NCBI GenBank assembly: GCA_021325275.1
Contig: JAJPHL010000017.1
Location: 1-64,000, forward strand
Length of the DNA stretch: 64,000 bases
Source: Terriglobia bacterium
GTDB lineage: Bacteria; Acidobacteriota; Terriglobia; JAJPHL01
Direction of reading: 5' to 3'
Made by a program: the position numbers and the translations under genes. How positions within the stretch are numbered: position 1 is the first letter of the stretch; the number at the start of each line of letters is the position of its first letter. Positions 1 through 64,000 of this stretch are shown in pieces. The notes beneath the pieces were generated by a model that was not told the DNA's origin, ran no database searches, and was given only the letters and a program-made list of their open reading frames with translations.

Positions 1-674
1 CCACGGCCATCGTTCAGCATCGACCCCCAACTCGGCGCGGGCGGTGGAATGCCGAGGCCCAAGAAACTGAGCGTCGCTTCGGAAATCACCGCCGTGGCCA
101 TGCCCACCGCCGACTGCACTACGATCGGCCGCGCTATATTCGGCAAGATGTGCCGCGCGATCACGCGCACGTCGCCCGCGCCGAGCGCGCGCGCCGCCTG
201 CACGAATTCGCGTTCCTTCATCGCCATCACTTGACCGCGAATCAATCGCGCATAGCCAATCCATCCTCCCAGCGACAGCGCGATGATCAGTTTTCCGAGG
301 CCTTGGCCCGCGAACGAAACCACCGCGACGGCCAGCAGCACGCCGGGAAACGCTTGCAGCGTGTTGATGACGATCACGTTGAAGAAGCGATCGAGCCAGC
401 CGCCATAGAATCCCGCACCCGCGCCGACGAGCAATCCGGCCGCCAGCGACAACGCCACGACGCCTGTTCCCACCGCCAGCGACACGCGCGCGCCGTACAG
501 CAATCGCGAAAAAACGTCGCGGCCCAACTCGTCTGCGCCGAGCCAGTGTGCGGCGCTGGGCGGAGTCAAGCGCAAGGAAAGGTCGAGTGCGGCGGGATCG
601 CGCGGCGCGAGCCATGGTGCGGCCAGCGCGGCCACCACCAACAGTGCTGCGAGAATCGCGCCGAAAGTTCTCAT
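1..674 (-). CDS. ABC transporter permease, DppC/OppC type (partial, runs off the left edge)
   Basis: This is the second membrane permease of a peptide/nickel-type ABC importer. Reading from 674 gives an N-terminal membrane helix (MRTFGAILAALLVVAALAAP), then the family signature AHWLGADELGRDVFSRLLYG, several further hydrophobic segments, and the cytoplasmic loop that contacts the ATPase (VQAARALGAGDVRVIARHILP). It continues to SFLGLGIPPPAPSWGSML before the window ends, so only the extreme C-terminus is missing. The start ATG overlaps the stop of the upstream DppB-type gene in an ATGA arrangement, which fixes the start and indicates translational coupling. The ATPase and solute-binding subunits are not visible here. 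The substrate cannot be told from the permease alone: dipeptide, oligopeptide and nickel systems all share this fold. Confidence 0.9.
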   Translation of the reverse strand, partial: MRTFGAILAALLVVAALAAPWLAPRDPAALDLSLRLTPPSAAHWLGADELGRDVFSRLLYGARVSLAVGTGVVALSLAAGLLVGAGAGFYGGWLDRFFNVIVINTLQAFPGVLLAVAVVSFAGQGLGKLIIALSLGGWIGYARLIRGQVMAMKEREFVQAARALGAGDVRVIARHILPNIARPIVVQSAVGMATAVISEATLSFLGLGIPPPAPSWGSMLNDGR

Positions 675-1594
675 GACGACACCCGGATTCGCGGATCGAT
701 CACGGTGTAAAGAACGTCGGTGATCAGATTCACGGCAATGTAAGTCGCCGCCACGGCGAGCAGGCATCCTTGCGTCAAGGGATAATCGCGCGCGGAGATC
801 GCTTGCATCGTGAGCCGGCCGAGGCCGGGCCAGGAGAAAATCGTTTCGGTGACAATGGCGCCGGCGAGCAAGGATCCGAATTGCAATCCAACAACCGCGA
901 GCACGGGAATCAAACTATTTCGCAGCGCGTGACGATACACCACGGCGCGCTCGCGCAATCCCTTGGCGCGCGCGGTGCGAACGTAGGCGGCACGCAATTC
1001 GTCGAGCATCGATCCACGGATCATTCGCAGCAAGATCGCGGCGAGTGCCGATCCCATGGTGATCGCGGGCAGCACGAGATTCGCAAGACTTCCCCGTCCG
1101 GAAACCGGCAGCCAGCCGATCTCGATCGAAAAAACCAAAATCAGCACGGGACCGAGCGCAAAAGTTGGAAACGACAACCCGAGCAGCGAAAGAAATCCCA
1201 GCCAGCGATCTTCCCAACGATGGACCTTCACGGCGGAGCGCACGCCGCCGGGAATCGCGATCAACAACGCCACAAGCATCGACGCCAGCGTCAACTCGAG
1301 CGTCGCGGGATAGCGCGACAACACGACCTCGCGCACCGGCCGGTTGAATTTGAACGATTGCCCGAGGTCGCCGCGCAACAATCCGCCGAGGAAGCGCGCG
1401 TATTGCACGCGCAGCGGCAAATCGAGTCCCCAGGCGTGGCGAATCGCGCCGATCTCGTCGGCGCGCGCGCCTTCACCGAGCATTTGCTGTACGGGATCGC
1501 CGGGAACCAGGTGGATCAGCAGAAAAACCAGCGTCGCCGCGAGGAACGGCACCGGGATTGTGAGGAGAACGCGCTGGCCGAGAAAACGAATCAT
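671..1594 (-). CDS. ABC transporter permease, DppB/OppB type
   Basis: This is the first inner-membrane permease of a peptide/nickel-type ABC importer, about 307 residues with six or so hydrophobic segments. The N-terminus MIRFLGQRVLLTIPVPFLAA followed by HLVPGDPV is typical of DppB. The C-terminal half carries the ATPase-contact loop (YVRTARAKGLRERAVVYRHA) and the conserved ETIFSWPGLGRL motif. The open frame extends 25 codons further upstream, but the ATG at 1594 is preferred because it gives the canonical DppB N-terminus and is preceded by GGAAG at good spacing. It overlaps the DppC-type gene by four bases. A third member such as a binding protein or ATPase would be expected beyond the left edge. 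Confidence 0.93.
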   Translation of the reverse strand: MIRFLGQRVLLTIPVPFLAATLVFLLIHLVPGDPVQQMLGEGARADEIGAIRHAWGLDLPLRVQYARFLGGLLRGDLGQSFKFNRPVREVVLSRYPATLELTLASMLVALLIAIPGGVRSAVKVHRWEDRWLGFLSLLGLSFPTFALGPVLILVFSIEIGWLPVSGRGSLANLVLPAITMGSALAAILLRMIRGSMLDELRAAYVRTARAKGLRERAVVYRHALRNSLIPVLAVVGLQFGSLLAGAIVTETIFSWPGLGRLTMQAISARDYPLTQGCLLAVAATYIAVNLITDVLYTVIDPRIRVSS

Positions 1595-1677
1595 ATGGAC
1601 GCTTCCAAGATTGACGTCGATCACGAGCCGCACCTTGCCTTGAAGCCTTCGTTTGGACTGACCCCGCAACGACTACG

Positions 1678-1917
1678 TCAAGGTTGGATCGCAATCAAGT
1701 ATTCGTCGCCCGACGCGTCGGTTCGCTTGCCACAGCGGACGCTAGTTCCGGGCAAGAACTCCCACTCTTCGTCCTCCGGATCGTAGTCGGGCGTCGGAAG
1801 CAGCCGGAAAATCCCATCGCCGAGGTCGAGTGCGCGCGTCGGGCGGAATATGACCGTTCCTTCGTTTAGCAACTGTACGTATACTTCGGCTGTGTTAGGC
1901 TCTGAAGCCATCGCCAC
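1678..1917 (-). CDS. Small acidic hypothetical protein, possible immunity or antitoxin partner
   Basis: This short protein (79 residues from GTG at 1917, or 77 from ATG at 1911) has no signal peptide or membrane segment. It is acidic in the middle (DYDPEDEEWEF) and ends in a beta-rich stretch (GDEYLIAIQP). A Shine-Dalgarno-like AGGTAGG lies just upstream. Its start overlaps the end of an upstream fragment that resembles the tip of a polymorphic toxin, the usual place for an immunity gene. The sequence shows the overlap and composition; the immunity role is inference. No known domain was recognised. Confidence 0.6.
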   Translation of the reverse strand: MAMASEPNTAEVYVQLLNEGTVIFRPTRALDLGDGIFRLLPTPDYDPEDEEWEFLPGTSVRCGKRTDASGDEYLIAIQP

Positions 1918-2080
1918 CTACCTGGAGTAGTTCTCCTGTTACATTGTCGACCACAACGGAGCGACCGGTCGAGGGATTCACGTACCTCGTCGCGGAATTC
2001 TCAGGGTTAACTTTGTTTTCAGCCACAAACTGGATCGCAGCGCCCTTGGTCTTGGCTGCGATCCCGCTCTGCGGGATCGA
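1895..2080 (-). pseudogene. Remnant of a toxin C-terminal tip
   Basis: This reading frame is open for 61 codons but has no ATG. A TAA at 2083-2081 blocks it upstream, so it cannot be a normal gene as it stands. It encodes IQFVAENKVNPENSATRYV followed by NPSTGRSVVVDNVTGELLQV and ends GGDGFRA. The RYVNPSTGRSVVVDNVTGE pattern resembles the C-terminal ends of some polymorphic or contact-dependent toxins with a BECR-like nuclease fold; this is a family impression, not a proven match. A short ATG-initiated peptide in the neighbouring frame (from about 2096) reads into the same region, which suggests a frameshift plus loss of the N-terminal delivery domains. Confidence 0.45.
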
Positions 2081-2141
2081 TTACAAATTGAGACATCACC
2101 CCCCGCTTTGAAGGTCCCTGGCTCAATCGCCGCACTTCAAA

Positions 2142-3443
2142 CTAACGCGCGCGAGCCTGCAGGATCGCACCGAACGATCCCGACCTCAATTCGTCGAGCG
2201 TCAAGCCGGACTCGCGTTCCGCTTCGGCGCGCGTGATCGCGCCGCAATCGATTGCGCGCAAGAAATAGTTGAGCAAGCCTTGGCCCGTGGCGGCGTCATC
2301 GAAAACGCTGCCGACAGTCGTGGCCTGCGCGGCTTTCTCCATGAAGTTCCGCAGACGCTCGCCCGCCGCCGCGAGTCCTTCCAGGAAAAACGCATAGACC
2401 GCCGCGTAGCGCACCGGCAGTTGCGCGGGATGCAGGTCCCAGCTCTGATAAAAGCCGCACGCCAAAGAATGGCGGATGTGATCGTAGTGCAGTTTCCAGG
2501 CGCGATGCACCGCGCCTGGATCTCTTCCCACCGGCAGCACGTTGGTCGCGCCGTCGGAGACCCACACGCCGGTGCTCGCGTACGCCGCTTGCATCATGCT
2601 GCGCGCAAAGTCGCAGGCCGGATGCAACATGTCTTGGTACGCGGCCGTGATGTGGCACGACGCGGTGTAATCGTACGCGCCGAAATGCGCGGCGAGCATC
2701 CTGCCGCGCGACGCCCGCAGAAGATCGCGCAGCACCAGGATCGATTCCGCCGTTTCGATCATCAGTTCAAAGCGCAGCGATCTCGCCGGCAACGCGAGCA
2801 CGTTTTCAAACTGATCCAACAAATCGGCGAGTGCGGTGACTTGCTCCGGAATCGCGGCTTTCGGATAGGTGATCACAAAATTCGGCGGCAGTTCTCCGCC
2901 CGTTTTCCCGACCAGCGTGGTGAGAAATAAATCGAGTGTCCGCACGGCGCGTGCGTACGATTCCTGCGCGAACCCCTTGGTGCGAATGCCAATGTAGGGA
3001 GGCAGCGAGTGCGCGGCCATTCCCGCCGCGACCGCTTCGGCCGCCGCCACGGCATGGCCGTCTTCCTCGGCATCGGACCGCACGCCATAGCCGTCTTCGA
3101 AATCGATGCGCAGATCTTCGATTGGTTCGCGGCAGAGTTTCTCGACGACTCGCGCATAGATCCCTTCGGCCATGGCCGGCGCGAACCGCCAGTCGAGCAC
3201 ACGCGCCAGCGACCCCGCATCGGGCGCGAATTGTTGAAGCGAAGCCAGCGCCAGGGATCCCAGTTTCGCCGCCGTACCGACGCGATAGAGATGCGCGCCG
3301 CCATAAATCACCTGCACCGGCTGGCGCCGGCCCGATTCTCCGGGAAAAGCTTCGGCGTACGCGCGATTCGATTCCGTCAAACGCCGCGCGATCGTTTGCG
3401 TCGTTTCGGAAGAAAGACTGGCGGCCGGAAGCGGCGTGGCCAC
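2142..3443 (-). CDS. HpcH/HpaI aldolase / citrate-lyase-like TIM-barrel protein (DUF6986 type)
   Basis: This 433-residue cytoplasmic protein belongs to the phosphoenolpyruvate/pyruvate-binding TIM-barrel superfamily that includes HpcH/HpaI aldolases and CitE. Visible marks are IDFEDGYG in the first third, a strand-end FELMIETAESILVLRDLL with the expected metal-binding acidic residues, and the following AAHFGAYDYTASC. Relatives are sometimes annotated as phosphoenolpyruvate kinase or aldolase, but the reaction is not established. It starts with GTG directly after the TAA of the GMC oxidoreductase, so the two are probably cotranscribed. A role in splitting or processing an oxo acid made by that dehydrogenase is plausible but is inference. 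Confidence 0.75.
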   Translation of the reverse strand: MATPLPAASLSSETTQTIARRLTESNRAYAEAFPGESGRRQPVQVIYGGAHLYRVGTAAKLGSLALASLQQFAPDAGSLARVLDWRFAPAMAEGIYARVVEKLCREPIEDLRIDFEDGYGVRSDAEEDGHAVAAAEAVAAGMAAHSLPPYIGIRTKGFAQESYARAVRTLDLFLTTLVGKTGGELPPNFVITYPKAAIPEQVTALADLLDQFENVLALPARSLRFELMIETAESILVLRDLLRASRGRMLAAHFGAYDYTASCHITAAYQDMLHPACDFARSMMQAAYASTGVWVSDGATNVLPVGRDPGAVHRAWKLHYDHIRHSLACGFYQSWDLHPAQLPVRYAAVYAFFLEGLAAAGERLRNFMEKAAQATTVGSVFDDAATGQGLLNYFLRAIDCGAITRAEAERESGLTLDELRSGSFGAILQARAR

Positions 3444-5096
3444 TTACGCCTTCCCTTTCAATCGCTCCTGCATGTGGTCGGAAGCGCGCGCCGCAAGCGC
3501 GAGTATCGTGAGCGTGGGATTCTTGTGCGTCGCCGAACAGAAAATGCTGGCGTCGACCACGTACAGATTCTTTACGTCGTGCGCCTGCCCGAACGAATTC
3601 ACGACTGACGTTTTCGGATCGTTGCCCATCCGCGACGTTCCCACTTCATGAATGCTCGCGCCCCGATAGAGCGGCCCCTGCGGCAGTTGTGCATGCTCCA
3701 GTTTCAACGCCGCGAACAATTCCTTGAAGCGCTCGATGCAATGCGCGGTCATTTTCTTCTCGTTGTCGTATTGATCGAGATGAATCTTGAGCACCGGGAT
3801 GCCCCAGTGGTCTTTCACGTTGGGATCGATCTCCACAAAGTTGCGATCGTCCGCCAGCATTTCCAAATGCGAGTGGAAATTCACGCGCGTGCCGTACCAC
3901 TCGTGGATCGACTTCTTATACGACGAGCCAAAGCCTTCCAGAACGTTGGCGTGCGTGGGAAACGCGCCGAATCCACCGCCGCATTCGATGTGATAGCCGC
4001 GCACGAACGGCAGATTCTTCTTGCCCCAGCCGTCCCACGGAATAATCGTGTTGCCGCCGATTCCGTCGTCGTTCACAACCTTGCGATTGCGCAATTGCGG
4101 CAAGAGCCCGGAGCCGTCGACGTCGACGTGCTCCATGAAATTGCGTCCCACTTGGCCGCTGGAATTCGCGATGCCATTGGGAAATTGCCGCGAGCTCGAA
4201 CCAAGCAGCAATCGCGCCGAGTGCAGCGTGCCTCCCGCGACCACCACGATTTTGGCGCGCACTTTTTCCTCACGGCCCGTCTGTGTATTGACGTACGCGA
4301 CGCCGTCGGCCAGGCCGGTCTTCGGGTCGACGGTAATGTTGTGCGCCAGCGCGCCGGTCACCAAGCGGAAGTGGCCGGTCTTCATCGCCTGGGGAATCAA
4401 CCGGTCGTGGGTGTTGAAGTACGATCCCGTTTCGCATCCCTGGCCGCAGTGGGTGCAGTAATGACACGCGGGGATTCCGTTGTAATCGGCGGTCACGTGC
4501 GCTTTGCGGCGCGTAATCCACCCCGCGCCGATTGTTTCCGATGCTTTCCGAATCAGGACTTCGTTGCAATTCGGTTTCGGCGACGGCAAATAGACGCCAT
4601 CGGGCGTGTCGGGATGATTTTCTTTCTCTCCGCAGACGCCGATGAGCCGCTCGACGCGTTCGTAATACGGCGCCATGTCCGCGTAACCGATCGGCCAGTC
4701 TACACCCGCGCCGTCATAGGTGCGCGGCTTGAAGTCGTGCTCGTTGAAGCGCCAGCAAATGCGTCCCCAGAAATGCGTGCGTCCGCCCACCACGCGCGCG
4801 CGCCACCAGTTGTAGTGCTTGCCGTCGGCCGACGTGTAAGGTTCTTTATCGTTGTACGTGAAAAGATAATTTCCCTCGGCAATTCCTTGTTGCAGGTACG
4901 GCGTGGGCACCGTTTTCGCAGGAGGATTCCCGCGATAGGGATACTCGTACGACCATTTGTGATACGGAAAATTCTCGCGAACCGGTCCCGCTTCCAGCAT
5001 GCAAACCTGCGCGCCCGCGCGCGTGAGCTCATACGCCACCAAACCGCCCGAGGCGCCCGATCCAACAACGATTGCATCGTAAAGTTTTTCTGGCAT
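3444..5096 (-). CDS. GMC-family FAD oxidoreductase, gluconate 2-dehydrogenase large-subunit type
   Basis: This 550-residue flavoprotein oxidises an alcohol, sugar or sugar acid using FAD. The N-terminus has the dinucleotide-binding motif AIVVGSGASGGLVAYELTRA, with ribose-binding E in MLEAG. The C-terminal GMC domain shows HEVGTSRMG and the ATHKNPTLTI segment that carries the catalytic His-Asn pair. A Cys-rich HYCTHCGQGCETG stretch in the middle is typical of the gluconate/sorbose dehydrogenase branch. There is no signal peptide, but the upstream gene encodes a Tat-signal partner (subunit 3), so the pair could be co-exported to the periplasm as a hitchhiker complex. The electron acceptor (often a cytochrome c subunit) is not encoded in the window. 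The substrate is unknown. Confidence 0.9.
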   Translation of the reverse strand: MPEKLYDAIVVGSGASGGLVAYELTRAGAQVCMLEAGPVRENFPYHKWSYEYPYRGNPPAKTVPTPYLQQGIAEGNYLFTYNDKEPYTSADGKHYNWWRARVVGGRTHFWGRICWRFNEHDFKPRTYDGAGVDWPIGYADMAPYYERVERLIGVCGEKENHPDTPDGVYLPSPKPNCNEVLIRKASETIGAGWITRRKAHVTADYNGIPACHYCTHCGQGCETGSYFNTHDRLIPQAMKTGHFRLVTGALAHNITVDPKTGLADGVAYVNTQTGREEKVRAKIVVVAGGTLHSARLLLGSSSRQFPNGIANSSGQVGRNFMEHVDVDGSGLLPQLRNRKVVNDDGIGGNTIIPWDGWGKKNLPFVRGYHIECGGGFGAFPTHANVLEGFGSSYKKSIHEWYGTRVNFHSHLEMLADDRNFVEIDPNVKDHWGIPVLKIHLDQYDNEKKMTAHCIERFKELFAALKLEHAQLPQGPLYRGASIHEVGTSRMGNDPKTSVVNSFGQAHDVKNLYVVDASIFCSATHKNPTLTILALAARASDHMQERLKGKA

Positions 5097-5103
5097 CTGT
5101 TTT

Positions 5104-5184
5104 AGTCCTGAGTGCTAAGTCCTGAGTGCCGAGTTTAGTGTTGAGTTATCTTACTCAGCACTCAGGACTCAGCACTCAGCACTA
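5104..5184. repeat. Word-repeat hairpin (unit like GAGTGCTGAGTCCT)
   Basis: The 92-bp gap between the subunit-3 gene and the GMC gene is filled by a long imperfect hairpin. One arm repeats CTGAGTGC/CTAAGTCCTGAGTGC and the other repeats its complement (ACTCAGCACTCAGGACTCAG). The same word recurs at 15811-15850. It may slow or partly terminate transcription between the two subunits. Confidence 0.75.
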
Positions 5185-5188
5185 CGCT

Positions 5189-5773
5189 TTAGAGTTCGTG
5201 TTGATGCGTGCATGCGCCGGGAAATTCCGACGCGTAGGTGTTGCCCGCGTATCCCAATTCCTTCACTCCGATTTTTGAGGTGTAGAACGCAAAGACCGTC
5301 AAGCGTCGCGCGTTCATCAAGAACGCCCTGAGATCGCCCGAAGATTTTGGCGGCCAAATCGCTTCGAGCAATTCTTGTTGCTGCGCCGGCGCAAGATCGG
5401 AAAACGCTTTGCCGGATTTCGCCGACGCCGCGGCGTCGAGCGCCTTGAGTCCCGCGCGAAACGGCGATTGCGCCGAAGGCGGCGATCCCGCCAGGTAAAA
5501 ATCGAGAAACGCCGCGACGTTCGCGTCCTTTGCCCCAGGAGACCCGTCGCTCGGCAGGATCAAATCGGTGAGGCGTTCGACCGACGCGAGTTCCCTGCCT
5601 TGAAAGAATTTGTCATGCGGGGGAATAGGCGCCGCTTCCTGCGAGTCTAAATGGTGATGAACAGCGGCGGCCATCACACGGTCTTCAGCCCACGCGTCGG
5701 AACTGACGGCGGCCAAACCTACAGTTGTGATACCGAGAGCTTTCAACAATTGCCGGCGATTCGTTTCGGGCAT
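5189..5773 (-). CDS. Gluconate 2-dehydrogenase subunit 3 family protein with Tat signal
   Basis: This 194-residue protein is the small partner of GMC-type periplasmic dehydrogenases. It starts MPETNRRQLLKALGITTVGL, a twin-arginine signal (RRQLLK plus hydrophobic core and AWA cleavage region). The mature part contains the family pattern ASVERLTDLILPSDGSPGAK and a C-terminal KELGYAGNTYASEFPGAC. The frame stays open far upstream, but the ATG at 5773 is chosen because it produces the Tat signal and because the upstream frame lies antisense to the regulator gene. It precedes the GMC oxidoreductase in the same direction and probably carries it through the Tat pathway. Confidence 0.88.
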   Translation of the reverse strand: MPETNRRQLLKALGITTVGLAAVSSDAWAEDRVMAAAVHHHLDSQEAAPIPPHDKFFQGRELASVERLTDLILPSDGSPGAKDANVAAFLDFYLAGSPPSAQSPFRAGLKALDAAASAKSGKAFSDLAPAQQQELLEAIWPPKSSGDLRAFLMNARRLTVFAFYTSKIGVKELGYAGNTYASEFPGACTHQHEL

Positions 5774-5780
5774 GACAACG

Positions 5781-5805
5781 TTGTATCGCAGGCCGCTGAT
5801 ATAAT
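5781..5805 (+). promoter_or_regulatory. Candidate sigma-70 promoter of the receiver-HATPase gene
   Basis: A perfect TATAAT box lies at 5800-5805 in the short divergent gap, with TTGTAT at 5781-5786 as a closely spaced -35 candidate. Transcription would begin near 5812, which favours the ATG at 5843 over the ATG at 5804 as the start of the regulator. The short spacer makes the -35 assignment weak. Confidence 0.4.
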
Positions 5806-5842
5806 GCAAGAACCCCCAAACGGAAACCTCAAGATTCCGAAA

Positions 5843-6667
5843 ATGCCCCAGCGAATTCTCATCATCGACGACGATGCCATGCTCAGCGAGTTGATGGCCG
5901 CCACGCTGGCCGAACATGACGTCACGCGCGCCGAAACGGCCGAGCAAGGGCTCGATTGTTATCGCAAAAATCCTTTTGACGTCGTGATTTGCGACCTCGT
6001 GCTGCCGGGCATGAAAGGATTGGAATTCATCGAGGCGTTGCGGGCGGAATATCCCCAAGCGCGCATCATGGTGGTGAGCGCGCACGGCTCCGGCGAAAAT
6101 CTTTTGGCGACGCTGCGCCGTCGCGTCGTGGATTTTCTGGTGAAGCCGTTCGATCCGCAAGAACTGAAAGTGGCCGTGGCGAATTTGTTGAGCGCGCATC
6201 ACTCCATCGAAGTGATTTCCGCGACGTCCACCTGGGTGGAATTGCAAGTGCCCGCCAGTTTTCAAGCGGCCGCCAGCCTGGAGACGTTCTTCAACAACCT
6301 CAACGTGGGCCTCGACGAAACCACGCAGCGCAGCATCAGCATCACGTTCCGCGAATTGCTGAACAACGCCATCGAACACGGCGCCAAGGGCGACGCGCGC
6401 CGCCGCGTGGGGATCAGTTGCCTGCGTTTCGATCGCGCGATCATGTACCGGATCGCCGATCCCGGCGCGGGCTTCGATTTCGGTGACATTCCGCACGCCG
6501 CCGTGTCGTATCCCGACGATCCGCTGAAGCATCTGGAAGTCCGCCAGGAAAAAGGCATGCGCGCCGGCGGCTACGGACTCTTGTGGATCCAGAATCTCGC
6601 CGATCAGGTGATCTTCAACGAGAAGCGGAACAAAGTGGTTTTCATCAAGTATCTCGATCCCAAGTAA
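5843..6667 (+). CDS. Response regulator receiver fused to RsbW-like HATPase
   Basis: This 274-residue cytoplasmic protein has two modules. Residues 1 to about 120 form a receiver domain with the acidic pocket DDD (9-11), the phospho-acceptor D51 in VVICDLVLPG, the switch Ser in VVSAHGS, and the Lys of VDFLVKPF. Residues about 140 to 274 form a GHKL ATPase of the anti-sigma/serine-kinase type, with the N box RELLNNAIEHG, the ADPGAGFDF loop and the GGYGLLWI glycine box. This layout is that of regulators that phosphorylate an anti-sigma antagonist or act in partner switching; no such partner is adjacent. An ATG at 5804 would add 13 residues, but it overlaps the apparent -10 box. Confidence 0.85.
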   Translation: MPQRILIIDDDAMLSELMAATLAEHDVTRAETAEQGLDCYRKNPFDVVICDLVLPGMKGLEFIEALRAEYPQARIMVVSAHGSGENLLATLRRRVVDFLVKPFDPQELKVAVANLLSAHHSIEVISATSTWVELQVPASFQAAASLETFFNNLNVGLDETTQRSISITFRELLNNAIEHGAKGDARRRVGISCLRFDRAIMYRIADPGAGFDFGDIPHAAVSYPDDPLKHLEVRQEKGMRAGGYGLLWIQNLADQVIFNEKRNKVVFIKYLDPK

Positions 6668-6687
6668 GCGCTGCCGCGAGCCATTTG

Positions 6688-6728
6688 ACACAGAGCGCAC
6701 AGAGAACTCAGAGCACACAGAGAAAGAC
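6688..6728. repeat. Single-arm CACAGAG word repeat
   Basis: A run of CACAGAG-type words (ACACAGAGCGCACAGAG and variants) follows the regulator gene. It matches one arm of the hairpin at 10492-10601, but I see no complementary arm here. The rest of the 6668-6847 gap shows nothing else recognisable. Confidence 0.6.
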
Positions 6729-6847
6729 ATGATCGTCGCTGGCAGGAGATCATTCACGGCCACGACCCAGTTGTTTAGGGCGGAACCTCCCCAACGTTGG
6801 CAATTTGTTCGTCCGGCCCATTTCCCTGCGAAGCGGAGAACGAGGTC

Positions 6848-6880
6848 GTAATGACATGGTCATTACGATTGTGCTATGCT
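6848..6880 (+). promoter_or_regulatory. Palindromic operator and promoter of the tacAT-like operon
   Basis: A perfect palindrome, GTAATGACATGGTCATTAC (two 8-base arms around a 3-base centre), lies at 6848-6866. It overlaps a -35-like ATGACA at 6851-6856, followed after 18 bases by TATGCT at 6875-6880. The arrangement fits autorepression by the ribbon-helix-helix antitoxin. The predicted start of transcription is about two bases before the antitoxin ATG, and no Shine-Dalgarno is visible, so the mRNA may be leaderless. Confidence 0.65.
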
Positions 6881-6888
6881 GCTTTTGT

Positions 6889-7173
6889 ATGCGAAACGTT
6901 CAGCGAGCCGCGAGGCGCGATACCTTAAATATCCGGATCAAACCGGAGGTGCGCGGGTTGATCGATCGCGCGGCGGCTTCGGCCGGCAAGAACCGAACGG
7001 ACTTTGTACTTGACGCCGCGCGGCACGCCGCCGAGAACACGCTGCTGGACAGCACGGTGTTTATGTATAGCCCAAAGGCTTACGCCGATTTCCTGGCACG
7101 TCTCGATGCTCCGCCGCGGCCAAATCAGCGGCTGCGCCGCTCGCTGCAGACCCCAGCGCCCTGGGAAAAATGA
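6889..7173 (+). CDS. DUF1778 antitoxin, TacA-like
   Basis: This 94-residue protein is the antitoxin of a type II pair. The N-terminal half is a ribbon-helix-helix DNA-binding domain (RDTLNIRIKPEVRGLIDRAA, then GKNRTDFVLDAARHAAEN), and the C-terminal tail would wrap the toxin. It overlaps the acetyltransferase gene by four bases (ATGA) and sits behind a palindromic operator, both usual for TacA/TacT operons. The ATG at 6889 is the only start that keeps the full RHH domain. The longer frame from 6805 runs through the operator and is not used. Confidence 0.88.
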   Translation: MRNVQRAARRDTLNIRIKPEVRGLIDRAAASAGKNRTDFVLDAARHAAENTLLDSTVFMYSPKAYADFLARLDAPPRPNQRLRRSLQTPAPWEK

Positions 7174-7691
7174 ACGGCTTTTCTCCGCCGGAACCCTTAG
7201 CAGATCAGCATGATCTCGCCGATTTCACCTCGGGCGAGACGTCCCTTGACGATTGGTTGAGACGGCGCGCACGTGCCAACCAGGCGAGCGGCGCTTCCCG
7301 CACCTATGTAGTCTGCGAGAACAAACGGGTGATTGGCTACTACGCCCTAGCTTCCGGCGCAATCACGGTGGCGACCGCGCCCGGCCGATTCAGGCGCAAC
7401 ATGCCCGATCCCATCCCCATTGTCTTGCTGGGTCGTTTGGCGGTTGATCGCGCTTGGAGTGGACGGGGATTCGGGCGCGCCTTGTTCCGTGACGCCGCTC
7501 GCCGCGTAGCAAACGCTGCCGATGCGATCGGCATACGCGGCATCGTCGTTCACGCGATCTCGGCGGAGGCGAAGAATTTCTATCTGGCGCTCGGCTTCGA
7601 TCCGAGTCCCAGCGATCCCATGGTGCTGATGGTTACGCTGGTGGACGTGCGCGCGGCGCTTGGTCCTGCGAGCTCCGCACCGCGAAAATAG
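7170..7691 (+). CDS. GNAT-family acetyltransferase toxin, TacT-like
   Basis: This 173-residue GNAT protein is the likely toxin of the pair. TacT-type enzymes acetylate the amino group of aminoacyl-tRNAs and stop translation. Visible features are the N-terminal FTSGETSLDDWLRRRARANQ, typical of this toxin clade, the acetyl-CoA loop region LGRLAVDRAWSGRGFGRAL, and the catalytic Tyr in AKNFYLALGFDPS. The start overlaps the antitoxin stop. A housekeeping N-acetyltransferase is the alternative, but the DUF1778 partner strongly favours a toxin. Confidence 0.87.
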   Translation: MNGFSPPEPLADQHDLADFTSGETSLDDWLRRRARANQASGASRTYVVCENKRVIGYYALASGAITVATAPGRFRRNMPDPIPIVLLGRLAVDRAWSGRGFGRALFRDAARRVANAADAIGIRGIVVHAISAEAKNFYLALGFDPSPSDPMVLMVTLVDVRAALGPASSAPRK

Positions 7692-7780
7692 GGCCACTCA
7701 CCGGGTCCCTTTTGAAATGGGCGGGAAGGGAGTCGGGTTCACGTGGTTGCGTTTCGATGGTCGCTAACGCCTGCTTGATT

Positions 7781-7908
7781 GTGGTTTTCTCTTCGTCTCT
7801 GTGTCTCTGCGGTAAGAAAACCGCTTGCCGTGAGAGCCATCCTGTGACGCTTGAGAAACCCCAAAGCGGTTCTTTCACCGCAGAGACGCAGAGGCGCAGA
7901 GAAAACCA
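7781..7908. repeat. Word-repeat hairpin (unit like CGCAGAGACGCAGAG)
   Basis: The gap between the acetyltransferase and the ADOP gene (7692-7988) carries a long hairpin. The left arm at 7781-7825 contains TCTCTGTGTCTCTGCGG and the right arm at 7864-7908 contains CCGCAGAGACGCAGAGGCG. The arms extend outward to matching GTGGTTTTCTC and GAGAAAACCA and inward to AAACCGCTT and AAGCGGTT. Confidence 0.75.
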
Positions 7909-7988
7909 AGACAAGCCAACTTTGTTTTTGCCATGGAATCCCCGCTAACTTCCACCGAAGCGAGCCGTCTACCACTCAGGGGGACGAA

Positions 7989-10463
7989 ATGCTTCTTCAA
8001 GATCTGCGCTACGGCCTGCGCGCGCTGGCTAAGTCACCGGGATTCGCGGTGGTCGCCATCTTGACGCTGGCGTTGGGCATTGGCGCGAACAGCGCGATTT
8101 TTTCGGTGGTGAACGGCGTGCTGATTAGCCCGCTGCCCTTCCACAACTCGAGTCGCATTATCGCGTTGTTTCAAGACATGCCGAATTTTTCGCAGGGATC
8201 GATTTCCTATCCGAATTTCTTGGATTGGCAGCGCGATAATCGTTCGTTCGAAATGATCGGTGCGTATCGCTGGGCCAATGGCAGCATCACCGGCGTGGGA
8301 CAACCGGAAAGCGTTCCAGCCCGGCGCATCTCGGCGACCTTCTTCCCGATTCTTGGCGTCGATCCGATTCTGGGACGTAATTTCACCGCGGAAGACGATC
8401 GCCGCGGCGCCGCTCCCGCCGTCCTGATCTCGGAGGGTTTGTGGCAGCGGAAATTCGGTGCGGATCGCAATGTGCTCGGCAAACAGTTAGTGGTGGCGGG
8501 CGCGCAACGCACCATCGTAGGAGTGATTCCGGCATCGTTCCGCTTGAAGATCTGGAACTTTCAGACCGCCGACGTCTACATGCCCATCGGCGAAGAGACG
8601 GATGCGCGGTTCTTCATGCGCGATGCGCATTGGGGCACCAACGCGCTGGGATTGCTGAAGCCGGGCGTCACCCAGGAGCAGGCACGCGAGGATCTGAAGC
8701 GTATCAACGCGGGTCTCGCCGAAACGTATCCCGATGTGAATGCCGGTCTGAAGTCGACCCTCGTTCCGTTGAAGGAGTTGATCGTCGGCGAGATGCGGCC
8801 GGTTCTTCTGGTGCTCCTGGCCGCGATCGGATTTGTGCTGCTGATCGCTTGTGGCAATGTCGCCAACTTGCTCTTGGCGCGCTCCACTTCACGGCAACGC
8901 GAATTTGCCATTCGTCTCGCGCTGGGTGCGGGACAGGGGCGCATTACGATGCAACTGCTCACCGAAAGCGTCCTGCTGGCGGTGTTGGGCGGCGGTCTCG
9001 GTTTGTTGATCGCGAAATGGGGAACCATGGCGGCCGTGGCCGCCGTGCCGCATTCGCTGCCGCGCGCCGAAGAGATTGGCTTGGACAGCCATGTTCTGCT
9101 GTTCACGTTGGCGGTTTCGATTTTGGCAGGCGTCCTTTTTGGTTTGGCGCCGGCGTTGAAGTGCGCTTCTCGGAACTTCGGCGAGTCGCTCAAAGGCCGT
9201 TCCATTTCCGGCTACCGCTCGCGCACGCAGGCGGCGTTTGTGATCGGAGAGATGGCCATGGCCTTCGTGCTGCTGATCGGCGCGGGCCTGATGATTCGCA
9301 CGCTCGTGGAATTGTGGCGCGTCGATCCGGGATTTGATCCGCACAACGTAATGAATTTCGGGATCAACCCCGCGCCTTCCCTAGCGGATCAATCTCCGGA
9401 GGCGATTCGCGCTTTTCTCCGCGGTCTGCACGCGTCGTTGCGCGACACACCGGGGATCGAGTATGCCTCCTTGGATTGGGGCGCGACGCCGATGGAGAGC
9501 GACAACGAAACGGGCTTTTGGGTGGAAGGCCAACCGCAGCCGGCGCGTTCGGTGGATCTTCCGCTCGCGCTCGAGTACATCGTGGAGCCGGACTATTTGC
9601 CGGCCATGCGCATTCCGCTGTTGCGCGGACGCTTTATCAGCGACGCGGACAATGAGCATTCCGTTCCGGTCGCGGTGATCGACCGAGCTTTCGCGGAAAG
9701 CTATTTTGCGGGCCAAGATCCCATCGGCAAGCATGTCTACATTCGCGATTCCGATTCGAACGACGCGTCGCATCGCAGTTCGATTTCGCTGCTGGTGGTG
9801 GGCGTGGTGGGACATGTGAGCCAATTTGGACTGGCGGACGACGCCAAGCGCTCGCTGCAGGCCCAACTCTACACCTCGTTCATGCAGGGATCGGACGATC
9901 GCATGAAGCGGGTGGCCGCCGGACTGAATGTGTATACGCGGTTTCGCGAACCGTTGAAAGCGGAAGCGGTTTTTCAAACCGTGCGCAACCGGCTCTCGTC
10001 CGGCAATGGCGAACTGATTGTTTCCGGCAACGAGTCCGAAGAAGAGATTGTCGCGCAATCCATCGCCAGCCAGCGATTTTCGGTGATCTTGCTGGGGATT
10101 TTCGCGGCCCTGGCGTTGTTGCTGGCCAGCGTGGGAATTTACGGCGTGCTCTCGTATTTGGTCGGGCAGCGAACCCAGGAGATCGGCGTGCGGATGGCGT
10201 TAGGCGCGCAACGATTTCACGTGCTTCGGATGGTGCTGGGAGACGGCGCGCGCATGATGATGATCGGCGTTGCGATTGGAGGAGTCGCCGCGCTGGGTTT
10301 GACGCGTTGGATGGCCAGCATGTTGTTTGGTGTTACGCCGACCGATCCGCTGACGTTTGCTGCAGTGGCGGTGGTGCTATGCGGAATCGGCTTGTGCGCA
10401 TGTTACGTGCCGGCGTACCGCGCGATGCGCGTGGATCCGATGACGGCGCTGCGGCACGAGTGA
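7989..10463 (+). CDS. ADOP-type orphan ABC permease (MacB/FtsX family)
   Basis: This 824-residue inner-membrane protein has the acidobacterial duplicated orphan permease layout. A first helix (AILTLALGIGANSAIFSVVN) is followed by a MacB-like periplasmic core, a three-helix FtsX domain (LLAAIGFVLLIACGNVANLL), a second periplasmic core, and a second FtsX domain (LLLASVGIYGVLSYLVGQRT to VDPMTALRH). No ATPase gene is adjacent, as is usual for this family, so what energises it is unknown; export or mechanotransmission by analogy with MacB is inference. The ATG at 7989 gives the canonical N-terminus MLLQDLRYGLRALAKSPGFA and has GGGGGA upstream. The frame upstream of it runs through the hairpin and is rejected. 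Confidence 0.93.
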   Translation: MLLQDLRYGLRALAKSPGFAVVAILTLALGIGANSAIFSVVNGVLISPLPFHNSSRIIALFQDMPNFSQGSISYPNFLDWQRDNRSFEMIGAYRWANGSITGVGQPESVPARRISATFFPILGVDPILGRNFTAEDDRRGAAPAVLISEGLWQRKFGADRNVLGKQLVVAGAQRTIVGVIPASFRLKIWNFQTADVYMPIGEETDARFFMRDAHWGTNALGLLKPGVTQEQAREDLKRINAGLAETYPDVNAGLKSTLVPLKELIVGEMRPVLLVLLAAIGFVLLIACGNVANLLLARSTSRQREFAIRLALGAGQGRITMQLLTESVLLAVLGGGLGLLIAKWGTMAAVAAVPHSLPRAEEIGLDSHVLLFTLAVSILAGVLFGLAPALKCASRNFGESLKGRSISGYRSRTQAAFVIGEMAMAFVLLIGAGLMIRTLVELWRVDPGFDPHNVMNFGINPAPSLADQSPEAIRAFLRGLHASLRDTPGIEYASLDWGATPMESDNETGFWVEGQPQPARSVDLPLALEYIVEPDYLPAMRIPLLRGRFISDADNEHSVPVAVIDRAFAESYFAGQDPIGKHVYIRDSDSNDASHRSSISLLVVGVVGHVSQFGLADDAKRSLQAQLYTSFMQGSDDRMKRVAAGLNVYTRFREPLKAEAVFQTVRNRLSSGNGELIVSGNESEEEIVAQSIASQRFSVILLGIFAALALLLASVGIYGVLSYLVGQRTQEIGVRMALGAQRFHVLRMVLGDGARMMMIGVAIGGVAALGLTRWMASMLFGVTPTDPLTFAAVAVVLCGIGLCACYVPAYRAMRVDPMTALRHE

Positions 10464-10491
10464 CGCCGCCGCGCCGTACAGCCTGGCAGTT

Positions 10492-10601
10492 CAACACAGA
10501 GCAAACGGAGCACACGGAGAACACAGAGAACACAGAGAAAACCAAACGCAAATTCTGCTTTTCTCGGTGCGCTCTGTGTCCTCTGTGATCTCCGTGTCAA
10601 A
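10492..10601. repeat. Word-repeat hairpin (unit like ACACAGAG)
   Basis: Between the ADOP gene and the GH28-like gene one arm reads as repeated ACACGGAG/ACACAGAG words (10492-10540). The other arm carries the complement (CGCTCTGTGTCCTCTGTGAT, up to about 10601). It is a large imperfect hairpin of the same design as those at 5104, 7781, 24963 and 26540. Confidence 0.75.
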
Positions 10602-10630
10602 TTGCCCGGCTCCGGTGTATCATCGCTTTC

Positions 10631-12313
10631 ATGCCTGACTTTAGCGATAAATCTCTGTCCCGAAGAGCATTGCTTTCGGCGTCGCCGGCCGCGGTGGGAT
10701 TCGTGGCCGGTGCGCAAGCACAAACGCCCGCACCCGGCAACGATCTCGGCGCGCGCACCTACAACATCCGTGACTTCGGTGCGCGCGGCGACGGCAAAAC
10801 GCTCGACACTGCGGCCCTGCAGGCCGCGATCGACGCGTGCAATCGCGATCATGGCGGCACGGTGCTCGTGCCCGCGGGAACGTTTGTGATCGGAACCGTG
10901 GAGTTGAAAAGTTACGTGACGTTGCACCTCGCTTCGGGAGCGACGTTACTTGGAAGCGCGGACGGCAAGCAGTATCACGCCGTCGACGCGATCCCGTTGC
11001 GCGGCGATTCCACGCTCGAAGACGGCAACTGGGCGCTGATCTTCGCGGTGAAAGCGGAAAACTTTTCCGTCGAAGGACCGGGAACCATCGACGGCCAGGG
11101 GAAGCAATTCCTGAGTCCGCAACGCGGTGTTCCCCCGCCCTCGGGGATCGGCGGCGCGCAGCGGCCGTATCATTTGCTCTTTCATCAGTGCACCAATTTT
11201 TCGGTGCGTAGTCTATTTCTGAAGGACTGCGCGTTCCATTCCATCCGAATCATTCAATCGAGCTACGTGCAACTCGACGCGATCCGCATTTTCAATCGCG
11301 TGAATCACAACAACGACGGATTTCACTTCATCTCCGCGACGCACGTGGCGATGTCGAACTGTATCGTGGAATGTCAGGACGACGCTTGCGCGCTTTTCGG
11401 CAGTTGCCAGTACATCACGGTGAACAATTGCCAGTTCTCGACGCGCTGGAGCGTGTTTCGATTCGGCGGCGGCACGGTGCGGAATATCGCGGTGTCGAAT
11501 TGTTTGATCTGGGACACGTTCGGTTGTCCGATCAAGATTCGCGCGGGCCAAGGACCGCTGATCGAGAACCTGTCGTTCTTCAATATCGAAATGCGCAACG
11601 TCACCGGGCCGATTTCCATTTGCCTGGGACCGCCGAATCGCGGGCAAGTGCAACTCGGCACGCTGGCCAGCGCCGATTCCGCGCCGACCACCGGCATCGC
11701 GCGCAACATTTCGTTTCGCGGAATTCACGCGACGGTCGTAGCGCCGTTTCAGCAACCGGATGTTCCCTTCACCACCAACTATAATCCTGGCGAAGTGAAG
11801 AGTTGCATCGGATTGAGCGCCGTCGGCGGCGCAGTGATCGAGAACGTCAGTTTCGACGACGTGCACATCACTTTTCCCGGCGGCGGCACAGCTGAAGACG
11901 GCGCGTTGCGCGACGTTCCGAAAGTTGTCGGCGAGTATTACGCGGCGGGCGTTTTTCCGGCGTACGCGTTGTACGCGCGCAGCGTCCGAGGACTCACGTT
12001 GAACAACGTGCGTTTCCAAGCGGCGAGCCAGGAACTGCGTCCCGCGATCGTGTTTGATCACGTGGAGGACGCCGCGGTGAACGCGCTTTCGGTTTCGGCG
12101 GACACGCGCGCCGAATCCGTGGCGCGATTCATCGACTCGCGCGATGTGCTCGTTACGGCGGCGCGCGTCACAGCACCGGGTCCCGAGTTTCTGCGCGTGG
12201 AAGGCGCGTCGAGCACGGGAATCGTCGTGGATGGCGGCGATTTGCGTAAAGCGGCCAAGACGTTTTCGACCGGCGCGGGCGCGGCGGAGTCGAGCGTGAA
12301 AGTCCGCGGTTAA
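10631..12313 (+). CDS. Exported GH28-like right-handed beta-helix glycosidase
   Basis: This 560-residue protein looks like a polygalacturonase or related glycosidase that acts on pectin-type polysaccharides outside the cytoplasm. The N-terminus has a Tat-like signal (SRRALLSASPAAVGF, ending GAQAQT). The mature protein begins with the pectate-lyase superfamily segment YNIRDFGARGDGKTLDTAAL and continues as a parallel beta-helix. Candidate catalytic regions are NHNNDGFHF and CQDDACALFG, which correspond to the two acidic motifs of GH28. The canonical GHG and RIK motifs are altered (GSC, and CPIKIRAGQG), so substrate specificity may differ. Its stop overlaps the convergent LodB-like gene by four bases. 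Confidence 0.82.
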   Translation: MPDFSDKSLSRRALLSASPAAVGFVAGAQAQTPAPGNDLGARTYNIRDFGARGDGKTLDTAALQAAIDACNRDHGGTVLVPAGTFVIGTVELKSYVTLHLASGATLLGSADGKQYHAVDAIPLRGDSTLEDGNWALIFAVKAENFSVEGPGTIDGQGKQFLSPQRGVPPPSGIGGAQRPYHLLFHQCTNFSVRSLFLKDCAFHSIRIIQSSYVQLDAIRIFNRVNHNNDGFHFISATHVAMSNCIVECQDDACALFGSCQYITVNNCQFSTRWSVFRFGGGTVRNIAVSNCLIWDTFGCPIKIRAGQGPLIENLSFFNIEMRNVTGPISICLGPPNRGQVQLGTLASADSAPTTGIARNISFRGIHATVVAPFQQPDVPFTTNYNPGEVKSCIGLSAVGGAVIENVSFDDVHITFPGGGTAEDGALRDVPKVVGEYYAAGVFPAYALYARSVRGLTLNNVRFQAASQELRPAIVFDHVEDAAVNALSVSADTRAESVARFIDSRDVLVTAARVTAPGPEFLRVEGASSTGIVVDGGDLRKAAKTFSTGAGAAESSVKVRG

Positions 12314-13308
12314 GGCATTCTTCTTCGCTGCCAAAACCCTGCTTCGGGCCAGCGCTGCTCAGCGGCATAAAACTGGCCGCGCTGCCGGCGGTAATTCGCG
12401 AAATTCTCGCGTACGGCTGAGACATACTGCGGAATTGTTCCGTTGCGAATAGCCGAGGCAGCCGATTCCCCGCCCGAGATCGCTTGAAATACTCCAAAGC
12501 CGCTTAGCGGATCGTGCGACGCGGCGCAATCGCCAACAGCGATCCAATTGTCGCCCTTGATGTTCCGGCCGATCCCTGAAATCACGTGAACCACGCGAGA
12601 GTCCGCAATTTTCGCGTCGCCGATCCGCGCGCGAATCGACGCCGCAAGTTCCAGTTGCTCGCCGAGAACGATGCCCTGCCCGTACGTTTCACGATCGGTG
12701 AAGAACATGGCGATCGACTCGGCGCCGGGCAGCGGCGCGCAATACCACCAGCCGTTCGGAACCGCCTCGATACAAGTTCGAAGATCCATCGACCGGCCAT
12801 TGGAATGCAGGAGGCGCACAACGATGGCGACCAAAACATCCTCGGCATCCGCGGGATTGCGGCCACTCGCGTGGACCACGAAGTCGCACGGCAGTTCGCG
12901 CGGACGCACGCGCGTACCGGGAAATAATGCGACTCCTTCGGCGCCGGCGCGCCGCCACAGCATTTCGTCGAAACGCGCACGGTCCACATGCCACCCGCAT
13001 CCGTGCACGTTCCGCACAAAGTCTTGCTCATGCGGCGAATCGCCTCCCCAGACCGAAACAATCCCCGGCGATTCCAAGGGATTCGTCGACAGAAAGCCGT
13101 CCCACAATTCCAAACGTCTTAACAGAGGATTGATTTCTGGCGGAAGTGTCTCTCCGTAACGCGGATGATCGAAGCCTTCCGCTTCGTAGATCGCGACTTT
13201 CCGGCCCGCCCGCGCCAAACAAAGCGCGGTGGTTGATCCCGCCGGACCACCGCCAATTACGCCGATGTCGAAATATTTACTTTCCAATTCCGACAGATAA
13301 TGCCACAA
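12310..13308 (-). CDS. LodB-like FAD-dependent maturase of a CTQ oxidase
   Basis: This flavoprotein of up to 332 residues has the N-terminal FAD-binding motif FDIGVIGGGPAGSTTALCLA. It also has the tryptophan-halogenase/LodB-type RYGETLPPEINPLLRRLELW and the second FAD motif WIAVGDCAASHDPLSGFGVF. In known systems LodB-type proteins are required to build the cysteine tryptophylquinone cofactor in LodA, and the adjacent divergent gene encodes a LodA-like protein. No ATG is available near the start: TTG at 13308 or TTG at 13287 are the candidates, so the exact N-terminus is uncertain. It is head-to-head with LodA rather than downstream of it. Confidence 0.85.
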   Translation of the reverse strand: MWHYLSELESKYFDIGVIGGGPAGSTTALCLARAGRKVAIYEAEGFDHPRYGETLPPEINPLLRRLELWDGFLSTNPLESPGIVSVWGGDSPHEQDFVRNVHGCGWHVDRARFDEMLWRRAGAEGVALFPGTRVRPRELPCDFVVHASGRNPADAEDVLVAIVVRLLHSNGRSMDLRTCIEAVPNGWWYCAPLPGAESIAMFFTDRETYGQGIVLGEQLELAASIRARIGDAKIADSRVVHVISGIGRNIKGDNWIAVGDCAASHDPLSGFGVFQAISGGESAASAIRNGTIPQYVSAVRENFANYRRQRGQFYAAEQRWPEAGFWQRRRMP

Positions 13309-13316
13309 TCCGCCGC

Positions 13317-15185
13317 ATGACTCAAATTGTGAGCGCGCGTATTCATCCCGCCATCGGCATCGCCCGAATCGGGAACAGTCCCGACGAGTATTTTATTGGC
13401 CCGGAAGTCCCGCACCCAATTCCTCCCCCGCCGGGAGGATACAAGGATCCCCAAGGGCGCTTGAAGCGCCAGGCGGCGCTGTTTCGCGTCTACGGATATG
13501 ACGCGCAGGGTCAGGTGGTCGCCGAGCTGACCGCCGAGAATTCCGAGATCGCTTGGACGGTTCACGTGGCCAACAAGAAGGCCGCTTGGTACGACTTTGT
13601 TGTCGCGCTGGACATTCCTGAAGCCGCGGAAACGCGCGCGCCGCTTCGCAACTCCTGGGTCGCGGCGAAGGATCGCCACAAATTGGTCATCGATCCGGGA
13701 CCGCGCAGCGTTTCCGGCCGCGATCAAAAAGCGGTGGCATTCGACACCGGAAAATTCTTCGATACCGCGGTCTATTTGGGCGAATTGCGCACCGATCACG
13801 ACGGTCATTTGATTTTCCTGGGCGGCCGCGGCGTTTCGGGATCGCCCTTCCCCGGAAATACCATGACCACCTTCGCCAACAACAGCGGATGGCACGACGA
13901 TATTTCCGATGGTCCCGTGACCGCCTCCGTCAAGGTGGGCGCCAAGGAAATTCCCGTGGAGCCGGCGTGGGTGGTGTGCGCGCCGCCGAATTACGGTCCT
14001 GACCTGGTGACGCCCCAGACGATGTACGACGTGATCTACGATGCGCTTGCGGGGTTGTCGCTGCCGAAGAAGCAAAAGCCGAGTTTCCAGAACGACATTC
14101 TTCCCCTGCTGGAGCAGTGCAACGACGCCCAATGGGTCAACAACGGGTTTTTTGTTCTCTTCGGTTTCGGCTCCCCCAACGATTTTCTGCGTCCCGAGAT
14201 TCTCGCCAAGCTCGCCGCGCCCGGACCGGAATTTCAGGAATTGCGCCGGCGGATTTTCTACATGTTCCGCGACCCCGCTTCACCGGCGGTTCAGCCTTTG
14301 TTGTGGCCTCCGATTTACGGCGATGCATTCGGCAATTTCGACGATAGCCCGCGCGTCTATTTCGCCGTCACCAAGACGCTCTACGGCTATTTGAACCAGT
14401 GGTTCCAAGGCGATTTCATCAGCGACTATGATCCGCACCCGGCTGAGCCGCAGAGAATCGGCGACGTTCCGCTGGAAGCGCAGCCCGATACGCTCGATCG
14501 CGCCGCGCTGCACTTCTGCATGGGCGGGCCATTCCATCCCGGCTGCGAAATGACGTGGCCGATGCGCGTGTCATCGATATACGGGCGTCCCTTCCGGCTG
14601 AAACATGTGCCCGGCGGTTTGGTCGAACCGAGTTACGGCGAGTTTCTCACGCCGGCGATGGTGACGTCCGACGATGGACCGCTCTCTCAAAACGGTCCTG
14701 GGGATATTTCGCGATGGATGGCGATTCCCTGGCAGGCCGACACCGCCAGTTGCCGCTCCGGCTATCCGACGGCGGTCTATCCCGATCCGTACGTTCCTAC
14801 GTTCTGGCCGTCGCGCGTACCGAATCACGTGCTGACGGAAGCCGATTACCGAAAAGTGATGGACAAGAGCCTACCGCACCAGGATCGCGTCGCGGCGTTC
14901 AACAGTCGCGAGAACTGGCTGCGTGGACTGAATCTCAAAACCCCGTACGTGCACCAGATCACCAAGATGGTCAGCGATTTCGGCGAACTGGGCATCGTCG
15001 AGAAGCGCCCTGGCCCCAGCGATCCGGCCTTCCCCCCGGAAGTGTTTGTGGAAACGCAAGCGTCGATCGTGAAGCCTGGCTTACTGAAGGCCGCCGCCAA
15101 GCGGGAGGCTGCGGAGGTTGCCGAAGTCAGCGAGGATTTCGCCAACGCCCGGTTTGGAGGCCGTGCGCGACGGTCCCAGGCGTAG
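13317..15185 (+). CDS. LodA/GoxA-like CTQ-dependent amine or amino-acid oxidase
   Basis: This 622-residue protein belongs to the LodA family, quinoproteins that oxidatively deaminate free amino acids (lysine for LodA, glycine for GoxA), releasing ammonia and hydrogen peroxide. The N-terminus HPAIGIARIGNSPDEYFIGP is the family signature. The cofactor region shows Cys401 in HFCMGGPFHPGCEMTW, and Trp467 and Trp472 in ISRWMAIPWQADTASC. One of these Trp residues, probably that of PWQAD, should crosslink with the Cys to form cysteine tryptophylquinone. It is shorter than LodA itself (about 726 residues) and has no signal peptide. The ATG at 13317 is chosen over upstream frames that run antisense into LodB. 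A GATAAT box at 13296-13301 could be its -10 element. Confidence 0.9.
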   Translation: MTQIVSARIHPAIGIARIGNSPDEYFIGPEVPHPIPPPPGGYKDPQGRLKRQAALFRVYGYDAQGQVVAELTAENSEIAWTVHVANKKAAWYDFVVALDIPEAAETRAPLRNSWVAAKDRHKLVIDPGPRSVSGRDQKAVAFDTGKFFDTAVYLGELRTDHDGHLIFLGGRGVSGSPFPGNTMTTFANNSGWHDDISDGPVTASVKVGAKEIPVEPAWVVCAPPNYGPDLVTPQTMYDVIYDALAGLSLPKKQKPSFQNDILPLLEQCNDAQWVNNGFFVLFGFGSPNDFLRPEILAKLAAPGPEFQELRRRIFYMFRDPASPAVQPLLWPPIYGDAFGNFDDSPRVYFAVTKTLYGYLNQWFQGDFISDYDPHPAEPQRIGDVPLEAQPDTLDRAALHFCMGGPFHPGCEMTWPMRVSSIYGRPFRLKHVPGGLVEPSYGEFLTPAMVTSDDGPLSQNGPGDISRWMAIPWQADTASCRSGYPTAVYPDPYVPTFWPSRVPNHVLTEADYRKVMDKSLPHQDRVAAFNSRENWLRGLNLKTPYVHQITKMVSDFGELGIVEKRPGPSDPAFPPEVFVETQASIVKPGLLKAAAKREAAEVAEVSEDFANARFGGRARRSQA

Positions 15186-15319
15186 CTGCACGAACCGGCC
15201 TAGTGGTTTCAGGGGATGCCGGTATCCCTTATGGACGGTACGTAACTCTCAGGGACCCCAGGTCGTCCAACGTAGTGAAGGCTGCAAGAGCAGCCGGCCG
15301 CAATTTTAAGGAGGGGATC

Positions 15320-15802
15320 ATGTACAAGAAACTGGCTCTCGCAGCGTCGCTGGCAGCAGCGTTGTTGATGTGCCCGGTTGCCTTCGCTCAGCGTGGCCAC
15401 GGCGGCGGTGGCGGTGGTTTCCACGGCGGCGGTGGCGGTGGCTTCCACGGTGGCGGCGGATTTTCGGGCGGACACGCCCCGGCCGTCTCCGGACGTAGCT
15501 TTGGCGGTGGCGGCGGATTTCGAGGCAGCGCGCCGGCATTCCGTGGCGGTAGCTCGTTCCGCGGCGGATCGTCGTTCCGTGGCGGGTATTACGGGGGCCG
15601 CGGCTACTACGGTGGTCGATACTATGGCGGCGGTTGGGGAATCGGCTTAGGTTTCGGATACCCCTACTATGGCTATGGATACGGCGGCTACCCGTACGCT
15701 TACGGCTATCCTTACTACGGATACGGCTACGCTCCGGCGTGCAATCCGTCGGGATACTACGATCAAGCGGGATACTGGCACCCTTATCCGGGCTGCTACT
15801 AA
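15320..15802 (+). CDS. Secreted Gly/Tyr-rich protein
   Basis: This 160-residue protein has a clear Sec signal (MYKKLALAASLAAALLMCPV, cleaved near AFAQ). A low-complexity mature part follows: Gly-His runs (GGGGGFHGGGGG), then FRGGSSFRGGS repeats, then Tyr-Gly-Pro repeats (YPYYGYGYGGYPYAYGYPYY). It ends with an ordered-looking tail, SGYYDQAGYWHPYPGCY. A strong AAGGAGGGG lies at good spacing before the ATG. Such proteins are often loosely attached to the outer membrane or matrix; the function is unknown. It is separated from LodA by about 130 bases that hold nothing recognisable. Confidence 0.8.
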   Translation: MYKKLALAASLAAALLMCPVAFAQRGHGGGGGGFHGGGGGGFHGGGGFSGGHAPAVSGRSFGGGGGFRGSAPAFRGGSSFRGGSSFRGGYYGGRGYYGGRYYGGGWGIGLGFGYPYYGYGYGGYPYAYGYPYYGYGYAPACNPSGYYDQAGYWHPYPGCY

Positions 15803-15810
15803 ACCCGTCA

Positions 15811-15850
15811 GTTCTGAGTGCTGAGTCCTGAGTTCTCAGCACTCAGCACT
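15811..15850. repeat. Short word-repeat hairpin (same word as 5104-5184)
   Basis: GTTCTGAGTGCTGAGTCCTG is followed within a few bases by its complement (CTCAGCACTCAGCACT). It lies between the convergent Gly/Tyr-rich gene and the dihydropyrimidinase and could serve as a bidirectional transcription stop. Confidence 0.7.
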
Positions 15851-15854
15851 GTCT

Positions 15855-17246
15855 TTATGCTCCGGAATACGTCGCGCGCTTGATGAACTCGCCTGCTCCG
15901 GCTCGACCATAGAACTTGTCGCCTTCCACCAGCACTTTCCCGCGCGATAAAACCACGTCAGGCATGCCTTTCACCTTGATTCCTTCGAACATCGAGTAGT
16001 CCACGCGCATGTGGTGTGTGGCCGCGCTGATAGTGTGCTCGCGGTTGGGATCGAAGATCACAATGTCGGCGTCGCTGCCCACGGCGATGGTGCCTTTGCG
16101 TGGATATAACCCAAATAGTTTTGCTGGAGTTGTGGCCACTATCTCAACAAAACGATTAATGCTGAACCGCCCCGCCGCCGGACCTCCCGAATAGATCAAA
16201 CTGAAGCGATGCTCAATGCCCGGACCGCCGTTCGGGATCTTCGTGAAGTCGTCGCGGCCGAGTTCCTTCTGTTCCTTGAAGCAGAACGGACAGTGGTCGG
16301 TGGAAACCACTTGCAGATGATCGTTCTTTAGACCCTGCCACAGCTTTTCCTGATTCCATTTTTCGCGCAGCGGCGGCGTGAAAACGTACTTCGCGCCGTC
16401 GAAGCCGCCAGGATTGTCGAAATTATCGAGCGACAAATAAAGGTACTGCGGGCACGTCTCCGCATACACCGGCAATCCCTTGTCGCGGCCCTCGCGGACT
16501 TTCTGAAGGGCGTCGTCGCAACTCAAGTGCACGATATAGAGCGGCGATCCCGCGATTTCCGCCAGCGCGATTGCGCGCGACACCGCTTCTGCTTCCAGTG
16601 AGGTAGGCCGCGTGAGCGCGTGATACTTCGGCGCGGTCTTGCCTTCCGCCAAGGCTTGCTGCACGATCACGTCAATCGCTCCACCGTTTTCGGCATGCAT
16701 GCAAACCATCGCGCCGTTCTTCGACGTTTGCTGGAGCACGCGGAAAATCGTCGCGTCGTCGAGCATGAAGACGCCGGGATAGGCCATGAACAGCTTGAAA
16801 CTTGTCACGCCGTCGCGGACCAGCGCGTTCATTTCCTCCAGGCGCGCCGCCGGAACGTCGGTCATGATGCAGTGGAAGGCGTAATCGGCCACGGCCTTGC
16901 CGTCGGCTTTCTTCATCCATGTGTCGAACGCCGTGCGCAGGTCCTGACCCTTGTACTGGATCGCGAAATCAACGATCGTGGTCGTTCCGCCGTAGGCCGC
17001 GGCCGTCGTGCCGGTTTCGAAATCGTCGGCGGAGGTGCTGCCGCCGAAGGGCATATCGAGGTGCGTGTGCGCGTCGATACCGCCCGGAAAAACGTAGCGC
17101 CCGGTGGCATCGATAACCTTCTTGGCGTCGCGCGGCAGCGACTTTCCGATCGCCGTGATCTTGCCATCTTCAATCGCCACGTCGGCCGCGTAGGTGTCGG
17201 TTGCGGTAACTACTGTGCCATTCGTAATAATCGTGTCGAATCCCAT
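15855..17246 (-). CDS. hydA: Dihydropyrimidinase (D-hydantoinase)
   Basis: This 463-residue cyclic amidohydrolase opens dihydrouracil or dihydrothymine (or 5-substituted hydantoins) in reductive pyrimidine breakdown. The binuclear metal site is visible: GGIDAHTHLDMPFGG, the Lys that is carboxylated in TSFKLFMAYPG, the His residues of CMHAENG and YIVHLSCDDA, and the Asp of VSTDHCPFC. Length and motif order are normal for the family. The ATG at 17246 (MGFDTIITNG) is preferred to the TTG/GTG extension to 17297, which would overlap the divergent gene. The next steps of the pathway (beta-ureidopropionase, dihydropyrimidine dehydrogenase) are not in the window. Confidence 0.93.
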   Translation of the reverse strand: MGFDTIITNGTVVTATDTYAADVAIEDGKITAIGKSLPRDAKKVIDATGRYVFPGGIDAHTHLDMPFGGSTSADDFETGTTAAAYGGTTTIVDFAIQYKGQDLRTAFDTWMKKADGKAVADYAFHCIMTDVPAARLEEMNALVRDGVTSFKLFMAYPGVFMLDDATIFRVLQQTSKNGAMVCMHAENGGAIDVIVQQALAEGKTAPKYHALTRPTSLEAEAVSRAIALAEIAGSPLYIVHLSCDDALQKVREGRDKGLPVYAETCPQYLYLSLDNFDNPGGFDGAKYVFTPPLREKWNQEKLWQGLKNDHLQVVSTDHCPFCFKEQKELGRDDFTKIPNGGPGIEHRFSLIYSGGPAAGRFSINRFVEIVATTPAKLFGLYPRKGTIAVGSDADIVIFDPNREHTISAATHHMRVDYSMFEGIKVKGMPDVVLSRGKVLVEGDKFYGRAGAGEFIKRATYSGA

Positions 17247-17296
17247 AATTCGGTCATTGTATGCTAAACACGCCTGCTCAGCGGGCGGAGGAACCA

Positions 17297-18292
17297 ATGC
17301 GTTTTGGAATCACTTTCAAGGGCGACCTGGCGGTCGACCGCACGATCAATCTTACGAAGCAAGCCGAAGACTCGGGATTCGAGTACGGCTGGATTTTCGA
17401 TTCCCACATTTTGTGGCGCGAATGCTATCCGATGCTCGCGCTGATGGCCAATGCCACCAAGCGCATGAAGTTCGGCACGTTGGTAACGAACCCGGCGGTG
17501 CGCGACCACACGGTGACGGCGAGCTTGCTGGCGTCGCTGAACGAAATTTCGCACGGCCGCATGCAACTCGGCATCGGGCGCGGCGACAGTTCGCGTCGCG
17601 TGCTTGGTAAAAAGCCCACCACACTAGCGCAACTCGAGGAATGCTGCGCCACCATCACGACGCTTTGCTCCGGCGGCCAAATCGATTACGAAGGGCGTCC
17701 GGCGAAACTCACGTGGGCGAAACACGGCGTACCTCCCGTGTGGGTGGCGGGCTACGGACCGAAGGCGCTCCACACCGCCGGTAAAATCGGCGACGGGGTG
17801 ATACTGCAATTCGCCGATCCCGACTTGATCGAATGGTGCATGGGCTTTGTGCGCGAAGGTGCCAAGGAAGCCGGCCGCGATCCGTCGAAGATCGAAGTGA
17901 TGTCCGCCGCGCCTGTGTGGATGGACGCCGACCTGAACAAGTGCCGCCAGCAAGTCCGCTGGTTCCCCGCTCTGGTGTCGAATCATGTGGTCGATTTGGT
18001 CTCGCGATACAAACCGGAGGAACTGCCGCCGGCGCTCACGGCGTACGTTCAGGATCGCAAAGGCTACGATTACCTGCATCACGCCGAGGTCGGCAGCTCG
18101 AACGCGCAGTTTGTGAGCGACGAAGTAGTGGATCGCTTCTGCGTAGTGGGTCCCGCGGAGGCGCACGTCGCGAAGTTGAAGCGCTTGCAGCAAGCCGGTG
18201 TCACGCAGTTCAACATTTACCTGATGTGCGGCGACGAGGAGCAAACGCTGGTCGACTATCGCAAGCACGTGCTCGGCGCGTTCGGCAAGTGA
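17297..18292 (+). CDS. LLM-class flavin oxidoreductase (TIGR03842/CPS_4043-like)
   Basis: This 331-residue protein has the luciferase-like monooxygenase TIM barrel. The N-terminus MRFGITFKGDLAVDRTINLT is followed by GFEYGWIFDSHILWRECYPM, and RMQLGIGRGDSSRRVLG is the cofactor/phosphate region. Members of this subfamily are often found next to dihydropyrimidinase genes, as here, where the two diverge from a 50-base gap. A role in pyrimidine or hydantoin catabolism with F420 or FMN is inferred from that association. The ATG at 17297 follows GGAGGA at ideal spacing. Confidence 0.87.
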   Translation: MRFGITFKGDLAVDRTINLTKQAEDSGFEYGWIFDSHILWRECYPMLALMANATKRMKFGTLVTNPAVRDHTVTASLLASLNEISHGRMQLGIGRGDSSRRVLGKKPTTLAQLEECCATITTLCSGGQIDYEGRPAKLTWAKHGVPPVWVAGYGPKALHTAGKIGDGVILQFADPDLIEWCMGFVREGAKEAGRDPSKIEVMSAAPVWMDADLNKCRQQVRWFPALVSNHVVDLVSRYKPEELPPALTAYVQDRKGYDYLHHAEVGSSNAQFVSDEVVDRFCVVGPAEAHVAKLKRLQQAGVTQFNIYLMCGDEEQTLVDYRKHVLGAFGK

Positions 18293-18342
18293 ACGCGACA
18301 GTATGGCTGCTAGGGCCATCTGTATATGGTAAGATCGTATGT

Positions 18343-18597
18343 ATGAAGAAGACCTTCAATGTTGATTTCGAGCTGCTGCGGGAAGCCCGGACCGCGTGTG
18401 GTGCGAGCACGGACACCGAGACGCTTCGCCGTGGTCTGGAGGCGCTCATCCGGCATGCCTCGTATACGCGATTGCGGACATTTCTCGGGTCGGAGCCGGA
18501 TGCGAAGGATATTCCTCGCCGTCAAGAACCGGCGTCTCGTTCTCGGATGAATTTTCGCCGCTCGAATCGTAGTCAGAGTGCACGGCGGGCGGCATAA
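18343..18597 (+). CDS. VapB-type antitoxin
   Basis: This 84-residue protein is the putative antitoxin of the downstream PIN toxin. It begins MKKTFNVDFELLREARTACG, a ribbon-helix-helix-like segment, continues with STDTETLRRGLEALIRHASY, and ends in a basic disordered tail that would bind VapC. The stop codon directly abuts the toxin ATG. No Shine-Dalgarno is visible; TAAGAT at 18330-18335 could be a -10 box so close that the transcript would be leaderless. Confidence 0.75.
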   Translation: MKKTFNVDFELLREARTACGASTDTETLRRGLEALIRHASYTRLRTFLGSEPDAKDIPRRQEPASRSRMNFRRSNRSQSARRAA

Positions 18598-18975
18598 ATG
18601 GTCTTAACGGATACGTCCGTCTGGATTCGGTCGTTGGCTGGCCGCGCCCCTTATACCGCGGCACTCGATCGCCTCTTGGCTCGCGACGAAGTCGCCGGCC
18701 ATGAACTGGTCTATGGCGAGCTCTTGATCGGTGACCGTGGCGGACGTACCAAACTCTTGGCCGACTACGCTAGAATGCATCAGGCCGTCACGGTTCCCCA
18801 CGCGGAGGTTGTGGCTTTTGTTCGAGCACGCGGATTGCACGGCCGCGGAGTCGGTTGGATCGATGTCCACCTTCTCGCTTCGGCCATTGCCGGCCGGATG
18901 AGGCTGTGGACAGCCGACCCACGCTTGGCCGCGTTAGCGCACGACCTGGGTGCAGCCTACGAACAGGAGGCTTGA
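18598..18975 (+). CDS. VapC-type PIN-domain ribonuclease toxin
   Basis: This 125-residue PIN protein is predicted to cleave tRNA or rRNA when freed from its antitoxin. The four acidic active-site positions are all present: Asp in MVLTDTSVWIR, Glu in LVYGELLIG, Asp in GVGWIDVHLLASA and Asp in LWTADPRLAAL. The gene starts immediately after the antitoxin stop, so the two are co-translated. It appears intact, in contrast to the broken vapC at 59917. Confidence 0.88.
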   Translation: MVLTDTSVWIRSLAGRAPYTAALDRLLARDEVAGHELVYGELLIGDRGGRTKLLADYARMHQAVTVPHAEVVAFVRARGLHGRGVGWIDVHLLASAIAGRMRLWTADPRLAALAHDLGAAYEQEA

Positions 18976-18998
18976 CGGAAGCGTGAAAGGAGCCTGAG

Positions 18999-20144
18999 AT
19001 GCCTCATCGATTCACCATCGGCGTGGAGGAAGAACACCAGATCGTCGATCCGGTGTCGGGCGAACTGCGCTCGCACATCAGCCAGTTGATCGCGGCGAGC
19101 GCTCCGTCGCTCGGCGAGCAGATCAAGCAGGAAATGCATCAGTCGATCGTGGAGGTGGGCACCAACATTTGCGCCGACGTGAAGGAATTGCGCCGCGAGA
19201 TGTATCACATGCGCGGGCAGCTTTCCGCCGCCGCGTCGCGCGTGGGACTGGCCATCGCCGCCGCCGGCACGCATCCCTTCGCCGACTGGAAAGACCAAGT
19301 GATCTCGCCCGGTGAGCGCTACCAAAACATCGTCGAAGAATTGCAGCAACTCGCGCGGTCGCTCCTGATTTTCGGCCTGCATGTACACGTGGCGATGCCC
19401 GACCGCGCCACCACCATCGACTTGATGAACATGACGCGCTACTTCCTGCCGCATTTGCTTGCGCTGTCGACAAGTTCGCCGTTCATCCTGGGCCGCGACA
19501 CGGGATTGAAGTCGTACCGCACCACGATTTTCCGCCGCTTCCCGCGCACCGGCATTCCCGACACCTATGGATCGTGGAGCGAATACGAGAACTATGTGAA
19601 TTTGCTGGTGGAACTCCGCTGCATGGACAATGCCAAGAAAATTTGGTGGGACATCCGTCCGCATCCTTACTTCGGAACGCTGGAATTCCGTATCTGCGAC
19701 GTGCCCACGCGCGTGGAAGACACGATTTGCATCGCGGCGCTGTGCCAAGCGTTGATCGTGAAGCTCTACAAGTTGTACACGCAGAACCAAGGATTCCGCG
19801 TCTATCACCGTTCGCTGATCGAAGAGAACAAGTGGCGCGCGGTCCGCTGGGGCATCGAAGGGAAACTCATCGACTTCGGCAAACGCAAGGAAGTTCCCAT
19901 GCGCGATCTGGCGCTGGAGCTGCTCGATTTCGTCGACGACGTGGTGGACGAACTCGGCAGCCGCTCTGCGGTGGAGCGCGTGCTGACGATCTTGCGCGAG
20001 GGAACGTCGGCCGAACGGCAACTTGCCGTCTTCAAACGCACCGGCGATATCAAGGCCGTGGTGCAGCATTTGATTCGAGAAACTATGGAAGGAGTACCGG
20101 AATTAGCTACCGAGACATCCAGCACACCGGGGATTCGCGCCTAG
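18999..20144 (+). CDS. GCS2-family carboxylate-amine ligase (YbdK-like)
   Basis: This 381-residue enzyme belongs to the glutamate-cysteine ligase type 2 family (TIGR02050/YbdK), which joins an amino acid carboxylate to an amine using ATP. The N-terminus FTIGVEEEHQIVDPVSGELR carries the acidic metal-binding triad EEE. Further family motifs are QSIVEVGTNIC, GTHPFADW and the C-terminal half PHPYFGTLEFRICDVPTRVE. AGGAG lies before the ATG. It is followed on the same strand by two ATP-grasp genes, so a short peptide-like product is a reasonable inference. Whether it makes gamma-glutamylcysteine or something else cannot be told from the sequence. Confidence 0.88.
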   Translation: MPHRFTIGVEEEHQIVDPVSGELRSHISQLIAASAPSLGEQIKQEMHQSIVEVGTNICADVKELRREMYHMRGQLSAAASRVGLAIAAAGTHPFADWKDQVISPGERYQNIVEELQQLARSLLIFGLHVHVAMPDRATTIDLMNMTRYFLPHLLALSTSSPFILGRDTGLKSYRTTIFRRFPRTGIPDTYGSWSEYENYVNLLVELRCMDNAKKIWWDIRPHPYFGTLEFRICDVPTRVEDTICIAALCQALIVKLYKLYTQNQGFRVYHRSLIEENKWRAVRWGIEGKLIDFGKRKEVPMRDLALELLDFVDDVVDELGSRSAVERVLTILREGTSAERQLAVFKRTGDIKAVVQHLIRETMEGVPELATETSSTPGIRA

Positions 20145-20190
20145 TTCTGTTTTCTCGGTGCTCGGTGCTCGGTGGCGAATCGGCGTTCTC

Positions 20191-21141
20191 ATGAAAATAG
20201 GATTACTTTGCGGTCGAGAGTACAGTTTTCCTCCCGCGTTTCTCGATCGCGTGAATTCCCTCGGAGCGGCGCACGGCATCACTGCGGAATTCGTCAAGCT
20301 CACCGGCACGCGAATGGGTGAAGAGCCGGAATATCGCGTGATCGTCGATCGCATTTCCCACGAGGTCGAGTATTACCGCGGCTATCTCAAGCATTCCCTC
20401 CTGAACGGAACGTACGTGATCAACAATCCGTTCTGGTGGACCGCCGACGACAAATTTTTCAACTACTCTGTCGCCGCGAAGCTCGGCATCGCGATTCCCA
20501 AGACCGTGTTGTTGCCGCAGAAAGGCTACCCGAAGGACGTCGACATCGTTTCCGAATCGCTGCGCAACTTGGGATATCCCATCGACTGGGAAGGATTGCT
20601 CGACTACGTCGGCCGCCCGGCGATCCTGAAGCCGTTTTCAGGCGGCGGATGGAAGCATGTTCACAAAGTGAACAACACGCAGGAACTGATTGCGGCGTAC
20701 GACACCACGTCGCCGTATTGCATGACGCTCCAGCAATTCGTGCACTTCGACAAATACGTGCGTTGTTTCACTTTCGGGAAAACCGACATCACCCCGGTGC
20801 ATTATGATCCGCACGAACGTCGTTACATCGTGGATCACAATTATCTTTCGCCCGAACTTGGCGATCGCGTCGTGCGCGACGCGCAAACCATCAACCAAGC
20901 GCTCGGCTACGAGATGAACACCATCGAGTTTGCGGTGGAAGACGGCGTCCCCTACGCCATCGACTTCCTAAATCCCGCGCCCGACTTCGAACGCGACCGC
21001 ATCACGCCGCACTATTTCGATTTAGTGCTCGATCGCATGTCGAAGCTGGTGATCGATCGCGCGCTGCACGGCCATTCTTCGTCGACATTTCCCGGATGGC
21101 GCGGCATGTTAGGAATGGCAGCGGCCGCAACCGCCAAATGA
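20191..21141 (+). CDS. ATP-grasp ligase of unknown substrate
   Basis: This 316-residue protein has a RimK/glutathione-synthetase-like ATP-grasp arrangement. An N-terminal pre-ATP-grasp domain (MKIGLLCGREYSFPPAFLDR) is followed by the ATP-binding lobe with GRPAILKPFSGGGWKHVHKV. The acidic metal-binding motifs lie toward the end (NTIEFAVEDGVPYAIDFLNP). It probably forms an amide or peptide bond by way of an acyl phosphate. It begins 46 bases after the GCS2 ligase and overlaps the next gene by ATGA, so the three form one operon. The product is unknown. Confidence 0.82.
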   Translation: MKIGLLCGREYSFPPAFLDRVNSLGAAHGITAEFVKLTGTRMGEEPEYRVIVDRISHEVEYYRGYLKHSLLNGTYVINNPFWWTADDKFFNYSVAAKLGIAIPKTVLLPQKGYPKDVDIVSESLRNLGYPIDWEGLLDYVGRPAILKPFSGGGWKHVHKVNNTQELIAAYDTTSPYCMTLQQFVHFDKYVRCFTFGKTDITPVHYDPHERRYIVDHNYLSPELGDRVVRDAQTINQALGYEMNTIEFAVEDGVPYAIDFLNPAPDFERDRITPHYFDLVLDRMSKLVIDRALHGHSSSTFPGWRGMLGMAAAATAK

Positions 21142-22448
21142 CATACGCCGAACTCTGGGAGTCTCTCGTCGAGCCGAGTGATCGCTCGCCCGCTGCCGTT
21201 GCGGAACTCGCGCGAACGATGCGCGAGCGCAAAGTGACCTTCGGCGATCGCCCGCACTGCCCTTTCCTGCGCCCGTTCTTTCTGGATGCCGCTGATGAGA
21301 CGCGCGTCCGAGTTGCCGGTGAAGCGATCGCCGCGATCGGCGAACGCGTAATCGAAGCGTCGCTCGCTGATCCGGCGCTCTTGGCGCAAGTCGGATTGAC
21401 GGAGGCGGAAGAACGCCTGGTGCGAATCGATCCCGGATACAAGCGCGCCAGCACCGCGTCACGGCTGGACTCTTTCTTGTTACCCGATTCGCTGATGTTC
21501 GCCGAGTACAACGCGGAGTCGCCGGCGGGCTTAGGATATTCGCAAACGCTCGGCGAAATTTTCGCGGCGTTGCCGCTGATGGATCGATTCCGCAAGCAGC
21601 ATCGAGCGGAAACACGGCCGATTATGGAGTCCATGCTCGAAGCGCTCCTCGCGAGCTACAAGGATTGGGGCGGCACGGCGAATCCGCCGCAGATTGCGAT
21701 TGTCGACTGGAAAGAAGTCCCGACTTACACGGAATTTGAAATCCTGCGTGATCGCTTTGAGCGCCTGGGCGTCCCGACGCTGATTGCCGATCCGCGCGAC
21801 TTGGTTTTCTCGGGCGGCGCGTTGACGGCGCACGGCAAAAAGATCGACTTAGTTTATCGCCGCGTGCTCGTAAACGACATCTTGGCCAAGCCCGCCGAGT
21901 GCCAAGCGCTGATCGACGCGTATTCCGCGCGCGCCGTCTGCGTCGCGAACACCCTGCGCTGCAAGATTCCGCACAAGAAAGCATTCTTCGCCGTGCTGCA
22001 CGACGAGCGCAACCAGCATTTGTTCAGCGGCGCCGAACGCGAGATCATCCGCCGGCATATTCCGGTGACGCATGTAGTCAACGAGCGTGTGGCGGAGTCG
22101 GCGCGCGGCCGTCGTGAGAACTTGGTTCTGAAGCCAAGCGACGAATATGGCGGCGCGGGCGTTTTTCTAGGCTGGGAGTTGACCTCTTCACAGTGGGATG
22201 AAGCCTTGCAGCGAGCGGTAACGGACGCGGGCAAAGTTTGGATTGTGCAGGAGCGAATCCCGGTGCGTCGTGAGGAATTTCCGATGTTCACCGTCGACGC
22301 CAGTGTGACACGTAAGGAAATGCTGGTCGATTTCTCGCCGTATTTTTTCCGCGGAAAAGCGTGCGGCTATCTCACGCGGCTCAGCGCCACGGGACTCGCG
22401 AACGTGACCTCGGGCGGCGGCCAGGCTCCTGCGTTTGTCGTGTCATAG
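21138..22448 (+). CDS. Second ATP-grasp-like protein, circularly permuted type
   Basis: This 436-residue protein differs from its neighbour and resembles the circularly permuted ATP-grasp group found beside GCS2-type ligases. Visible marks are FAEYNAESPAGLGYSQTLGE, a central Rossmann-like part (PQIAIVDWKEVPTYTEFEIL), and the ATP-binding part ENLVLKPSDEYGGAGVFLGW followed by KVWIVQERIPV. The C-terminus contains TSGGGQAPAFVVS. The start overlaps the stop of the preceding ligase. It may add a further residue or modify the product of the first two ligases; this is inference from gene order. Confidence 0.75.
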   Translation: MTYAELWESLVEPSDRSPAAVAELARTMRERKVTFGDRPHCPFLRPFFLDAADETRVRVAGEAIAAIGERVIEASLADPALLAQVGLTEAEERLVRIDPGYKRASTASRLDSFLLPDSLMFAEYNAESPAGLGYSQTLGEIFAALPLMDRFRKQHRAETRPIMESMLEALLASYKDWGGTANPPQIAIVDWKEVPTYTEFEILRDRFERLGVPTLIADPRDLVFSGGALTAHGKKIDLVYRRVLVNDILAKPAECQALIDAYSARAVCVANTLRCKIPHKKAFFAVLHDERNQHLFSGAEREIIRRHIPVTHVVNERVAESARGRRENLVLKPSDEYGGAGVFLGWELTSSQWDEALQRAVTDAGKVWIVQERIPVRREEFPMFTVDASVTRKEMLVDFSPYFFRGKACGYLTRLSATGLANVTSGGGQAPAFVVS

Positions 22449-22566
22449 GCGAGATTCTTGACCAAATCGGGCTGGACGTTTGAACAATCCCATTTCGTTG
22501 ATAATCTAAAGATCACTATGTTGAAGCGAGTTGATTCAAAGCGCAGTTCGCGATGATGGCTGAAAA

Positions 22567-23595
22567 ATGAAAGCTGCTTTCGGAAATCCCGTGGACGACC
22601 TGATGCCCGGATCGCGCAATGCGATCGGCACGTGCCTTGCCGTGCGGCCGCAGGAGCGCGTCACGCTGGTCGCCGACTCCGCCAGCGCAGCCGTCGCCGC
22701 GAGCCTCGGACAAGCGCTCGACGAAACGGGCTGCGATTGGCACGGCATTCTCGTGGAAGACGTCGCGTCGCGCCCCGTCACTTCGCTGCCTCCAGCAATT
22801 CGCGAGGCGCTCGAGTCGACTGACGTCGGCATCCTGTGCATTCAACCGCAGCCCGGCGAATTGCCCATGCGCATGGCGCTGGTGGAAATCGTGGAACGGC
22901 GCCAGATTCGCTATGCGCACATGGTCGGTGTGAACGCGCAAATCATGCGGCAAGGGATGCGCTCGGATTACCGCCTTGTCGATCGCCTCAGCGACCGCTT
23001 GCGCGAACGCATGGTCGTGGCCGGCACGCTCCGCGTGCGCACGCCGGGCGGGACATCGTTGGAAGCACATTTCGACAAAACCCTGGCCTGGGTGAAGACC
23101 AGCGGAATTATCAGCACACGATACTGGTCGAATTTGCCGGCGGGAGAAGTTTTCACCACGCCCGCGCGCGTCGATGGTGTTTTCGTTTGCGACGGCACGG
23201 CCGGCGATTACTTCAATGGAAAGTACGGCGATCTCAGCCGCAATCCAATGCGTTTGCAAATTGAGAACGGCCGCCTGCGCGCCGTCGATTGCGCGCGCAA
23301 AGATTTGGAGCGCGAGTTTTGGGAATACTGCCATATGGACGAGAATAGCGATCGCATCGGCGAGTTAGCCTTCGGCACGAATTACGCCCTGACGGAATTC
23401 ATCGGCGTGCTTTTGCAGGACGAAAAGTTTCCGGGCGTGCACATCGCCTTTGGCGATCCCTATGGAAACCAAACGCACGCCGATTGGAAGTCGCGCACGC
23501 ATGTCGACGTGCTGACGCGCCAGTGCGATGTTTGGATCGACGACGATCAAGTGATCGCCGGCGGACGTTATTTGATGGAACGCCTTGGATTGTAG
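22567..23595 (+). CDS. M29-like leucyl aminopeptidase
   Basis: This 342-residue protein resembles thermophilic (M29/AmpS) metallo-aminopeptidases, which remove N-terminal residues from peptides. The central and C-terminal parts show the family pattern: VCDGTAGDYFNG, NSDRIGELAFGTNYALTEF with the metal-binding Glu, VHIAFGDPYGNQTHADWKSR with the metal-binding His, and THVDVLTRQCDVWIDD with the Asp. It is cytoplasmic, with no signal peptide. It lies 118 bases downstream of the ATP-grasp genes in the same direction and converges on the TldE/TldD genes, so a role in trimming the product of those ligases is possible. Confidence 0.8.
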   Translation: MKAAFGNPVDDLMPGSRNAIGTCLAVRPQERVTLVADSASAAVAASLGQALDETGCDWHGILVEDVASRPVTSLPPAIREALESTDVGILCIQPQPGELPMRMALVEIVERRQIRYAHMVGVNAQIMRQGMRSDYRLVDRLSDRLRERMVVAGTLRVRTPGGTSLEAHFDKTLAWVKTSGIISTRYWSNLPAGEVFTTPARVDGVFVCDGTAGDYFNGKYGDLSRNPMRLQIENGRLRAVDCARKDLEREFWEYCHMDENSDRIGELAFGTNYALTEFIGVLLQDEKFPGVHIAFGDPYGNQTHADWKSRTHVDVLTRQCDVWIDDDQVIAGGRYLMERLGL

Positions 23596-23622
23596 AACGT
23601 CCAACGTCCGACGGAACCCGAA

Positions 23623-24954
23623 TCAGAACTTCGTGACTTCGGTAAAGTGGAAATCGCGGACCTTCATCGCGGGCACGACCATCTCGAACGCTTCTTCGCC
23701 CGAGGCGCGCACCGAAGGACTCATCGCCTCGACGTTGTTCAGCATTTTTACCAGGCTCTGATTGAAGCGGAAATTGCGCAGACCGCGCACCACGCGGCCG
23801 TTTTCCACTAGGAACGTCCCGTCGCGCGTCATGCCGGTCATTACTTTTTCGTACGGTTCCACTTCGCGAATGTACCAAAGGCGTGTGACGAGAATTCCCC
23901 GCTCCGTGGACGCGATCATTTTGTCGATCGACGAATCGCCGCCTTCGATCACAATGTTCATCGGCGCTTCGCCCATTTCGTTGGGCAGCGGAAATCCGTG
24001 ACCCGTTGGCGCGGTCTTCGCTTCGGCCGCCGATTTTTGCGAGTAGACCAAATTGCGAATCACGCCCTTCTCGACGAGCGGCAGCGTGTGGCGCGCAAAA
24101 CCTTCGCCGTCAAAAGGCGCCCCCGATTGCAACGGATGTGTGGCGTCGTCGCGAATCGTGATGTTCTCGCCGAAAAGCTTTTCACCGACACGGTTGTTCA
24201 GGAAACTGCGTTGCTCCTTCACACTCATCGCGCCGAAATCGTAGTACATCCATCCGAGGACATCGAGAACCGCCGACGGTTCGAGGATCACCGTGTAGAA
24301 TCCAGGGTCAATCGCAACAGGATTTCGGCTGGCCACGGCTTTTTCTCCGGCGCGTTCAGCCATGGCGCGAGAATCGATCGCCGCAATGTCGGGCGAGTTC
24401 GCCTTCGCCCATCCGGAACTATCGGGGGCCATCATCGTGACCGAAGCTTCAGAATGCGTGTCGCGATAATACGCCGCGAGTCCGCGCGAGTTCATCAGCG
24501 CGTAAAAACCCTCGCCGGTTGCGAAGATCCCCGCCGCGGTAAGCTGCCGTTTCTCCGCTTCGGCAATCATCACCCGCGCGTTCGCCGCACGTTCCGCAGG
24601 TCCGGCGGCGGCGGTGGCGGCGTGAAAACGTTTCACATGCGGATAGGCCTGTGGGCCGGGCATCGGCTGCAAATCGGGATCCGCGGGACTCGACTTCGCC
24701 AGCGCCGAACACTCCGAGACCACGCGGGCGACCGATGCAGCGTCGAGCTTGTTGGTAGTCGCGCGCGCGGTGCGTCCGCCGAACACGGTGCGCACCGAAA
24801 GCGACACCGATTCTTCCTCGACGTTTTGATGAATCGTGTTGTTGGCGAAGCGCGTCAGCGCATCACGGCCACCCGAAACGATCGCTTCGGTTTCGTCGGC
24901 GTCGCTGACCCGCAGAACTTGCGCGAAAAGTTCCTGGCACTGCGATTCGGTCAT
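23623..24954 (-). CDS. TldE/PmbA-like subunit of a TldD/TldE peptidase
   Basis: This 443-residue protein is the metal-free partner in the TldD/TldE heterodimeric metallopeptidase, which degrades unfolded peptides and matures some modified peptides such as microcins. It has the N-terminal TldD/PmbA segment DALTRFANNTIHQNVEEESV and the C-terminal ERGILVTRLWYIREVEPYEK. It lacks the HExxxH metal motif seen in the neighbouring TldD gene, as expected for TldE. The start at 24954 is close to the hairpin that separates it from tldD on the same strand. Confidence 0.88.
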   Translation of the reverse strand: MTESQCQELFAQVLRVSDADETEAIVSGGRDALTRFANNTIHQNVEEESVSLSVRTVFGGRTARATTNKLDAASVARVVSECSALAKSSPADPDLQPMPGPQAYPHVKRFHAATAAAGPAERAANARVMIAEAEKRQLTAAGIFATGEGFYALMNSRGLAAYYRDTHSEASVTMMAPDSSGWAKANSPDIAAIDSRAMAERAGEKAVASRNPVAIDPGFYTVILEPSAVLDVLGWMYYDFGAMSVKEQRSFLNNRVGEKLFGENITIRDDATHPLQSGAPFDGEGFARHTLPLVEKGVIRNLVYSQKSAAEAKTAPTGHGFPLPNEMGEAPMNIVIEGGDSSIDKMIASTERGILVTRLWYIREVEPYEKVMTGMTRDGTFLVENGRVVRGLRNFRFNQSLVKMLNNVEAMSPSVRASGEEAFEMVVPAMKVRDFHFTEVTKF

Positions 24955-24962
24955 GAAAACCA

Positions 24963-25071
24963 GAAATCAAAAATCAAAGATCAAAGATCAAAAATCAAAA
25001 ATACGAAGCCAGTACGGCCCAGTCCTCATTTTTGATTCTTGCTCTTTGATTTTTGATTTTCGATTTCCCCT
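24963..25071. repeat. Word-repeat hairpin (unit like ATCAAAAATCAAAG)
   Basis: The 121-base gap between the TldE and TldD genes is an A-rich run of ATCAAA words (24963-25002), a short loop, and a T-rich complement (25027-25068, TTTGATTTTTGATTTTCGAT). It has the same design as the other word hairpins but a different word. Confidence 0.78.
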
Positions 25072-25075
25072 CCTC

Positions 25076-26533
25076 CTATCCTGCCAACGCGGTCCCGATT
25101 TTCACTCCGCGAAACCTTGCCGGACTGGCGCCGTGTCCGGTGCCCATCACCTGTTGCGGCTGGCCCTTGCCGCAATTCGGCGTGCCCCACAGCGTCCAAT
25201 GGTCACGATTGCAAACGGCGTCGCAGGAATTCCAAAAATCGGTGGTGATCCCGCTGTAGCTCGGGTTCTTCAGTAAGCGCGTCTTCTTTCCGCCGCGAAT
25301 CTCCCACGCCGCTTCGCAGCCGAATTGGAAATTGAAACGCTTGTCGTCGATCGACCAACTACGATTCGTCTCCATCCAGATGCCTCGATCCGTCGAGGCA
25401 ATCAGCGCATCGAGCGTCCAATCGCCGGGCAAGATCGAAATATTCGACATGCGCACCAGCGGAATCCGATTCCATCCTTCCGCGCGCATGCATCCGTTCG
25501 AGCGCGGCTCGCCGATTTCGTGCGCCGTCTCGCGCGACGTTATGTAGCCGGTGAATTTCCCCGCGGTGATGATGGGCGCGCACTGCGCGGCCACGCCTTC
25601 ATCGTCGTAGCCGAACGTTCCCAGGCCCGCGCCGTGTTCCAGCCGCCCATCGGCCACCACGTTGACCACATCGGAGCCGTAACGCAGCGTGCGCAACTTA
25701 TCCAGCGTGAGAAAACTCATGCCCGCGAAATTCGCTTCGTGACCCAACACGCGATCCAGCTCGATCGGATGCCCGATCGACTCGTGAATCTGCAATCCAA
25801 GCTGCGAGGAATCGAGAATCAGGTCCATCGTGCCTGAAGGACAGGCGTCGGCTTTGAGCAACGCGACCGCTTCTTCGCCGACGCGGCCGGCGTTCTCGCG
25901 CAAGCGCAGAGATTCGATGAGTTCGTAGCCGCGACACTGAAATTGTCCGCCGAAAGAATTGGGATAGGAACGCTTTTGGATTTCGGAGCCGGCAAAAGCG
26001 TAGGCCGCGAATCCGCCGCCGGAAAGATATTTCGTTTGATGGATCTTCGCGCCGGCAGTGGAGGCGAAGTATTGTTCGATGCGGCGAAAGTTCAGGCCTG
26101 CTTCCGCCAGCGTGACGCCCGCGACGCGCCGCAGCTCGGCGTCGACGCCCAGAAGCAACGCGGCATTGTCCTCGATGGATGTCGCGAACGGATCCTTCTC
26201 GCATGGACCCACCCACGTGTCGACCACAGCGTTTTCGGGAGCTAAAACGAGGTCGCGTTTCTTTGCCGTCGCCGATGCGCGCGCGATTTCCACGGCGCGC
26301 GCGGCGGTTGCTTCAACGGATTGCCGGGAAAGATTATCGGTGGCGGCAAAACCCCACGCGCCGCCGGCGATCACGCGCACGCCGATCCCCAGCGACTCCG
26401 ACGCGCTTACTTGACCCACGCGGCCGTTGCGGGTGGAGACGGTTCGCTCGCGGGAATCGATCACTCTCGCGTCGGCATATGACGCTCCGCAAAGCTCGGC
26501 GTGATTCAAGGCCCAATTTGCTAGGTCATCCAT
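25076..26533 (-). CDS. TldD-like zinc metallopeptidase subunit
   Basis: This 485-residue protein is the catalytic subunit of a TldD/TldE pair. The zinc motif HExxxH is visible in LQIHESIGHPIELDRVLGHE, and the C-terminal Cys-type region follows in GEPRSNGCMRAEGWNRIP. The N-terminus MDDLANWALNHAELCGASYA matches the family. A start 20 codons further upstream would translate the word-repeat hairpin as a false hydrophobic leader, so the ATG at 26533 is used; no strong Shine-Dalgarno is seen because the repeat abuts the gene. The peptide substrate is unknown, but nearby ligases make an endogenous peptide product conceivable. Confidence 0.9.
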   Translation of the reverse strand: MDDLANWALNHAELCGASYADARVIDSRERTVSTRNGRVGQVSASESLGIGVRVIAGGAWGFAATDNLSRQSVEATAARAVEIARASATAKKRDLVLAPENAVVDTWVGPCEKDPFATSIEDNAALLLGVDAELRRVAGVTLAEAGLNFRRIEQYFASTAGAKIHQTKYLSGGGFAAYAFAGSEIQKRSYPNSFGGQFQCRGYELIESLRLRENAGRVGEEAVALLKADACPSGTMDLILDSSQLGLQIHESIGHPIELDRVLGHEANFAGMSFLTLDKLRTLRYGSDVVNVVADGRLEHGAGLGTFGYDDEGVAAQCAPIITAGKFTGYITSRETAHEIGEPRSNGCMRAEGWNRIPLVRMSNISILPGDWTLDALIASTDRGIWMETNRSWSIDDKRFNFQFGCEAAWEIRGGKKTRLLKNPSYSGITTDFWNSCDAVCNRDHWTLWGTPNCGKGQPQQVMGTGHGASPARFRGVKIGTALAG

Positions 26534-26539
26534 ACGAAG

Positions 26540-26668
26540 ATCAAAGGCAAAAGGCAAAAGGATCAAGGCAAAAGGCAAAAGGAAGGTACTCACACATCAT
26601 TTTCTACTTCGCCCTTCCCGACTTTTGCCTTTTGACTCTTGCCTTTTGCCTTTTGCCTTCCGTTTTTT
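26540..26668. repeat. Word-repeat hairpin (unit like AGGCAAAAGGCAAA)
   Basis: Between TldD and S-adenosylhomocysteinase one arm repeats AGGCAAAAG (26544-26583). The other repeats its complement CTTTTGCCTTTTGCCTT (26622-26660), followed by a run of seven T at about 26662-26668. The T-run would suit termination of plus-strand transcripts, although the flanking genes are on the minus strand. Confidence 0.78.
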
Positions 26669-26678
26669 TCCTCCGCGC

Positions 26679-27953
26679 CTACGTTCCTTCACTCCATGAC
26701 GCCAGATACTCTTCCTGCTCCGGCGTCAAGCGATCGATCTTGATGCCCATCGACTCGAGCTTCATTTTCGCCACTTGGCGATCGATGGGTTCCGGAACCG
26801 CAAAGACTTTCTTCTCGAGCGTGGCGTGATTCTTCAGCAGATACTCGACCGAGAGCGCCTGGTTCGCGAAGCTCATGTCCATCACCGACGCCGGATGGCC
26901 TTCCGCCGACGCCAAGTTGATCAGCCGTCCTTCGCCCAGCACGTAAACCTTGCGGCCGTCGCGCATGACGTATTCGTCGACCATCGGTTTGGTGGGACGT
27001 TTGGTGGAGGCCATTTTCTCGAGGGCGACTAAGTCGATTTCCACGTTGAAGTGGCCGGAGTTGCAAACCACCGCGCCGTCCTTCATGTGTTCGAAGTGCT
27101 CGCGCACCAGAACGCTCTTGTTGCCGGTGACGGTGATGAAAATGTCGCCGATCTTCGCGGCCTCCAACATCGACATCACGCGGTGACCATCCATCACGGC
27201 TTCAATCGCACGCGTGGGATTCGTTTCGCAAACGATGACGCTCGCTCCGAGACCGCGCGAGCGAAGCGCGACGCCCTTGCCGCACCATCCGTATCCCGCC
27301 ACCACCACGTTGAGTCCCGCGAAGAGCAAATTCGTGGCGCGCAGAATGCCGTCCAGCGTGGATTGGCCCGTGCCGTAGCGATTATCGAAGAGATGCTTCG
27401 TCTCGGCGTCGTTGATCGCGACCACCGGAAACTTCAGCACGCCCTGTTTGGTCATGGCGCGCAAACGGATCACGCCGGTGGTGGTTTCTTCGGTGCCGCC
27501 GATCACGTGCTCGGCGAGTTCGGGACGCGCGGTGTGCAGCATGTGCACCAGATCGCAGCCGTCGTCCATGGTCACTTGCGGCTTGTGGTCGAGCGCCGCG
27601 CCGATGTGTTTGTAGTAGCTATCGTTATCCTCGCCCTTGATCGCGTACGTCGGGATGCCGTAATCGGCCACCAGCGACGCGGCCACGTCGTCCTGCGTGC
27701 TCAGTGGATTGGAAGCGCACAGCACGATGTTGGCGCCGCCGTCCCGCAGCGCGATCATCAGGTTGGCCGTTTCGGTAGTCACGTGCAAGCACGCAGACAC
27801 GCGGATGTCTTTGAGGGGCTGATGCTTGATGAATTGCTTGCGAATGGTTTGCAGGACGGGCATCGACTGATTCGCCCATTCAATGCGGCGCTTGCCCTGG
27901 TCCGCCATCGCCAGATCTTTTACGTCACACGGAGTCTTCGTTGGTGAAGTCAT
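26679..27953 (-). CDS. ahcY: S-adenosylhomocysteinase
   Basis: This 424-residue cytoplasmic enzyme hydrolyses S-adenosylhomocysteine to adenosine and homocysteine and so clears the product of methyltransferases. The family landmarks are [20 protein letters not shown] near the N-terminus, [12 protein letters not shown], the NAD-binding [20 protein letters not shown], and [15 protein letters not shown]. The length is typical of bacterial short forms without the plant-type insertion. It follows metK by 42 bases on the same strand, so SAM synthesis and SAH removal are likely cotranscribed. No SAH riboswitch is evident in the short gap. Confidence 0.96.
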
Positions 27954-27995
27954 AGTTTTATTTTTTAGTTGTGGTGCCTTGTATGTTGCGATTCC

Positions 27996-29174
27996 TTATT
28001 TGTGTCCCGCGACCAGTTCGCCTTTTCCGGCAGTAGCCAGCGCGCCGGCCAAGTTCGTTGCTTCCCAGGTAAAACCTTCCGCTTCGCGGCCGAAATGTCC
28101 GTACGCGGCCGTCTGGCGATAGATGGGACGGCGAAGGTTGAGGCTGTCAATGATACCTTTCGGCGTGAGCTTGAAATGCTCGCGCACCAATTCCACCAGG
28201 CGTGCGGACGGCAGCGTGCTCGTTCCAAACGTTTCGACGAGCACCGACACGGGGTCGGCCACGCCGATCGCGTACGCCAACTGCACCTGGCAGCGGTGCG
28301 CGAGTTTCGCGGCCACAATATTCTTGGCGATGTAGCGCGCCATGTAGCACGCCGAGCGGTCGACCTTCGTGGGGTCCTTGCCGGAGAACGCGCCGCCGCC
28401 GTGCGGGGCGGATCCGCCGTACGTGTCCACGATGATCTTGCGGCCGGTGAGGCCGGTGTCGCCGTGCGGTCCGCCGATGATGAATTGTCCCGTGGGATTG
28501 ATGTGCGTCTTGAGCGTCTTGAAATTGGTGAGATGGGTGGGCAGCACGGGACGAATCACGTGCTCCATGATTTCTTCGCGAATCCTCGATTGCGCAACAT
28601 CGGCGGCGTGCTGGGTGGAAATGACCACCGTTTCTACGCCCACCGGCCGGCCGTCGCGATACTCGACGGTGACTTGCGACTTGCCATCGGGACGCAGGAA
28701 CGGCAGCGATCCGTTCTTGCGGACTTCCGCCAGGCGCCGCGTCAAGCGATGCGCCAGCATGATCGCCAGCGGCATCAACTCTTCGGTTTCGTCCGAAGCG
28801 TATCCGAACATCATGCCCTGGTCGCCTGCGCCGCCGGTGTCCACGCCCATGGCGATGTCGCCCGATTGCTGATGCACGGCGGTGAGCACGGAGCAGGTTT
28901 CGCAATCGAAACCGTATTCGGCGTTGTTGTAGCCGATCTCATTGATGGTTTTGCGGGCGACGCCCTGAAAGTCGATGAAGCCTGTGGTGGTGATTTCACC
29001 CGCGATGAAGGCGATGCCCGTGGTCAGGATCGTTTCGCAGGCCACGCGGGACATGGGGTCCTGGGAGAGCGCCGAATCGAGTACGGCGTCGGAAATTTGG
29101 TCGGCGATTTTGTCCGGATGACCCTCGGTCACCGACTCGGACGTGAATAAAAAGCGCTCTTCGGGATGTGCCAC
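27996..29174 (-). CDS. metK: S-adenosylmethionine synthetase
   Basis: This 392-residue enzyme makes S-adenosylmethionine from methionine and ATP. Diagnostic stretches are [20 protein letters not shown], the MAT signature [12 protein letters not shown], the phosphate loop [16 protein letters not shown], and [18 protein letters not shown]. It starts with GTG at 29174, preceded by GGAGG at good spacing. A clear sigma-70-type promoter lies upstream at 29231-29260. The gene heads the metK-ahcY unit. Confidence 0.97.
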
Positions 29175-29230
29175 GAAACTGCCTCCGATATCACTGATTG
29201 TTAGGAATTTGTACGTCTACGCAAGCACTT

Positions 29231-29260
29231 AGGATATCAAGCGATGCGCGAATCTGTCAA
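29231..29260 (-). promoter_or_regulatory. Sigma-70-type promoter of metK-ahcY
   Basis: On the minus strand a perfect -35 TTGACA (29260-29255) is followed after 18 bases by TATCCT (29236-29231). Transcription should start near 29224, giving a leader of about 50 bases before the GTG start of metK. That leader is too short for a SAM riboswitch. Confidence 0.7.
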
Positions 29261-29327
29261 TGAAACTGAGGAGTGGGTCGTGTCTTGTTAGAACTATAAG
29301 ACGCTACGGCGACTGGGACACTACAGC

Positions 29328-29355
29328 TTGCCTCGCCTTCGCATTTTGGTATAGT
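29328..29355 (+). promoter_or_regulatory. Candidate promoter of the NHL/TIGR03437 gene
   Basis: TTGCCT at 29328-29333 and TATAGT at 29350-29355 are separated by 16 bases on the plus strand. Transcription would begin about 30 bases before the ATG at 29394. Confidence 0.5.
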
Positions 29356-29393
29356 AGCCGTTGCCTCTTCATTCGGAACGTCGCGCGAAAGAT

Positions 29394-32300
29394 ATGTCTA
29401 TGCGCAGAAGAAGCGTTCGATTTGCCTGCTTCGTTTTGGCGGCTGCAGCCGCTGCAGGGCACACCCAGCAATACACGATTTCCACGTATGCGGGCGGCAC
29501 GGCACTACCGCCGACGCCCCTCGCCGCGGCGAGCGCCAGCATCGGCTCGCCACTCAGCGTAGCCGCCGACGCGTCCGGCAACGTCTACTTCACCAGCCTG
29601 AACTGCGTTTTCAAGATTGACACGAGCGGCACGCTCACGCGAATCGCCGGATTGTCGCAGGCCGGCTTCACCGGCGACGGCGGGCCCGCCACATCGGCGC
29701 ATCTCGATTTCGTCCTAGGCACGCCCGCAGGCATAGCCGTGGATTCGGCGGGCAACCTGTATATCGCCGATCCCAATAACAGCCGGATTCGGATGATCTC
29801 AGCGAATGGAACGATCACAACCGTTGCAGGCAACGGACAATTCGGTTTTTCGGGCGACGGCGGCCCGGCGACAAGCGCCCAGTTGTACAGCCCAACCGGC
29901 GTCGCGGTCGATGCCTCCGGTAATCTGTACATCGCGGACACCAATAATCAGAGGATTCGCAAGGTTTCGACAAACGGCACGATCACAACGGTCGCTGGGA
30001 CTGGGCAATCGGGCTCGGCCGGCGACGGCGGCCCGGCCACCAGCGCGCTGTTCCGTTCCCCACAGGGTGTGGCAATCGATGCGGCCGGCAATTTGTACAT
30101 CGCGGATGCTAACAACGCGCGGGTACGTAAGGTCTCGAGCGGAATCATTACCACCGTAGCGGGAGGCGGCAACGGAGCGGACGGCGGCCCGGCCACAAGC
30201 GCGCAGTTGGGCAAACCTCAGGGAGTGGCCGTGGACGCGGCGGGCAATTTGTACATCGCGGACAGCAGCGACGACCGAATCCGGAAAGTCTCGATGGCCG
30301 GCATTATCAGCACGGTCGCAGGCAACGAGCAGATCGGCTTTTCGGGAGACGGAGGACCTGCGTCGAGTGCGGTTGTGAACAGACCCCAAGGCGTCGCTTT
30401 GGATGCCGCCGGCAATTTGTATATCGCCGATAGCAACAACTCGCGCGTCCGCAAAGTTTCCACGGGCGGAATCATAACGACGCTGGCGGGCGGCGGCAGC
30501 GGTGGCGACGGCGGTCCGGCCACGAGCGCGCAATTGGAAAGCCCATTAGGCGTGGCGGTAGATGCGGCGGGCGATCTCTTCATCGCCGATACCAACGGCA
30601 ACCGGGCTCGCAGAGTTCTGCCGAACGGCACGATCTCAACCGCGGCCGGCAACGGCACCAGTGGCTACTCCGGGGACGGCGGCCCCGCCACTGGCGCACA
30701 ATTGTGGACGCCCTATGGCGTGGCGGTAGATTCGGCGGGAAATCTGTTCATCGCGGAAGCCACCACCAACCGGGTTCGGAAGGTCTCGAACGGCGTGATC
30801 TCGACGGTCGCCGGCACCACCATCGGGGGCTTCTCGGGCGACGGCGGCCCCGCAACCAGTGCGCAGTTATTCTCTCCACAGAGCGTGGCGGTGGATGCGT
30901 CGGGCAATTTGTACATCGCGGATTCCATGAACAATCGCGTCCGGAAAGTCTCCCCCAGCGGCGTCATCAGCACGGTTGCGGGAAATGGCCAGTCCGGGTA
31001 CTCGGGCGACGGCGGCCCAGCGACCAGCGCGCAGTTGGGTGAACCGTGGGGCGTGGCGATCGATTCGGCGGGAAACCTGTACATCGCGGATTACTTCAAC
31101 TTTCGGATTCGCAAGGTCTCGACCAGCGGGGTGATTACAACCGCGGCGGGCAACGGACAACCGGGCTCTTCGGGTGATGGTGGTTCGGCCACGAATGCAA
31201 CGCTGTACTACCCGCGCGGAGTGGCCGTGGATTCAGCCGGCAATCTGTTCATTGCGGATACCGACAACAACCGCATTCGCAAAGTCTCCTCGACAGGCAT
31301 CATCACGACCATCGCCGGCATGGCCAATTCCGGCTATTCCGGTGACGGCGGACCTGCAACGAGCGCGCGCTTGAACCTTCCTTCAGCGTTGGCTGTGGAT
31401 GCGGCAGGCAATGTCTACATCGCCGATGTAGTGAACGAGGCAATTCGCTTGTTGACTTCCGCATCGTCGGAATCAGTAGGTCTCTTGACTCCGTGCATCA
31501 ACGGATTGCAGGTCGACATCAACGGCGGCGCCACGCCAGGTCCAGCTGTGACCTCCATCGTCTTCAATTGGGGCGACGGATCGACCACAACAAACTTTTT
31601 TCCACAAAGCCACACGTATGCAGCGGCTGGGCAATACACAATCCAGGTCACAGCGAATTACAATGGCGGCTCGTCCGCTTCGACCTCGCAGGGTGTTACG
31701 GTGGGACCGGGCGTGCTGTCCGGTTGCTTGGCTCTGACCATATCTTCGGGCACAAATGGTTCCGTTGCGTATCAAGCCTCCGTGGGCTCAGGCACAGTAG
31801 CCGCGGGTTCATCCACGACATTGCAGCTCGCATCGGGCGATGGCCCATCCCTCACCGCGCAGCCGGCCTCCGGCTATGTCTTCTCCTCTTGGACCGCATC
31901 GTCAGGCGTCACGGGATTGGGTGGCACTCCCATCTCCACAAGTTCGCCGGCGATCAACACCGTGGTGAACAGCGCTTCCACGATCTCGGCGTCGTTTGCG
32001 GCCAATTCCGTCGTAGTAACCGCGACCCCCGCCACGTTGAGCTTTGCCGCTGTGCAAGGCGCGACTCCGCCGGCACAAGCGTTGAAGATCAGCGCGGCGC
32101 AAGGCGCTAGTTTTACCGCGGGCACCAGTACAACAACAGGCGGAGCGTGGCTGAATGTGTCGCCGGGCGCGGGCGTATTCCCCGCCACGCTCTCGGTGCA
32201 GGTCAATACCACGGCTCTCGCGCCAGGAAACTACAGCGGCGCGGTGATCATTACGGCGGGCGGCGGGCCGACGCCGGTTGCGGTCACGCTGATCGTTAGC

Positions 32301-34307
32301 GCCGCAGCAACGGCCACGCAATTGACTGCCCCGGCGTCGGTCACGCTGCAAGGACAATTGGGCAGTGGGTCGCAGATCGTTACGCTGTCGAATCCGGGCG
32401 GAACGGCGCTGAGTTTTACGGCGGCGGCGAGCACCGCGAACGGCGGGAATTGGCTGAGTATTTTGCCGATGTCGGGCAGCGTTGGACCGCTGGGGTCCGC
32501 GCAACTCATCGTTTCGTTCAACGCCCAAGGACTCGCGCCCGGCGTTTACACCGGGACGATCAGCATCAACGGAGGAGCGATCACGATTCCCGTGGAGTTG
32601 GTGGTTCCGCCATCGGGGCCTGTGCTGTTAGTCGGTCAAAGCGGACTCGTGCTGACGGCCGTTGCCGGCGCGACGAACGCACCGTCGCAAAGTGTGTTCA
32701 TCACGAACACGGGCGCGGGCGCGATGCCGTGGAGCACGGCGGTAGTTCGAGGCGCTGGCATCAGCGTCGCGCCGTCGAGCGGATCGAGCACGGCGGGCGC
32801 GGCTACGCTGAGCACCTTCACCGTTCAAGCGAACACCTCAGGACTCGCGGCCGGCAGTTACTATGGATTGATTCAAGTGGCGGCCACGGGCGCGGCCAAC
32901 TCGCCCGCCGCGGGCTCGCCGCAATTTCTGAGCACGGTGTTGAACGTGCTGCCGGCCGGATCGACGCCGCCGATTCGCATTTATCCGCAGGCGTTGATTC
33001 TTTCGAGCAATTCTCTTTCGCAGAGTGTCGCGCTGGGCACGGCTTCGGCCGTGACGGCGGTTGTCGCAACGCAAACGGGCGGAAGCTGGCTGAGCGCCGA
33101 CACGTCGAGCGTCGGTAGCGTCAAGGTAACAGGCAAAGCTACGGGATTGTCAGCGGGCGTTTACGGTGGAACCGTCACGATTGTTCCTTCCGACGGGTCG
33201 CCTTCGCAGGACATCGCGGTAAGTTTGGTTGTCACAGCGAGCTCGGGCCCGGCGGCCCAAAGTTCGCGAAGTCCCGCGGCGGCGAACTGTACGCCGTCGA
33301 AATTGGTTCTCGCGATGCGCCAACTGGCGAACAATTTTTCGTCGCCGGTCGGATGGCCGGTGAATCTCGAAGGATTCTTGAGCGACGATTGCGGCGACAC
33401 GGTCACTGCCGCTACTGTGATTGCAACTTTCTCGAACGGCGACCCAGCGCTCGCGCTGCCGTCGCTCGGCACAGGGATTTATTCCGCCACATGGAAGCCG
33501 CAGAACACCGCGGCCACCACCGTCACCGTGCGCGCGAGCCAAGGATCGCTTACGCCCGCGGTAGTTCTGCTCACGGGAAATGTTGGCACAAACAATGCAC
33601 CGCCGCCGATCATCGGAACGGGCGGCGTGGTGAACGCGGCGAGCTTTGCGCCGGGCGCGGACCTCGCGCCGGGCAGCATCGTTTCCGTCTTTGGTTCGAA
33701 TCTCGGCACGGCGAACACCAACGCGTTGACGTTTCCGCTGCCGACAACGCTGGCGAATATCAAGCTCACTATCGGCGGAATCGACGCGCCGCTGTTTTTC
33801 TCGAGCACGGGACAAGTGAACGCGCAGATCCCCGTGGAACTCGTGCCGGGGACGCAATCGCAAGTGGTTCCGCGCGGAATTCCGGCATCGGGCGCTGAAC
33901 TCGACGGCGTGCCGGAGTCGATTACCGTGAGCGCGGCGCATCCCGGCATCTTCACGACCAACGGAACGCAGGGCGCGATTTTGAATGTTGCGAATCAACT
34001 GGTCGACGCGACACATCCCGCCACGTCCGGCGACGTCATTGTAATTTTCTGCACGGGATTGGGCGCGGTGACGCCGCCGGTCGCCACGGGTCAAGCGCCG
34101 TCATCCGGCACCGTTGCGTTGATGCCAAGCGTCACGATCGCCGGCGCGTCGGCGGCGATTCAATACGCCGGAGTCGCACCAGGATTTGTGGGGTTGTATC
34201 AAGTGAATGCCGTCGTGCCCTCGGGATTGGGCACGAACGCGAGCGCGCCAGTCGTGGTCACGCAAAACGGTGTCGCAAGCAACCAAGGAACAATTGCGGT
34301 GCATTAA
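29394..34307 (+). CDS. Giant secreted NHL beta-propeller protein with TIGR03437 C-terminus
   Basis: This protein of about 1,637 residues has a Sec signal ([20 protein letters not shown]). Eleven [11 protein letters not shown]-type NHL repeats of roughly 53 residues follow, each with [20 protein letters not shown] and a GIITTVAG strand; enough for about two six-bladed propellers. Next come a PKD-like domain ([20 protein letters not shown]) and several BACON/Ig-like domains with a [12 protein letters not shown] pattern. The C-terminal TIGR03437 domain ([20 protein letters not shown] to [18 protein letters not shown]) is typical of Solibacter relatives. A role in surface adhesion or binding of carbohydrate or protein is inferred from the architecture. 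The ATG at 29394 is chosen because it starts the signal peptide. Confidence 0.9.
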
Positions 34308-34342
34308 GGCGCGCGCAGCTCATCTGGAATTGTCGATCGAAA

Positions 34343-34378
34343 GAGGGAATGGGCGCGGCTCCATTCCCTCCTTTGTTT
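34343..34378. terminator. Intrinsic terminator between convergent genes
   Basis: A perfect 10-base stem GAGGGAATGG / CCATTCCCTC (34343-34352 and 34361-34370) with an 8-base loop is followed by a T-rich CTTTGTTT. It ends the NHL gene, and its stem could also stop the convergent pilin transcript. Confidence 0.75.
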
Positions 34379-34400
34379 CGAAGGCGACGACGTGACGGCG

Positions 34401-34898
34401 CTAGATCGGGCTGTCGGAGCTGGTGGCCTGCGCGGTCCCGTTCGACCGAACGACCGCCGATTGGTCGCTGTAGAACGAGCGCGATCCGGAGGAACCGCGC
34501 GCCATCGGATCGGCGTTCACAAAATACGAAGCGATCTGCGGGTATGAGCCGGCGGTTCCGTACGTGAACACGTAGCCGTTCTTGGTGAAGCTGTTGGTGC
34601 TGGCCGAGTGAGTGCCCGAAAGAACCGGGTCCACCAAGTCGGCCGCGCTCCAGGTGGGCGGTGTGCCGGCGCCGCCGGACGGTGTTGCCAATTGATTCAA
34701 GGTCGACGTGAAACCGGAGTTGTACGTCGAGGCATAGGTGATCTCAGCAGTGTTCAACGTACGCAGCGAAGCGGTGGCCGATGCTTCGTTCGCCGCAATG
34801 CGCGAGCGCAGCAAGTTGGGGATGGCGATGGCCGCAATGATCAAGATGATCGCCACGACGATCAGCAATTCAATCAACGAAAAACCCTTCTGTCTCAT
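34401..34898 (-). CDS. Type IV major pilin-like protein
   Basis: This 165-residue protein has the type IVa prepilin signature: a short basic leader ending in Gly, then FSLIELLIVVAIILIIAAIA with the conserved Glu at position 5 of the mature protein and a hydrophobic helix that forms the pilus core. The C-terminal part is short and Ser/Thr/Gly-rich, as in acidobacterial and geobacter-type pilins. GGAGG and CAGGAAA precede the ATG. A strong sigma-54 promoter match lies 57 bases upstream. Assembly genes (PilB, PilC, PilQ) are not in the window. It could be the major pilin or a pseudopilin. Confidence 0.9.
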   Translation of the reverse strand: MRQKGFSLIELLIVVAIILIIAAIAIPNLLRSRIAANEASATASLRTLNTAEITYASTYNSGFTSTLNQLATPSGGAGTPPTWSAADLVDPVLSGTHSASTNSFTKNGYVFTYGTAGSYPQIASYFVNADPMARGSSGSRSFYSDQSAVVRSNGTAQATSSDSPI

Positions 34899-34953
34899 TT
34901 TCCTGCCTCCCAATCGGTAATCAAGAAGTAGACGCCCCGTGGAAGCCTCTACA

Positions 34954-34970
34954 GGCAAGCCCCGTCCCAG
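34954..34970 (-). promoter_or_regulatory. Sigma-54 (RpoN) promoter of the pilin gene
   Basis: On the minus strand CTGGGACGGGGCTTGCC matches the sigma-54 consensus YTGGCACGrNNNTTGCW at nearly all informative positions and keeps the exact GG-N10-GC spacing. Transcription would start near 34942, giving a leader of about 45 bases. Pilin genes in related bacteria are often controlled by RpoN and PilR. Confidence 0.65.
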
Positions 34971-35080
34971 GTCCATATGCGCAGAGTTCGCGGTGATGCA
35001 CAAGGGCAGGATGGCCCAGGGACGAAAGATGCAACTCCCGTTACCTGCAACGCTCGCCGCGGTTGCGGTGTCAATAGCAC

Positions 35081-35746
35081 ATGAAAAACATAGTGATCGC
35101 AGCGGTCGTACTGGCTATCGGTGTGGGAGCCGGCGCCGCTTGCGCGCAAGCTACACTCACACCATTGCCGCAGGCTCCAACGGTGTCGCCGCAACTCGGT
35201 CCCAACGATCCTTATCGCGCGACCATGGGTGGATTCGTGAACAAGGCGTTTGGTCCCATATCGATTATGCGTTCAGCGCTCGGTGCGGGCACCGAACAGG
35301 GTCTCGATCATCCCAAGGAATGGGGACAAGGTTGGGCGGCGTATGGCGAACGCTTCGCTTCCAGCATGGGCACGCGATTTGTCGAGAGCAGCGTGAAGTA
35401 TTCCTTTGGCGCGGCCCTGCATGAAGAAGTGCACTACCGGCCATCGCAAGGAACCGGCTTCAAATCGAAGCTTGGCTACGCGCTGATGAGCACGTTCATC
35501 ACGCACAACACGGACTCAGGAAATCGCACGTTTGCTTTTGGTGAAGTCGGCGGCGCGTTCGCCGGCGGATTTGTGTCGCGCACGTGGCAACCCGCGTCGT
35601 CGCGCGGCTGGGGTCACGGAATGGAATCGGCCGGATTGATTCTGGCGATCGACGCGGGAACGAATGTGGCCAAGGAGTTTTTCCCTGGCCTACTCCATGT
35701 GAAGCGCCATCAGGCGTCGGCGTATCATACTTCACCGACGCCTTAA
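35081..35746 (+). CDS. Secreted protein of unknown function
   Basis: This 221-residue protein has a Sec signal (MKNIVIAAVVLAIGVGAGAA, cleaved near CAQA). The mature part contains ALHEEVHYRPSQGTGFKSKL, which could be mistaken for a metal-binding HExxH motif but does not match one, and GEVGGAFAGGFVSRTWQP. A hydrophobic glycine-rich stretch near the C-terminus suggests membrane contact. It diverges from the pilin gene and converges on the pilin-like gene. No domain was recognised. Confidence 0.75.
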   Translation: MKNIVIAAVVLAIGVGAGAACAQATLTPLPQAPTVSPQLGPNDPYRATMGGFVNKAFGPISIMRSALGAGTEQGLDHPKEWGQGWAAYGERFASSMGTRFVESSVKYSFGAALHEEVHYRPSQGTGFKSKLGYALMSTFITHNTDSGNRTFAFGEVGGAFAGGFVSRTWQPASSRGWGHGMESAGLILAIDAGTNVAKEFFPGLLHVKRHQASAYHTSPTP

Positions 35747-35765
35747 GCGCGCAAATGATCTTTTG

Positions 35766-35841
35766 CTACTGCGATGGGCGCACAAAGCGCGCCATCGCCG
35801 GTTCTACTGCGATGAGCGCACAAAGTGCGCCATCACCGGTG
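35766..35841. repeat. Tandem 38-bp duplication at the 3' end of the pilin-like gene
   Basis: Two direct copies (35766-35803 and 35804-35841) begin CTACTGCGATG and differ at about four positions. The inner copy encodes the last nine codons and stop of the minus-strand pilin-like gene (MAHFVRSSQ). The outer copy would encode MARFVRPSQ and a second stop. Confidence 0.75.
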
Positions 35842-36352
35842 CGACACTCACCGGCGCGCCCGCGCCACCGACCGGAGTCGCAAACGATACGTTGACGGTC
35901 GCGGCGTCCGGCGTCTCATTCGCCGAAAAACTTTGGGCGTTCGCGAGCAACAACACGCGCTCGCTCTCGCGTCCCGAAGCGATCCGCGACAAGCGCGTGC
36001 CTTCCAAGCGATATTCCACGATGTCGCGGCCATCCAGCGAGCGAAATTCGATCGACTGCGGAGTGACGCGCGTCAACTGAAGCGCGTCGCCGGGGTGTGC
36101 CGTGGTTACACGGAATGCCGAATGGCTCAAGGGCGACGCTTCCGCGTAACCCGAGCGCTCCATGTCGTACTTGATTAAATTCATTGCGCCGCGCGCCGCC
36201 TGCATCGCCGCTAACTGATGTTCTTGCGATGCTGCCTCCGCCACTTGCATCGTGCGCGCCGTGAAAAACTGTCCCACGAGCATGCCGCCGAGTAATCCGG
36301 CAGCCAAAGTAAATGAAAGCAGCGTAGAGTTGATGCGTCGATCGAGTTTCAT
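35804..36352 (-). CDS. Membrane-anchored minor-pilin-like protein
   Basis: This 182-residue protein has an N-terminal membrane helix (STLLSFTLAAGLLGGMLVGQ) and then a helix ending AARGAMNLIKYDMERSGYAE, which resembles the region after the helix in PilW/PilX-type minor pilins. A beta-rich C-terminal part follows (VTPQSIEFRSLDGRDIVEYR). A canonical prepilin Gly-Phe cleavage motif with Glu5 is missing, so it may not be processed like PilA. It shares with the pilin gene a sigma-54 promoter at nearly the same distance from the start, which supports a role in the same appendage. Function is inferred. Confidence 0.6.
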   Translation of the reverse strand: MKLDRRINSTLLSFTLAAGLLGGMLVGQFFTARTMQVAEAASQEHQLAAMQAARGAMNLIKYDMERSGYAEASPLSHSAFRVTTAHPGDALQLTRVTPQSIEFRSLDGRDIVEYRLEGTRLSRIASGRESERVLLLANAQSFSANETPDAATVNVSFATPVGGAGAPVSVAPVMAHFVRSSQ

Positions 36353-36408
36353 TGTCTTTCCTTTCTAACCTTCGGCCCCTAGTCGTAAGTACTTTACATA
36401 GGCCAAAG

Positions 36409-36425
36409 TGCACCTTTGGGGCCAA
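36409..36425 (-). promoter_or_regulatory. Sigma-54 (RpoN) promoter of the pilin-like gene
   Basis: On the minus strand TTGGCCCCAAAGGTGCA keeps the GG-N10-GC spacing and most of the sigma-54 consensus. It lies 58 bases from the ATG, matching the 57-base distance at the pilin gene. The site overlaps an imperfect palindrome (GGCCAAAG and CTTTGGGGCC). The rest of the 36353-36534 gap shows nothing else recognisable. Confidence 0.55.
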
Positions 36426-36534
36426 TAGGGTTACCACTCATCTATCGTATTGATTGCACTATGATTATTAATAAATTGGTCCCCCAGCGTGTTGATATAG
36501 CCAGCGACGGAAACGGGTCAAAACTGCCCAAAGT

Positions 36535-38184
36535 TCAATGCTCGTCCCGCACGATGGCCACGATGGCGAGGATCGCCTGGCCGTAGGTCTCGGCCTTGCG
36601 CTTCCCGATCCCGGATACTTGCAGCAGCTCGAACTCCGTCGCCGGACGCAAGCGGCATATATCGTCGATCGTCGTATCGTGAAGCACGACATACGCGGGC
36701 AGACCCTTAGCCTTGGCGACCTGGCGACGCCACTCGCGCAGGCGATCCCGTAGCGCCGGATCGATGGCGCCCACCGAAATCGCCGCGGGCGCGGTCGCGC
36801 GCGATGGCGCCGGCGCTGGTCGAACAGACGTTGGTGGAGCTTTCACCGGGGCCGTCGCCGGAACCGGTGCGGTGAGCCAATCCGGCACGGGACCGCATAC
36901 GTCGCATCGCCCGCAGTCATCCCACTTAGGCGTTTCGCCAAAGTGAAGACAGATGCGTTTGTGACGGCAGACGGGCTTTTCCGCGAATCCGCGGACTTCA
37001 TGGTAGCGCTGCCAAGCTCGCTGCTTTTCCGCTTCATCCTCGATCGAATCGGCGAAGTGCGCCAACAAGGCCGCGTCTTTTTTCTGCCACAAGAGCACAC
37101 ACTCGGCCGATTCCCCGTCGCGACCCGCGCGGCCCGCCTCCTGGTAATACTGTTCGATCGATTTCGGCAACGCCAAATGGATCACGGTGCGCACCGATGG
37201 CTTGTTGATACCCAAGCCGAAGGCCAGCGTTCCGACCAGCACGCGCACTTCGTCAGCCATCCATCGCTCCTGGTTGGCGCGACGATCCTCGGCGGCCATC
37301 TTGCCGTGGTAGGGAACCGCTGGAATCCCGCGGCGCTTCAGCGCCTCGACCGTCGACTCGACCGTGGCAATGGTTGGCGCATAGACAATCGCCACGCCGG
37401 ATGTGTCCAGGCCCGCGCGGAGCGCCGCCATCATCATGGCAGGCTGATCGTGCTTGTCGCACAGTCGCACCAGGTAGCGAAGATTGGGCCGGTGGAAACT
37501 AAGGATAGTTTTTTGTGGGTCGCGCAATCCCAGTTGGTGCAAAATGTCGGCCCGCACGCGCCGCGTGGCGCTGGCGGTGAATGCCGCGATGGGAGTGTCG
37601 GGAAAGTGGTCGCGTAAGGCTTTCAACTGCCGATACTCGGGACGGAATTCGTGGCCCCATTCCGAGATGCAGTGCGCTTCGTCGACCACGAAGAAGGCCA
37701 ACGGAAGGGATCCGAGCCATCCAGCCGTGTCGGGACGGGCGAGTCTTTCGGGAGAAAGATACAGCAACCGCAGTTCGCCCGCGCGCGCCTGACGCTTCAC
37801 CGCGGATTGCTCGGCGGGAGACATCGCGCTATTCAGGACGCCCGCGGGAATCCCGATTTCCGCCAGTTGTGCGACTTGATCCTGCATCAACGAGATCAGC
37901 GGCGAGACGACGATGCCGGTTCGTCCGGAAACCACCGCCGGCAACTGATAGCACAGTGACTTTCCGCCGCCCGTCGGCATGACGACAGCTACGTCGCGCC
38001 CGCCGATCAGGCTGCGGACAACGGTCTCCTGGTGTGGACGGAAGGCATCGTAGCCCCAGTACCGTTTCAAGATGCTCAGGAGATCGCCTGAATCCACGGT
38101 TGTTAGTTTAGTGTCGAGGAGTCCGAAGTTCGCAGCTTTTCTTCGCAGCGCAGCGGCTTGCCGCGTTGGCGGTAGCTGGCGCAT
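36535..38184 (-). CDS. recQ: RecQ-family ATP-dependent DNA helicase
   Basis: This 549-residue superfamily 2 helicase unwinds DNA 3' to 5' in recombination and repair. It has Walker A in VVMPTGGGKSLCYQLP (about residues 66-81), the DEAH box with its RecQ extension FVVDEAHCISEWGHEF, motif VI in QYYQEAGRAGRDGESA, and a zinc-binding set of Cys in ICLHFGETPKWDDCGRCDVC. A Pro/Ala-rich linker leads to a C-terminal HRDC domain. The first 30 or so residues are extra compared with standard RecQ, so a later start is possible. It diverges from the M28 peptidase gene. Confidence 0.93.
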   Translation of the reverse strand: MRQLPPTRQAAALRRKAANFGLLDTKLTTVDSGDLLSILKRYWGYDAFRPHQETVVRSLIGGRDVAVVMPTGGGKSLCYQLPAVVSGRTGIVVSPLISLMQDQVAQLAEIGIPAGVLNSAMSPAEQSAVKRQARAGELRLLYLSPERLARPDTAGWLGSLPLAFFVVDEAHCISEWGHEFRPEYRQLKALRDHFPDTPIAAFTASATRRVRADILHQLGLRDPQKTILSFHRPNLRYLVRLCDKHDQPAMMMAALRAGLDTSGVAIVYAPTIATVESTVEALKRRGIPAVPYHGKMAAEDRRANQERWMADEVRVLVGTLAFGLGINKPSVRTVIHLALPKSIEQYYQEAGRAGRDGESAECVLLWQKKDAALLAHFADSIEDEAEKQRAWQRYHEVRGFAEKPVCRHKRICLHFGETPKWDDCGRCDVCGPVPDWLTAPVPATAPVKAPPTSVRPAPAPSRATAPAAISVGAIDPALRDRLREWRRQVAKAKGLPAYVVLHDTTIDDICRLRPATEFELLQVSGIGKRKAETYGQAILAIVAIVRDEH

Positions 38185-38267
38185 CCCGTACTTACAAAAC
38201 TCTGTAAAGTGTCGCGCCGCACTTTGATATGATGCAATTTCTTAACACCACCTCAGGAGACTCCCCC

Positions 38268-40076
38268 TTGATTTCCGCTTTTTTTGCAAAACGAACCAAA
38301 GCCATTCTCGTTCTGCTGGCGTTTGCCGCAGCGTTAGCCGTTCCCGCACAGGCAGGCGAAAAGGGCGGCGTCGTTTCGGTCGATGATCTACGCACGTTCT
38401 TGACGTATCTCTCGTCCGACGACCTGGAAGGCCGCCGCACTTTCACCGAAGGTCTGGGACTCGCGCAAGCCTACATCGCCGAAGAGATCCACTCCTTCGG
38501 CCTGAAACCGGGCGGCGATCATGGACTCTACTTCGAACGCGTCGCGGTCCTCGGCGTGAAGGCCGCGAATCATTCGTCGCTGACGGTCGAGGTGAACGGA
38601 CAGTCGCGAACGTTCCAGAACGGCGAAGGCGTCACGTTCCCCGGAAACTCGGGCGGCAAACGCACGCTCACAATCGATCAAGTGGAGTTTCTCGGATACG
38701 GTTTGAACGCGCCGACGATTCATCACAACGATTACGCGGGCAAGAATGTGAAAGGCAAAGTTGTGGTTTTCCTCGGTGCGCAAGGACCCGCGGGATTCGA
38801 GGAGCGCCGGCTTCTCGGCGGTCGCGCGCAAACTGCGATTGAAGATGAAGGCGCAGCGGCGTCAATCAGCTTGCGAGTGTTGCCTTTCGGTCGTGGCGGA
38901 CGCGGCGGAGCAGACGCTTCAGCCGCAGCGCCGGCCGCTGGCGCACCCGCGGCTGGTGCACCTGCGGCTGGTACGCCTGCTGGAGCTCCAGCAGCCACGG
39001 TGCCGGCAGGCGCAGCGCCGGGCGGCGGTCGCGGAGGATTTGGCCGCGTGCCGATGGAGACGCCCGATTTCACCACCGTGCAGCGTCTCGATACGCCGAT
39101 GCCTCCGCGCGTGCAAGCGCAAGACGCGTTTTTCGAGTTTCTCTTTAGCGCCGCCGATGTGAAGTATCCCGAGTTGAAGGAGAAAGGCGAGAAGCGCGAG
39201 GATTTGCCGACCTTCACCCTGAAAAACGTAAAGCTCACATTCAACATCGACAACGACTATCGCATCGTGCAGACGCAGTACACGCGCAACGTGGTCGGGA
39301 TTCTCGAAGGGAGCGATCCCAAGTTGAAGGACACCTTCGTGACTTTCGGCGCGCATCTCGATCACGTTGGTTACGCCGAAGGCGAATTGACGCAGGGACC
39401 GAACGGGCGAGTTCGCGCCGGCGGCGCGCCTGGACGAATCACCGCCGGACACGAGGAGGATCGCATCTGGAACGGCGCCGACGACGACGGCTCGGGATCG
39501 GCCACCCTGTTGGGAATCGCCAAGGCCTTCGCTGCCGCGCCGCGCACCAAGCGGTCGCTGGCATTCATCTGGCACACTGGTGAAGAAGAAGGCCTCTACG
39601 GATCGCGCTATAACGCCGATTATCCGGCCGTGCCGATCGAAAAAACCGTTGCCAATCTCAACATGGACATGATCGGCCGCAACGATCAGGACAAGCCCGA
39701 GAACGCCAACCAGGTCTATCTGGTCGGATCGGATCGCATCTCCAGCGAACTCCATGGAATTGTTAAGGATGTGAACAAAAAGCTCAAGGATCCCTTGACC
39801 CTGGACTTCGCCATGAACGATCCGGCCGATCCGGAGCGCGTTTACTATCGTTCGGATCACTATAGCTATGCGTCGAAGGGCATTCCGATCATCTTCTTCA
39901 CCACCGGACTGCATCCGGACTATCACGCCAACACCGACAGCGTGGAGAAGATCCTGTTCGACAAGATGGCGCGCATCGGCCAGCTTGTCTACGAAACCGG
40001 CAAGTATTGCGCGAATCTGGACCACGCGCCGGCGCGCGACAATATGGGTCCGCGGGCGGGTAAAGGCACGCAGTAA
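38268..40076 (+). CDS. Secreted M28-family metallopeptidase
   Basis: This protein of about 602 residues is a two-zinc aminopeptidase-like enzyme. After a Sec signal (KAILVLLAFAAALAVPAQAG) comes a PA-like region, then the zinc ligands in order: VTFGAHLDHVGYAEG, the bridging Asp of NGADDDGSGSATLLG, IWHTGEEEGLYGSRYN, LNMDMIGRND, and the C-terminal His of YRSDHYSYASKG. A tandem Ala-Gly-Pro insert (AGAPAAGAPAAGTPAGAPAA) lies between. The TTG at 38268 is chosen because AGGAG stands eight bases before it and it gives a normal signal peptide; an ATG at 38229 overlaps a TATGAT box that may be its -10 element. Confidence 0.85.
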   Translation: MISAFFAKRTKAILVLLAFAAALAVPAQAGEKGGVVSVDDLRTFLTYLSSDDLEGRRTFTEGLGLAQAYIAEEIHSFGLKPGGDHGLYFERVAVLGVKAANHSSLTVEVNGQSRTFQNGEGVTFPGNSGGKRTLTIDQVEFLGYGLNAPTIHHNDYAGKNVKGKVVVFLGAQGPAGFEERRLLGGRAQTAIEDEGAAASISLRVLPFGRGGRGGADASAAAPAAGAPAAGAPAAGTPAGAPAATVPAGAAPGGGRGGFGRVPMETPDFTTVQRLDTPMPPRVQAQDAFFEFLFSAADVKYPELKEKGEKREDLPTFTLKNVKLTFNIDNDYRIVQTQYTRNVVGILEGSDPKLKDTFVTFGAHLDHVGYAEGELTQGPNGRVRAGGAPGRITAGHEEDRIWNGADDDGSGSATLLGIAKAFAAAPRTKRSLAFIWHTGEEEGLYGSRYNADYPAVPIEKTVANLNMDMIGRNDQDKPENANQVYLVGSDRISSELHGIVKDVNKKLKDPLTLDFAMNDPADPERVYYRSDHYSYASKGIPIIFFTTGLHPDYHANTDSVEKILFDKMARIGQLVYETGKYCANLDHAPARDNMGPRAGKGTQ

Positions 40077-40196
40077 GCACTTGCGACGTTATTTGCCCGC
40101 GCAAAGCGGGCGCTTGAATGTGGCCAAGGTGAAGAGGGTTTTTCTTGCGAGGAGGAACCCTGGGGTACTGACAATCAATCTGCCACGCCGGTCGTT

Positions 40197-40493
40197 GCTC
40201 AATTTGAATTGGATCCCTGTCGCACGGTGAGCCACTCGTCTGCGCAGCGCTTTGTATCTCTTTTGTATCAGGGCACGGCTTCAGCCGTGCCGACCCGGAC
40301 GTTTGGAAATAGTGGGTGGGCTTTAGCCCCTGCAAACAACGGCTGATCCGCAATCCTGCCGAATACAAAGCCGCAGGGGCTAAAGCCCCAGGAACAAGGC
40401 TTGCTGGCGGCACGGTTGAAGCCGTGCCCTGATACAAGGCGTACCTACTCGGGTTCGATTTCCGCAAGTCCTGTGGTCGGAATTCAAATGAGC
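40197..40493. repeat. MITE/REP-like palindromic element, copy A
   Basis: This 297-bp element has terminal inverted repeats GCTCAATTTGAATT (left) and AATTCAAATGAGC (right). Inside is a REP-like pair, TTGTATCAGGGCACGGCTTC and its complement, and further inside a GGGCTTTAGCCCC pair. It accounts for most of the 558-base gap between the M28 gene and the small secreted protein gene. It is in the opposite orientation to copy B at 46332. Confidence 0.8.
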
Positions 40494-40634
40494 CATTACC
40501 GCCAAGCCCCCCACCAGCAGGTTGTTGCGCGGGACACGCAAATTACGCGAAAAGTCCTTGACTCTGTGGCTTAGCGCGAGTACAGTAGCGAAGTTCCGAA
40601 TCTTTTCACCCCCATGCATGGGAGGAGGATGTAA

Positions 40635-40826
40635 ATGAAGAAGTCGTTTGTGTATTTCCTCGCGGTGGCGGTTACGAGTCTGTGCCTGGGCCTCGCCGCC
40701 CAAGACAAGATGGCTCCGGCAGCTACCGGATCTACTGGCAAGAAGTCCAGCGGCAAGAAGGGTGGCACCGGTTCCAAGGGTTCCACTGGCAAGAAGGGCT
40801 CGACCGGTTCCACGGGCAAGATGTAG
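40635..40826 (+). CDS. Very small secreted Lys/Gly/Ser/Thr-rich protein
   Basis: This 63-residue protein has a Sec signal (MKKSFVYFLAVAVTSLCLGL, cleaved near AAQD). The mature part is about 40 residues made of near-repeats of STGKKGS and GSKGST, strongly basic and without aromatic residues. GGAGGAGG precedes the ATG and an intrinsic terminator follows the stop, so it is a self-contained, probably well expressed transcript. Such composition could bind polyanions; function is unknown. Confidence 0.8.
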   Translation: MKKSFVYFLAVAVTSLCLGLAAQDKMAPAATGSTGKKSSGKKGGTGSKGSTGKKGSTGSTGKM

Positions 40827-40845
40827 TTTTTTTGTCTTCGAGCCG

Positions 40846-40880
40846 CAGGCCCCTCCGCAAGAGGGGCCTGTGTCCTTTTC
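40846..40880 (+). terminator. Intrinsic terminator after the small secreted protein gene
   Basis: A perfect 10-base stem CAGGCCCCTC / GAGGGGCCTG (40846-40855 and 40861-40870) with a five-base loop is followed by TGTCCTTTTC. The remaining 250 bases before the next gene show no recognisable feature. Confidence 0.8.
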
Positions 40881-41132
40881 GGCACACCCTTTCTACCGAA
40901 GTATTAAGATCCTCTATTCTCTTCAGTTTCTTGTAACGCAACGTACCTGCGCAACATCAAATGTCGCGAAGGGTTAATCGTACTAGGCCGCGCGCTACCG
41001 GTCTTTACCCCCACTAAGACCGTGGCCTGATACTCTGAGCTTTCTGTTTCAAGGACTTCACCGGGTCCTGGCGGTTCTTTCCGGTATTCCCCGTGTTCTG
41101 TCCCGGGTCGTAACAAAGGTACGCTAACGAAG

Positions 41133-43280
41133 ATGAATATGAGGAGTTCGAACCTGAAGGGGGTTCCCGTGAACTCGAAGACTATCCGCGCGTCACTTTT
41201 CGCACTGATCCTGTCAGTGGGAACGAGTCCTTGTGCGCAGGATCAGCCGATCACTTGGTACGACCAAACCTCGCAGACCTTTGGGGTAAAGAACAGCGCC
41301 ATGAAGGCAACGTTCGCCCTGACACCCGCGGGAGTGTTCCAGTTTTCGTCTTTCGCGACTACCGATGGCACAGTGAAGTTCGCGCCCACGCCCGGCGACC
41401 AAATGTCGCTGATCTCTTTGGTAAGCGACGGCGTCGTCGTGAACGACACAACACCGTGGACGCTCGTGGAATCGCATCAAGAGAACGCCGGCGCCGGAGG
41501 CGTTCGTCGCGTGATCACGCTGCAGAATGCGCAGCTCTCGTTGCAGGTGATCGTCGACATCGAAGCGCATCCCGCGCAGCCGTTTTTCCGCTACTACCTC
41601 ACCGTGAGCACCACGGGATCCACGCACATGCTGACCACCGCCAATTTCATGAACTGGCGCTGGCCGAGCGGTGGCGACGTCCAAGCGTTCTCGGTGCATC
41701 AATATCAAACCGGAACGAACGATTTCCTGCAACCGAACCAAGTGATCCTCGACCAAACGCCGAGCGGCAGCGCGGTTTTCTCCGGTGCGCACGCCGATTA
41801 CATCACCTGGCTGGCGCTGGGATTCCCCTCCGGCAGCGGAATCGTCGCCGGATGGGAATTTGACGGCCAAGCCACCGTCACCGCGATGCAGGCCGACGCG
41901 GCGTCGCCGGTGGTGGTGTCGGGCGGTCCGAATTCGCTGAATCTCGCGGTGGTTCCCGGCGTGCCGGTGACTTTGCCCGCCGCGTTTCTGGGGCTGTACA
42001 CCGGAAACTGGGACGAAGCTGGATATCGCACTCAGCGCTACACCGAATCGGTGCTGGCGCTTCCCTTGCCGGACAACAATTTTCCGTACGTGGCGTTCGA
42101 CACGTGGGGATACAACACCAACTTCAGCTCCGCGAATCTCAGCCAGATGGCCGCCAACGCCGCGGCGATGGGCGTGGAGCTTTTCATCGTCGACCTGGGA
42201 TGGAATACGGCGATCGGCAACACCGAAGCCGCCAACGCCAAGTTTGGTCCCGGCGGATTGCCCGCCTTCAGCAACTATGTGCATTCGCTCGGCATGAAAC
42301 TGGGCCTGCATTGGACTCCCGCCGAAGCGGCCGCCAACTCCGACCTCCTCACCAACAATCCCGACTGGCAAGCCACCGAGCCGAGCGAATACTACGGCGC
42401 CGACCCCATTTGCCTGGGCAATCAACCCACGCAATCGTACGCGCAAGCGGAAATCACCGAATTGGTCAACGATTTCCAGCCCGATTGGATCACGCAAGAC
42501 GGCGAGAATCTGGTTAAGCAATGCACCAAGTCGTCGCACACCCACGATCCGGCCAACAGCAATTGGTCGAACTCGGTGCAAGGCATCAGCCAGCTCGTTT
42601 CGTGGTCGCAACAAACGTATCCGAATCTGTTGTGGGAGAACAATTCCGACGGCGCGCAGATGCTCACCTTCAACATGGTGAAAAACTACGTGACTGCGGC
42701 CAGTTGCGACGCGTGCGGCGAGGAACTGCGGATCCAGGCAGTCTACGGACAGAGCTACGTGATGTCGCCGCGTTACATCGACCGCTACGTAACGGGCCCG
42801 CCGACCACGTGGACCATGCGAACCAGCGAATTCGGCGGGCCGATGATCCTGATGGAAGACATCAGCACGTGGTCGCCGGACGACGTGGCGCTGGTATCCA
42901 AGGAAATTTCCATCTACAAGTCGCTGCGCGGTTTGATCCGCGACGGCAAGGTCTTTCACTTGGGACCGTATCCGGGGTTCCACAACTCGAGCGCCATCGA
43001 ATCGTACAACGCGTCGATGGATTCGGCGGTGATCTACGCGTATCGCACGCAAGGTCAAAGCGCGACGCTGCAAGTCAACCCGCAAGGATTGCAGCCGAAC
43101 GGGTATTATTCGGTGCGCTTCCAAGACGCCGGAACGTCGTTCATAACGGCTGGAGCGACGCTCATGAACGTGGGATTCGCCGTGCCGCTGCCCACGCCGG
43201 ACTCCGCGGAAATCGTCTACATCACGCCAACGGCCGCGCCTCCGCCTCCCATCGTGCGCCCGTACCAACATCGGCCGTAG
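41133..43280 (+). CDS. Secreted GH36-like alpha-galactosidase-type glycosidase
   Basis: This protein of up to 715 residues has a Sec signal (KTIRASLFALILSVGTSPCA) and then an N-terminal beta-sandwich. A TIM barrel with clan GH-D/GH36 marks follows: VAFDTWGYNTNFSSANL, ELFIVDLGWNTAIGN, the region GMKLGLHWTPAEAAANSDLL, and FQPDWITQDGENLVKQC with the likely nucleophile Asp. It should release alpha-linked galactose or a related sugar from plant or microbial polysaccharides. The longest start is ATG 41133; GTG at 41169 with AAGGGGG upstream gives a more compact signal peptide and is equally possible. The exact substrate is not clear. Confidence 0.75.
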   Translation: MNMRSSNLKGVPVNSKTIRASLFALILSVGTSPCAQDQPITWYDQTSQTFGVKNSAMKATFALTPAGVFQFSSFATTDGTVKFAPTPGDQMSLISLVSDGVVVNDTTPWTLVESHQENAGAGGVRRVITLQNAQLSLQVIVDIEAHPAQPFFRYYLTVSTTGSTHMLTTANFMNWRWPSGGDVQAFSVHQYQTGTNDFLQPNQVILDQTPSGSAVFSGAHADYITWLALGFPSGSGIVAGWEFDGQATVTAMQADAASPVVVSGGPNSLNLAVVPGVPVTLPAAFLGLYTGNWDEAGYRTQRYTESVLALPLPDNNFPYVAFDTWGYNTNFSSANLSQMAANAAAMGVELFIVDLGWNTAIGNTEAANAKFGPGGLPAFSNYVHSLGMKLGLHWTPAEAAANSDLLTNNPDWQATEPSEYYGADPICLGNQPTQSYAQAEITELVNDFQPDWITQDGENLVKQCTKSSHTHDPANSNWSNSVQGISQLVSWSQQTYPNLLWENNSDGAQMLTFNMVKNYVTAASCDACGEELRIQAVYGQSYVMSPRYIDRYVTGPPTTWTMRTSEFGGPMILMEDISTWSPDDVALVSKEISIYKSLRGLIRDGKVFHLGPYPGFHNSSAIESYNASMDSAVIYAYRTQGQSATLQVNPQGLQPNGYYSVRFQDAGTSFITAGATLMNVGFAVPLPTPDSAEIVYITPTAAPPPPIVRPYQHRP

Positions 43281-43314
43281 TCCCTGCTTGTCCGTTTGAG
43301 CTTAGAATACTTCC

Positions 43315-43980
43315 GTGAGTGAAAAACGTTTGGCAATCGAATGGCGCCCGGGCCAACGGGTTTCCGCCGCGCTTCACACGGTTGATACGACGCCGGGACC
43401 CGGCCTGGTGATGGCGCCCGGAGCGGGCGGCAATCTCGACAGTGCATTTCTCGTGGAGATGGCCGAGGGTCTCGCGGTGCGCGGCTTCCCTTCCTTGCGC
43501 TTCAACTTTTCCTACGCCGAAAATCGCAAACATGTCCCGGACAAAGCGCCGGTGCTCGAAGAATGCTATCTGGCGGCCGCGCGGCGCGGCGCGGAACTTT
43601 TCCCACAAGGCTTTTTCATCGGCGGCAAGTCGATGGGCGGACGCATCTCCAGTCAGATGGCCGCGCATTTGGCCGCCGAAGCCCCGGCCATTCGCGGCCT
43701 GGTTTTCTTCGGATATCCGCTGCACGCGCCCGGCAAGCAGCATCAGTTGCGTGACGCGCATCTTTACGAACTCCGCGAACCAATGCTTTTCATCGAAGGA
43801 ACGCGCGACGCTTTTGCCGAGCCGGACTTGCTGAAGGGCGTGCTGAAGAAAATTGGCGATCGCGCGACGGTGCGTTGGATCGACGGCGGCGATCATTCCT
43901 TCAAAGTACGCGGACGCAAGCCGGCGGATGTGAATCGTGAAATCCTCGACGCGACCGCGGACTTCATGCGCGCTTCTTGA
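43315..43980 (+). CDS. Alpha/beta-hydrolase, KANL3/TEX30-like
   Basis: This 221-residue cytoplasmic alpha/beta-hydrolase has GLVMAPGAGGNLDSAFLVEM at the oxyanion side. The nucleophile elbow is FFIGGKSMGGRISSQ, the acid is in LFIEGTRDAFAEP, and the catalytic His is in IDGGDHSFKVRGRK. This pattern and length match the dienelactone-hydrolase-like KANL3/TEX30 group, whose bacterial substrates are unknown. It starts with GTG and its stop overlaps the convergent VTT-domain gene by 17 bases. Confidence 0.85.
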   Translation: MSEKRLAIEWRPGQRVSAALHTVDTTPGPGLVMAPGAGGNLDSAFLVEMAEGLAVRGFPSLRFNFSYAENRKHVPDKAPVLEECYLAAARRGAELFPQGFFIGGKSMGGRISSQMAAHLAAEAPAIRGLVFFGYPLHAPGKQHQLRDAHLYELREPMLFIEGTRDAFAEPDLLKGVLKKIGDRATVRWIDGGDHSFKVRGRKPADVNREILDATADFMRAS

Positions 43981-44584
43981 TAAGCGGCTTTCCAAGCGTG
44001 AGGGCCACCGCCAGCCCGATCACCACCGTGCCGACAACACCCACGGCCAGCGCATGCTGCGAAAAAAATCGCAGAATGTGCCGTCCGTAGCGTTCCGCCA
44101 GCAGCCCCAGGATCGTGTAGCGGGCCAAGCGTCCCACTGTCAGTGCGATCAGGAATCGGCCGACTGGATAGTCCATCGCTCCCGCGGCGAGCACGAACGG
44201 CACCATGGGAGTGGGTGGCGGAAGCACGGCCGGCACGGCGATCGCCGCGAATCCTGAGCGATGGAACATGGCATTCACGCGCTCCAGCGTGCGCGCGGAG
44301 AATCGGCGCGTCAACATTTCCTTTCCGCCCTTGCGTGCCAAACGATAGGTGAAGAATCCGCCGAGCACCGAACCGGCGGTCGCCATCGCGGCGTAGTAGA
44401 GCCATAGCCCATTGCGCGCGACAAGCAGTACCGTGACCAAATCCATACTTCCCGGCAGCGGGATCACCGAGCTATCGAGAACGCCGAGCGGGATCAGTCC
44501 CAGGGCGCCGAGGTGTACGAAGAAGCGGCGCACGCTTCGGGCTGTGACCTGCGCCAAAAGCGCGGAGGCCGGAAGGTGAATCAT
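43964..44584 (-). CDS. VTT-domain (DedA/YqaA-like) membrane protein
   Basis: This 206-residue integral membrane protein has the VTT/SNARE-associated fold found in DedA-type lipid scramblases or transporters. Visible are the re-entrant region SSVIPLPGSMDLVTVLLVAR, the Gly-rich helix AGSVLGGFFTYRLARKGGKE, and AVPAVLPPPTPMVPFVLAAG followed by RFLIALTVGRLARYTILGLL. It directly abuts the DUF1684 gene (stop and start touching), so it is the last gene of that operon. A role in membrane lipid flipping or homeostasis is inferred from the family. Confidence 0.88.
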   Translation of the reverse strand: MIHLPASALLAQVTARSVRRFFVHLGALGLIPLGVLDSSVIPLPGSMDLVTVLLVARNGLWLYYAAMATAGSVLGGFFTYRLARKGGKEMLTRRFSARTLERVNAMFHRSGFAAIAVPAVLPPPTPMVPFVLAAGAMDYPVGRFLIALTVGRLARYTILGLLAERYGRHILRFFSQHALAVGVVGTVVIGLAVALTLGKPLIKKRA

Positions 44585-45442
44585 TTAGTGATGGCTGTAC
44601 GGCTTCTCGCCCGCCAAGATCGCAACGGGTAAATGGTTCTGCTTCGGCGGAATCGGACAGAAGAACATCGGTCCGTAGGCGCAGAGCGGATTGAACGCCT
44701 TGTTGAAATCGAGAATCGTTTCGCCGTTCGGCGTGCGCGCCACATATACATAACGCCCCACGCCGTAGGTCTCCTTGCCGCTGGAAGCGTCGCGGAAGAT
44801 GATGAACAACACGTCCGGCTCGTCGTCGTCGATGAAGGCGTCGAGTGTGTAGGATTGCCCGTCGAGCTTGAACGTGAGTTTTCCGACGTAAGGAAGCTGC
44901 TGCGGTCCGCCTTGCGACGAATCCACGGTGAGTTCGTGCTTGCCGCTAAGCGGCGTGAACTGCGCGGGCACCCGGTAATGCTCGTTGTAGTCGAAATACT
45001 TCAGTCCCGAGTAGCTCATCATCGCCTTGCCCTTGAGATTCGCGATGCGCAACGCGATTTTTCCGTCGGGGTGGCGGATTTGCAGGCGATACGAACCGAG
45101 CGCGACCCAATCGGTCCCGATCAGCACGTGCTCTTTTTCCTGCTTGCCGTTGACGGTAAGCAGCGGCGACGACGGAATCAAAACGGCGTCCTTGCCGCGA
45201 ATCACCACTTCGCCCGCGACCGGCGGAATGCCTTCACCCGGCAACTTCACCGTGGCGTTCGCGCCGCTGCCGAGTGTCGAGTGATCATGGTCGAGGATTT
45301 CCACACGCTCCACCGCAAACGGCGACTTATCGCCGCGCATTTTTTGTTCCTGATGCGCGCGCCACGCCTTGACGTCGGCGGCGCCCGAGGAATCACCCGC
45401 CAATAGGAGGAAAAGAGGAAAAGCCAGCATGAATGAAATCAT
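44585..45442 (-). CDS. DUF1684 protein with N-terminal signal
   Basis: This 285-residue protein has a short N-terminal hydrophobic segment (MISFMLAFPLFLLLAG), so it is exported or membrane anchored. The C-terminus has the DUF1684 signature FNKAFNPLCAYGPMFFCPIP followed by PKQNHLPVAILAGEK. The start overlaps the NTPase stop by ATGA, which fixes it at 45442 despite an open frame upstream. The function of DUF1684 is not established. Confidence 0.88.
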   Translation of the reverse strand: MISFMLAFPLFLLLAGDSSGAADVKAWRAHQEQKMRGDKSPFAVERVEILDHDHSTLGSGANATVKLPGEGIPPVAGEVVIRGKDAVLIPSSPLLTVNGKQEKEHVLIGTDWVALGSYRLQIRHPDGKIALRIANLKGKAMMSYSGLKYFDYNEHYRVPAQFTPLSGKHELTVDSSQGGPQQLPYVGKLTFKLDGQSYTLDAFIDDDEPDVLFIIFRDASSGKETYGVGRYVYVARTPNGETILDFNKAFNPLCAYGPMFFCPIPPKQNHLPVAILAGEKPYSHH

Positions 45443-46023
45443 ACTCCGAGACGCTCGCGCAGAAACGCGACAACCTCGCGATCGATCCACACGCCGCGCT
45501 CGGTGTGAAAGATGCGGGCGTGACTCTCCGGCACTTCCGCGCCGCGGCGCATCACTAAGGCGGCATCGGCGCGATCCAAAAACCGTCGGGCGCTGGTCTT
45601 GAAATCTTCCACGGTAGGATCGAGAACGGTGAGGTAAACATCCGGCCGCAGGAACTCGATGACGCTATTGGATTCCATAATGACATGCCCCGCCCCGGCG
45701 ATTTCCGTTTGCAGCGCCGGCATCGCGACGCCGAGCTGATGGATCGGCGTGCGCACCCAAAGCGCGCGCCGCGCGCCCGCGCGTAAAAAGCGCGACGTAT
45801 CGGTGCGGCCGGCGAGGTCGCGTTCTTCGTCGATGGCGTATGGACAATCGGGCGCAGTCACCGCGCAGGCGCACGGCTCGCCGGATCGCGAGCAAATGCC
45901 ATGGCCGTGCTGCGTGATCTTGACGGCGGTCCAGCCGAACTCCGGCATCGCCGCGATGATCGCCGCCGTCACCGACGTTTTTCCGACATCGCGCGACTGC
46001 CCGCCGACAACGACACACTTCAT
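45439..46023 (-). CDS. MobB-like P-loop NTPase
   Basis: This 194-residue cytoplasmic protein starts MKCVVVGGQSRDVGKTSVTA, a Walker A loop of the MobB/HypB-like SIMIBI class. A Cys-rich segment follows (GICSRSGEPCACAVTAPDCP) and then HVIMESNSVIEFLRPDVYLT, a MobB-like acidic strand. It could bind a guanine nucleotide cofactor or a metal, but no molybdenum genes are near. It is coupled to DUF1684 and lies 24 bases after a small protein gene. The substrate is unknown. Confidence 0.78.
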   Translation of the reverse strand: MKCVVVGGQSRDVGKTSVTAAIIAAMPEFGWTAVKITQHGHGICSRSGEPCACAVTAPDCPYAIDEERDLAGRTDTSRFLRAGARRALWVRTPIHQLGVAMPALQTEIAGAGHVIMESNSVIEFLRPDVYLTVLDPTVEDFKTSARRFLDRADAALVMRRGAEVPESHARIFHTERGVWIDREVVAFLRERLGV

Positions 46024-46047
46024 GCGTCGTCCTTCATGCGTCTCTTT

Positions 46048-46257
46048 TCATGCCGCGAGGCTCACATGTCCCACATCGAGCGCGTAACCCTCATCCGCCG
46101 CCACCTCTATCGCTTTCGACTTCAAGACGTTCGGCTCGGCCCGCTCAGCCACACCCGTCAATGGCCGCCGGACCACTTCCGCGCCCACTTGCACCCGAAC
46201 TTCCCAACGCTTCTTGTCCCCGTTCCACGCGACACTTGCCGAATCCGCTTGCAACAT
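46048..46257 (-). CDS. Small hypothetical protein
   Basis: This 69-residue cytoplasmic protein starts MLQADSASVAWNGDKKRWEV and contains SKAIEVAADEGYALDVGHVS. The ATG at 46257 is preferred over a longer frame because GGGAGG stands about nine bases before it. It is the first gene of the operon that continues with the NTPase, DUF1684 and VTT genes. No domain was recognised. Confidence 0.7.
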   Translation of the reverse strand: MLQADSASVAWNGDKKRWEVRVQVGAEVVRRPLTGVAERAEPNVLKSKAIEVAADEGYALDVGHVSLAA

Positions 46258-46331
46258 GGTCAAGTACCTCCCGTTAGCTCCATGTTCGCGCATACCGGGG
46301 CGAGAGTCAAATGGTCGTCGGCGGTGGTAGT

Positions 46332-46633
46332 GGTTCAATTTGAAGTCCGATCACAGGACTTGCGGAAATCGAACCCTTGCGCGTAGATATTCTTTGTATC
46401 AGGGCACGGCTTCAGCCGTGCCGCCCTCCGGCCTTGTTCCTGGGCTTTAGCCCCTGCGCCTTTCCACTTGGCAAGATTGTGGATCAGCCGTTGTTTGCCG
46501 GGGGCTAAAGCCCACTTTTCCAAGCGTCTGGGTCGGCACGGCTGAAGCCGTGCCCTGATACAAAAGAGATACAACGCGGCTGCACAGACGATTGGCTCAC
46601 AGTTCAAACAGGGATCGAATTCAAATTGATCCA
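46332..46633. repeat. MITE/REP-like palindromic element, copy B
   Basis: This roughly 300-bp element has ends GGTTCAATTTGAAGT and GAATTCAAATTGATCC. It contains the same inner pairs as copy A: TTGTATCAGGGCACGGCTTC at about 46395 with its complement ending near 46563, and GGGCTTTAGCCCC. Its arms match copy A in reverse orientation, including the GCAGACG flank. It fills the 416-base gap before the VOC gene. Confidence 0.8.
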
Positions 46634-46673
46634 CGACCTCGGCGGTTATACTGGAAACCCGAAGGAGGGACCC

Positions 46674-47024
46674 ATGATTTCAGCCGCTCATACCGTTATC
46701 TACTCCAAGAACGCTGAGGCGGACCGCGCATTCTTTCGCGGCGTTCTTGGATTCAAATCAGTGGACGCTGGTCACGGATGGCTCATCTTCGCGCTGCCGC
46801 CGGCAGAAGCGGCGTTCCATCCATCCGATGAAAACGGCGCGCACGAACTGTATTTCATCTGCGACGATCTGAAAGCCGAGATGGCTTCCTTTGTCCAGAA
46901 AGGTATTTCCTGTTCCGAAGTTCAGGAAGCCCGATGGGGCTCGATTACCAAGTTGCGCCTTCCCGGCGGCGGCACGATCGGCTTGTACCAGCCCAAGCAT
47001 CCGTTGGCGATCGATCTAAAATGA
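46674..47024 (+). CDS. VOC-superfamily (glyoxalase/bleomycin-resistance) protein
   Basis: This 116-residue cytoplasmic protein has the two beta-alpha-beta-beta-beta modules of the vicinal oxygen chelate fold: AAHTVIYSKNAEADRAFFRG in the first and HELYFICDDLKAEMASFVQK in the second. It ends GGGTIGLYQPKHP, typical of glyoxalase-like enzymes. GGAGGGA precedes the ATG at good spacing. The metal site and substrate cannot be assigned; it could be a dioxygenase, glyoxalase or resistance protein. Confidence 0.85.
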   Translation: MISAAHTVIYSKNAEADRAFFRGVLGFKSVDAGHGWLIFALPPAEAAFHPSDENGAHELYFICDDLKAEMASFVQKGISCSEVQEARWGSITKLRLPGGGTIGLYQPKHPLAIDLK

Positions 47025-47038
47025 CGCGTGGCCGTTCC

Positions 47039-49309
47039 TCACCGCCCGGGATTCTTGTGCGCCGCCGTGGTCTTCTCGACAAACAATAGGACGTCGTAGG
47101 TTTCCGGGGCTTTCTGGTTCGTCCAGAAACTGTCGGCAGCGTTTTCGCTGTACACGGCGCCGATCGAGCGAGCCTTGTGCGGTTGATTCAACCAGTCGAA
47201 CGCTGGAGTGTTGGGAGCGAACTGCCGGAAATCGAGCGCGAAGATCGGTATTTCGCTGGCGGCCATCATCGCGTCCAGGGATCCGGCGATTGCGGGCCCA
47301 ACCGTGAAATCGTGCAGACCCTTGCCGGACTCGATCGCCTGAAAAGATCCCTGGTTGAAGCCGAAACCGAAGACCACCATTTTGTCGCCATACGCTTTGC
47401 GTAAAAAAGACCCCATCGATTCGAATCCTAGACCGCCGTTCGTCGCGACGTGGGCGTTGTGGGCCCACAACACCACCTTCGCTTCCGGCGAATGGTCCAG
47501 AATCCACGTAATGTTATCGGCCATGCTGCGATCGCGCGAAACTTCGTTCGAGCGCATCTGCACGCTCTGAAGCACGACACGCGCGTTTTGGATCGCCCAC
47601 TCCAGCGCTTCATCTGGCTTCGTGTTCTTCGTCCGGCCAGCTTCCAAGCGTTGAACAATCTCTTTCCAATTTGCGACAACCGCCTTGGTGTCCACAGCCG
47701 GCCGCGGACGTGGCGCAACAGCCGTCAGGAACTTCATCTGGACGCTCTGTTTGCCGGTATGAAACACCTCTTTGTCCAACGTCACGCTGTATCCGGCGCC
47801 ACCCAAGAAAAACGACGGCTTGTCCGATTCGAAATCGAGATCTAGATTCGCCGCATTCGCATAGGGTTTGCCATCCACTTCGATCTCCAGCGAATCGAAC
47901 CAAGCGGTCCCTTGACCGGTGTTCATACAACCGAAATTGATGTTCGTCGCCTCGGCGGCGACGGGCAATTCGATCTCGTACCGTTTCCAATCGGTGGTGC
48001 CGGTCACTCCCCGGTCGTGCATATTGTCGAAAGCGAGCATGTTTTGGGACGGCCCATCTACACGCCACCACAAGCCAGCATACCCGTCGGTGACATTTTG
48101 CGTTTTAACATAGGCGCTGAATTTGATTCGCTTGCCGGCCGCTTCCTGAACTGGAAACGACCCGGTAGCAACGCCGAAATTGTTTCTCGGCGCACCTTGG
48201 AATTTCATCTGCAGGCTTTGTTTCCCACTGTGAAAAACCGCCGCATCGATTTGCACACGATATCCGTTGCCGCCTGTGAAAAATCCTCGCGGCGCGGGCG
48301 ACTCAAAGTCGAGATCGGCCGCGTTCGTGCCCCGATACGGCTTGCCGTCCAACTCCACTTCAAGTCCATCGAACCAGGCCGTTCCGTCGCCGGTTTGAAT
48401 GCAGCCGAAATTGATATTGGTGGCCTCCGCCGCCACGGGAAGCTCGATCTCATAACGCGTCCAATCGGAGGTGCCCTTCGCGCCGCGGTCGTGCATATTG
48501 TCGAAAGCCAGTTGCGAGCCCTTGGGTCCATCCACGCGCCACCACAATCCTGCGTAGCCGCGGGTAATCCCTTCGGTCTTGATATATCCGCTGAACTTGA
48601 CGCGTTTTCCAGCGGCTTCATTCACGGGAAATTGCGCGGTGGCGACGCCGAAACTGGGTCCGCCGCCAGCTTCTGTTGTGGCCGCGGCCTTCGCTTTCTG
48701 GCTGCCGTCGCGAACCAAATCTACGAGGTCGGGAACCGATTTCGACGCATAGTCGCTCACGATTTGTGCGGCCACGTCGGGCGTTTGCATATCGAATCCC
48801 GTAAACTGCACGCGAGCCTTGCCCGACTTGTTGATTTCGCGCATCCACTGGATCATGTCCAGCACCTCTTGCGTGTCCCAGGTCCAGAAATACATGCCGC
48901 GGAGAAGCTTCGCCGGATCGCCATTGCCGTTGAGCACGTAGTCGTTCAGGCGATACGCCTCCGGCATGTTCGCTTCAATCGAGAAAATCGAGAAACCCAT
49001 TTGAGTCACGAGAAACTCCAGCATGCGGTGCTTCAACTGAAAGAATTCGCGTGAACCATGCGTCGCCTCTCCCAGCGAAACGATCCGCGCATTGCCCACG
49101 ATCTTCTTCAACGGCTGCATATCCGCAAATCCATGACCGGCTTCCACAGTGTCCAGTTTCACGGCGTGTGAACGCACCCACGCCGCGACTTGCTTGTCGG
49201 TGTCGCCGGCGGATTGCCTCTGTGCTTGTGCGGAGATGGATAGGCCTGCTGATAAGACAACGATCAGCGCCAGAACTATCGTGTGGAGTGCTCGGTAAGC
49301 CCTATGCAT
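47039..49309 (-). CDS. Exported erythromycin-esterase-like protein with inserted repeat domains
   Basis: This 756-residue protein has a Sec signal (IVLALIVVLSAGLSISAQAQ) and an erythromycin-esterase (Ere) fold split in two. The first part contains SLGEATHGSREFFQLKHRML (E81, H84) and the last part contains SRDRSMADNITWILDHSPEA and VVLWAHNAHVATNGG (H617, H620). Between them, residues about 219-531 hold two tandem copies (about 155 residues, strongly alike) of a beta-rich domain with KFSGYIKTEGITRGYAGLWW and YEIELPVAAEATNINFGC, resembling a carbohydrate-binding module. Ere enzymes hydrolyse macrolide rings by a metal-independent esterase mechanism; here the natural substrate is unknown. Confidence 0.83.
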   Translation of the reverse strand: MHRAYRALHTIVLALIVVLSAGLSISAQAQRQSAGDTDKQVAAWVRSHAVKLDTVEAGHGFADMQPLKKIVGNARIVSLGEATHGSREFFQLKHRMLEFLVTQMGFSIFSIEANMPEAYRLNDYVLNGNGDPAKLLRGMYFWTWDTQEVLDMIQWMREINKSGKARVQFTGFDMQTPDVAAQIVSDYASKSVPDLVDLVRDGSQKAKAAATTEAGGGPSFGVATAQFPVNEAAGKRVKFSGYIKTEGITRGYAGLWWRVDGPKGSQLAFDNMHDRGAKGTSDWTRYEIELPVAAEATNINFGCIQTGDGTAWFDGLEVELDGKPYRGTNAADLDFESPAPRGFFTGGNGYRVQIDAAVFHSGKQSLQMKFQGAPRNNFGVATGSFPVQEAAGKRIKFSAYVKTQNVTDGYAGLWWRVDGPSQNMLAFDNMHDRGVTGTTDWKRYEIELPVAAEATNINFGCMNTGQGTAWFDSLEIEVDGKPYANAANLDLDFESDKPSFFLGGAGYSVTLDKEVFHTGKQSVQMKFLTAVAPRPRPAVDTKAVVANWKEIVQRLEAGRTKNTKPDEALEWAIQNARVVLQSVQMRSNEVSRDRSMADNITWILDHSPEAKVVLWAHNAHVATNGGLGFESMGSFLRKAYGDKMVVFGFGFNQGSFQAIESGKGLHDFTVGPAIAGSLDAMMAASEIPIFALDFRQFAPNTPAFDWLNQPHKARSIGAVYSENAADSFWTNQKAPETYDVLLFVEKTTAAHKNPGR

Positions 49310-49385
49310 ACGTCAAAGTATGCCAGAACTGGAGTCCATCCGGACGAGGGGGTGATCACGCCAAGACTTCCCACGTGCGGGTAGT

Positions 49386-49650
49386 GGCTCAATTCGAATT
49401 CGATTGGGGTGGAACTGTGAGGCAATCTCGTCTGCGCAGCCGTTTTGTATCAGGGCACGGCTTCAGCCGTGCCGCCAGCAGGCTCTTCTCCCTGGGGCTT
49501 TAGCCCCTGCGGCTTTCCACTTAGCAAGATTGTGGATCAGCCGTCGTTTGCCGGGGGCTAAAGCCCCCGATTTCCAAACGTCTGGGTCGGCACGGCTGAA
49601 GCCGTGCCCTGATACAAACCGGCTGCGCAGACGATTGGCTCACAACCTGT
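49386..49650. repeat. MITE/REP-like palindromic element, copy C
   Basis: This copy has GGCTCAATTCGAATT at its left end, then the same TTGTATCAGGGCACGGCTTC pair (49445 to 49617) and inner GGGGCTTTAGCCCC pair. Both outer arms are of the type that ends GGCTGCGCAGACGA, so it looks symmetric and lacks the distal right end. It fills most of the 408-base gap between the esterase-like gene and the dehydrogenase gene. Confidence 0.78.
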
Positions 49651-49717
49651 GGCTGGAAACGGCTTCCGAGTTCGGCCATGCCATTTCCGAGCCGAATGGT
49701 CGACGCCTAATCCTGGC

Positions 49718-50464
49718 TTAATCCACCAACTGGCCGCCGTTGATTTCGATACACTCGCCGGTGATGTAGGTGGCGCGTGGCGACGCGAGATACAAAATTC
49801 CGTCCGCGACTTCTTCCGGCCATCCGTGGCGTGCCATGGGGATCATGCCGCGGAACGTTTCCATCATCGCGGGCGTCGAGAACTGATCGTGGAACGGCGT
49901 CACGATCACGCCGGGATTCACCGCGTTCACGCGCACGCCGCTCGTGGCGCATTCCTTCGCCAGTCCTTTGGTAAAGGTGATCAGCGCGCCTTTCGTCGTG
50001 GCGTACGCGACGGCGCCACCGCCGCCGCCGTGACGTCCCGCGATCGACGCGACGTTGACGATCGCGCCGGACTTCCGCGCCAGCATGCCCGGCAGGAACG
50101 CGCGCGTCACCAAGAACACTGACTTGAGGTTCACGTTCATCACCAAGTCCCAAAGCTCTTCGTCCATTTCCGCGATGATCTTGCGCTTGACCAACGATCC
50201 CGCATTGTTGACCAGGATGTCCACGCGCCCGGCCAAATGCGATTCCACCGCCTTTTCTAGTGGAGGAATCCCCGCGCTCGTGGCGAGATCGCATTGCACC
50301 AGACCTTTCACGCCGAACGGCCGCAGCGTTTCCGCGCCCTCGCGATTGTTGCGGTAATGCGCGACCACGTTCGCGCCCGCTTCGGCAAATTTCTTCGCCG
50401 TGTGCCAGCCGATCCCGCTCGACGCGCCTGTGACCAATACGTTCTTGCCGTGAAATTCGCTCAT
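49718..50464 (-). CDS. Short-chain dehydrogenase/reductase
   Basis: This 248-residue classical SDR oxidoreductase uses NAD(P). It has the cofactor motif NVLVTGASSGIGWHTAKKFA, NNAG in VDILVNNAGSLVKRK, the catalytic Ser in VNVASIAGRHGG and YxxxK in AYATTKGALITFT, and the C-terminal AVNPGVIVTPFHDQF. The start overlaps ccmD by ATGA, so it is the last gene of the cytochrome c maturation operon, an unusual companion. The substrate is unknown; a FabG-like or sugar-type alcohol dehydrogenase is likely. Confidence 0.9.
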   Translation of the reverse strand: MSEFHGKNVLVTGASSGIGWHTAKKFAEAGANVVAHYRNNREGAETLRPFGVKGLVQCDLATSAGIPPLEKAVESHLAGRVDILVNNAGSLVKRKIIAEMDEELWDLVMNVNLKSVFLVTRAFLPGMLARKSGAIVNVASIAGRHGGGGGAVAYATTKGALITFTKGLAKECATSGVRVNAVNPGVIVTPFHDQFSTPAMMETFRGMIPMARHGWPEEVADGILYLASPRATYITGECIEINGGQLVD

Positions 50465-50607
50465 GCTTTTTTCCTCGCGGCTCGTTCGCGGAGCCGATCC
50501 AGTTCTTCCTTCAATTGCCGTCCGCGCGAACGCAGCGTCAAAAGATAAACGACGTGTATCGCCGCGACGACTCCGTAGGCGCCGAATAAAAAGTTGGCGT
50601 TGGTCAT
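50461..50607 (-). CDS. ccmD: CcmD-like heme exporter small membrane protein
   Basis: This 48-residue protein has one membrane helix (ANFLFGAYGVVAAIHVVYLL) followed by a charged helix (ELDRLRERAARKKA), the layout of CcmD, which stabilises the CcmABC-heme-CcmE release complex. Its ATG overlaps the ccmC stop and its stop overlaps the dehydrogenase start. It was identified by position and topology, since CcmD is poorly conserved. Confidence 0.78.
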   Translation of the reverse strand: MTNANFLFGAYGVVAAIHVVYLLTLRSRGRQLKEELDRLRERAARKKA

Positions 50608-51308
50608 ACGTCCTCCACGCGCAGTTGGCGGCGTAAGCGTTCCGCTTCGCGCTTGCCGCGTTCCAACGGCATGCGCTGCGTCAAATACCAACACATCAAC
50701 GCCTGCATCGCGAACCACGCCGCAAAAACCGTAAGCCACATGCTGCCTGGCATCCCGGAACCTTCTCCGCCCCCAATCACCGGCTGGGGATGCTGCGTGC
50801 GAAACCAGCGGTTCGACATGTACACCATCGGCACGGCTGCGATGGCGAATATTCCATAGACCGCGGAAATCATCCCGGCGCGATCCGATCCTTCCAGAAA
50901 TCCACGCAGCAACAGATACGCGATGTACAAAAGCCACGTGAGAAACGTGAGCGTGAGGCGCGCGTCCCAAACCCACCACGTGCCCCAGACCGGCTTGGCC
51001 CAAAACGTCCCGAAGGCCAATCCTCCGGCGCAGAAGATCACGCCGATTTCCGCGGAGGATGCCGCCAAGGCATCCCAAAACTCGGCCTTGGCGCGATCCA
51101 TGCGACGCAGAATGTACATCAGGCACGCCAGCGCGTTGAGCGTCAGCGCGACGCTGGCGGTCCAGAACGATCCCAGGTGAAAATAGAAAATCCGTTGCAC
51201 GTCGCCCTGTGTGAAATCGGCGGGCACCCACAGGAACGTCATGTATAGCGCGATCGCCATCAACACCACGGTGAAGGCCAGCATCGGTATGAAGAATCGA
51301 TTGCGCAT
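50604..51308 (-). CDS. ccmC: Cytochrome c maturation protein CcmC (heme handling)
   Basis: This 234-residue protein with six membrane helices presents heme to CcmE. The tryptophan-rich WWD motif is visible in WGTWWVWDARLTLTFLTWLL. The periplasmic His ligands are in QRIFYFHLGSFWTASV and in the later loop around TQHPQPVIGGG. The ATG at 51308 overlaps the CcmB stop (TGATG); a TTG one codon earlier is less likely. It lies in the order ccmA-B-C-D. Confidence 0.93.
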   Translation of the reverse strand: MRNRFFIPMLAFTVVLMAIALYMTFLWVPADFTQGDVQRIFYFHLGSFWTASVALTLNALACLMYILRRMDRAKAEFWDALAASSAEIGVIFCAGGLAFGTFWAKPVWGTWWVWDARLTLTFLTWLLYIAYLLLRGFLEGSDRAGMISAVYGIFAIAAVPMVYMSNRWFRTQHPQPVIGGGEGSGMPGSMWLTVFAAWFAMQALMCWYLTQRMPLERGKREAERLRRQLRVEDV

Positions 51309-51985
51309 CAAACATCCTCGATGACGAAATGGAACAACAACAATCCGAGCGTCGTGAAAACCACATCATATCCGATCAGTTGCGTGAACCAAAGCTGCGA
51401 AAGCGTTTGCTGCTGGAACAATTCGGCGGTCGCCGAGACCGCGGCGATCATATGAGGCACTGAAATCGGCAAGAGTAGCAGCGGCATCATCAACTCGCGC
51501 ATGCGCGTATGCAACGTGAGCGCCGAGAAAAACGTCCCGGTGACGACCAATCCCCAAGTGCCGGCGACGAGCACCGCGGCGAAGCGCCCCAGGATCGGCA
51601 GCAGCGGAAGATTGAAGAACATCGCGAACAACAGCGACAGGACGCACTCCGCGAGCACCACAAACGCCATGTTGCTGATGAATTTTCCCGCGAAGATCGA
51701 CGCCGGAGGAATCGGCGCGGTGCGCAATCCATGCAGCGTGCGTTCGTGCATCTCGCGTGGAAACGATTGGTTCATCGCCAGCATTCCGGAGAACAAAAAC
51801 GCCATCCACAACAATCCGCCGCCAATCCGTTGCGTCTCTTCGGCGTCGGGCTCGAAGCTAAAGCTGAACAAAACGATGACGAGCAGCCCGAAAAAAAGCA
51901 TCGGGTTGAAGATTTCCCTGCTGCGCCATTCGGCGCGCATGTCGCGCTCGGCGATGGCCCAGGCGGACTCGAAGAATCCGCTCAT
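51308..51985 (-). CDS. ccmB: Cytochrome c maturation permease CcmB
   Basis: This 225-residue protein with about six membrane helices is the CcmB permease of the CcmABCD complex. It has the N-terminal AERDMRAEWRSREIFNPMLF and the central ERTLHGLRTAPIPPASIFAG. It ends with a hydrophobic helix (LGLLLFHFVIEDV). The ATG overlaps the ccmA stop by four bases. Confidence 0.93.
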   Translation of the reverse strand: MSGFFESAWAIAERDMRAEWRSREIFNPMLFFGLLVIVLFSFSFEPDAEETQRIGGGLLWMAFLFSGMLAMNQSFPREMHERTLHGLRTAPIPPASIFAGKFISNMAFVVLAECVLSLLFAMFFNLPLLPILGRFAAVLVAGTWGLVVTGTFFSALTLHTRMRELMMPLLLLPISVPHMIAAVSATAELFQQQTLSQLWFTQLIGYDVVFTTLGLLLFHFVIEDV

Positions 51986-52638
51986 GATGCCGGCCTTTCT
52001 CGATCAACTCGGCCCTGCGTCAATCGCAAATATTGAGGCGCGAGAGGATCGATGTGCGCCGTCTGATGCGTGGAAACGATCACCGTCCGTCCCGCGGTCC
52101 GGAAATCGGCGAGGAGTTTTGCGACAAGTCCACTTGAAACGTCGTCGAGGCCCGCAAACGGCTCGTCGAGCAGCAACAAGTCGGGATCATGCAACACGGC
52201 GCGGGCCAGCGACAAGCGTTGGCGCATCCCCTGCGAGTAGGCGCGGGCGCGATAACGCGCCGCGTGCGCTAGTTGAAAATAGTCGAGCCAGCGAGAGGCG
52301 CGCGCTGTGCCGTCGCGCAGTCCATGGAGGCGCGCGTAAAACTCGAGGTTTTCGACGCCGGAAAAATCGCCGTACAGCAAACTCGAGTGGCCCATGAAAC
52401 CGAAGCGCGCGCGCGCCGCTTCACTTTCCACGGGATTCTCGCCGAAGATGTGGACTCTTCCTTCCGACGGCGACAAGATGCCGGCGAGCGTTTGCAGCAG
52501 CGTGCTTTTTCCCGAGCCATTGTGACCGAGAAGCGCTAGAATGCCTCCGCGCGCAAGAGAAAACGAAACTTCCTCCAGCGCGACCTTGGCGCCGAAGAAT
52601 TTTGACAGTCCGCGCGCTTCCACGGCGGATGCGCTCAT
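51982..52638 (-). CDS. ccmA: Cytochrome c maturation ATPase CcmA
   Basis: This 218-residue ABC ATPase drives release of heme-loaded CcmE. It shows Walker A in LLGHNGSGKSTLLQTLAG, the signature AYSQGMRQRLSLARAVLHDP, Walker B in DLLLLDEPFAGLDD and the switch His in VIVSTHQTAHI. The ATG at 52638 overlaps the stop of the preceding membrane protein; the frame upstream belongs to that gene's region and is not used. Confidence 0.93.
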   Translation of the reverse strand: MSASAVEARGLSKFFGAKVALEEVSFSLARGGILALLGHNGSGKSTLLQTLAGILSPSEGRVHIFGENPVESEAARARFGFMGHSSLLYGDFSGVENLEFYARLHGLRDGTARASRWLDYFQLAHAARYRARAYSQGMRQRLSLARAVLHDPDLLLLDEPFAGLDDVSSGLVAKLLADFRTAGRTVIVSTHQTAHIDPLAPQYLRLTQGRVDRERPAS

Positions 52639-53741
52639 TTTTTTGCGAGGACCGGCGTGGGCGCCGCGTGCTTCGGCTTCGGCGATGAAGTAGCCGCACT
52701 CTGCCGGTAGAGGTTGAATAATCCCAAGCCCAGCGCGGAGGCGAGTACGATCAGGATCTTCCAGCGCGCTTGATAGACGAAGTTCTGATTTTCGACGGTC
52801 GAAAGCGACTCGGCGGAATTCGCGTCGCCGCCTTCCCCTCCGGGCGTGGCCCCGCCCGCATCGCCCGATCCCGCCGGTGCATCGGCGGCCGAGCCGTTGT
52901 CGGCGAGAATCCCGCTGATGGAAAACTTCAGCGGCTGCGCTGAATTCCACGAGTAAAACGCGGCTCCCTGCTTCGGTTCTTTCTTCGTCAGCGTGAGATC
53001 GACGCCTGAGATCGTCACCACATCGAGCGGCGCGATCACCGTTGTCTCCGGCGTTCCCGCGAGCAGCGATTTTCCAGGCACCTGCTCCCATTGAAACGAG
53101 TCTTCGTAAGGAAGTTTGTAGTTCACTTCCACTTTCGTCTCGCCGGGCTTCAGTGGCATCTCGAGACCATAAACCATGCCGGGATGCTCAGCCGCCGTCT
53201 GGCGCAGCGGCATCTGGCTGGGGCCGGAAACCGCAATGCTCATGTCCTGCACGACACCCTTGGCGGCGGTGAAATCGAACGTGTCCTTGGTGCCCGCGCC
53301 GGCGACGAGCGTGCGCGGCGGCTGCGTGTCGTTGTTGATGGTGTAGATCTCCGACACCAGCATCCGCCCTTGCCGCGGCTCGACGATCAGTTGATGCGAC
53401 GCGAGCATCACCTTGCTGTGGTCGGTGGTCTTATCGAACACGTTGATGGAAACTACTTTCGCCGCTTCTCGGGCCGCGCCGTGATACGCCACGTCCTGAT
53501 AGTCGGCGCGAAGGAGATAGGGAATGTCGGCGGCGGGCGGCGGCGCATCGATGGAAAATGTCCCGTCGGCGGCGCTGACGGCGTGACCAATCTCCACCAT
53601 GCCCTGATCGAGCTTGATCAGCGTGACCTTCACGCCTGCTTGTGGTTTGCCCGTGGTGCCATTGTTGACCACGCCGTTCACCGCCGCCGGCAAACTGACC
53701 GCGACGAGTGCAAGAACGGAAAGAAAGCGCGCCAGCCTCAT
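52635..53741 (-). CDS. Membrane-anchored protein with carboxypeptidase-regulatory-like domain
   Basis: This 368-residue protein has a Sec signal (LARFLSVLALVAVSLPAAVN). An N-terminal CarboxypepD_reg-like beta-sandwich follows (GTTGKPQAGVKVTLIKLDQG), then several beta-rich domains and a C-terminal membrane helix (WKILIVLASALGLGLFNLYR) with a Lys/Pro/Ala tail. It is coupled by ATGA to the neighbouring genes on both sides, so it is part of the ccm operon. It is not a standard Ccm component. It may hold the periplasmic apocytochrome or the complex, by inference only. Confidence 0.78.
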   Translation of the reverse strand: MRLARFLSVLALVAVSLPAAVNGVVNNGTTGKPQAGVKVTLIKLDQGMVEIGHAVSAADGTFSIDAPPPAADIPYLLRADYQDVAYHGAAREAAKVVSINVFDKTTDHSKVMLASHQLIVEPRQGRMLVSEIYTINNDTQPPRTLVAGAGTKDTFDFTAAKGVVQDMSIAVSGPSQMPLRQTAAEHPGMVYGLEMPLKPGETKVEVNYKLPYEDSFQWEQVPGKSLLAGTPETTVIAPLDVVTISGVDLTLTKKEPKQGAAFYSWNSAQPLKFSISGILADNGSAADAPAGSGDAGGATPGGEGGDANSAESLSTVENQNFVYQARWKILIVLASALGLGLFNLYRQSAATSSPKPKHAAPTPVLAKK

Positions 53742-54127
53742 CGTTTGCTCTTCTTTTTCAGCGGCGCACCGCAGTTTCCGCAGAATGCGTTCGAGTCGGG
53801 ATTTGTGTGGGCACAACGCGCGCACCAACCGGCCGGCGGCGTGATCTCTTCGCGGATTTTCTTGGCGTTCAGTTCGTCGATCGCGCTCATCAAAGGGACA
53901 AGTTCGGCCTGCGCCGAGCGCTTCGACTCGGCGTAATCGGCTTCCGACAGCTTGCCCATGCGAAACTCAAACAACAGGTCGCGCAAATTTTCGTAGAGAA
54001 CATCCTTCTTGCGCAGCAGCGGCATCAACTGCTCGTCGACCACCGGCCCGGCGGCGACTTCCGGCTCAACGAACAGCACGAAAGCCAGCGCCACAATCGC
54101 CATCAGGATGCAGACAACCGCGACCAT
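53738..54127 (-). CDS. CcmI-like short protein with C-terminal zinc ribbon
   Basis: This 129-residue protein has an N-terminal membrane helix (VVCILMAIVALAFVLFVEPE). The helical region KDVLYENLRDLLFEFRMGKL with SEADYAESKRSAQ resembles the N-terminal domain of CcmI. The C-terminal zinc ribbon shows four Cys in CARCAHTNPDSNAFCGNCG. The CcmI TPR domain is absent. It follows ccmH by three bases and overlaps the next gene, so it belongs to the ccm operon. It may couple apocytochrome recognition to CcmF. Confidence 0.72.
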   Translation of the reverse strand: MVAVVCILMAIVALAFVLFVEPEVAAGPVVDEQLMPLLRKKDVLYENLRDLLFEFRMGKLSEADYAESKRSAQAELVPLMSAIDELNAKKIREEITPPAGWCARCAHTNPDSNAFCGNCGAPLKKKSKR

Positions 54128-54130
54128 GGC

Positions 54131-54613
54131 TTAGTCCTCTATCTCCTTGTCGATCTGCTTCGAATACTTGTCGAGCAGCGCGGGATCCACCTGCTGACGC
54201 TCGGCCGCGACCGCCGCGGCTTGCAGCGCGTGACGCCGCCATCCTTGCAGAACGAGAATCACCAGAATTCCGCCCGCGCCCAAGGCCGCGAACGGCATGA
54301 TCCACGCCGACAAGCTGAATCCATGCTTGGGCGGTTCGGTGAGAATTTTGTCGCCGTACTCTTTCACCATCACGTCGATCGCGGCTTGCTCGGAGTCGGT
54401 GGAGGCGATCGCGGCCCGCAATTCTTTCCGCAAACCATCCGACTGCGGACAACCATAGTGATTGCATCCGTAGACCGACTGCATGCATCCGCAGAGACAA
54501 ATCAGCTTGTCGCCCGCGCTGTGATACTCGCGTTCCGTCTCGATGCCGGGCGCGGGACCCGCGATGGCGACGGCCGCGAGCACTAAAATTGCGAAAGCCG
54601 GGCCTGACTTCAT
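54131..54613 (-). CDS. ccmH: CcmH-like apocytochrome thiol-reducing protein
   Basis: This 160-residue protein has an N-terminal signal or anchor, the CcmH domain, and a second membrane helix (WIMPFAALGAGGILVILVLQ). In normal CcmH the active motif is LRCxxCQ; here it is LICLCGCMQSVYGCNHYGC, with five Cys and a different spacing. The remaining fold is preserved, with a helix bundle (DSEQAAIDVMVKEYGDKILT) and the family-specific EPPKHGFSLSAW. The start overlaps the ccmF stop. The extra Cys residues could hold heme or metal, or change thiol chemistry. Confidence 0.82.
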   Translation of the reverse strand: MKSGPAFAILVLAAVAIAGPAPGIETEREYHSAGDKLICLCGCMQSVYGCNHYGCPQSDGLRKELRAAIASTDSEQAAIDVMVKEYGDKILTEPPKHGFSLSAWIMPFAALGAGGILVILVLQGWRRHALQAAAVAAERQQVDPALLDKYSKQIDKEIED

Positions 54614-56640
54614 AATGTCGCTCGCACCGCGTCGGGCACCACAAGCGCGGCCGCGCGACGCGGCGTTTCATGCACTCCGCGCGACGGCTTCAGCGCGAGA
54701 AGCGTGCCGAGAATATTCACGAATCCGCCGATCCACAGCCACATCACCAGCGGATTCACGTAGGCGTGGATTCCAACGCCGGCGCGGTCCTGCCCCGGCC
54801 CGAGCAGCACCAGGTACAAATCTTCGTTCAAGCGCTGACGAATGTTCACGACGCTTGTGGGCTGCTGACTCGCTTTATAGAAGCGGCGCTCGGGATCCAT
54901 GGTGGCGATTTTCTCGCCGTCCTTGTAAACGTCCACCACGGCCGTCATGCCGGCAAAGTTCGGATTGTCTTGGTTCGTAACGCTCGTCAGGTCGAAGCGA
55001 TAATTCTTCAGCGTCGCGGATTCTCCGGGCTTCAACTCAGTCTCGAGTTCCGCGGTGAACGCCTGACCCGCGAATCCGATAAACATCAGCACGATCGCAA
55101 TGTGCACCACGTATCCGCCGTAACGTCGCGTGTTGCTCAGGGTCAGATCGCGGACGCCGGCCAAGAGCGAAATGCCGCGCTTGCGCGCCAATACCGACGC
55201 GCCCTTGTAAAATTCCTGCACGATCGTCGCCGTGACGAAGACGCACAGCATGAACGTCATCAGCGCGAAGAAACTGCGCATGCCCGCGGCGAACAAACCC
55301 ACCAGTGCCACGCCGCCCAGGATCGCCGGCCCGAGGAAATTGCGGCGCAATCCATCGAGCGAACTGCGGCGCCACGCGAGCAGCGGTCCCACGCCCGTGA
55401 GGAACAGCAGGAACAATCCCACGGGAATATTCACCTTGTTGAAAAACGCCGGACCCACGCTGATTTTGTTGCCCGTGACCGCGTCGGAAATCACCGGGAA
55501 GAGCGTGCCCCACAAAACGGTGAAGCAGGCGGCGAGAAGTACGAGATTGTTGAACAAGAAACTCGACTCGCGCGATACCAGCGACTCCAGTCGATTCTCG
55601 CTGCGCAAGTAATCCCGCGACATCAGCAGCAGCCCCACGGAAAACGTGACGCCCAGCGCCAACATTGCTGTGAAATACGGGGCGATGGGCGAACGCGCGA
55701 AGGCGTGAACCGAACTCACCATGCCACTGCGCGTCAGCGACGTGCCGAACAAGCACAGCAGGTACGTCGAGAAGACTAAGGCCATGTTCCAAACCTTCAA
55801 CATGCCTTTCTTCTCCTGCATCATCACTGAATGCAGAAACGCCGTGCCGGTAAGCCACGGCATGAACGAGGCGTTTTCCACCGGATCCCAGCCCCAATAT
55901 CCACCCCATCCGAGCACCGCGTAGGCCCAGCGTGCGCCGAGCAGAATTCCAGTTCCGAGGAAAAGCCACGTGACCATGGTCCACTTGCGCGTCACGTGAA
56001 TCCACTCTTCGCCCTTCGGTTTCACGATCAGCGTGGCGGCGGCGAAAGCGAACGGCACGGCGAATCCCACGTAGCCGATATACAAAATCGGCGGATGGAT
56101 CACCATCGCGGGATGCTGCAGCAGAGGGTTCAAGCCTTTTCCGTCGGGAACGGCCATGTTCACCGCGCCTTCACCGGAGGCCAACAGCAAATGGAAAGGA
56201 CTCGCGACGATCGTGTTCAGCCACAGAAAAAAGCACTGCGACCCCATCATCACCGCGTTCACCCACGGGATCAGCGGCTTCACCGCCGGCGAGGCCTTGC
56301 GATGAATGACCACGATCAGCATCGCGTAGGTCGAGAGAATCCAGCTCCACAGCAGCAGCGAGCCCTCTTGGCCCGACCACAGCGACGTCGCCTTGTAGAA
56401 CAGCGGCAAGTCGCGATTACTGTGCGCTGCCACATAGCTCATGCGGAACTGATCGGTCATCAGCAGGTAGAAAAGCGACGCGATGCCGAGCGTCACAAGC
56501 GCCCACACCGCGATCGTGGCGCGCTGCGAGCTTTTCACCAGCACGGGTTTGTTGCGCCAGGCGCCGACGGCCGATCCGCCAAGCGAATATGCCGCGAGCG
56601 CCAACGCTAGGAGAAGTGCAAAACTGCCGACATTTTCCAT
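54610..56640 (-). CDS. ccmF: Cytochrome c heme lyase CcmF
   Basis: This 676-residue, multi-spanning protein attaches heme to apocytochrome. It has the tryptophan-rich region AVLGWGGYWGWDPVENASFM, periplasmic His residues in PLLQHPAMVIHPPILYIGYV, and a C-terminal periplasmic domain (ELKPGESATLKNYRFDLTSV) before the last helix. The length is normal for CcmF. It is followed by ccmH with a four-base overlap and preceded by ccmE 33 bases away. Confidence 0.95.
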   Translation of the reverse strand: MENVGSFALLLALALAAYSLGGSAVGAWRNKPVLVKSSQRATIAVWALVTLGIASLFYLLMTDQFRMSYVAAHSNRDLPLFYKATSLWSGQEGSLLLWSWILSTYAMLIVVIHRKASPAVKPLIPWVNAVMMGSQCFFLWLNTIVASPFHLLLASGEGAVNMAVPDGKGLNPLLQHPAMVIHPPILYIGYVGFAVPFAFAAATLIVKPKGEEWIHVTRKWTMVTWLFLGTGILLGARWAYAVLGWGGYWGWDPVENASFMPWLTGTAFLHSVMMQEKKGMLKVWNMALVFSTYLLCLFGTSLTRSGMVSSVHAFARSPIAPYFTAMLALGVTFSVGLLLMSRDYLRSENRLESLVSRESSFLFNNLVLLAACFTVLWGTLFPVISDAVTGNKISVGPAFFNKVNIPVGLFLLFLTGVGPLLAWRRSSLDGLRRNFLGPAILGGVALVGLFAAGMRSFFALMTFMLCVFVTATIVQEFYKGASVLARKRGISLLAGVRDLTLSNTRRYGGYVVHIAIVLMFIGFAGQAFTAELETELKPGESATLKNYRFDLTSVTNQDNPNFAGMTAVVDVYKDGEKIATMDPERRFYKASQQPTSVVNIRQRLNEDLYLVLLGPGQDRAGVGIHAYVNPLVMWLWIGGFVNILGTLLALKPSRGVHETPRRAAALVVPDAVRATL

Positions 56641-56673
56641 TTATGAACGCTCCCTGAGTGGGACCGAAACGAA

Positions 56674-57132
56674 TTAAGACTTGCCTGGCGCAAACGACGT
56701 TTTCGGGGCCGGCTTCGGATTGGTCATCTGTTGACCGGGCTCTCCGGGCTTGGCCGCGTACTTCGAAGCGCACTTGGCTTGAATGCCGTTGGCTTCGAAC
56801 ACGCCGTTCTTGTTCAAATGACCTTCCGCCAGCGCCTGCGAGTTGTCGACGAAGGTGTCAGGCAGCGGCGCCGATCCGGTGTAGACCACCGGGATCGTGC
56901 GATCTTCCTCCACCAGCGTGAACTCGGTGCGGCGTCCTTCGCGCTTGATGCTGCCGGGCGCGACGTTGCCGCCCACGCGCAAGCGACGGTCGCGGTCTCC
57001 CTGCTTCATCGCTTGCAGTTCTTTGATGGTGACGTAGTATGTTTTGCTTTGCTCCACTCCGGCTTTGGCCAAATAAGCCATGGTGGCAAGAACAATGGCA
57101 ATTGCGACGCCAAATTGAGCCTTCTTGTTCAT
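56674..57132 (-). CDS. ccmE: Heme chaperone CcmE, C-type (CxxxY)
   Basis: This 152-residue protein has an N-terminal membrane anchor (AQFGVAIAIVLATMAYLAKA) and an OB-fold (RRLRVGGNVAPGSIKREGRR). In the usual CcmE a His in HxxxY binds heme covalently. Here the same place reads ANGIQAKCASKYAAKPGEPG, so a Cys replaces the His (CxxxY). Such C-type CcmE proteins are known from some archaea and Desulfovibrio. It is the first gene of the ccm operon, 32 bases downstream of the LacI regulator on the same strand. Confidence 0.93.
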   Translation of the reverse strand: MNKKAQFGVAIAIVLATMAYLAKAGVEQSKTYYVTIKELQAMKQGDRDRRLRVGGNVAPGSIKREGRRTEFTLVEEDRTIPVVYTGSAPLPDTFVDNSQALAEGHLNKNGVFEANGIQAKCASKYAAKPGEPGQQMTNPKPAPKTSFAPGKS

Positions 57133-57164
57133 GATGTTCCCATCATAGCACGTCAGTAGTTTTT

Positions 57165-58214
57165 CTAGCGAAGCTCGGTCGTAGACCGCCGGGCGTTTGG
57201 CGCCGGCGGGGCCGTAGATCGACGCGCCACCAGCGACGGCTTCAGGATCGCGCCCTTCATCGCGCGCTTGGGATGCGCGATCCGCTCAAGCAACGTTTGC
57301 GTGGCCAGTTGACCGAGGCGGTCGAGCGGCTGCGCCACGGTCGAGAGCGGCGGATTGTAGTGGCGCGCCAGGTACAGATCGTCGAAGCCGGTGACGGAAA
57401 TATCCTCCGGCACGCTGCGCCCGGCGTCGAAGACGGCGCGCACCGCGCCAATGGCCGTCAGATCGTTCACGCAGCAGATCGCCGTAAGTTTGGCATTCTG
57501 CGCCATGAGTTTGTTAGCGGCGCTGTAGCCCGCGTCCGACGATTTGTCTTCGATCAAGAAGACGTTGCGCGGATCGATGCGCAGTCCGACGCCGGCAAAC
57601 GCTTTTTCCACGCCCTTCCAACGAAGCGTCGACCATTGATAGCGCGAATGGTCCCAGATGATCCCGATTTCGCGATGCCCCAGTTCCAGCAAATGCTGTG
57701 CGGCGAGATATCCGCCCTGGCGATCGTTCACTACGAAGCATGGCACGGACTTTTCGCCCGTGACGCGGCCGATCACGACCACCGGTGTGATCGACGCGGT
57801 CTTGCGCAGGGCCTCGAGGTCATTCGGAAAATGGTTGGCGATCGCGATAATTCCGTCGGCGCGCCGCCAGTTGAGGATGTCGAGCGCCTCCACGTACCGG
57901 TTTTGATCGTAGCCGAGGTCTGAAATCAGCATCGTGTATCCGTGCGGAATCAGCGTGGCTTCGATTTCCTTCACGATCGGCGCGCAGTAGGGATCGAGAA
58001 TGTCGTAGACAAGCAATCCGACCATGAAACTGCGGCGTGCGCGCAGCGCCTGCGCAAAAATGTTCGGCCGGTAGCCCATCTTGGCGGCCGTTTCGCGCAC
58101 GATCTTCTTGGTGGACGCCGACATGTAGCGCGCCAGGCGCCGGTTGTTCATCACTAGGGAAATCGTGGTGGGCGAAAAGCCGGTTTTCGCGGCAATGTCT
58201 TTGATCGTGACCAT
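57165..58214 (-). CDS. LacI/GalR-family transcriptional regulator
   Basis: This 349-residue regulator has a LacI-type helix-turn-helix at residues 2-50 (IKDIAAKTGFSPTTISLVMN, then NNRRLARYMSASTKKIVRET) and the hinge-region GYRPNIFAQALRARR. The sugar-binding periplasmic-like core follows, with VVVIGRVTGEKSVPCFVVND and the C-terminal DISVTGFDDLYLARHYNPPL. The usual effector is a sugar. The downstream ccm operon is not an obvious target, so the regulon is likely elsewhere or autoregulatory. Confidence 0.92.
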   Translation of the reverse strand: MVTIKDIAAKTGFSPTTISLVMNNRRLARYMSASTKKIVRETAAKMGYRPNIFAQALRARRSFMVGLLVYDILDPYCAPIVKEIEATLIPHGYTMLISDLGYDQNRYVEALDILNWRRADGIIAIANHFPNDLEALRKTASITPVVVIGRVTGEKSVPCFVVNDRQGGYLAAQHLLELGHREIGIIWDHSRYQWSTLRWKGVEKAFAGVGLRIDPRNVFLIEDKSSDAGYSAANKLMAQNAKLTAICCVNDLTAIGAVRAVFDAGRSVPEDISVTGFDDLYLARHYNPPLSTVAQPLDRLGQLATQTLLERIAHPKRAMKGAILKPSLVARRSTAPPAPNARRSTTELR

Positions 58215-58335
58215 CGGGACGTTCCGAAGATATCAGACATTTGCGCCGCGTGCGTCATTTAGTACCGATGTCCTACGCGAGAGGGACTTCCCATTCATTG
58301 ATCGTCGCAAGGCGAGACATTACGATGAGGTTGTG

Positions 58336-58470
58336 ATGACGATATTGCTGACGCCGCTGACAAACATGGTTATGCAGATGAATTCGATTCCGGAGCCGAT
58401 GGCTCTTTTACTCTTGGGAACTTTGATGATTGGATGGGCTACTCTGCGAAGGAGAACAACGAAATCGTAA
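58336..58470 (+). CDS. Orphan PEP-CTERM sorting tail (possible pseudogene)
   Basis: This 44-residue open frame ends in a perfect PEP-CTERM signal: IPEP, a hydrophobic helix (MALLLLGTLMIGWATL) and a basic cap RRRTTKS. Normal PEP-CTERM proteins have a long N-terminal exported part; here only about 15 residues precede the signal. An in-frame extension to 58144 has no signal peptide and overlaps the LacI gene. It may be the remnant of a larger gene or a rare minimal precursor. No exosortase lies in the window. Confidence 0.5.
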   Translation: MTILLTPLTNMVMQMNSIPEPMALLLLGTLMIGWATLRRRTTKS

Positions 58471-58475
58471 AAATA

Positions 58476-58579
58476 TTTCAGGCTTCCCGGCCCGCGCTCC
58501 CCCCTTTAACCTCAACCAGGTTGTTGCCCGAGTGTTCGCCACACACCGCGCCGGCAACCGCGGGCCGGGAAGCCTGAAA
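58476..58579. repeat. Perfect 21-bp inverted repeat, possible bidirectional terminator
   Basis: The arms at 58476-58496 and 58559-58579 are perfect complements of 21 bases and begin TTTCAGGCTTCCCGG. The inner part is about 62 bases. It lies between convergent genes. Confidence 0.7.
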
Positions 58580-58582
58580 TGC

Positions 58583-58656
58583 TGCAGGTGCTGGTTGCTG
58601 GCGCTGGCTGGTTGGCGTAAGTTTTTTTCCGACCACCAGAGCCAGCAACCAGCGAC
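58583..58656. repeat. Word-repeat hairpin (unit like CTGGTTGCTGG)
   Basis: One arm repeats CTGGTTGCTGGCGCTGGCTG (about 58589-58613) and the other carries AGCCAGCAACCAGCG (about 58640-58656). A run of T between them lies near 58622-58628. It follows the 21-bp inverted repeat directly. Confidence 0.6.
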
Positions 58657-58662
58657 CGCGCT

Positions 58663-59832
58663 TTACCTTCCCTGCTCCACGCGCACGCCGCGAAACTCCA
58701 CCGACTCGTCGCGCCCTTCCCAGCGCAAACGGATTCGCAAGCGGTCGAGGGTGTCCGCCGGCCGGATGCGTCCAAAGTAGATGCGGCCGGAAACCGGCGC
58801 TTCCGGATATACGCGCGTGCGGGCCCAATCGGGCAAGCATCGTCCCGGACCCAAACAAACAGAACTCGCGTACTGCTCGCGCCCGTCCATCTCCCTGAGC
58901 TTCGACTGCTCGGTGCCGACCCAAACTTCGCGTCCGCGGCGTTCGTCGGCAATCGAGAAGCGGCATTCCACGCCCGACTGATCCGGGCTAACCACGCAGC
59001 GATCGACGGACATGATCCATCCGCCCAGGCGTTGACTCATCATGCCACCGGTCGGCGGCATGGGAGCGTCGTAGCGCGGCTGTTGCGGCGGGGGCGGTTC
59101 GTAGGTGGACGCGGGCGGCGGATACGCTCCCGGGGGCGGAACCGTAACGGGCGCGTTCAACGAAAAGTCCAAGCGCGTTTCGGGGCGCACGCGAACTTGC
59201 TCGCCACTCATCACCGCGGACGCCACGCCGGCCGCGCTGCCCGCGCCGGCGCCGATCGCCGCACCTTTGCCTCCACCGGCCGCGGCGCCGATCGCCGCAC
59301 CCAGGATTCCGCCGACGATCCCGCGCGTGGCGGTCTTCTCGCCTTGCGATCCGCTTTCCTTCACGCTTGTGCCGGTGTCAACCGGAATCATTTGCCCGTT
59401 GATGCGAATCGACGCGACTTGCAACACGAGCGTCGCGCGTCCTGAGACTGCGCCGGCGTGATTGTCTTCTACAACGCGCAACCGAACGTCCGCGTTGCGC
59501 GGCGCGACTTGCGTGCCGCCCACAAACAACGGCTCGGCGAGCGAAGCCGCGTACGTGCGATTCACGTCGGCGGTGCGGGAGTCGATGGCTTGAATCGTGC
59601 GCACGCGGATGGGCGTGCCAATGGCCAGTTCCATCGCGGGCGGCGGAGGAGCGGGCGCCGTTGGCGGCGGTTGCGCGGGCGGCAGCGTCTGGGCCGGCGG
59701 AGCTTGTGGCGCCTGCGGCAATTGCTGCGGCGTGGGAGGCGGTGTCGGAGGCGGCGCGGAACGCGGCGGCGGCTCCTGCGCAAACAATCCGCAAGCGACT
59801 ACTAAGATCAAGGTCAAAGCAATTCTTCTCAT
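58663..59832 (-). CDS. Exported Pro-rich protein with glycine-zipper segment
   Basis: This 389-residue protein starts with a Sec signal (MRRIALTLILVVACGLFAQE), followed by a Pro/Gln-rich linker (PPPTPQQLPQAPQAPPAQTL) and a beta-rich domain (TPIRVRTIQAIDSRTADVNR). A glycine-zipper-like hydrophobic part follows (GGILGAAIGAAAGGGKGAAI), and then a second ordered domain with CVVSPDQSGVECRFSIADER. The zipper could insert in a membrane; the rest should be periplasmic or surface located. The ATG at 59832 follows GAGGG and gives the signal peptide. No known domain beyond the zipper was recognised. Confidence 0.78.
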   Translation of the reverse strand: MRRIALTLILVVACGLFAQEPPPRSAPPPTPPPTPQQLPQAPQAPPAQTLPPAQPPPTAPAPPPPAMELAIGTPIRVRTIQAIDSRTADVNRTYAASLAEPLFVGGTQVAPRNADVRLRVVEDNHAGAVSGRATLVLQVASIRINGQMIPVDTGTSVKESGSQGEKTATRGIVGGILGAAIGAAAGGGKGAAIGAGAGSAAGVASAVMSGEQVRVRPETRLDFSLNAPVTVPPPGAYPPPASTYEPPPPQQPRYDAPMPPTGGMMSQRLGGWIMSVDRCVVSPDQSGVECRFSIADERRGREVWVGTEQSKLREMDGREQYASSVCLGPGRCLPDWARTRVYPEAPVSGRIYFGRIRPADTLDRLRIRLRWEGRDESVEFRGVRVEQGR

Positions 59833-59916
59833 AGTGCCCTCAAGTTCCGAGAGATCAAAATGCACTCCACTCCATTGTTTTGGACTCGCGGGACCGCGCG
59901 TGGGTTACGCCTTGCA

Positions 59917-60024
59917 TTATTCTTCAAGTGGAACTTTCCAACACACGCTGCCGCCAATCGCGCGCCGCCAATGGAACTCCGATTCGGAATCGTAAGCGTA
60001 AAGAATGATGTTAACGTCGGGCAA
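59917..60024 (-). pseudogene. Truncated VapC toxin remnant
   Basis: A 35-codon frame starts at TTG 60024 inside the end of the antitoxin gene and reads LPDVNIILYAYDSESEFHWR before a stop at 59919-59917. The segment LPDVNIILYAYDSES is the N-terminal strand of PIN-domain toxins with their first active-site Asp. The last residues (VCWKVPLEE) resemble a toxin C-terminus, which suggests an internal deletion. It has lost the other three acidic active-site residues and cannot be an active ribonuclease. Confidence 0.65.
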
Positions 60025-60283
60025 GATCGCGGCTTCGCTGTCTCAGAGAATCTTCCTCGAGCAATTGATCGGAGAGTCTGTTAAAGCTGATTCCGGCATA
60101 CTCCGGCCGCAAGCCCATCGGCCGAGCGATTACGTTGAATTTCTTCTTCTTGCCGACTCCCACGCCAGGCAAGCCCTTGCGGAGCGCCGCATTCATGATT
60201 TCCTTCTGGCTCTGCCCAGTCGCTTTCAGTTTGCGCCGCAATGCTTGCGCGACATCGGGATCAAGCGTCACAGTCGTCCTCAT
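60011..60283 (-). CDS. VapB-like antitoxin, now without an intact toxin
   Basis: This 90-residue protein begins MRTTVTLDPDVAQALRRKLK, an RHH DNA-binding segment, and continues ATGQSQKEIMNAALRKGLPG and a basic C-terminal tail (FNRLSDQLLEEDSLRQRSRD). The longer frame upstream (to 60484) is antisense to ligD and not used. The stop overlaps the start of a truncated VapC. It may still act as a DNA-binding repressor or as an antitoxin against other VapC proteins. Confidence 0.75.
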   Translation of the reverse strand: MRTTVTLDPDVAQALRRKLKATGQSQKEIMNAALRKGLPGVGVGKKKKFNVIARPMGLRPEYAGISFNRLSDQLLEEDSLRQRSRDLARR

Positions 60284-60286
60284 CAG

Positions 60287-60317
60287 AGCATCATACCAAC
60301 GGCGATTGATTGATGCT
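60287..60317 (-). promoter_or_regulatory. Inverted repeat before the orphan antitoxin
   Basis: AGCATCA and TGATGCT form 7-base arms with a 17-base centre (60287-60293 and 60311-60317) just before the antitoxin ATG. This is a possible operator for autoregulation. Confidence 0.4.
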
Positions 60318-60323
60318 AACGCA

Positions 60324-63074
60324 TCACGCACCCAGCGCCCCCAACTTCTCGACCGCATCTTCCAACCGCTGGCGCCGGTCGAGCGTTCCCGCGAACAAAT
60401 CGCCTTTCTCGTCGAGGCGATCCCAAATGGTTTGGATTGTAAACGCGCGCGGATCGAGTCCCGCGCGCACCTCGGACCATTCAAGCGGCGTCGAGATGGT
60501 CGCGCCTGGCTGCGGGCGCATCGAATACGGCGGCGGCACGGTTTTTCCCAAGCCGATCTGCATGTAGTCGAGATAGATTCGCTCTTGAGGACGCCGTCCC
60601 AACGACCGTTCGTGCGTCATCAGCTTGGGTTGCTGCGTCTCCACCACGCGGCAGATCACTTCGCACAAGCGGCGCGCAAATTCGTACGTATAGATCGGCT
60701 CGAGCGGCACGTAGATGTGCATGCCCACCGCCCCCGACGTCTTGGGATACGTTTCGAGGCCAAGCTTTTCGAAAACGGCGTGCAAACATTGCGCCGCTTC
60801 CACCAGCGTCTGCATCGTGGCACGCTCGCCGGGATCGAGGTCGAACAAAATGAAGTCCGGCGACTCGATGGTCGGCACGCTCGACTGCCACAGATTGTGA
60901 TCGATGCATCCAAGCTGCGCGAGATACACCAGCGTCGCGCGATTGTCGCACATCACAAAGCGCGTGACTCCCCCGCCCGCTTCGCCCGTGCCCTCGCCGG
61001 TGTTGATCGCAACCGTGCGGATCCACGGCGGCATCGCCGCGCCGGCGTCTTTTTGGAAGAAAAACGGCTTCTCGATTCCGTCGGGATAACGCTTCATCAC
61101 GACGGGCTTTTCTTTCATGTGCGGCAGCAAGTAGGGCGCGATGCGGTAGTAGTATTCGATGGCATCGGCTTTGGTGTAGCCATCGCGCGGGAAAAACAGC
61201 TTGTCGAGTTTCTGAATGCGCATGAGTTGGCCGTCGACGGTAACGGTCTCCTCCCCGGAGCGCCGCGTGAAAAGCGGCTTGCGCGCGGCGACCAAATGAA
61301 GCGCGGGCCTCGCCACTTCCGGGCGTTCCTGTGCCGGCTCCGGTGCTTGTTCAGAAGCCTCCTCCGGTAGCTCGCGCACGCATTCTTTCGGATCTTTGTC
61401 GTCGCGCAATCCAAGAAAGACGGGCGCGCGCATGCGTCCTTCGCTGGTCCATTCGAGAAATTTGATTTCCGCGACCAGATCCGGTTTCACCCAGTGCGTT
61501 TTCTCCTCGCCCTCGGGAGTTTTTGGGAATGGCATCTTCGTTTTCGGCAAAGCTTCGAGTTTCGCGAGCACGTCGCGCTCGCTGCGCTCGTTGAAGCCAC
61601 TGCCTGCCGTTCCGGCGAAGACCAGCTTTTTCCCTTCGTACACGCCGAGCGCCAAGGACTTGATCAAGCGGCCGGCGCCGTCCGATTCCTTCCACCCGCA
61701 CACCACGCACTCTTGCCGCAACTCGGTCTTGATCTTCAGCCAATCGTCGGTGCGGCGATCTTGATACGTGGAGAGTCGCCGCTTGGCCAGGATTCCCTCG
61801 AGACCTTGCTGCTTGGCGAGTTCGAACAATAGCGCCGCGTCGCCGGCGTGATGATCGGAGAAGCGCGCGCGATCTTCCGGCTTTTCGGGCGGACGCAGCA
61901 GCGCGCGCAACAATTCCTTGCGCCGTTCGAGCGGGACGTTCCTGAGGTCGTACCCTGTCTCCGATCCCTCCGGTTGCAGAAAGATCAAATCGAACGCGTA
62001 ATACGTCACAGGATACTCGGCGATCTTCCGCGGATCGGGCGTGCGCAGGTTCATGCGCTGTTGGAGCGCCTCGAAACTGGGACGCCCGCTCGGTTCCAAG
62101 CAGACAATCTCGCCGTCGAGGACGGCGCGACGGGCGCGCACTTGCCCGGCGATGCCCGCGAGGTCGGGATAATGCTTGCTGATGTCGCGCTGGCTGCGCG
62201 CGGTGAGTTTCACTTTGCCTTCATCGATCGTGACGATCGCACGAATGCCGTCCCACTTGATTTCCGCGAGCCAGTCGGCGCCCTGCGGCGGATGCGACGA
62301 GATTTTAGCGAGCATCGGCTCGATTTTCGACGGCATGGCCGCAGGTTTCGCGCCCGGCAACGTTTCAAGACTGGCGTTCAACGCCGCGCCCTCACGGGCA
62401 ATCGTACGCTCGGCGGCTTTACGCGCGGCGAGCGGAACTTTTTCCTTTCCCCACATCGCCGATCCGCGATCGGCGGCAATCTCCATCATGTTGCGGCCGG
62501 TCAGGGCGCTGCGGTCGGCTTGCTCGATGGTCCAAGCGGTGTCGGCGAAGGCGTCTTTCTTCTTGAACATCAGCCACTCGTTGCCTTTGCTGCCCGGCCG
62601 CCGCGACTTCATGTGCACCAGCGTGAATTCCCCTTGCAGTTTTTGTCCATGCAGGATGAATTTCAGATCCCCCTTTGCGAGCATGTCTTCAAACGTCGCG
62701 CCCTGGTTCTTGTACTTGTCGATGATCGGCTCGTACGTGCCGATGTCCCACACCATCACCGTGCCCGCGCCGTAATTCCCCGCGGGAATGATGCCCTCGA
62801 ATGTCATGTACTCGATGGGATGATCCTCCACGTGCATCGCGAGACGTTTTTCCTCGGGATTCAGCGTGGGGCCGCGAGGCACGGCCCAGGATTTCAGAAC
62901 GCCGCCCGATTCCAAGCGAAAGTCGTAGTGCAGGCGCGTGGCGTGATGCATCTGCACGACGAATCGTGCGCCCGGCGGCGCGAGTGCGGCAGAGGAGTCA
63001 GCGGGCTCTGGTGTGCCCGACGGCTCCGGTGTCTTCTGGAATCTTCGCTTACGCCGATATTCTTCGAGAGGCAT
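60324..63074 (-). CDS. ligD: ATP-dependent DNA ligase D (PE-ligase-polymerase)
   Basis: This 916-residue multifunctional enzyme repairs double-strand breaks by non-homologous end joining. It has an N-terminal 3'-phosphoesterase domain (FVVQMHHATRLHYDFRLES, HVEDHPIEYMTFEGIIPAGN) and a central ATP-dependent ligase with the nucleotidyl-accepting Lys in WLAEIKWDGIRAIVTIDEGK and VLDGEIVCLEPSG. The C-terminal polymerase/primase domain shows FILFDLDPGERATMQTLVEA (catalytic Asp pair) and GAVGMHIYVPLEPIYTYEFA. The order PE-ligase-polymerase matches the Pseudomonas type. The Ku partner gene is not in the window. Confidence 0.95.
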   Translation of the reverse strand: MPLEEYRRKRRFQKTPEPSGTPEPADSSAALAPPGARFVVQMHHATRLHYDFRLESGGVLKSWAVPRGPTLNPEEKRLAMHVEDHPIEYMTFEGIIPAGNYGAGTVMVWDIGTYEPIIDKYKNQGATFEDMLAKGDLKFILHGQKLQGEFTLVHMKSRRPGSKGNEWLMFKKKDAFADTAWTIEQADRSALTGRNMMEIAADRGSAMWGKEKVPLAARKAAERTIAREGAALNASLETLPGAKPAAMPSKIEPMLAKISSHPPQGADWLAEIKWDGIRAIVTIDEGKVKLTARSQRDISKHYPDLAGIAGQVRARRAVLDGEIVCLEPSGRPSFEALQQRMNLRTPDPRKIAEYPVTYYAFDLIFLQPEGSETGYDLRNVPLERRKELLRALLRPPEKPEDRARFSDHHAGDAALLFELAKQQGLEGILAKRRLSTYQDRRTDDWLKIKTELRQECVVCGWKESDGAGRLIKSLALGVYEGKKLVFAGTAGSGFNERSERDVLAKLEALPKTKMPFPKTPEGEEKTHWVKPDLVAEIKFLEWTSEGRMRAPVFLGLRDDKDPKECVRELPEEASEQAPEPAQERPEVARPALHLVAARKPLFTRRSGEETVTVDGQLMRIQKLDKLFFPRDGYTKADAIEYYYRIAPYLLPHMKEKPVVMKRYPDGIEKPFFFQKDAGAAMPPWIRTVAINTGEGTGEAGGGVTRFVMCDNRATLVYLAQLGCIDHNLWQSSVPTIESPDFILFDLDPGERATMQTLVEAAQCLHAVFEKLGLETYPKTSGAVGMHIYVPLEPIYTYEFARRLCEVICRVVETQQPKLMTHERSLGRRPQERIYLDYMQIGLGKTVPPPYSMRPQPGATISTPLEWSEVRAGLDPRAFTIQTIWDRLDEKGDLFAGTLDRRQRLEDAVEKLGALGA

Positions 63075-63081
63075 GGCGGCG

Positions 63082-63444
63082 CTATTTCAGCCGCACATGG
63101 GGAAGACGCTTGAGACGCTGGTTTCTGGGATCCACCTCGATCCCAACTGATTCCAAGGCGGTCACGCCTAGCAAAGGTTCCGCGCTGTCGTTGCCGAAAA
63201 GAACATCTCCCGCGGTGATGTCGCCCATGAACTCAATGAGGGCGGCACCGATATCAAACGACATTTCGCTGCCATCGGCGAGTTCGTACGACCGCTGCGA
63301 CATAGGTTCAATGCCAATCTCGCGGAGGTATTTCGCTGGAACCAAGGAGTCGGTGGCTCCCGCGTCGACCAGGAACAGGCCTTCCCACCGCCGTTTTCGA
63401 TCGGCGGGATTGGTGATGGTTACGGTGACGTAGGTGGCGTCCAT
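63082..63444 (-). CDS. Retropepsin-like aspartyl protease (clan AA)
   Basis: This 120-residue protein has the single aspartyl-protease motif of dimeric retropepsin-like enzymes, GLFLVDAGATDSLVPAKYL (Asp-Ala-Gly). The second family landmark is LFGNDSAEPLLGVTALESVG near the C-terminus. Half-size proteins of this kind act as homodimers. It has no signal peptide. It lies seven bases upstream of ligD on the same strand, but a functional link is not evident. Confidence 0.85.
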   Translation of the reverse strand: MDATYVTVTITNPADRKRRWEGLFLVDAGATDSLVPAKYLREIGIEPMSQRSYELADGSEMSFDIGAALIEFMGDITAGDVLFGNDSAEPLLGVTALESVGIEVDPRNQRLKRLPHVRLK

Positions 63445-63466
63445 GGTCTAAGTGTAACTGAATTCT

Positions 63467-64000
63467 CTAGCGGCGCGTTTTCCCAGCCGCCTTGCCATGC
63501 CGCTTCGCGACAATCAAGGTAATGTCGTCGTGCTGCTCGGGAGAACTGAACTTCCGCACTTCGCCGACAATCGCATCCAACAACTCGCGCGGCGGCCGCT
63601 CGCGATGACGCCGCAGCGCGGCGGTCAAGCGCTCTTCGCCGTACTCTTCGCCCGCACTACTGAACGCTTCGGTGACACCGTCGGTGTACAACGCCAGCGC
63701 GTCGCCGGGACGAAGGTCGCGTTCCTCGATGTCGCAATCCCAATTCTTGAGCAAGCCTACCACCGTCGCCGTCGAGCGCAGATACTCGACGTCGCCGTTG
63801 GCGCGCACCAGCAGCGCCGGCAGGTGTCCGCAATTTGCGTAGCGCAAGCGGCCCTTGTTGTCGTCGTACTCGGCGAAGAACAGCGTGGCGAAACTGCCGT
63901 CGCCGGCGCTTTCCGAAAACAGGCGATTCACCGCTTGCAACAATTGCCGCGGGCGCCCGAACGCAATCGCGCATTGGCTGCGCAGCACCGCTTGCAGATT
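63467..64000 (-). CDS. SpoIIE/PP2C-family serine phosphatase (partial, runs off the right edge)
   Basis: The visible 178 or so C-terminal residues form a SpoIIE-type PP2C phosphatase domain: FATLFFAEYDDNKGRLRYAN, CGHLPALLVR, the metal-binding LALYTDGVTEAFSSAGEEYG, and the last Asp pair in FSSPEQHDDITLIVAKRHGK. The N-terminal sensor or receiver part lies beyond the window. Such phosphatases reverse the serine phosphorylation made by RsbW-like kinases. A receiver-HATPase protein of that general type is encoded at 5843, though too far away to claim a link. Confidence 0.9.
   Translation of the reverse strand, partial: NLQAVLRSQCAIAFGRPRQLLQAVNRLFSESAGDGSFATLFFAEYDDNKGRLRYANCGHLPALLVRANGDVEYLRSTATVVGLLKNWDCDIEERDLRPGDALALYTDGVTEAFSSAGEEYGEERLTAALRRHRERPPRELLDAIVGEVRKFSSPEQHDDITLIVAKRHGKAAGKTRR

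Follow-up and report, generated by a model that had tools for sequence, protein, structure and literature searches.

A conserved ligase–peptidase gene module of Acidobacteriota with a predicted role in making and turning over a small gamma-glutamyl-type peptide

Within the window (the whole stretch of 64,000 nucleotides analysed here, from a soil-type bacterium), six genes lie close together, three of them encoding different amide-forming ligases. All six were found with the families, positions and strands that the sequence-only reading had given them:

18999..20144, + strand: GCS2/YbdK-type carboxylate-amine ligase, PRK13515 equivalog, 381 aa
20191..21141, + strand: RimK/LysX-like ATP-grasp ligase, fold assigned by predicted model
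21138..22448, + strand: circularly permuted ATP-grasp ligase of the glutathione synthetase/glutathionylspermidine synthetase fold (PF14403 and PF04174)
22567..23595, + strand: M29-family metallopeptidase with a divergent N-terminal half (PF02073), 342 aa
23623..24954, − strand: TldE/PmbA homologue (PF19289/PF01523/PF19290), a chance neighbour outside the module
25076..26533, − strand: TldD homologue (PF19289/PF01523), likewise a chance neighbour outside the module

The RimK-like and permuted ATP-grasp genes overlap by ATGA at 21138–21141, as had been described. For the RimK-like gene, the ATG at 20191 is a likelier start than the upstream GTG at 20158. The TldD gene, whose product carries HESIGH, has its ATG at 26533, the end point proposed earlier, and TldE and TldD both pass the PmbA/TldD Pfam models.

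We counted gene order in 34 close relatives with sufficient flanking sequence, and scored TldE/TldD over 50 eligible loci as well. The GCS2 gene and the permuted ATP-grasp gene each adjoin the RimK-like gene in 34/34 relatives, and the M29 gene does so in 28/34. The gap from the RimK-like to the permuted ATP-grasp gene has a median of 3.5 bp, with an overlap in 25 of 61 loci. A fifth partner, absent from the sequence-only reading, is an alpha/beta-hydrolase of PF00756, adjacent in 27 of the 34 close loci and encoded on a separate contig in this genome. In three Chloroflexota genomes the module is split, with the hydrolase and RimK-like genes at one locus and the permuted ATP-grasp, GCS2 and M29 genes at another. 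Co-linearity among the first four genes goes far beyond chance, which does not hold for TldE/TldD and these four.

Co-occurrence of the families points the same way. We compared 48 Acidobacteriota genomes, 28 positive and 20 negative for the RimK-like gene, as raw counts in which relatedness is ignored. By these counts GCS2 is present in 24/28 positive and 1/20 negative genomes, the PF00756 hydrolase in 27/28 and 4/20, and a close M29 homologue in 9/28 and 0/20. Of the nine close M29 copies, one lies beside GCS2 and the other eight are no more than ~6 kb from the RimK-like gene. GCS2 is absent from four of the 28 positive genomes, and M29 from most of the more distant ones. The five-gene set of GCS2, RimK-like ligase, permuted ATP-grasp ligase, M29 peptidase and PF00756 hydrolase is found repeatedly in Acidobacteriota and also in a small number of genomes from Chloroflexota and Armatimonadota. 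The three ligases and M29 thus hold as a unit, because they adjoin in most related loci, their families co-occur and they stay paired when split in other phyla.

The fuller claim, that all six genes including TldE/TldD form one system that builds a peptide and trims it, is highly improbable. It draws on the closeness of the genes in this genome, and at one distant locus (L133, genome G122) a TldD/TldE-like gene of 23% identity stands divergent to a RimK-like gene. However, TldE/TldD adjoin the ligases in 0/34 close loci and 0/50 eligible loci. In the closest same-class carriers TldD and the ligases are on different contigs (C23 versus C13 in G111; C15 versus C88 in G232), and G102 and G146 contain TldD and lack the ligases. 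TldE/TldD therefore fall outside the module, and the proposal that they belong to the pathway does not stand. Gene order across genomes, which had been put forward as the check on a six-gene system, leaves a set of four to five genes.

The GCS2 protein is securely placed by profile searches: it matches PF04107 (E=2e-62; 211.6 bits, cutoff 21), the NCBIfam model PRK13515 (541 bits, cutoff 371) and TIGR02050/YbdK (305.7 bits, cutoff 176.4). Its nearest solved structures are 1tt4 and 1r8g (YbdK), and the residues EEE10–12, E52, H128, H130, E229 and R231 are conserved across 34 relatives. To our knowledge, YbdK-type GCS2 enzymes are poorly characterised. We predict that this enzyme carries out the first amide-bond step, of gamma-glutamyl type.

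The permuted ATP-grasp protein exceeds the cutoffs of PF14403 (46.9 bits, cutoff 32) and PF04174 (26.8 bits, cutoff 23.1), and had no Pfam GSH-synthase match in the profile search. Its predicted model (pLDDT 93.9) has the permuted three-domain fold. Top Foldseek matches are eukaryotic glutathione synthetases, and over 364–417 residues the model aligns with YgiC at Z 31.7, GSS at Z 30.6–31.3 and GspS at Z 30.6; these Z scores of ~31 go with identities of only 12–17%. In some relatives a divergent permuted ATP-grasp protein (c13) replaces the usual one in its slot.

The pairing of a GCS2-family ligase with a glutathione synthetase fold, in a genome that encodes no second GCS2-family copy, would be compatible with the synthesis of glutathione or a direct substitute. 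We consider such a redox thiol very unlikely. The GCS2 protein scores 78 bits against the cyanobacterial GshA profile, far under its cutoff of 249. BshC is encoded here and in 26 of the 28 RimK-like-positive genomes, so bacillithiol probably fills the thiol role, which weakens the case for a thiol cofactor as the product.

The RimK-like protein had no Pfam match in the profile search and scores 30.2 bits against rimK_fam (TIGR00768), far under the cutoff of 143.4. Its predicted model (pLDDT 86.7) adopts an ATP-grasp fold that matches RimK (5zct, Z 21.7), ArgX (3vpb, Z 21.6) and LysX (3vpd, Z 21.1). K147, E246, D258 and N261 are conserved across 43 relatives, so that the fold, the ATP-binding lysine and the Mg ligands together place the protein in the ATP-grasp superfamily. 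It is RimK-like in the fold of its model and lies outside the RimK family proper. No plasmid match was found for this protein, and we dropped plasmid-borne spread of the module. A fusion of the RimK-like and permuted ATP-grasp genes at one locus (L051) is in frame, yet its linker contains an N and we do not trust it.

RimK acts on ribosomal protein S6, LysX on LysW, and PafA works with Pup. The folds closest to the RimK-like enzyme, RimK and LysX/ArgX, belong to ligases whose substrates are protein C-termini or a carrier protein. The RimK-like and GCS2 enzymes might likewise tag a protein or carrier with amino acids or a short peptide, and M29 or the hydrolase would take the tag off again. Such post-translational tagging seems distinctly unlikely: the longest intergenic gap within the ligase–M29 operon of this genome is 118 bp, too short for a carrier gene, a scan of ORFs of at least 80 aa revealed no conserved neighbouring carrier, and the permuted ATP-grasp protein is closest to small-molecule ligases.

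The M29 protein matches PF02073 (E=1.4e-11; 44.4 bits, cutoff 27) over its C-terminal half only. E194, E266, H292, Y299, H312 and D314 are invariant across 32 relatives, so the metal ligands Glu, Glu, His, His and Asp and the catalytic Tyr are all kept; of these, E194, E266 and H292 were placed by alignment to AmpS (1zjc), the remaining ligands and the Tyr by motif. The C-terminal domain is common to this protein, AmpS and NicX (7cn3). NicX is the best sequence match in the PDB, but it lacks the glutamate ligands in the alignment, and we rejected a NicX-type dioxygenase identity since the aminopeptidase ligands are retained. Unlike other M29 aminopeptidases, the protein is shorter and its N-terminal half is divergent.

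In three of the 34 close loci the M29 slot is occupied by a GATase-I-like protein (c39, outside the 64,000-nt window), in which C164, H281 and E283, a candidate Cys-His-Glu triad, are invariant and whose best GATase E-value is a weak 0.28. Hydrolysis of gamma-glutamyl amides is known from enzymes of the GATase-I fold, for instance PuuD, and BtrJ/BtrG in butirosin biosynthesis and PuuA/PuuD in putrescine catabolism are precedents for protecting an amine, processing it and deprotecting it. GCS2 or another module ligase could accordingly cap an amine with a gamma-glutamyl group, to be uncapped by M29 or the GATase-like protein once another pathway has modified the compound. The shared slot fits this scheme, as does the adjacency of GCS2 and M29 in G333, where the rest of the module lies elsewhere. 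Even so, we regard it as unlikely: three ligases exceed what capping needs, and across lineages the module has no consistently linked processing enzyme, be it an oxidase, an aminotransferase or another type.

Taken together, the gene content, conservation, co-occurrence, folds and conserved active-site residues lead us to favour, with a probability of roughly 0.55, a module that makes and turns over a small, glutathione-like (pseudo)peptide of gamma-glutamyl type, independently of ribosome and NRPS. Here GCS2 would work via an acyl-phosphate to couple an acidic amino acid (probably glutamate) with an amine or another amino acid, and the RimK-like and permuted glutathione-synthetase-like ligases would then each add one unit. 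M29 (in some lineages the GATase-I-like hydrolase of the same slot) would trim, deprotect or recycle the product, as would the PF00756 hydrolase encoded elsewhere in this genome. Synthesis of a small oligopeptide is what the enzyme families suggest; the activity of each enzyme, the order of the steps, glutamate as substrate and a free small-molecule product are likewise inferred. No transporter, regulator or substrate-supply gene is consistently linked to the module, so the substrate is a guess.

Retention of the five-gene set across several phyla, Acidobacteriota foremost, points to a shared, unnamed metabolite. Tentatively, many Acidobacteriota, along with some Chloroflexota and Armatimonadota, might use a not yet described small peptide of gamma-glutamyl type, or a peptide-amine conjugate, as a core metabolite (a cofactor, storage or stress compound) and recycle it with a dedicated M29 or GATase-like enzyme. 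Glutathione-synthesis-like chemistry next to a dedicated peptidase offers a compact, testable entry, in that the specificity of the peptidase would reveal the bond made.

We found no published account of this gene combination in the literature searched, a scope outside which the 2009 survey by Aravind and colleagues falls. That survey reportedly predicted amidoligase operons, which resemble the module in combining differing ATP-grasp and COOH-NH2 ligases in one operon with associated peptidases. A widespread predicted tagging system consists of a permuted ATP-grasp protein, an NTN peptidase and an alpha-E domain, where the module has M29 and PF00756. The principle that differing ligases in one operon indicate successive ligations has been restated (PMC4431377). 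The logic of glutathione and glutathionylspermidine synthesis (GshA-type GCS, eukaryotic-type GSS, GspS, YgiC/YjfC) is alike in joining a GCS-family ligase to a permuted three-domain ATP-grasp enzyme, and the linked hydrolase recalls the amidase carried by GspS; the module differs in adding a RimK-like ligase and in having M29 rather than a CHAP amidase. Cp1B of the E-64 pathway, a fungal stand-alone permuted ATP-grasp ligase with the hGSH-synthetase fold, makes pseudodipeptides without NRPS (PMC12568646). Its structure (9cjn) matches our permuted ATP-grasp model at Z 26.8, although its partner is an ANL-type amide synthetase rather than GCS2, a RimK-like ligase or M29. Additional genes in the gp2 synteny, for a methyltransferase (c7), an oxidoreductase-like protein (c6) and an aminotransferase (c9), appear to be clade-specific.

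Gene calls and profile scores bore out, in existence and description, all six genes that the sequence-only reading had joined into one peptide system, namely three ligases, an M29 peptidase and a TldE/TldD pair:

18999-20144, + strand, GCS2 ligase (limits set in this analysis)
20191-21141, + strand, RimK-like ATP-grasp ligase (ATG 20191 is the most likely start)
21138-22448, + strand, circularly permuted ATP-grasp ligase (ATGA overlap with the RimK-like gene)
22567-23595, + strand, M29 peptidase (profile match to the C-terminal half only)
23623-24954, - strand, TldE, beyond M29
25076-26533, - strand, TldD, beyond TldE

Judged by its family score (30 bits against the RimK profile, cutoff 143 bits), the RimK-like protein was rejected as a true RimK.

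Using the RimK-like protein as query, we scanned 84,980 species genomes, kept 80 loci and mapped the window's proteins onto them. Loci of at least 70% identity typically run GCS2, RimK-like, permuted ATP-grasp, M29, on a single strand. Where the flanking DNA was long enough for a count, GCS2 and the permuted ATP-grasp lay within 6.5 kb in 34/34 close relatives, and M29 and a PF00756 alpha/beta-hydrolase were near the RimK-like gene in 28 and 27 of these; neither TldE nor TldD was near the ligases in any of the 34. In most related loci the three ligases and M29 stay together as proposed; TldE/TldD do not. Close TldD homologues (67-69%) lie on other contigs than the ligases in two genomes (G111, G232) and occur in two without RimK-like and GCS2 genes (G102, G146). 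The sole adjoining case among the loci examined, in a distant locus, is a TldD/TldE-like gene of 23% identity, divergent to the RimK-like gene (L133:10556-11902, genome G122). TldE/TldD are therefore chance neighbours in the window's genome, a caveat already attached to the proteases in the sequence-only reading, and drop out of the peptide system.

The RimK-like and permuted ATP-grasp genes are almost always tightly coupled (median gap 3.5 bp, 25/61 overlapping). Among 16 more distant loci the prevailing second order is hydrolase, RimK-like, GCS2, M29 and c13. The protein group c13 aligns with the permuted ATP-grasp profile (hhalign probability 81%, E=1.2e-5) and so seems to represent a divergent form of that enzyme. 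Several genomes (L126, L127, L129, L141 and others) have, within a few kb of the RimK-like gene, a second permuted ATP-grasp paralogue that is more divergent (37-38% identity). In gp6-type loci (L028:6209-7426, L036, L039, L042, L046, L052, L061, L065) a further ATP-grasp protein with weak Pfam matches (c18) and a second PF00756 esterase (c21) recur immediately downstream of the module, possibly a pathway extension missing in the window. In two Terriglobia-type loci the hydrolase and RimK-like genes are separated by a gene for a membrane dipeptidase (M19, PF01244; L082:1528-2706, L086:1274 onward).

We compared 48 Acidobacteriota genomes, 28 picked with the RimK-like gene and 20 without. GCS2 was present in 24/28 versus 1/20, the alpha/beta-hydrolase in 27/28 versus 4/20 and M29 in 9/28 versus 0/20 (Fisher p-values 1.7e-8, 3.2e-8 and 0.006, which ignore relatedness and are a rough guide only). 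Of the nine close M29 copies, eight are no more than about 6 kb from the RimK-like gene, and one (G271) adjoins GCS2 and c13 at a distance of 36 kb from it. In the window's genome the hydrolase is on a separate contig (C10:61874-62593, 67% identity). Three Chloroflexota genomes have only hydrolase and RimK-like genes at the matched locus, and each has a second locus with permuted ATP-grasp, GCS2 and M29; in an Armatimonadota genome (L081/G333) GCS2 and M29 are separate from the RimK-like gene. Organisms are named here after the titles of their public records. That sub-operons stay intact while the whole set splits apart is strong evidence that the five genes form one functional module. Beside the second Chloroflexota loci (L148, L149, L150) are a response-regulator-like protein and a conserved ACT-domain protein, SerB-like (phosphoserine phosphatase), both assigned by eye; serine may be a substrate.

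Another protein, c39, follows the permuted ATP-grasp in six loci (L021, L026, L040, L058, L059, L122), and in L139 occupies exactly the position held by M29 among that locus's relatives. Its invariant CHxFG and NHHPE motifs (C164, H281, E283) are those of class-I glutamine amidotransferases, an identification kept tentative by the weak profile match (E=0.28). The exchange of one hydrolase for another in the M29 slot suggests that hydrolysis belongs to the pathway.

The nearest structures to GCS2 are YbdK 1r8g and 1tt4, and EEE10-12, H128, H130, E229 and R231 are conserved among relatives. The RimK-like model (pLDDT 87) matches RimK/ArgX/LysX (Z 21-22 across about 260 residues) and conserves, numbered from ATG 20191, K147, E246, D258 and N261, by motif presumably the ATP lysine and three Mg ligands. 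The permuted ATP-grasp model (pLDDT 94) aligns over 364-417 of 436 residues (Z 30-32) with YgiC/YjfC, with plant, yeast and human glutathione synthetase, and with homoglutathione and glutathionylspermidine synthetases; it also matches fungal Cp1B (Z 26.8), a pseudodipeptide ligase (PMC12568646). In M29, 32 relatives share E194, E266, H292, Y299, H312 and D314 without exception, and E194, E266 and H292 align with AmpS 1zjc; NicX, in contrast, lacks the glutamates that the window's protein keeps. In the alpha/beta-hydrolase, G-x-S117-F-G and H224-D are invariant.

By the chemistry of their families, all three ligase types activate a carboxylate as an acyl-phosphate, which then reacts with an amine; the bonds formed by GCS-type enzymes are gamma-glutamyl, and glutathione-synthetase-type enzymes add Gly, beta-Ala or a polyamine to gamma-glutamyl peptides. 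The most economical reading is that the ligases would assemble a small gamma-glutamyl (pseudo)peptide through three bonds, with dedicated turnover in which M29 (or c39) and the alpha/beta-hydrolase would hydrolyse the product. Its main rival gives the hydrolytic enzyme a deprotection role, as in butirosin or putrescine metabolism. Tagging of proteins by the ligases is less likely, because the operon has no room for a carrier gene and because ligases of small molecules are what the permuted ATP-grasp resembles; replacement of glutathione is unlikely because BshC (bacillithiol) is encoded. Amide ligases that differ in fold are already known to occur linked (restated in PMC4431377). A literature search whose coverage excluded the key 2009 survey did not find this combination described, and its novelty is not proven.

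Directly upstream of GCS2 (23 bp gap) is a VapB-like/VapC (PIN) toxin-antitoxin pair (18343-18975), not found in related loci, whose antitoxin scores under its Pfam cutoff. Further upstream is a D-hydantoinase/dihydropyrimidinase (15855-17297, - strand; TIGR02033, 642 bits). After TldD, on the same strand, an adenosylhomocysteinase (424 aa, TIGR00936) and a protein resembling S-adenosylmethionine synthetase by sequence (26679-29174, - strand) form a methyl-cycle pair.
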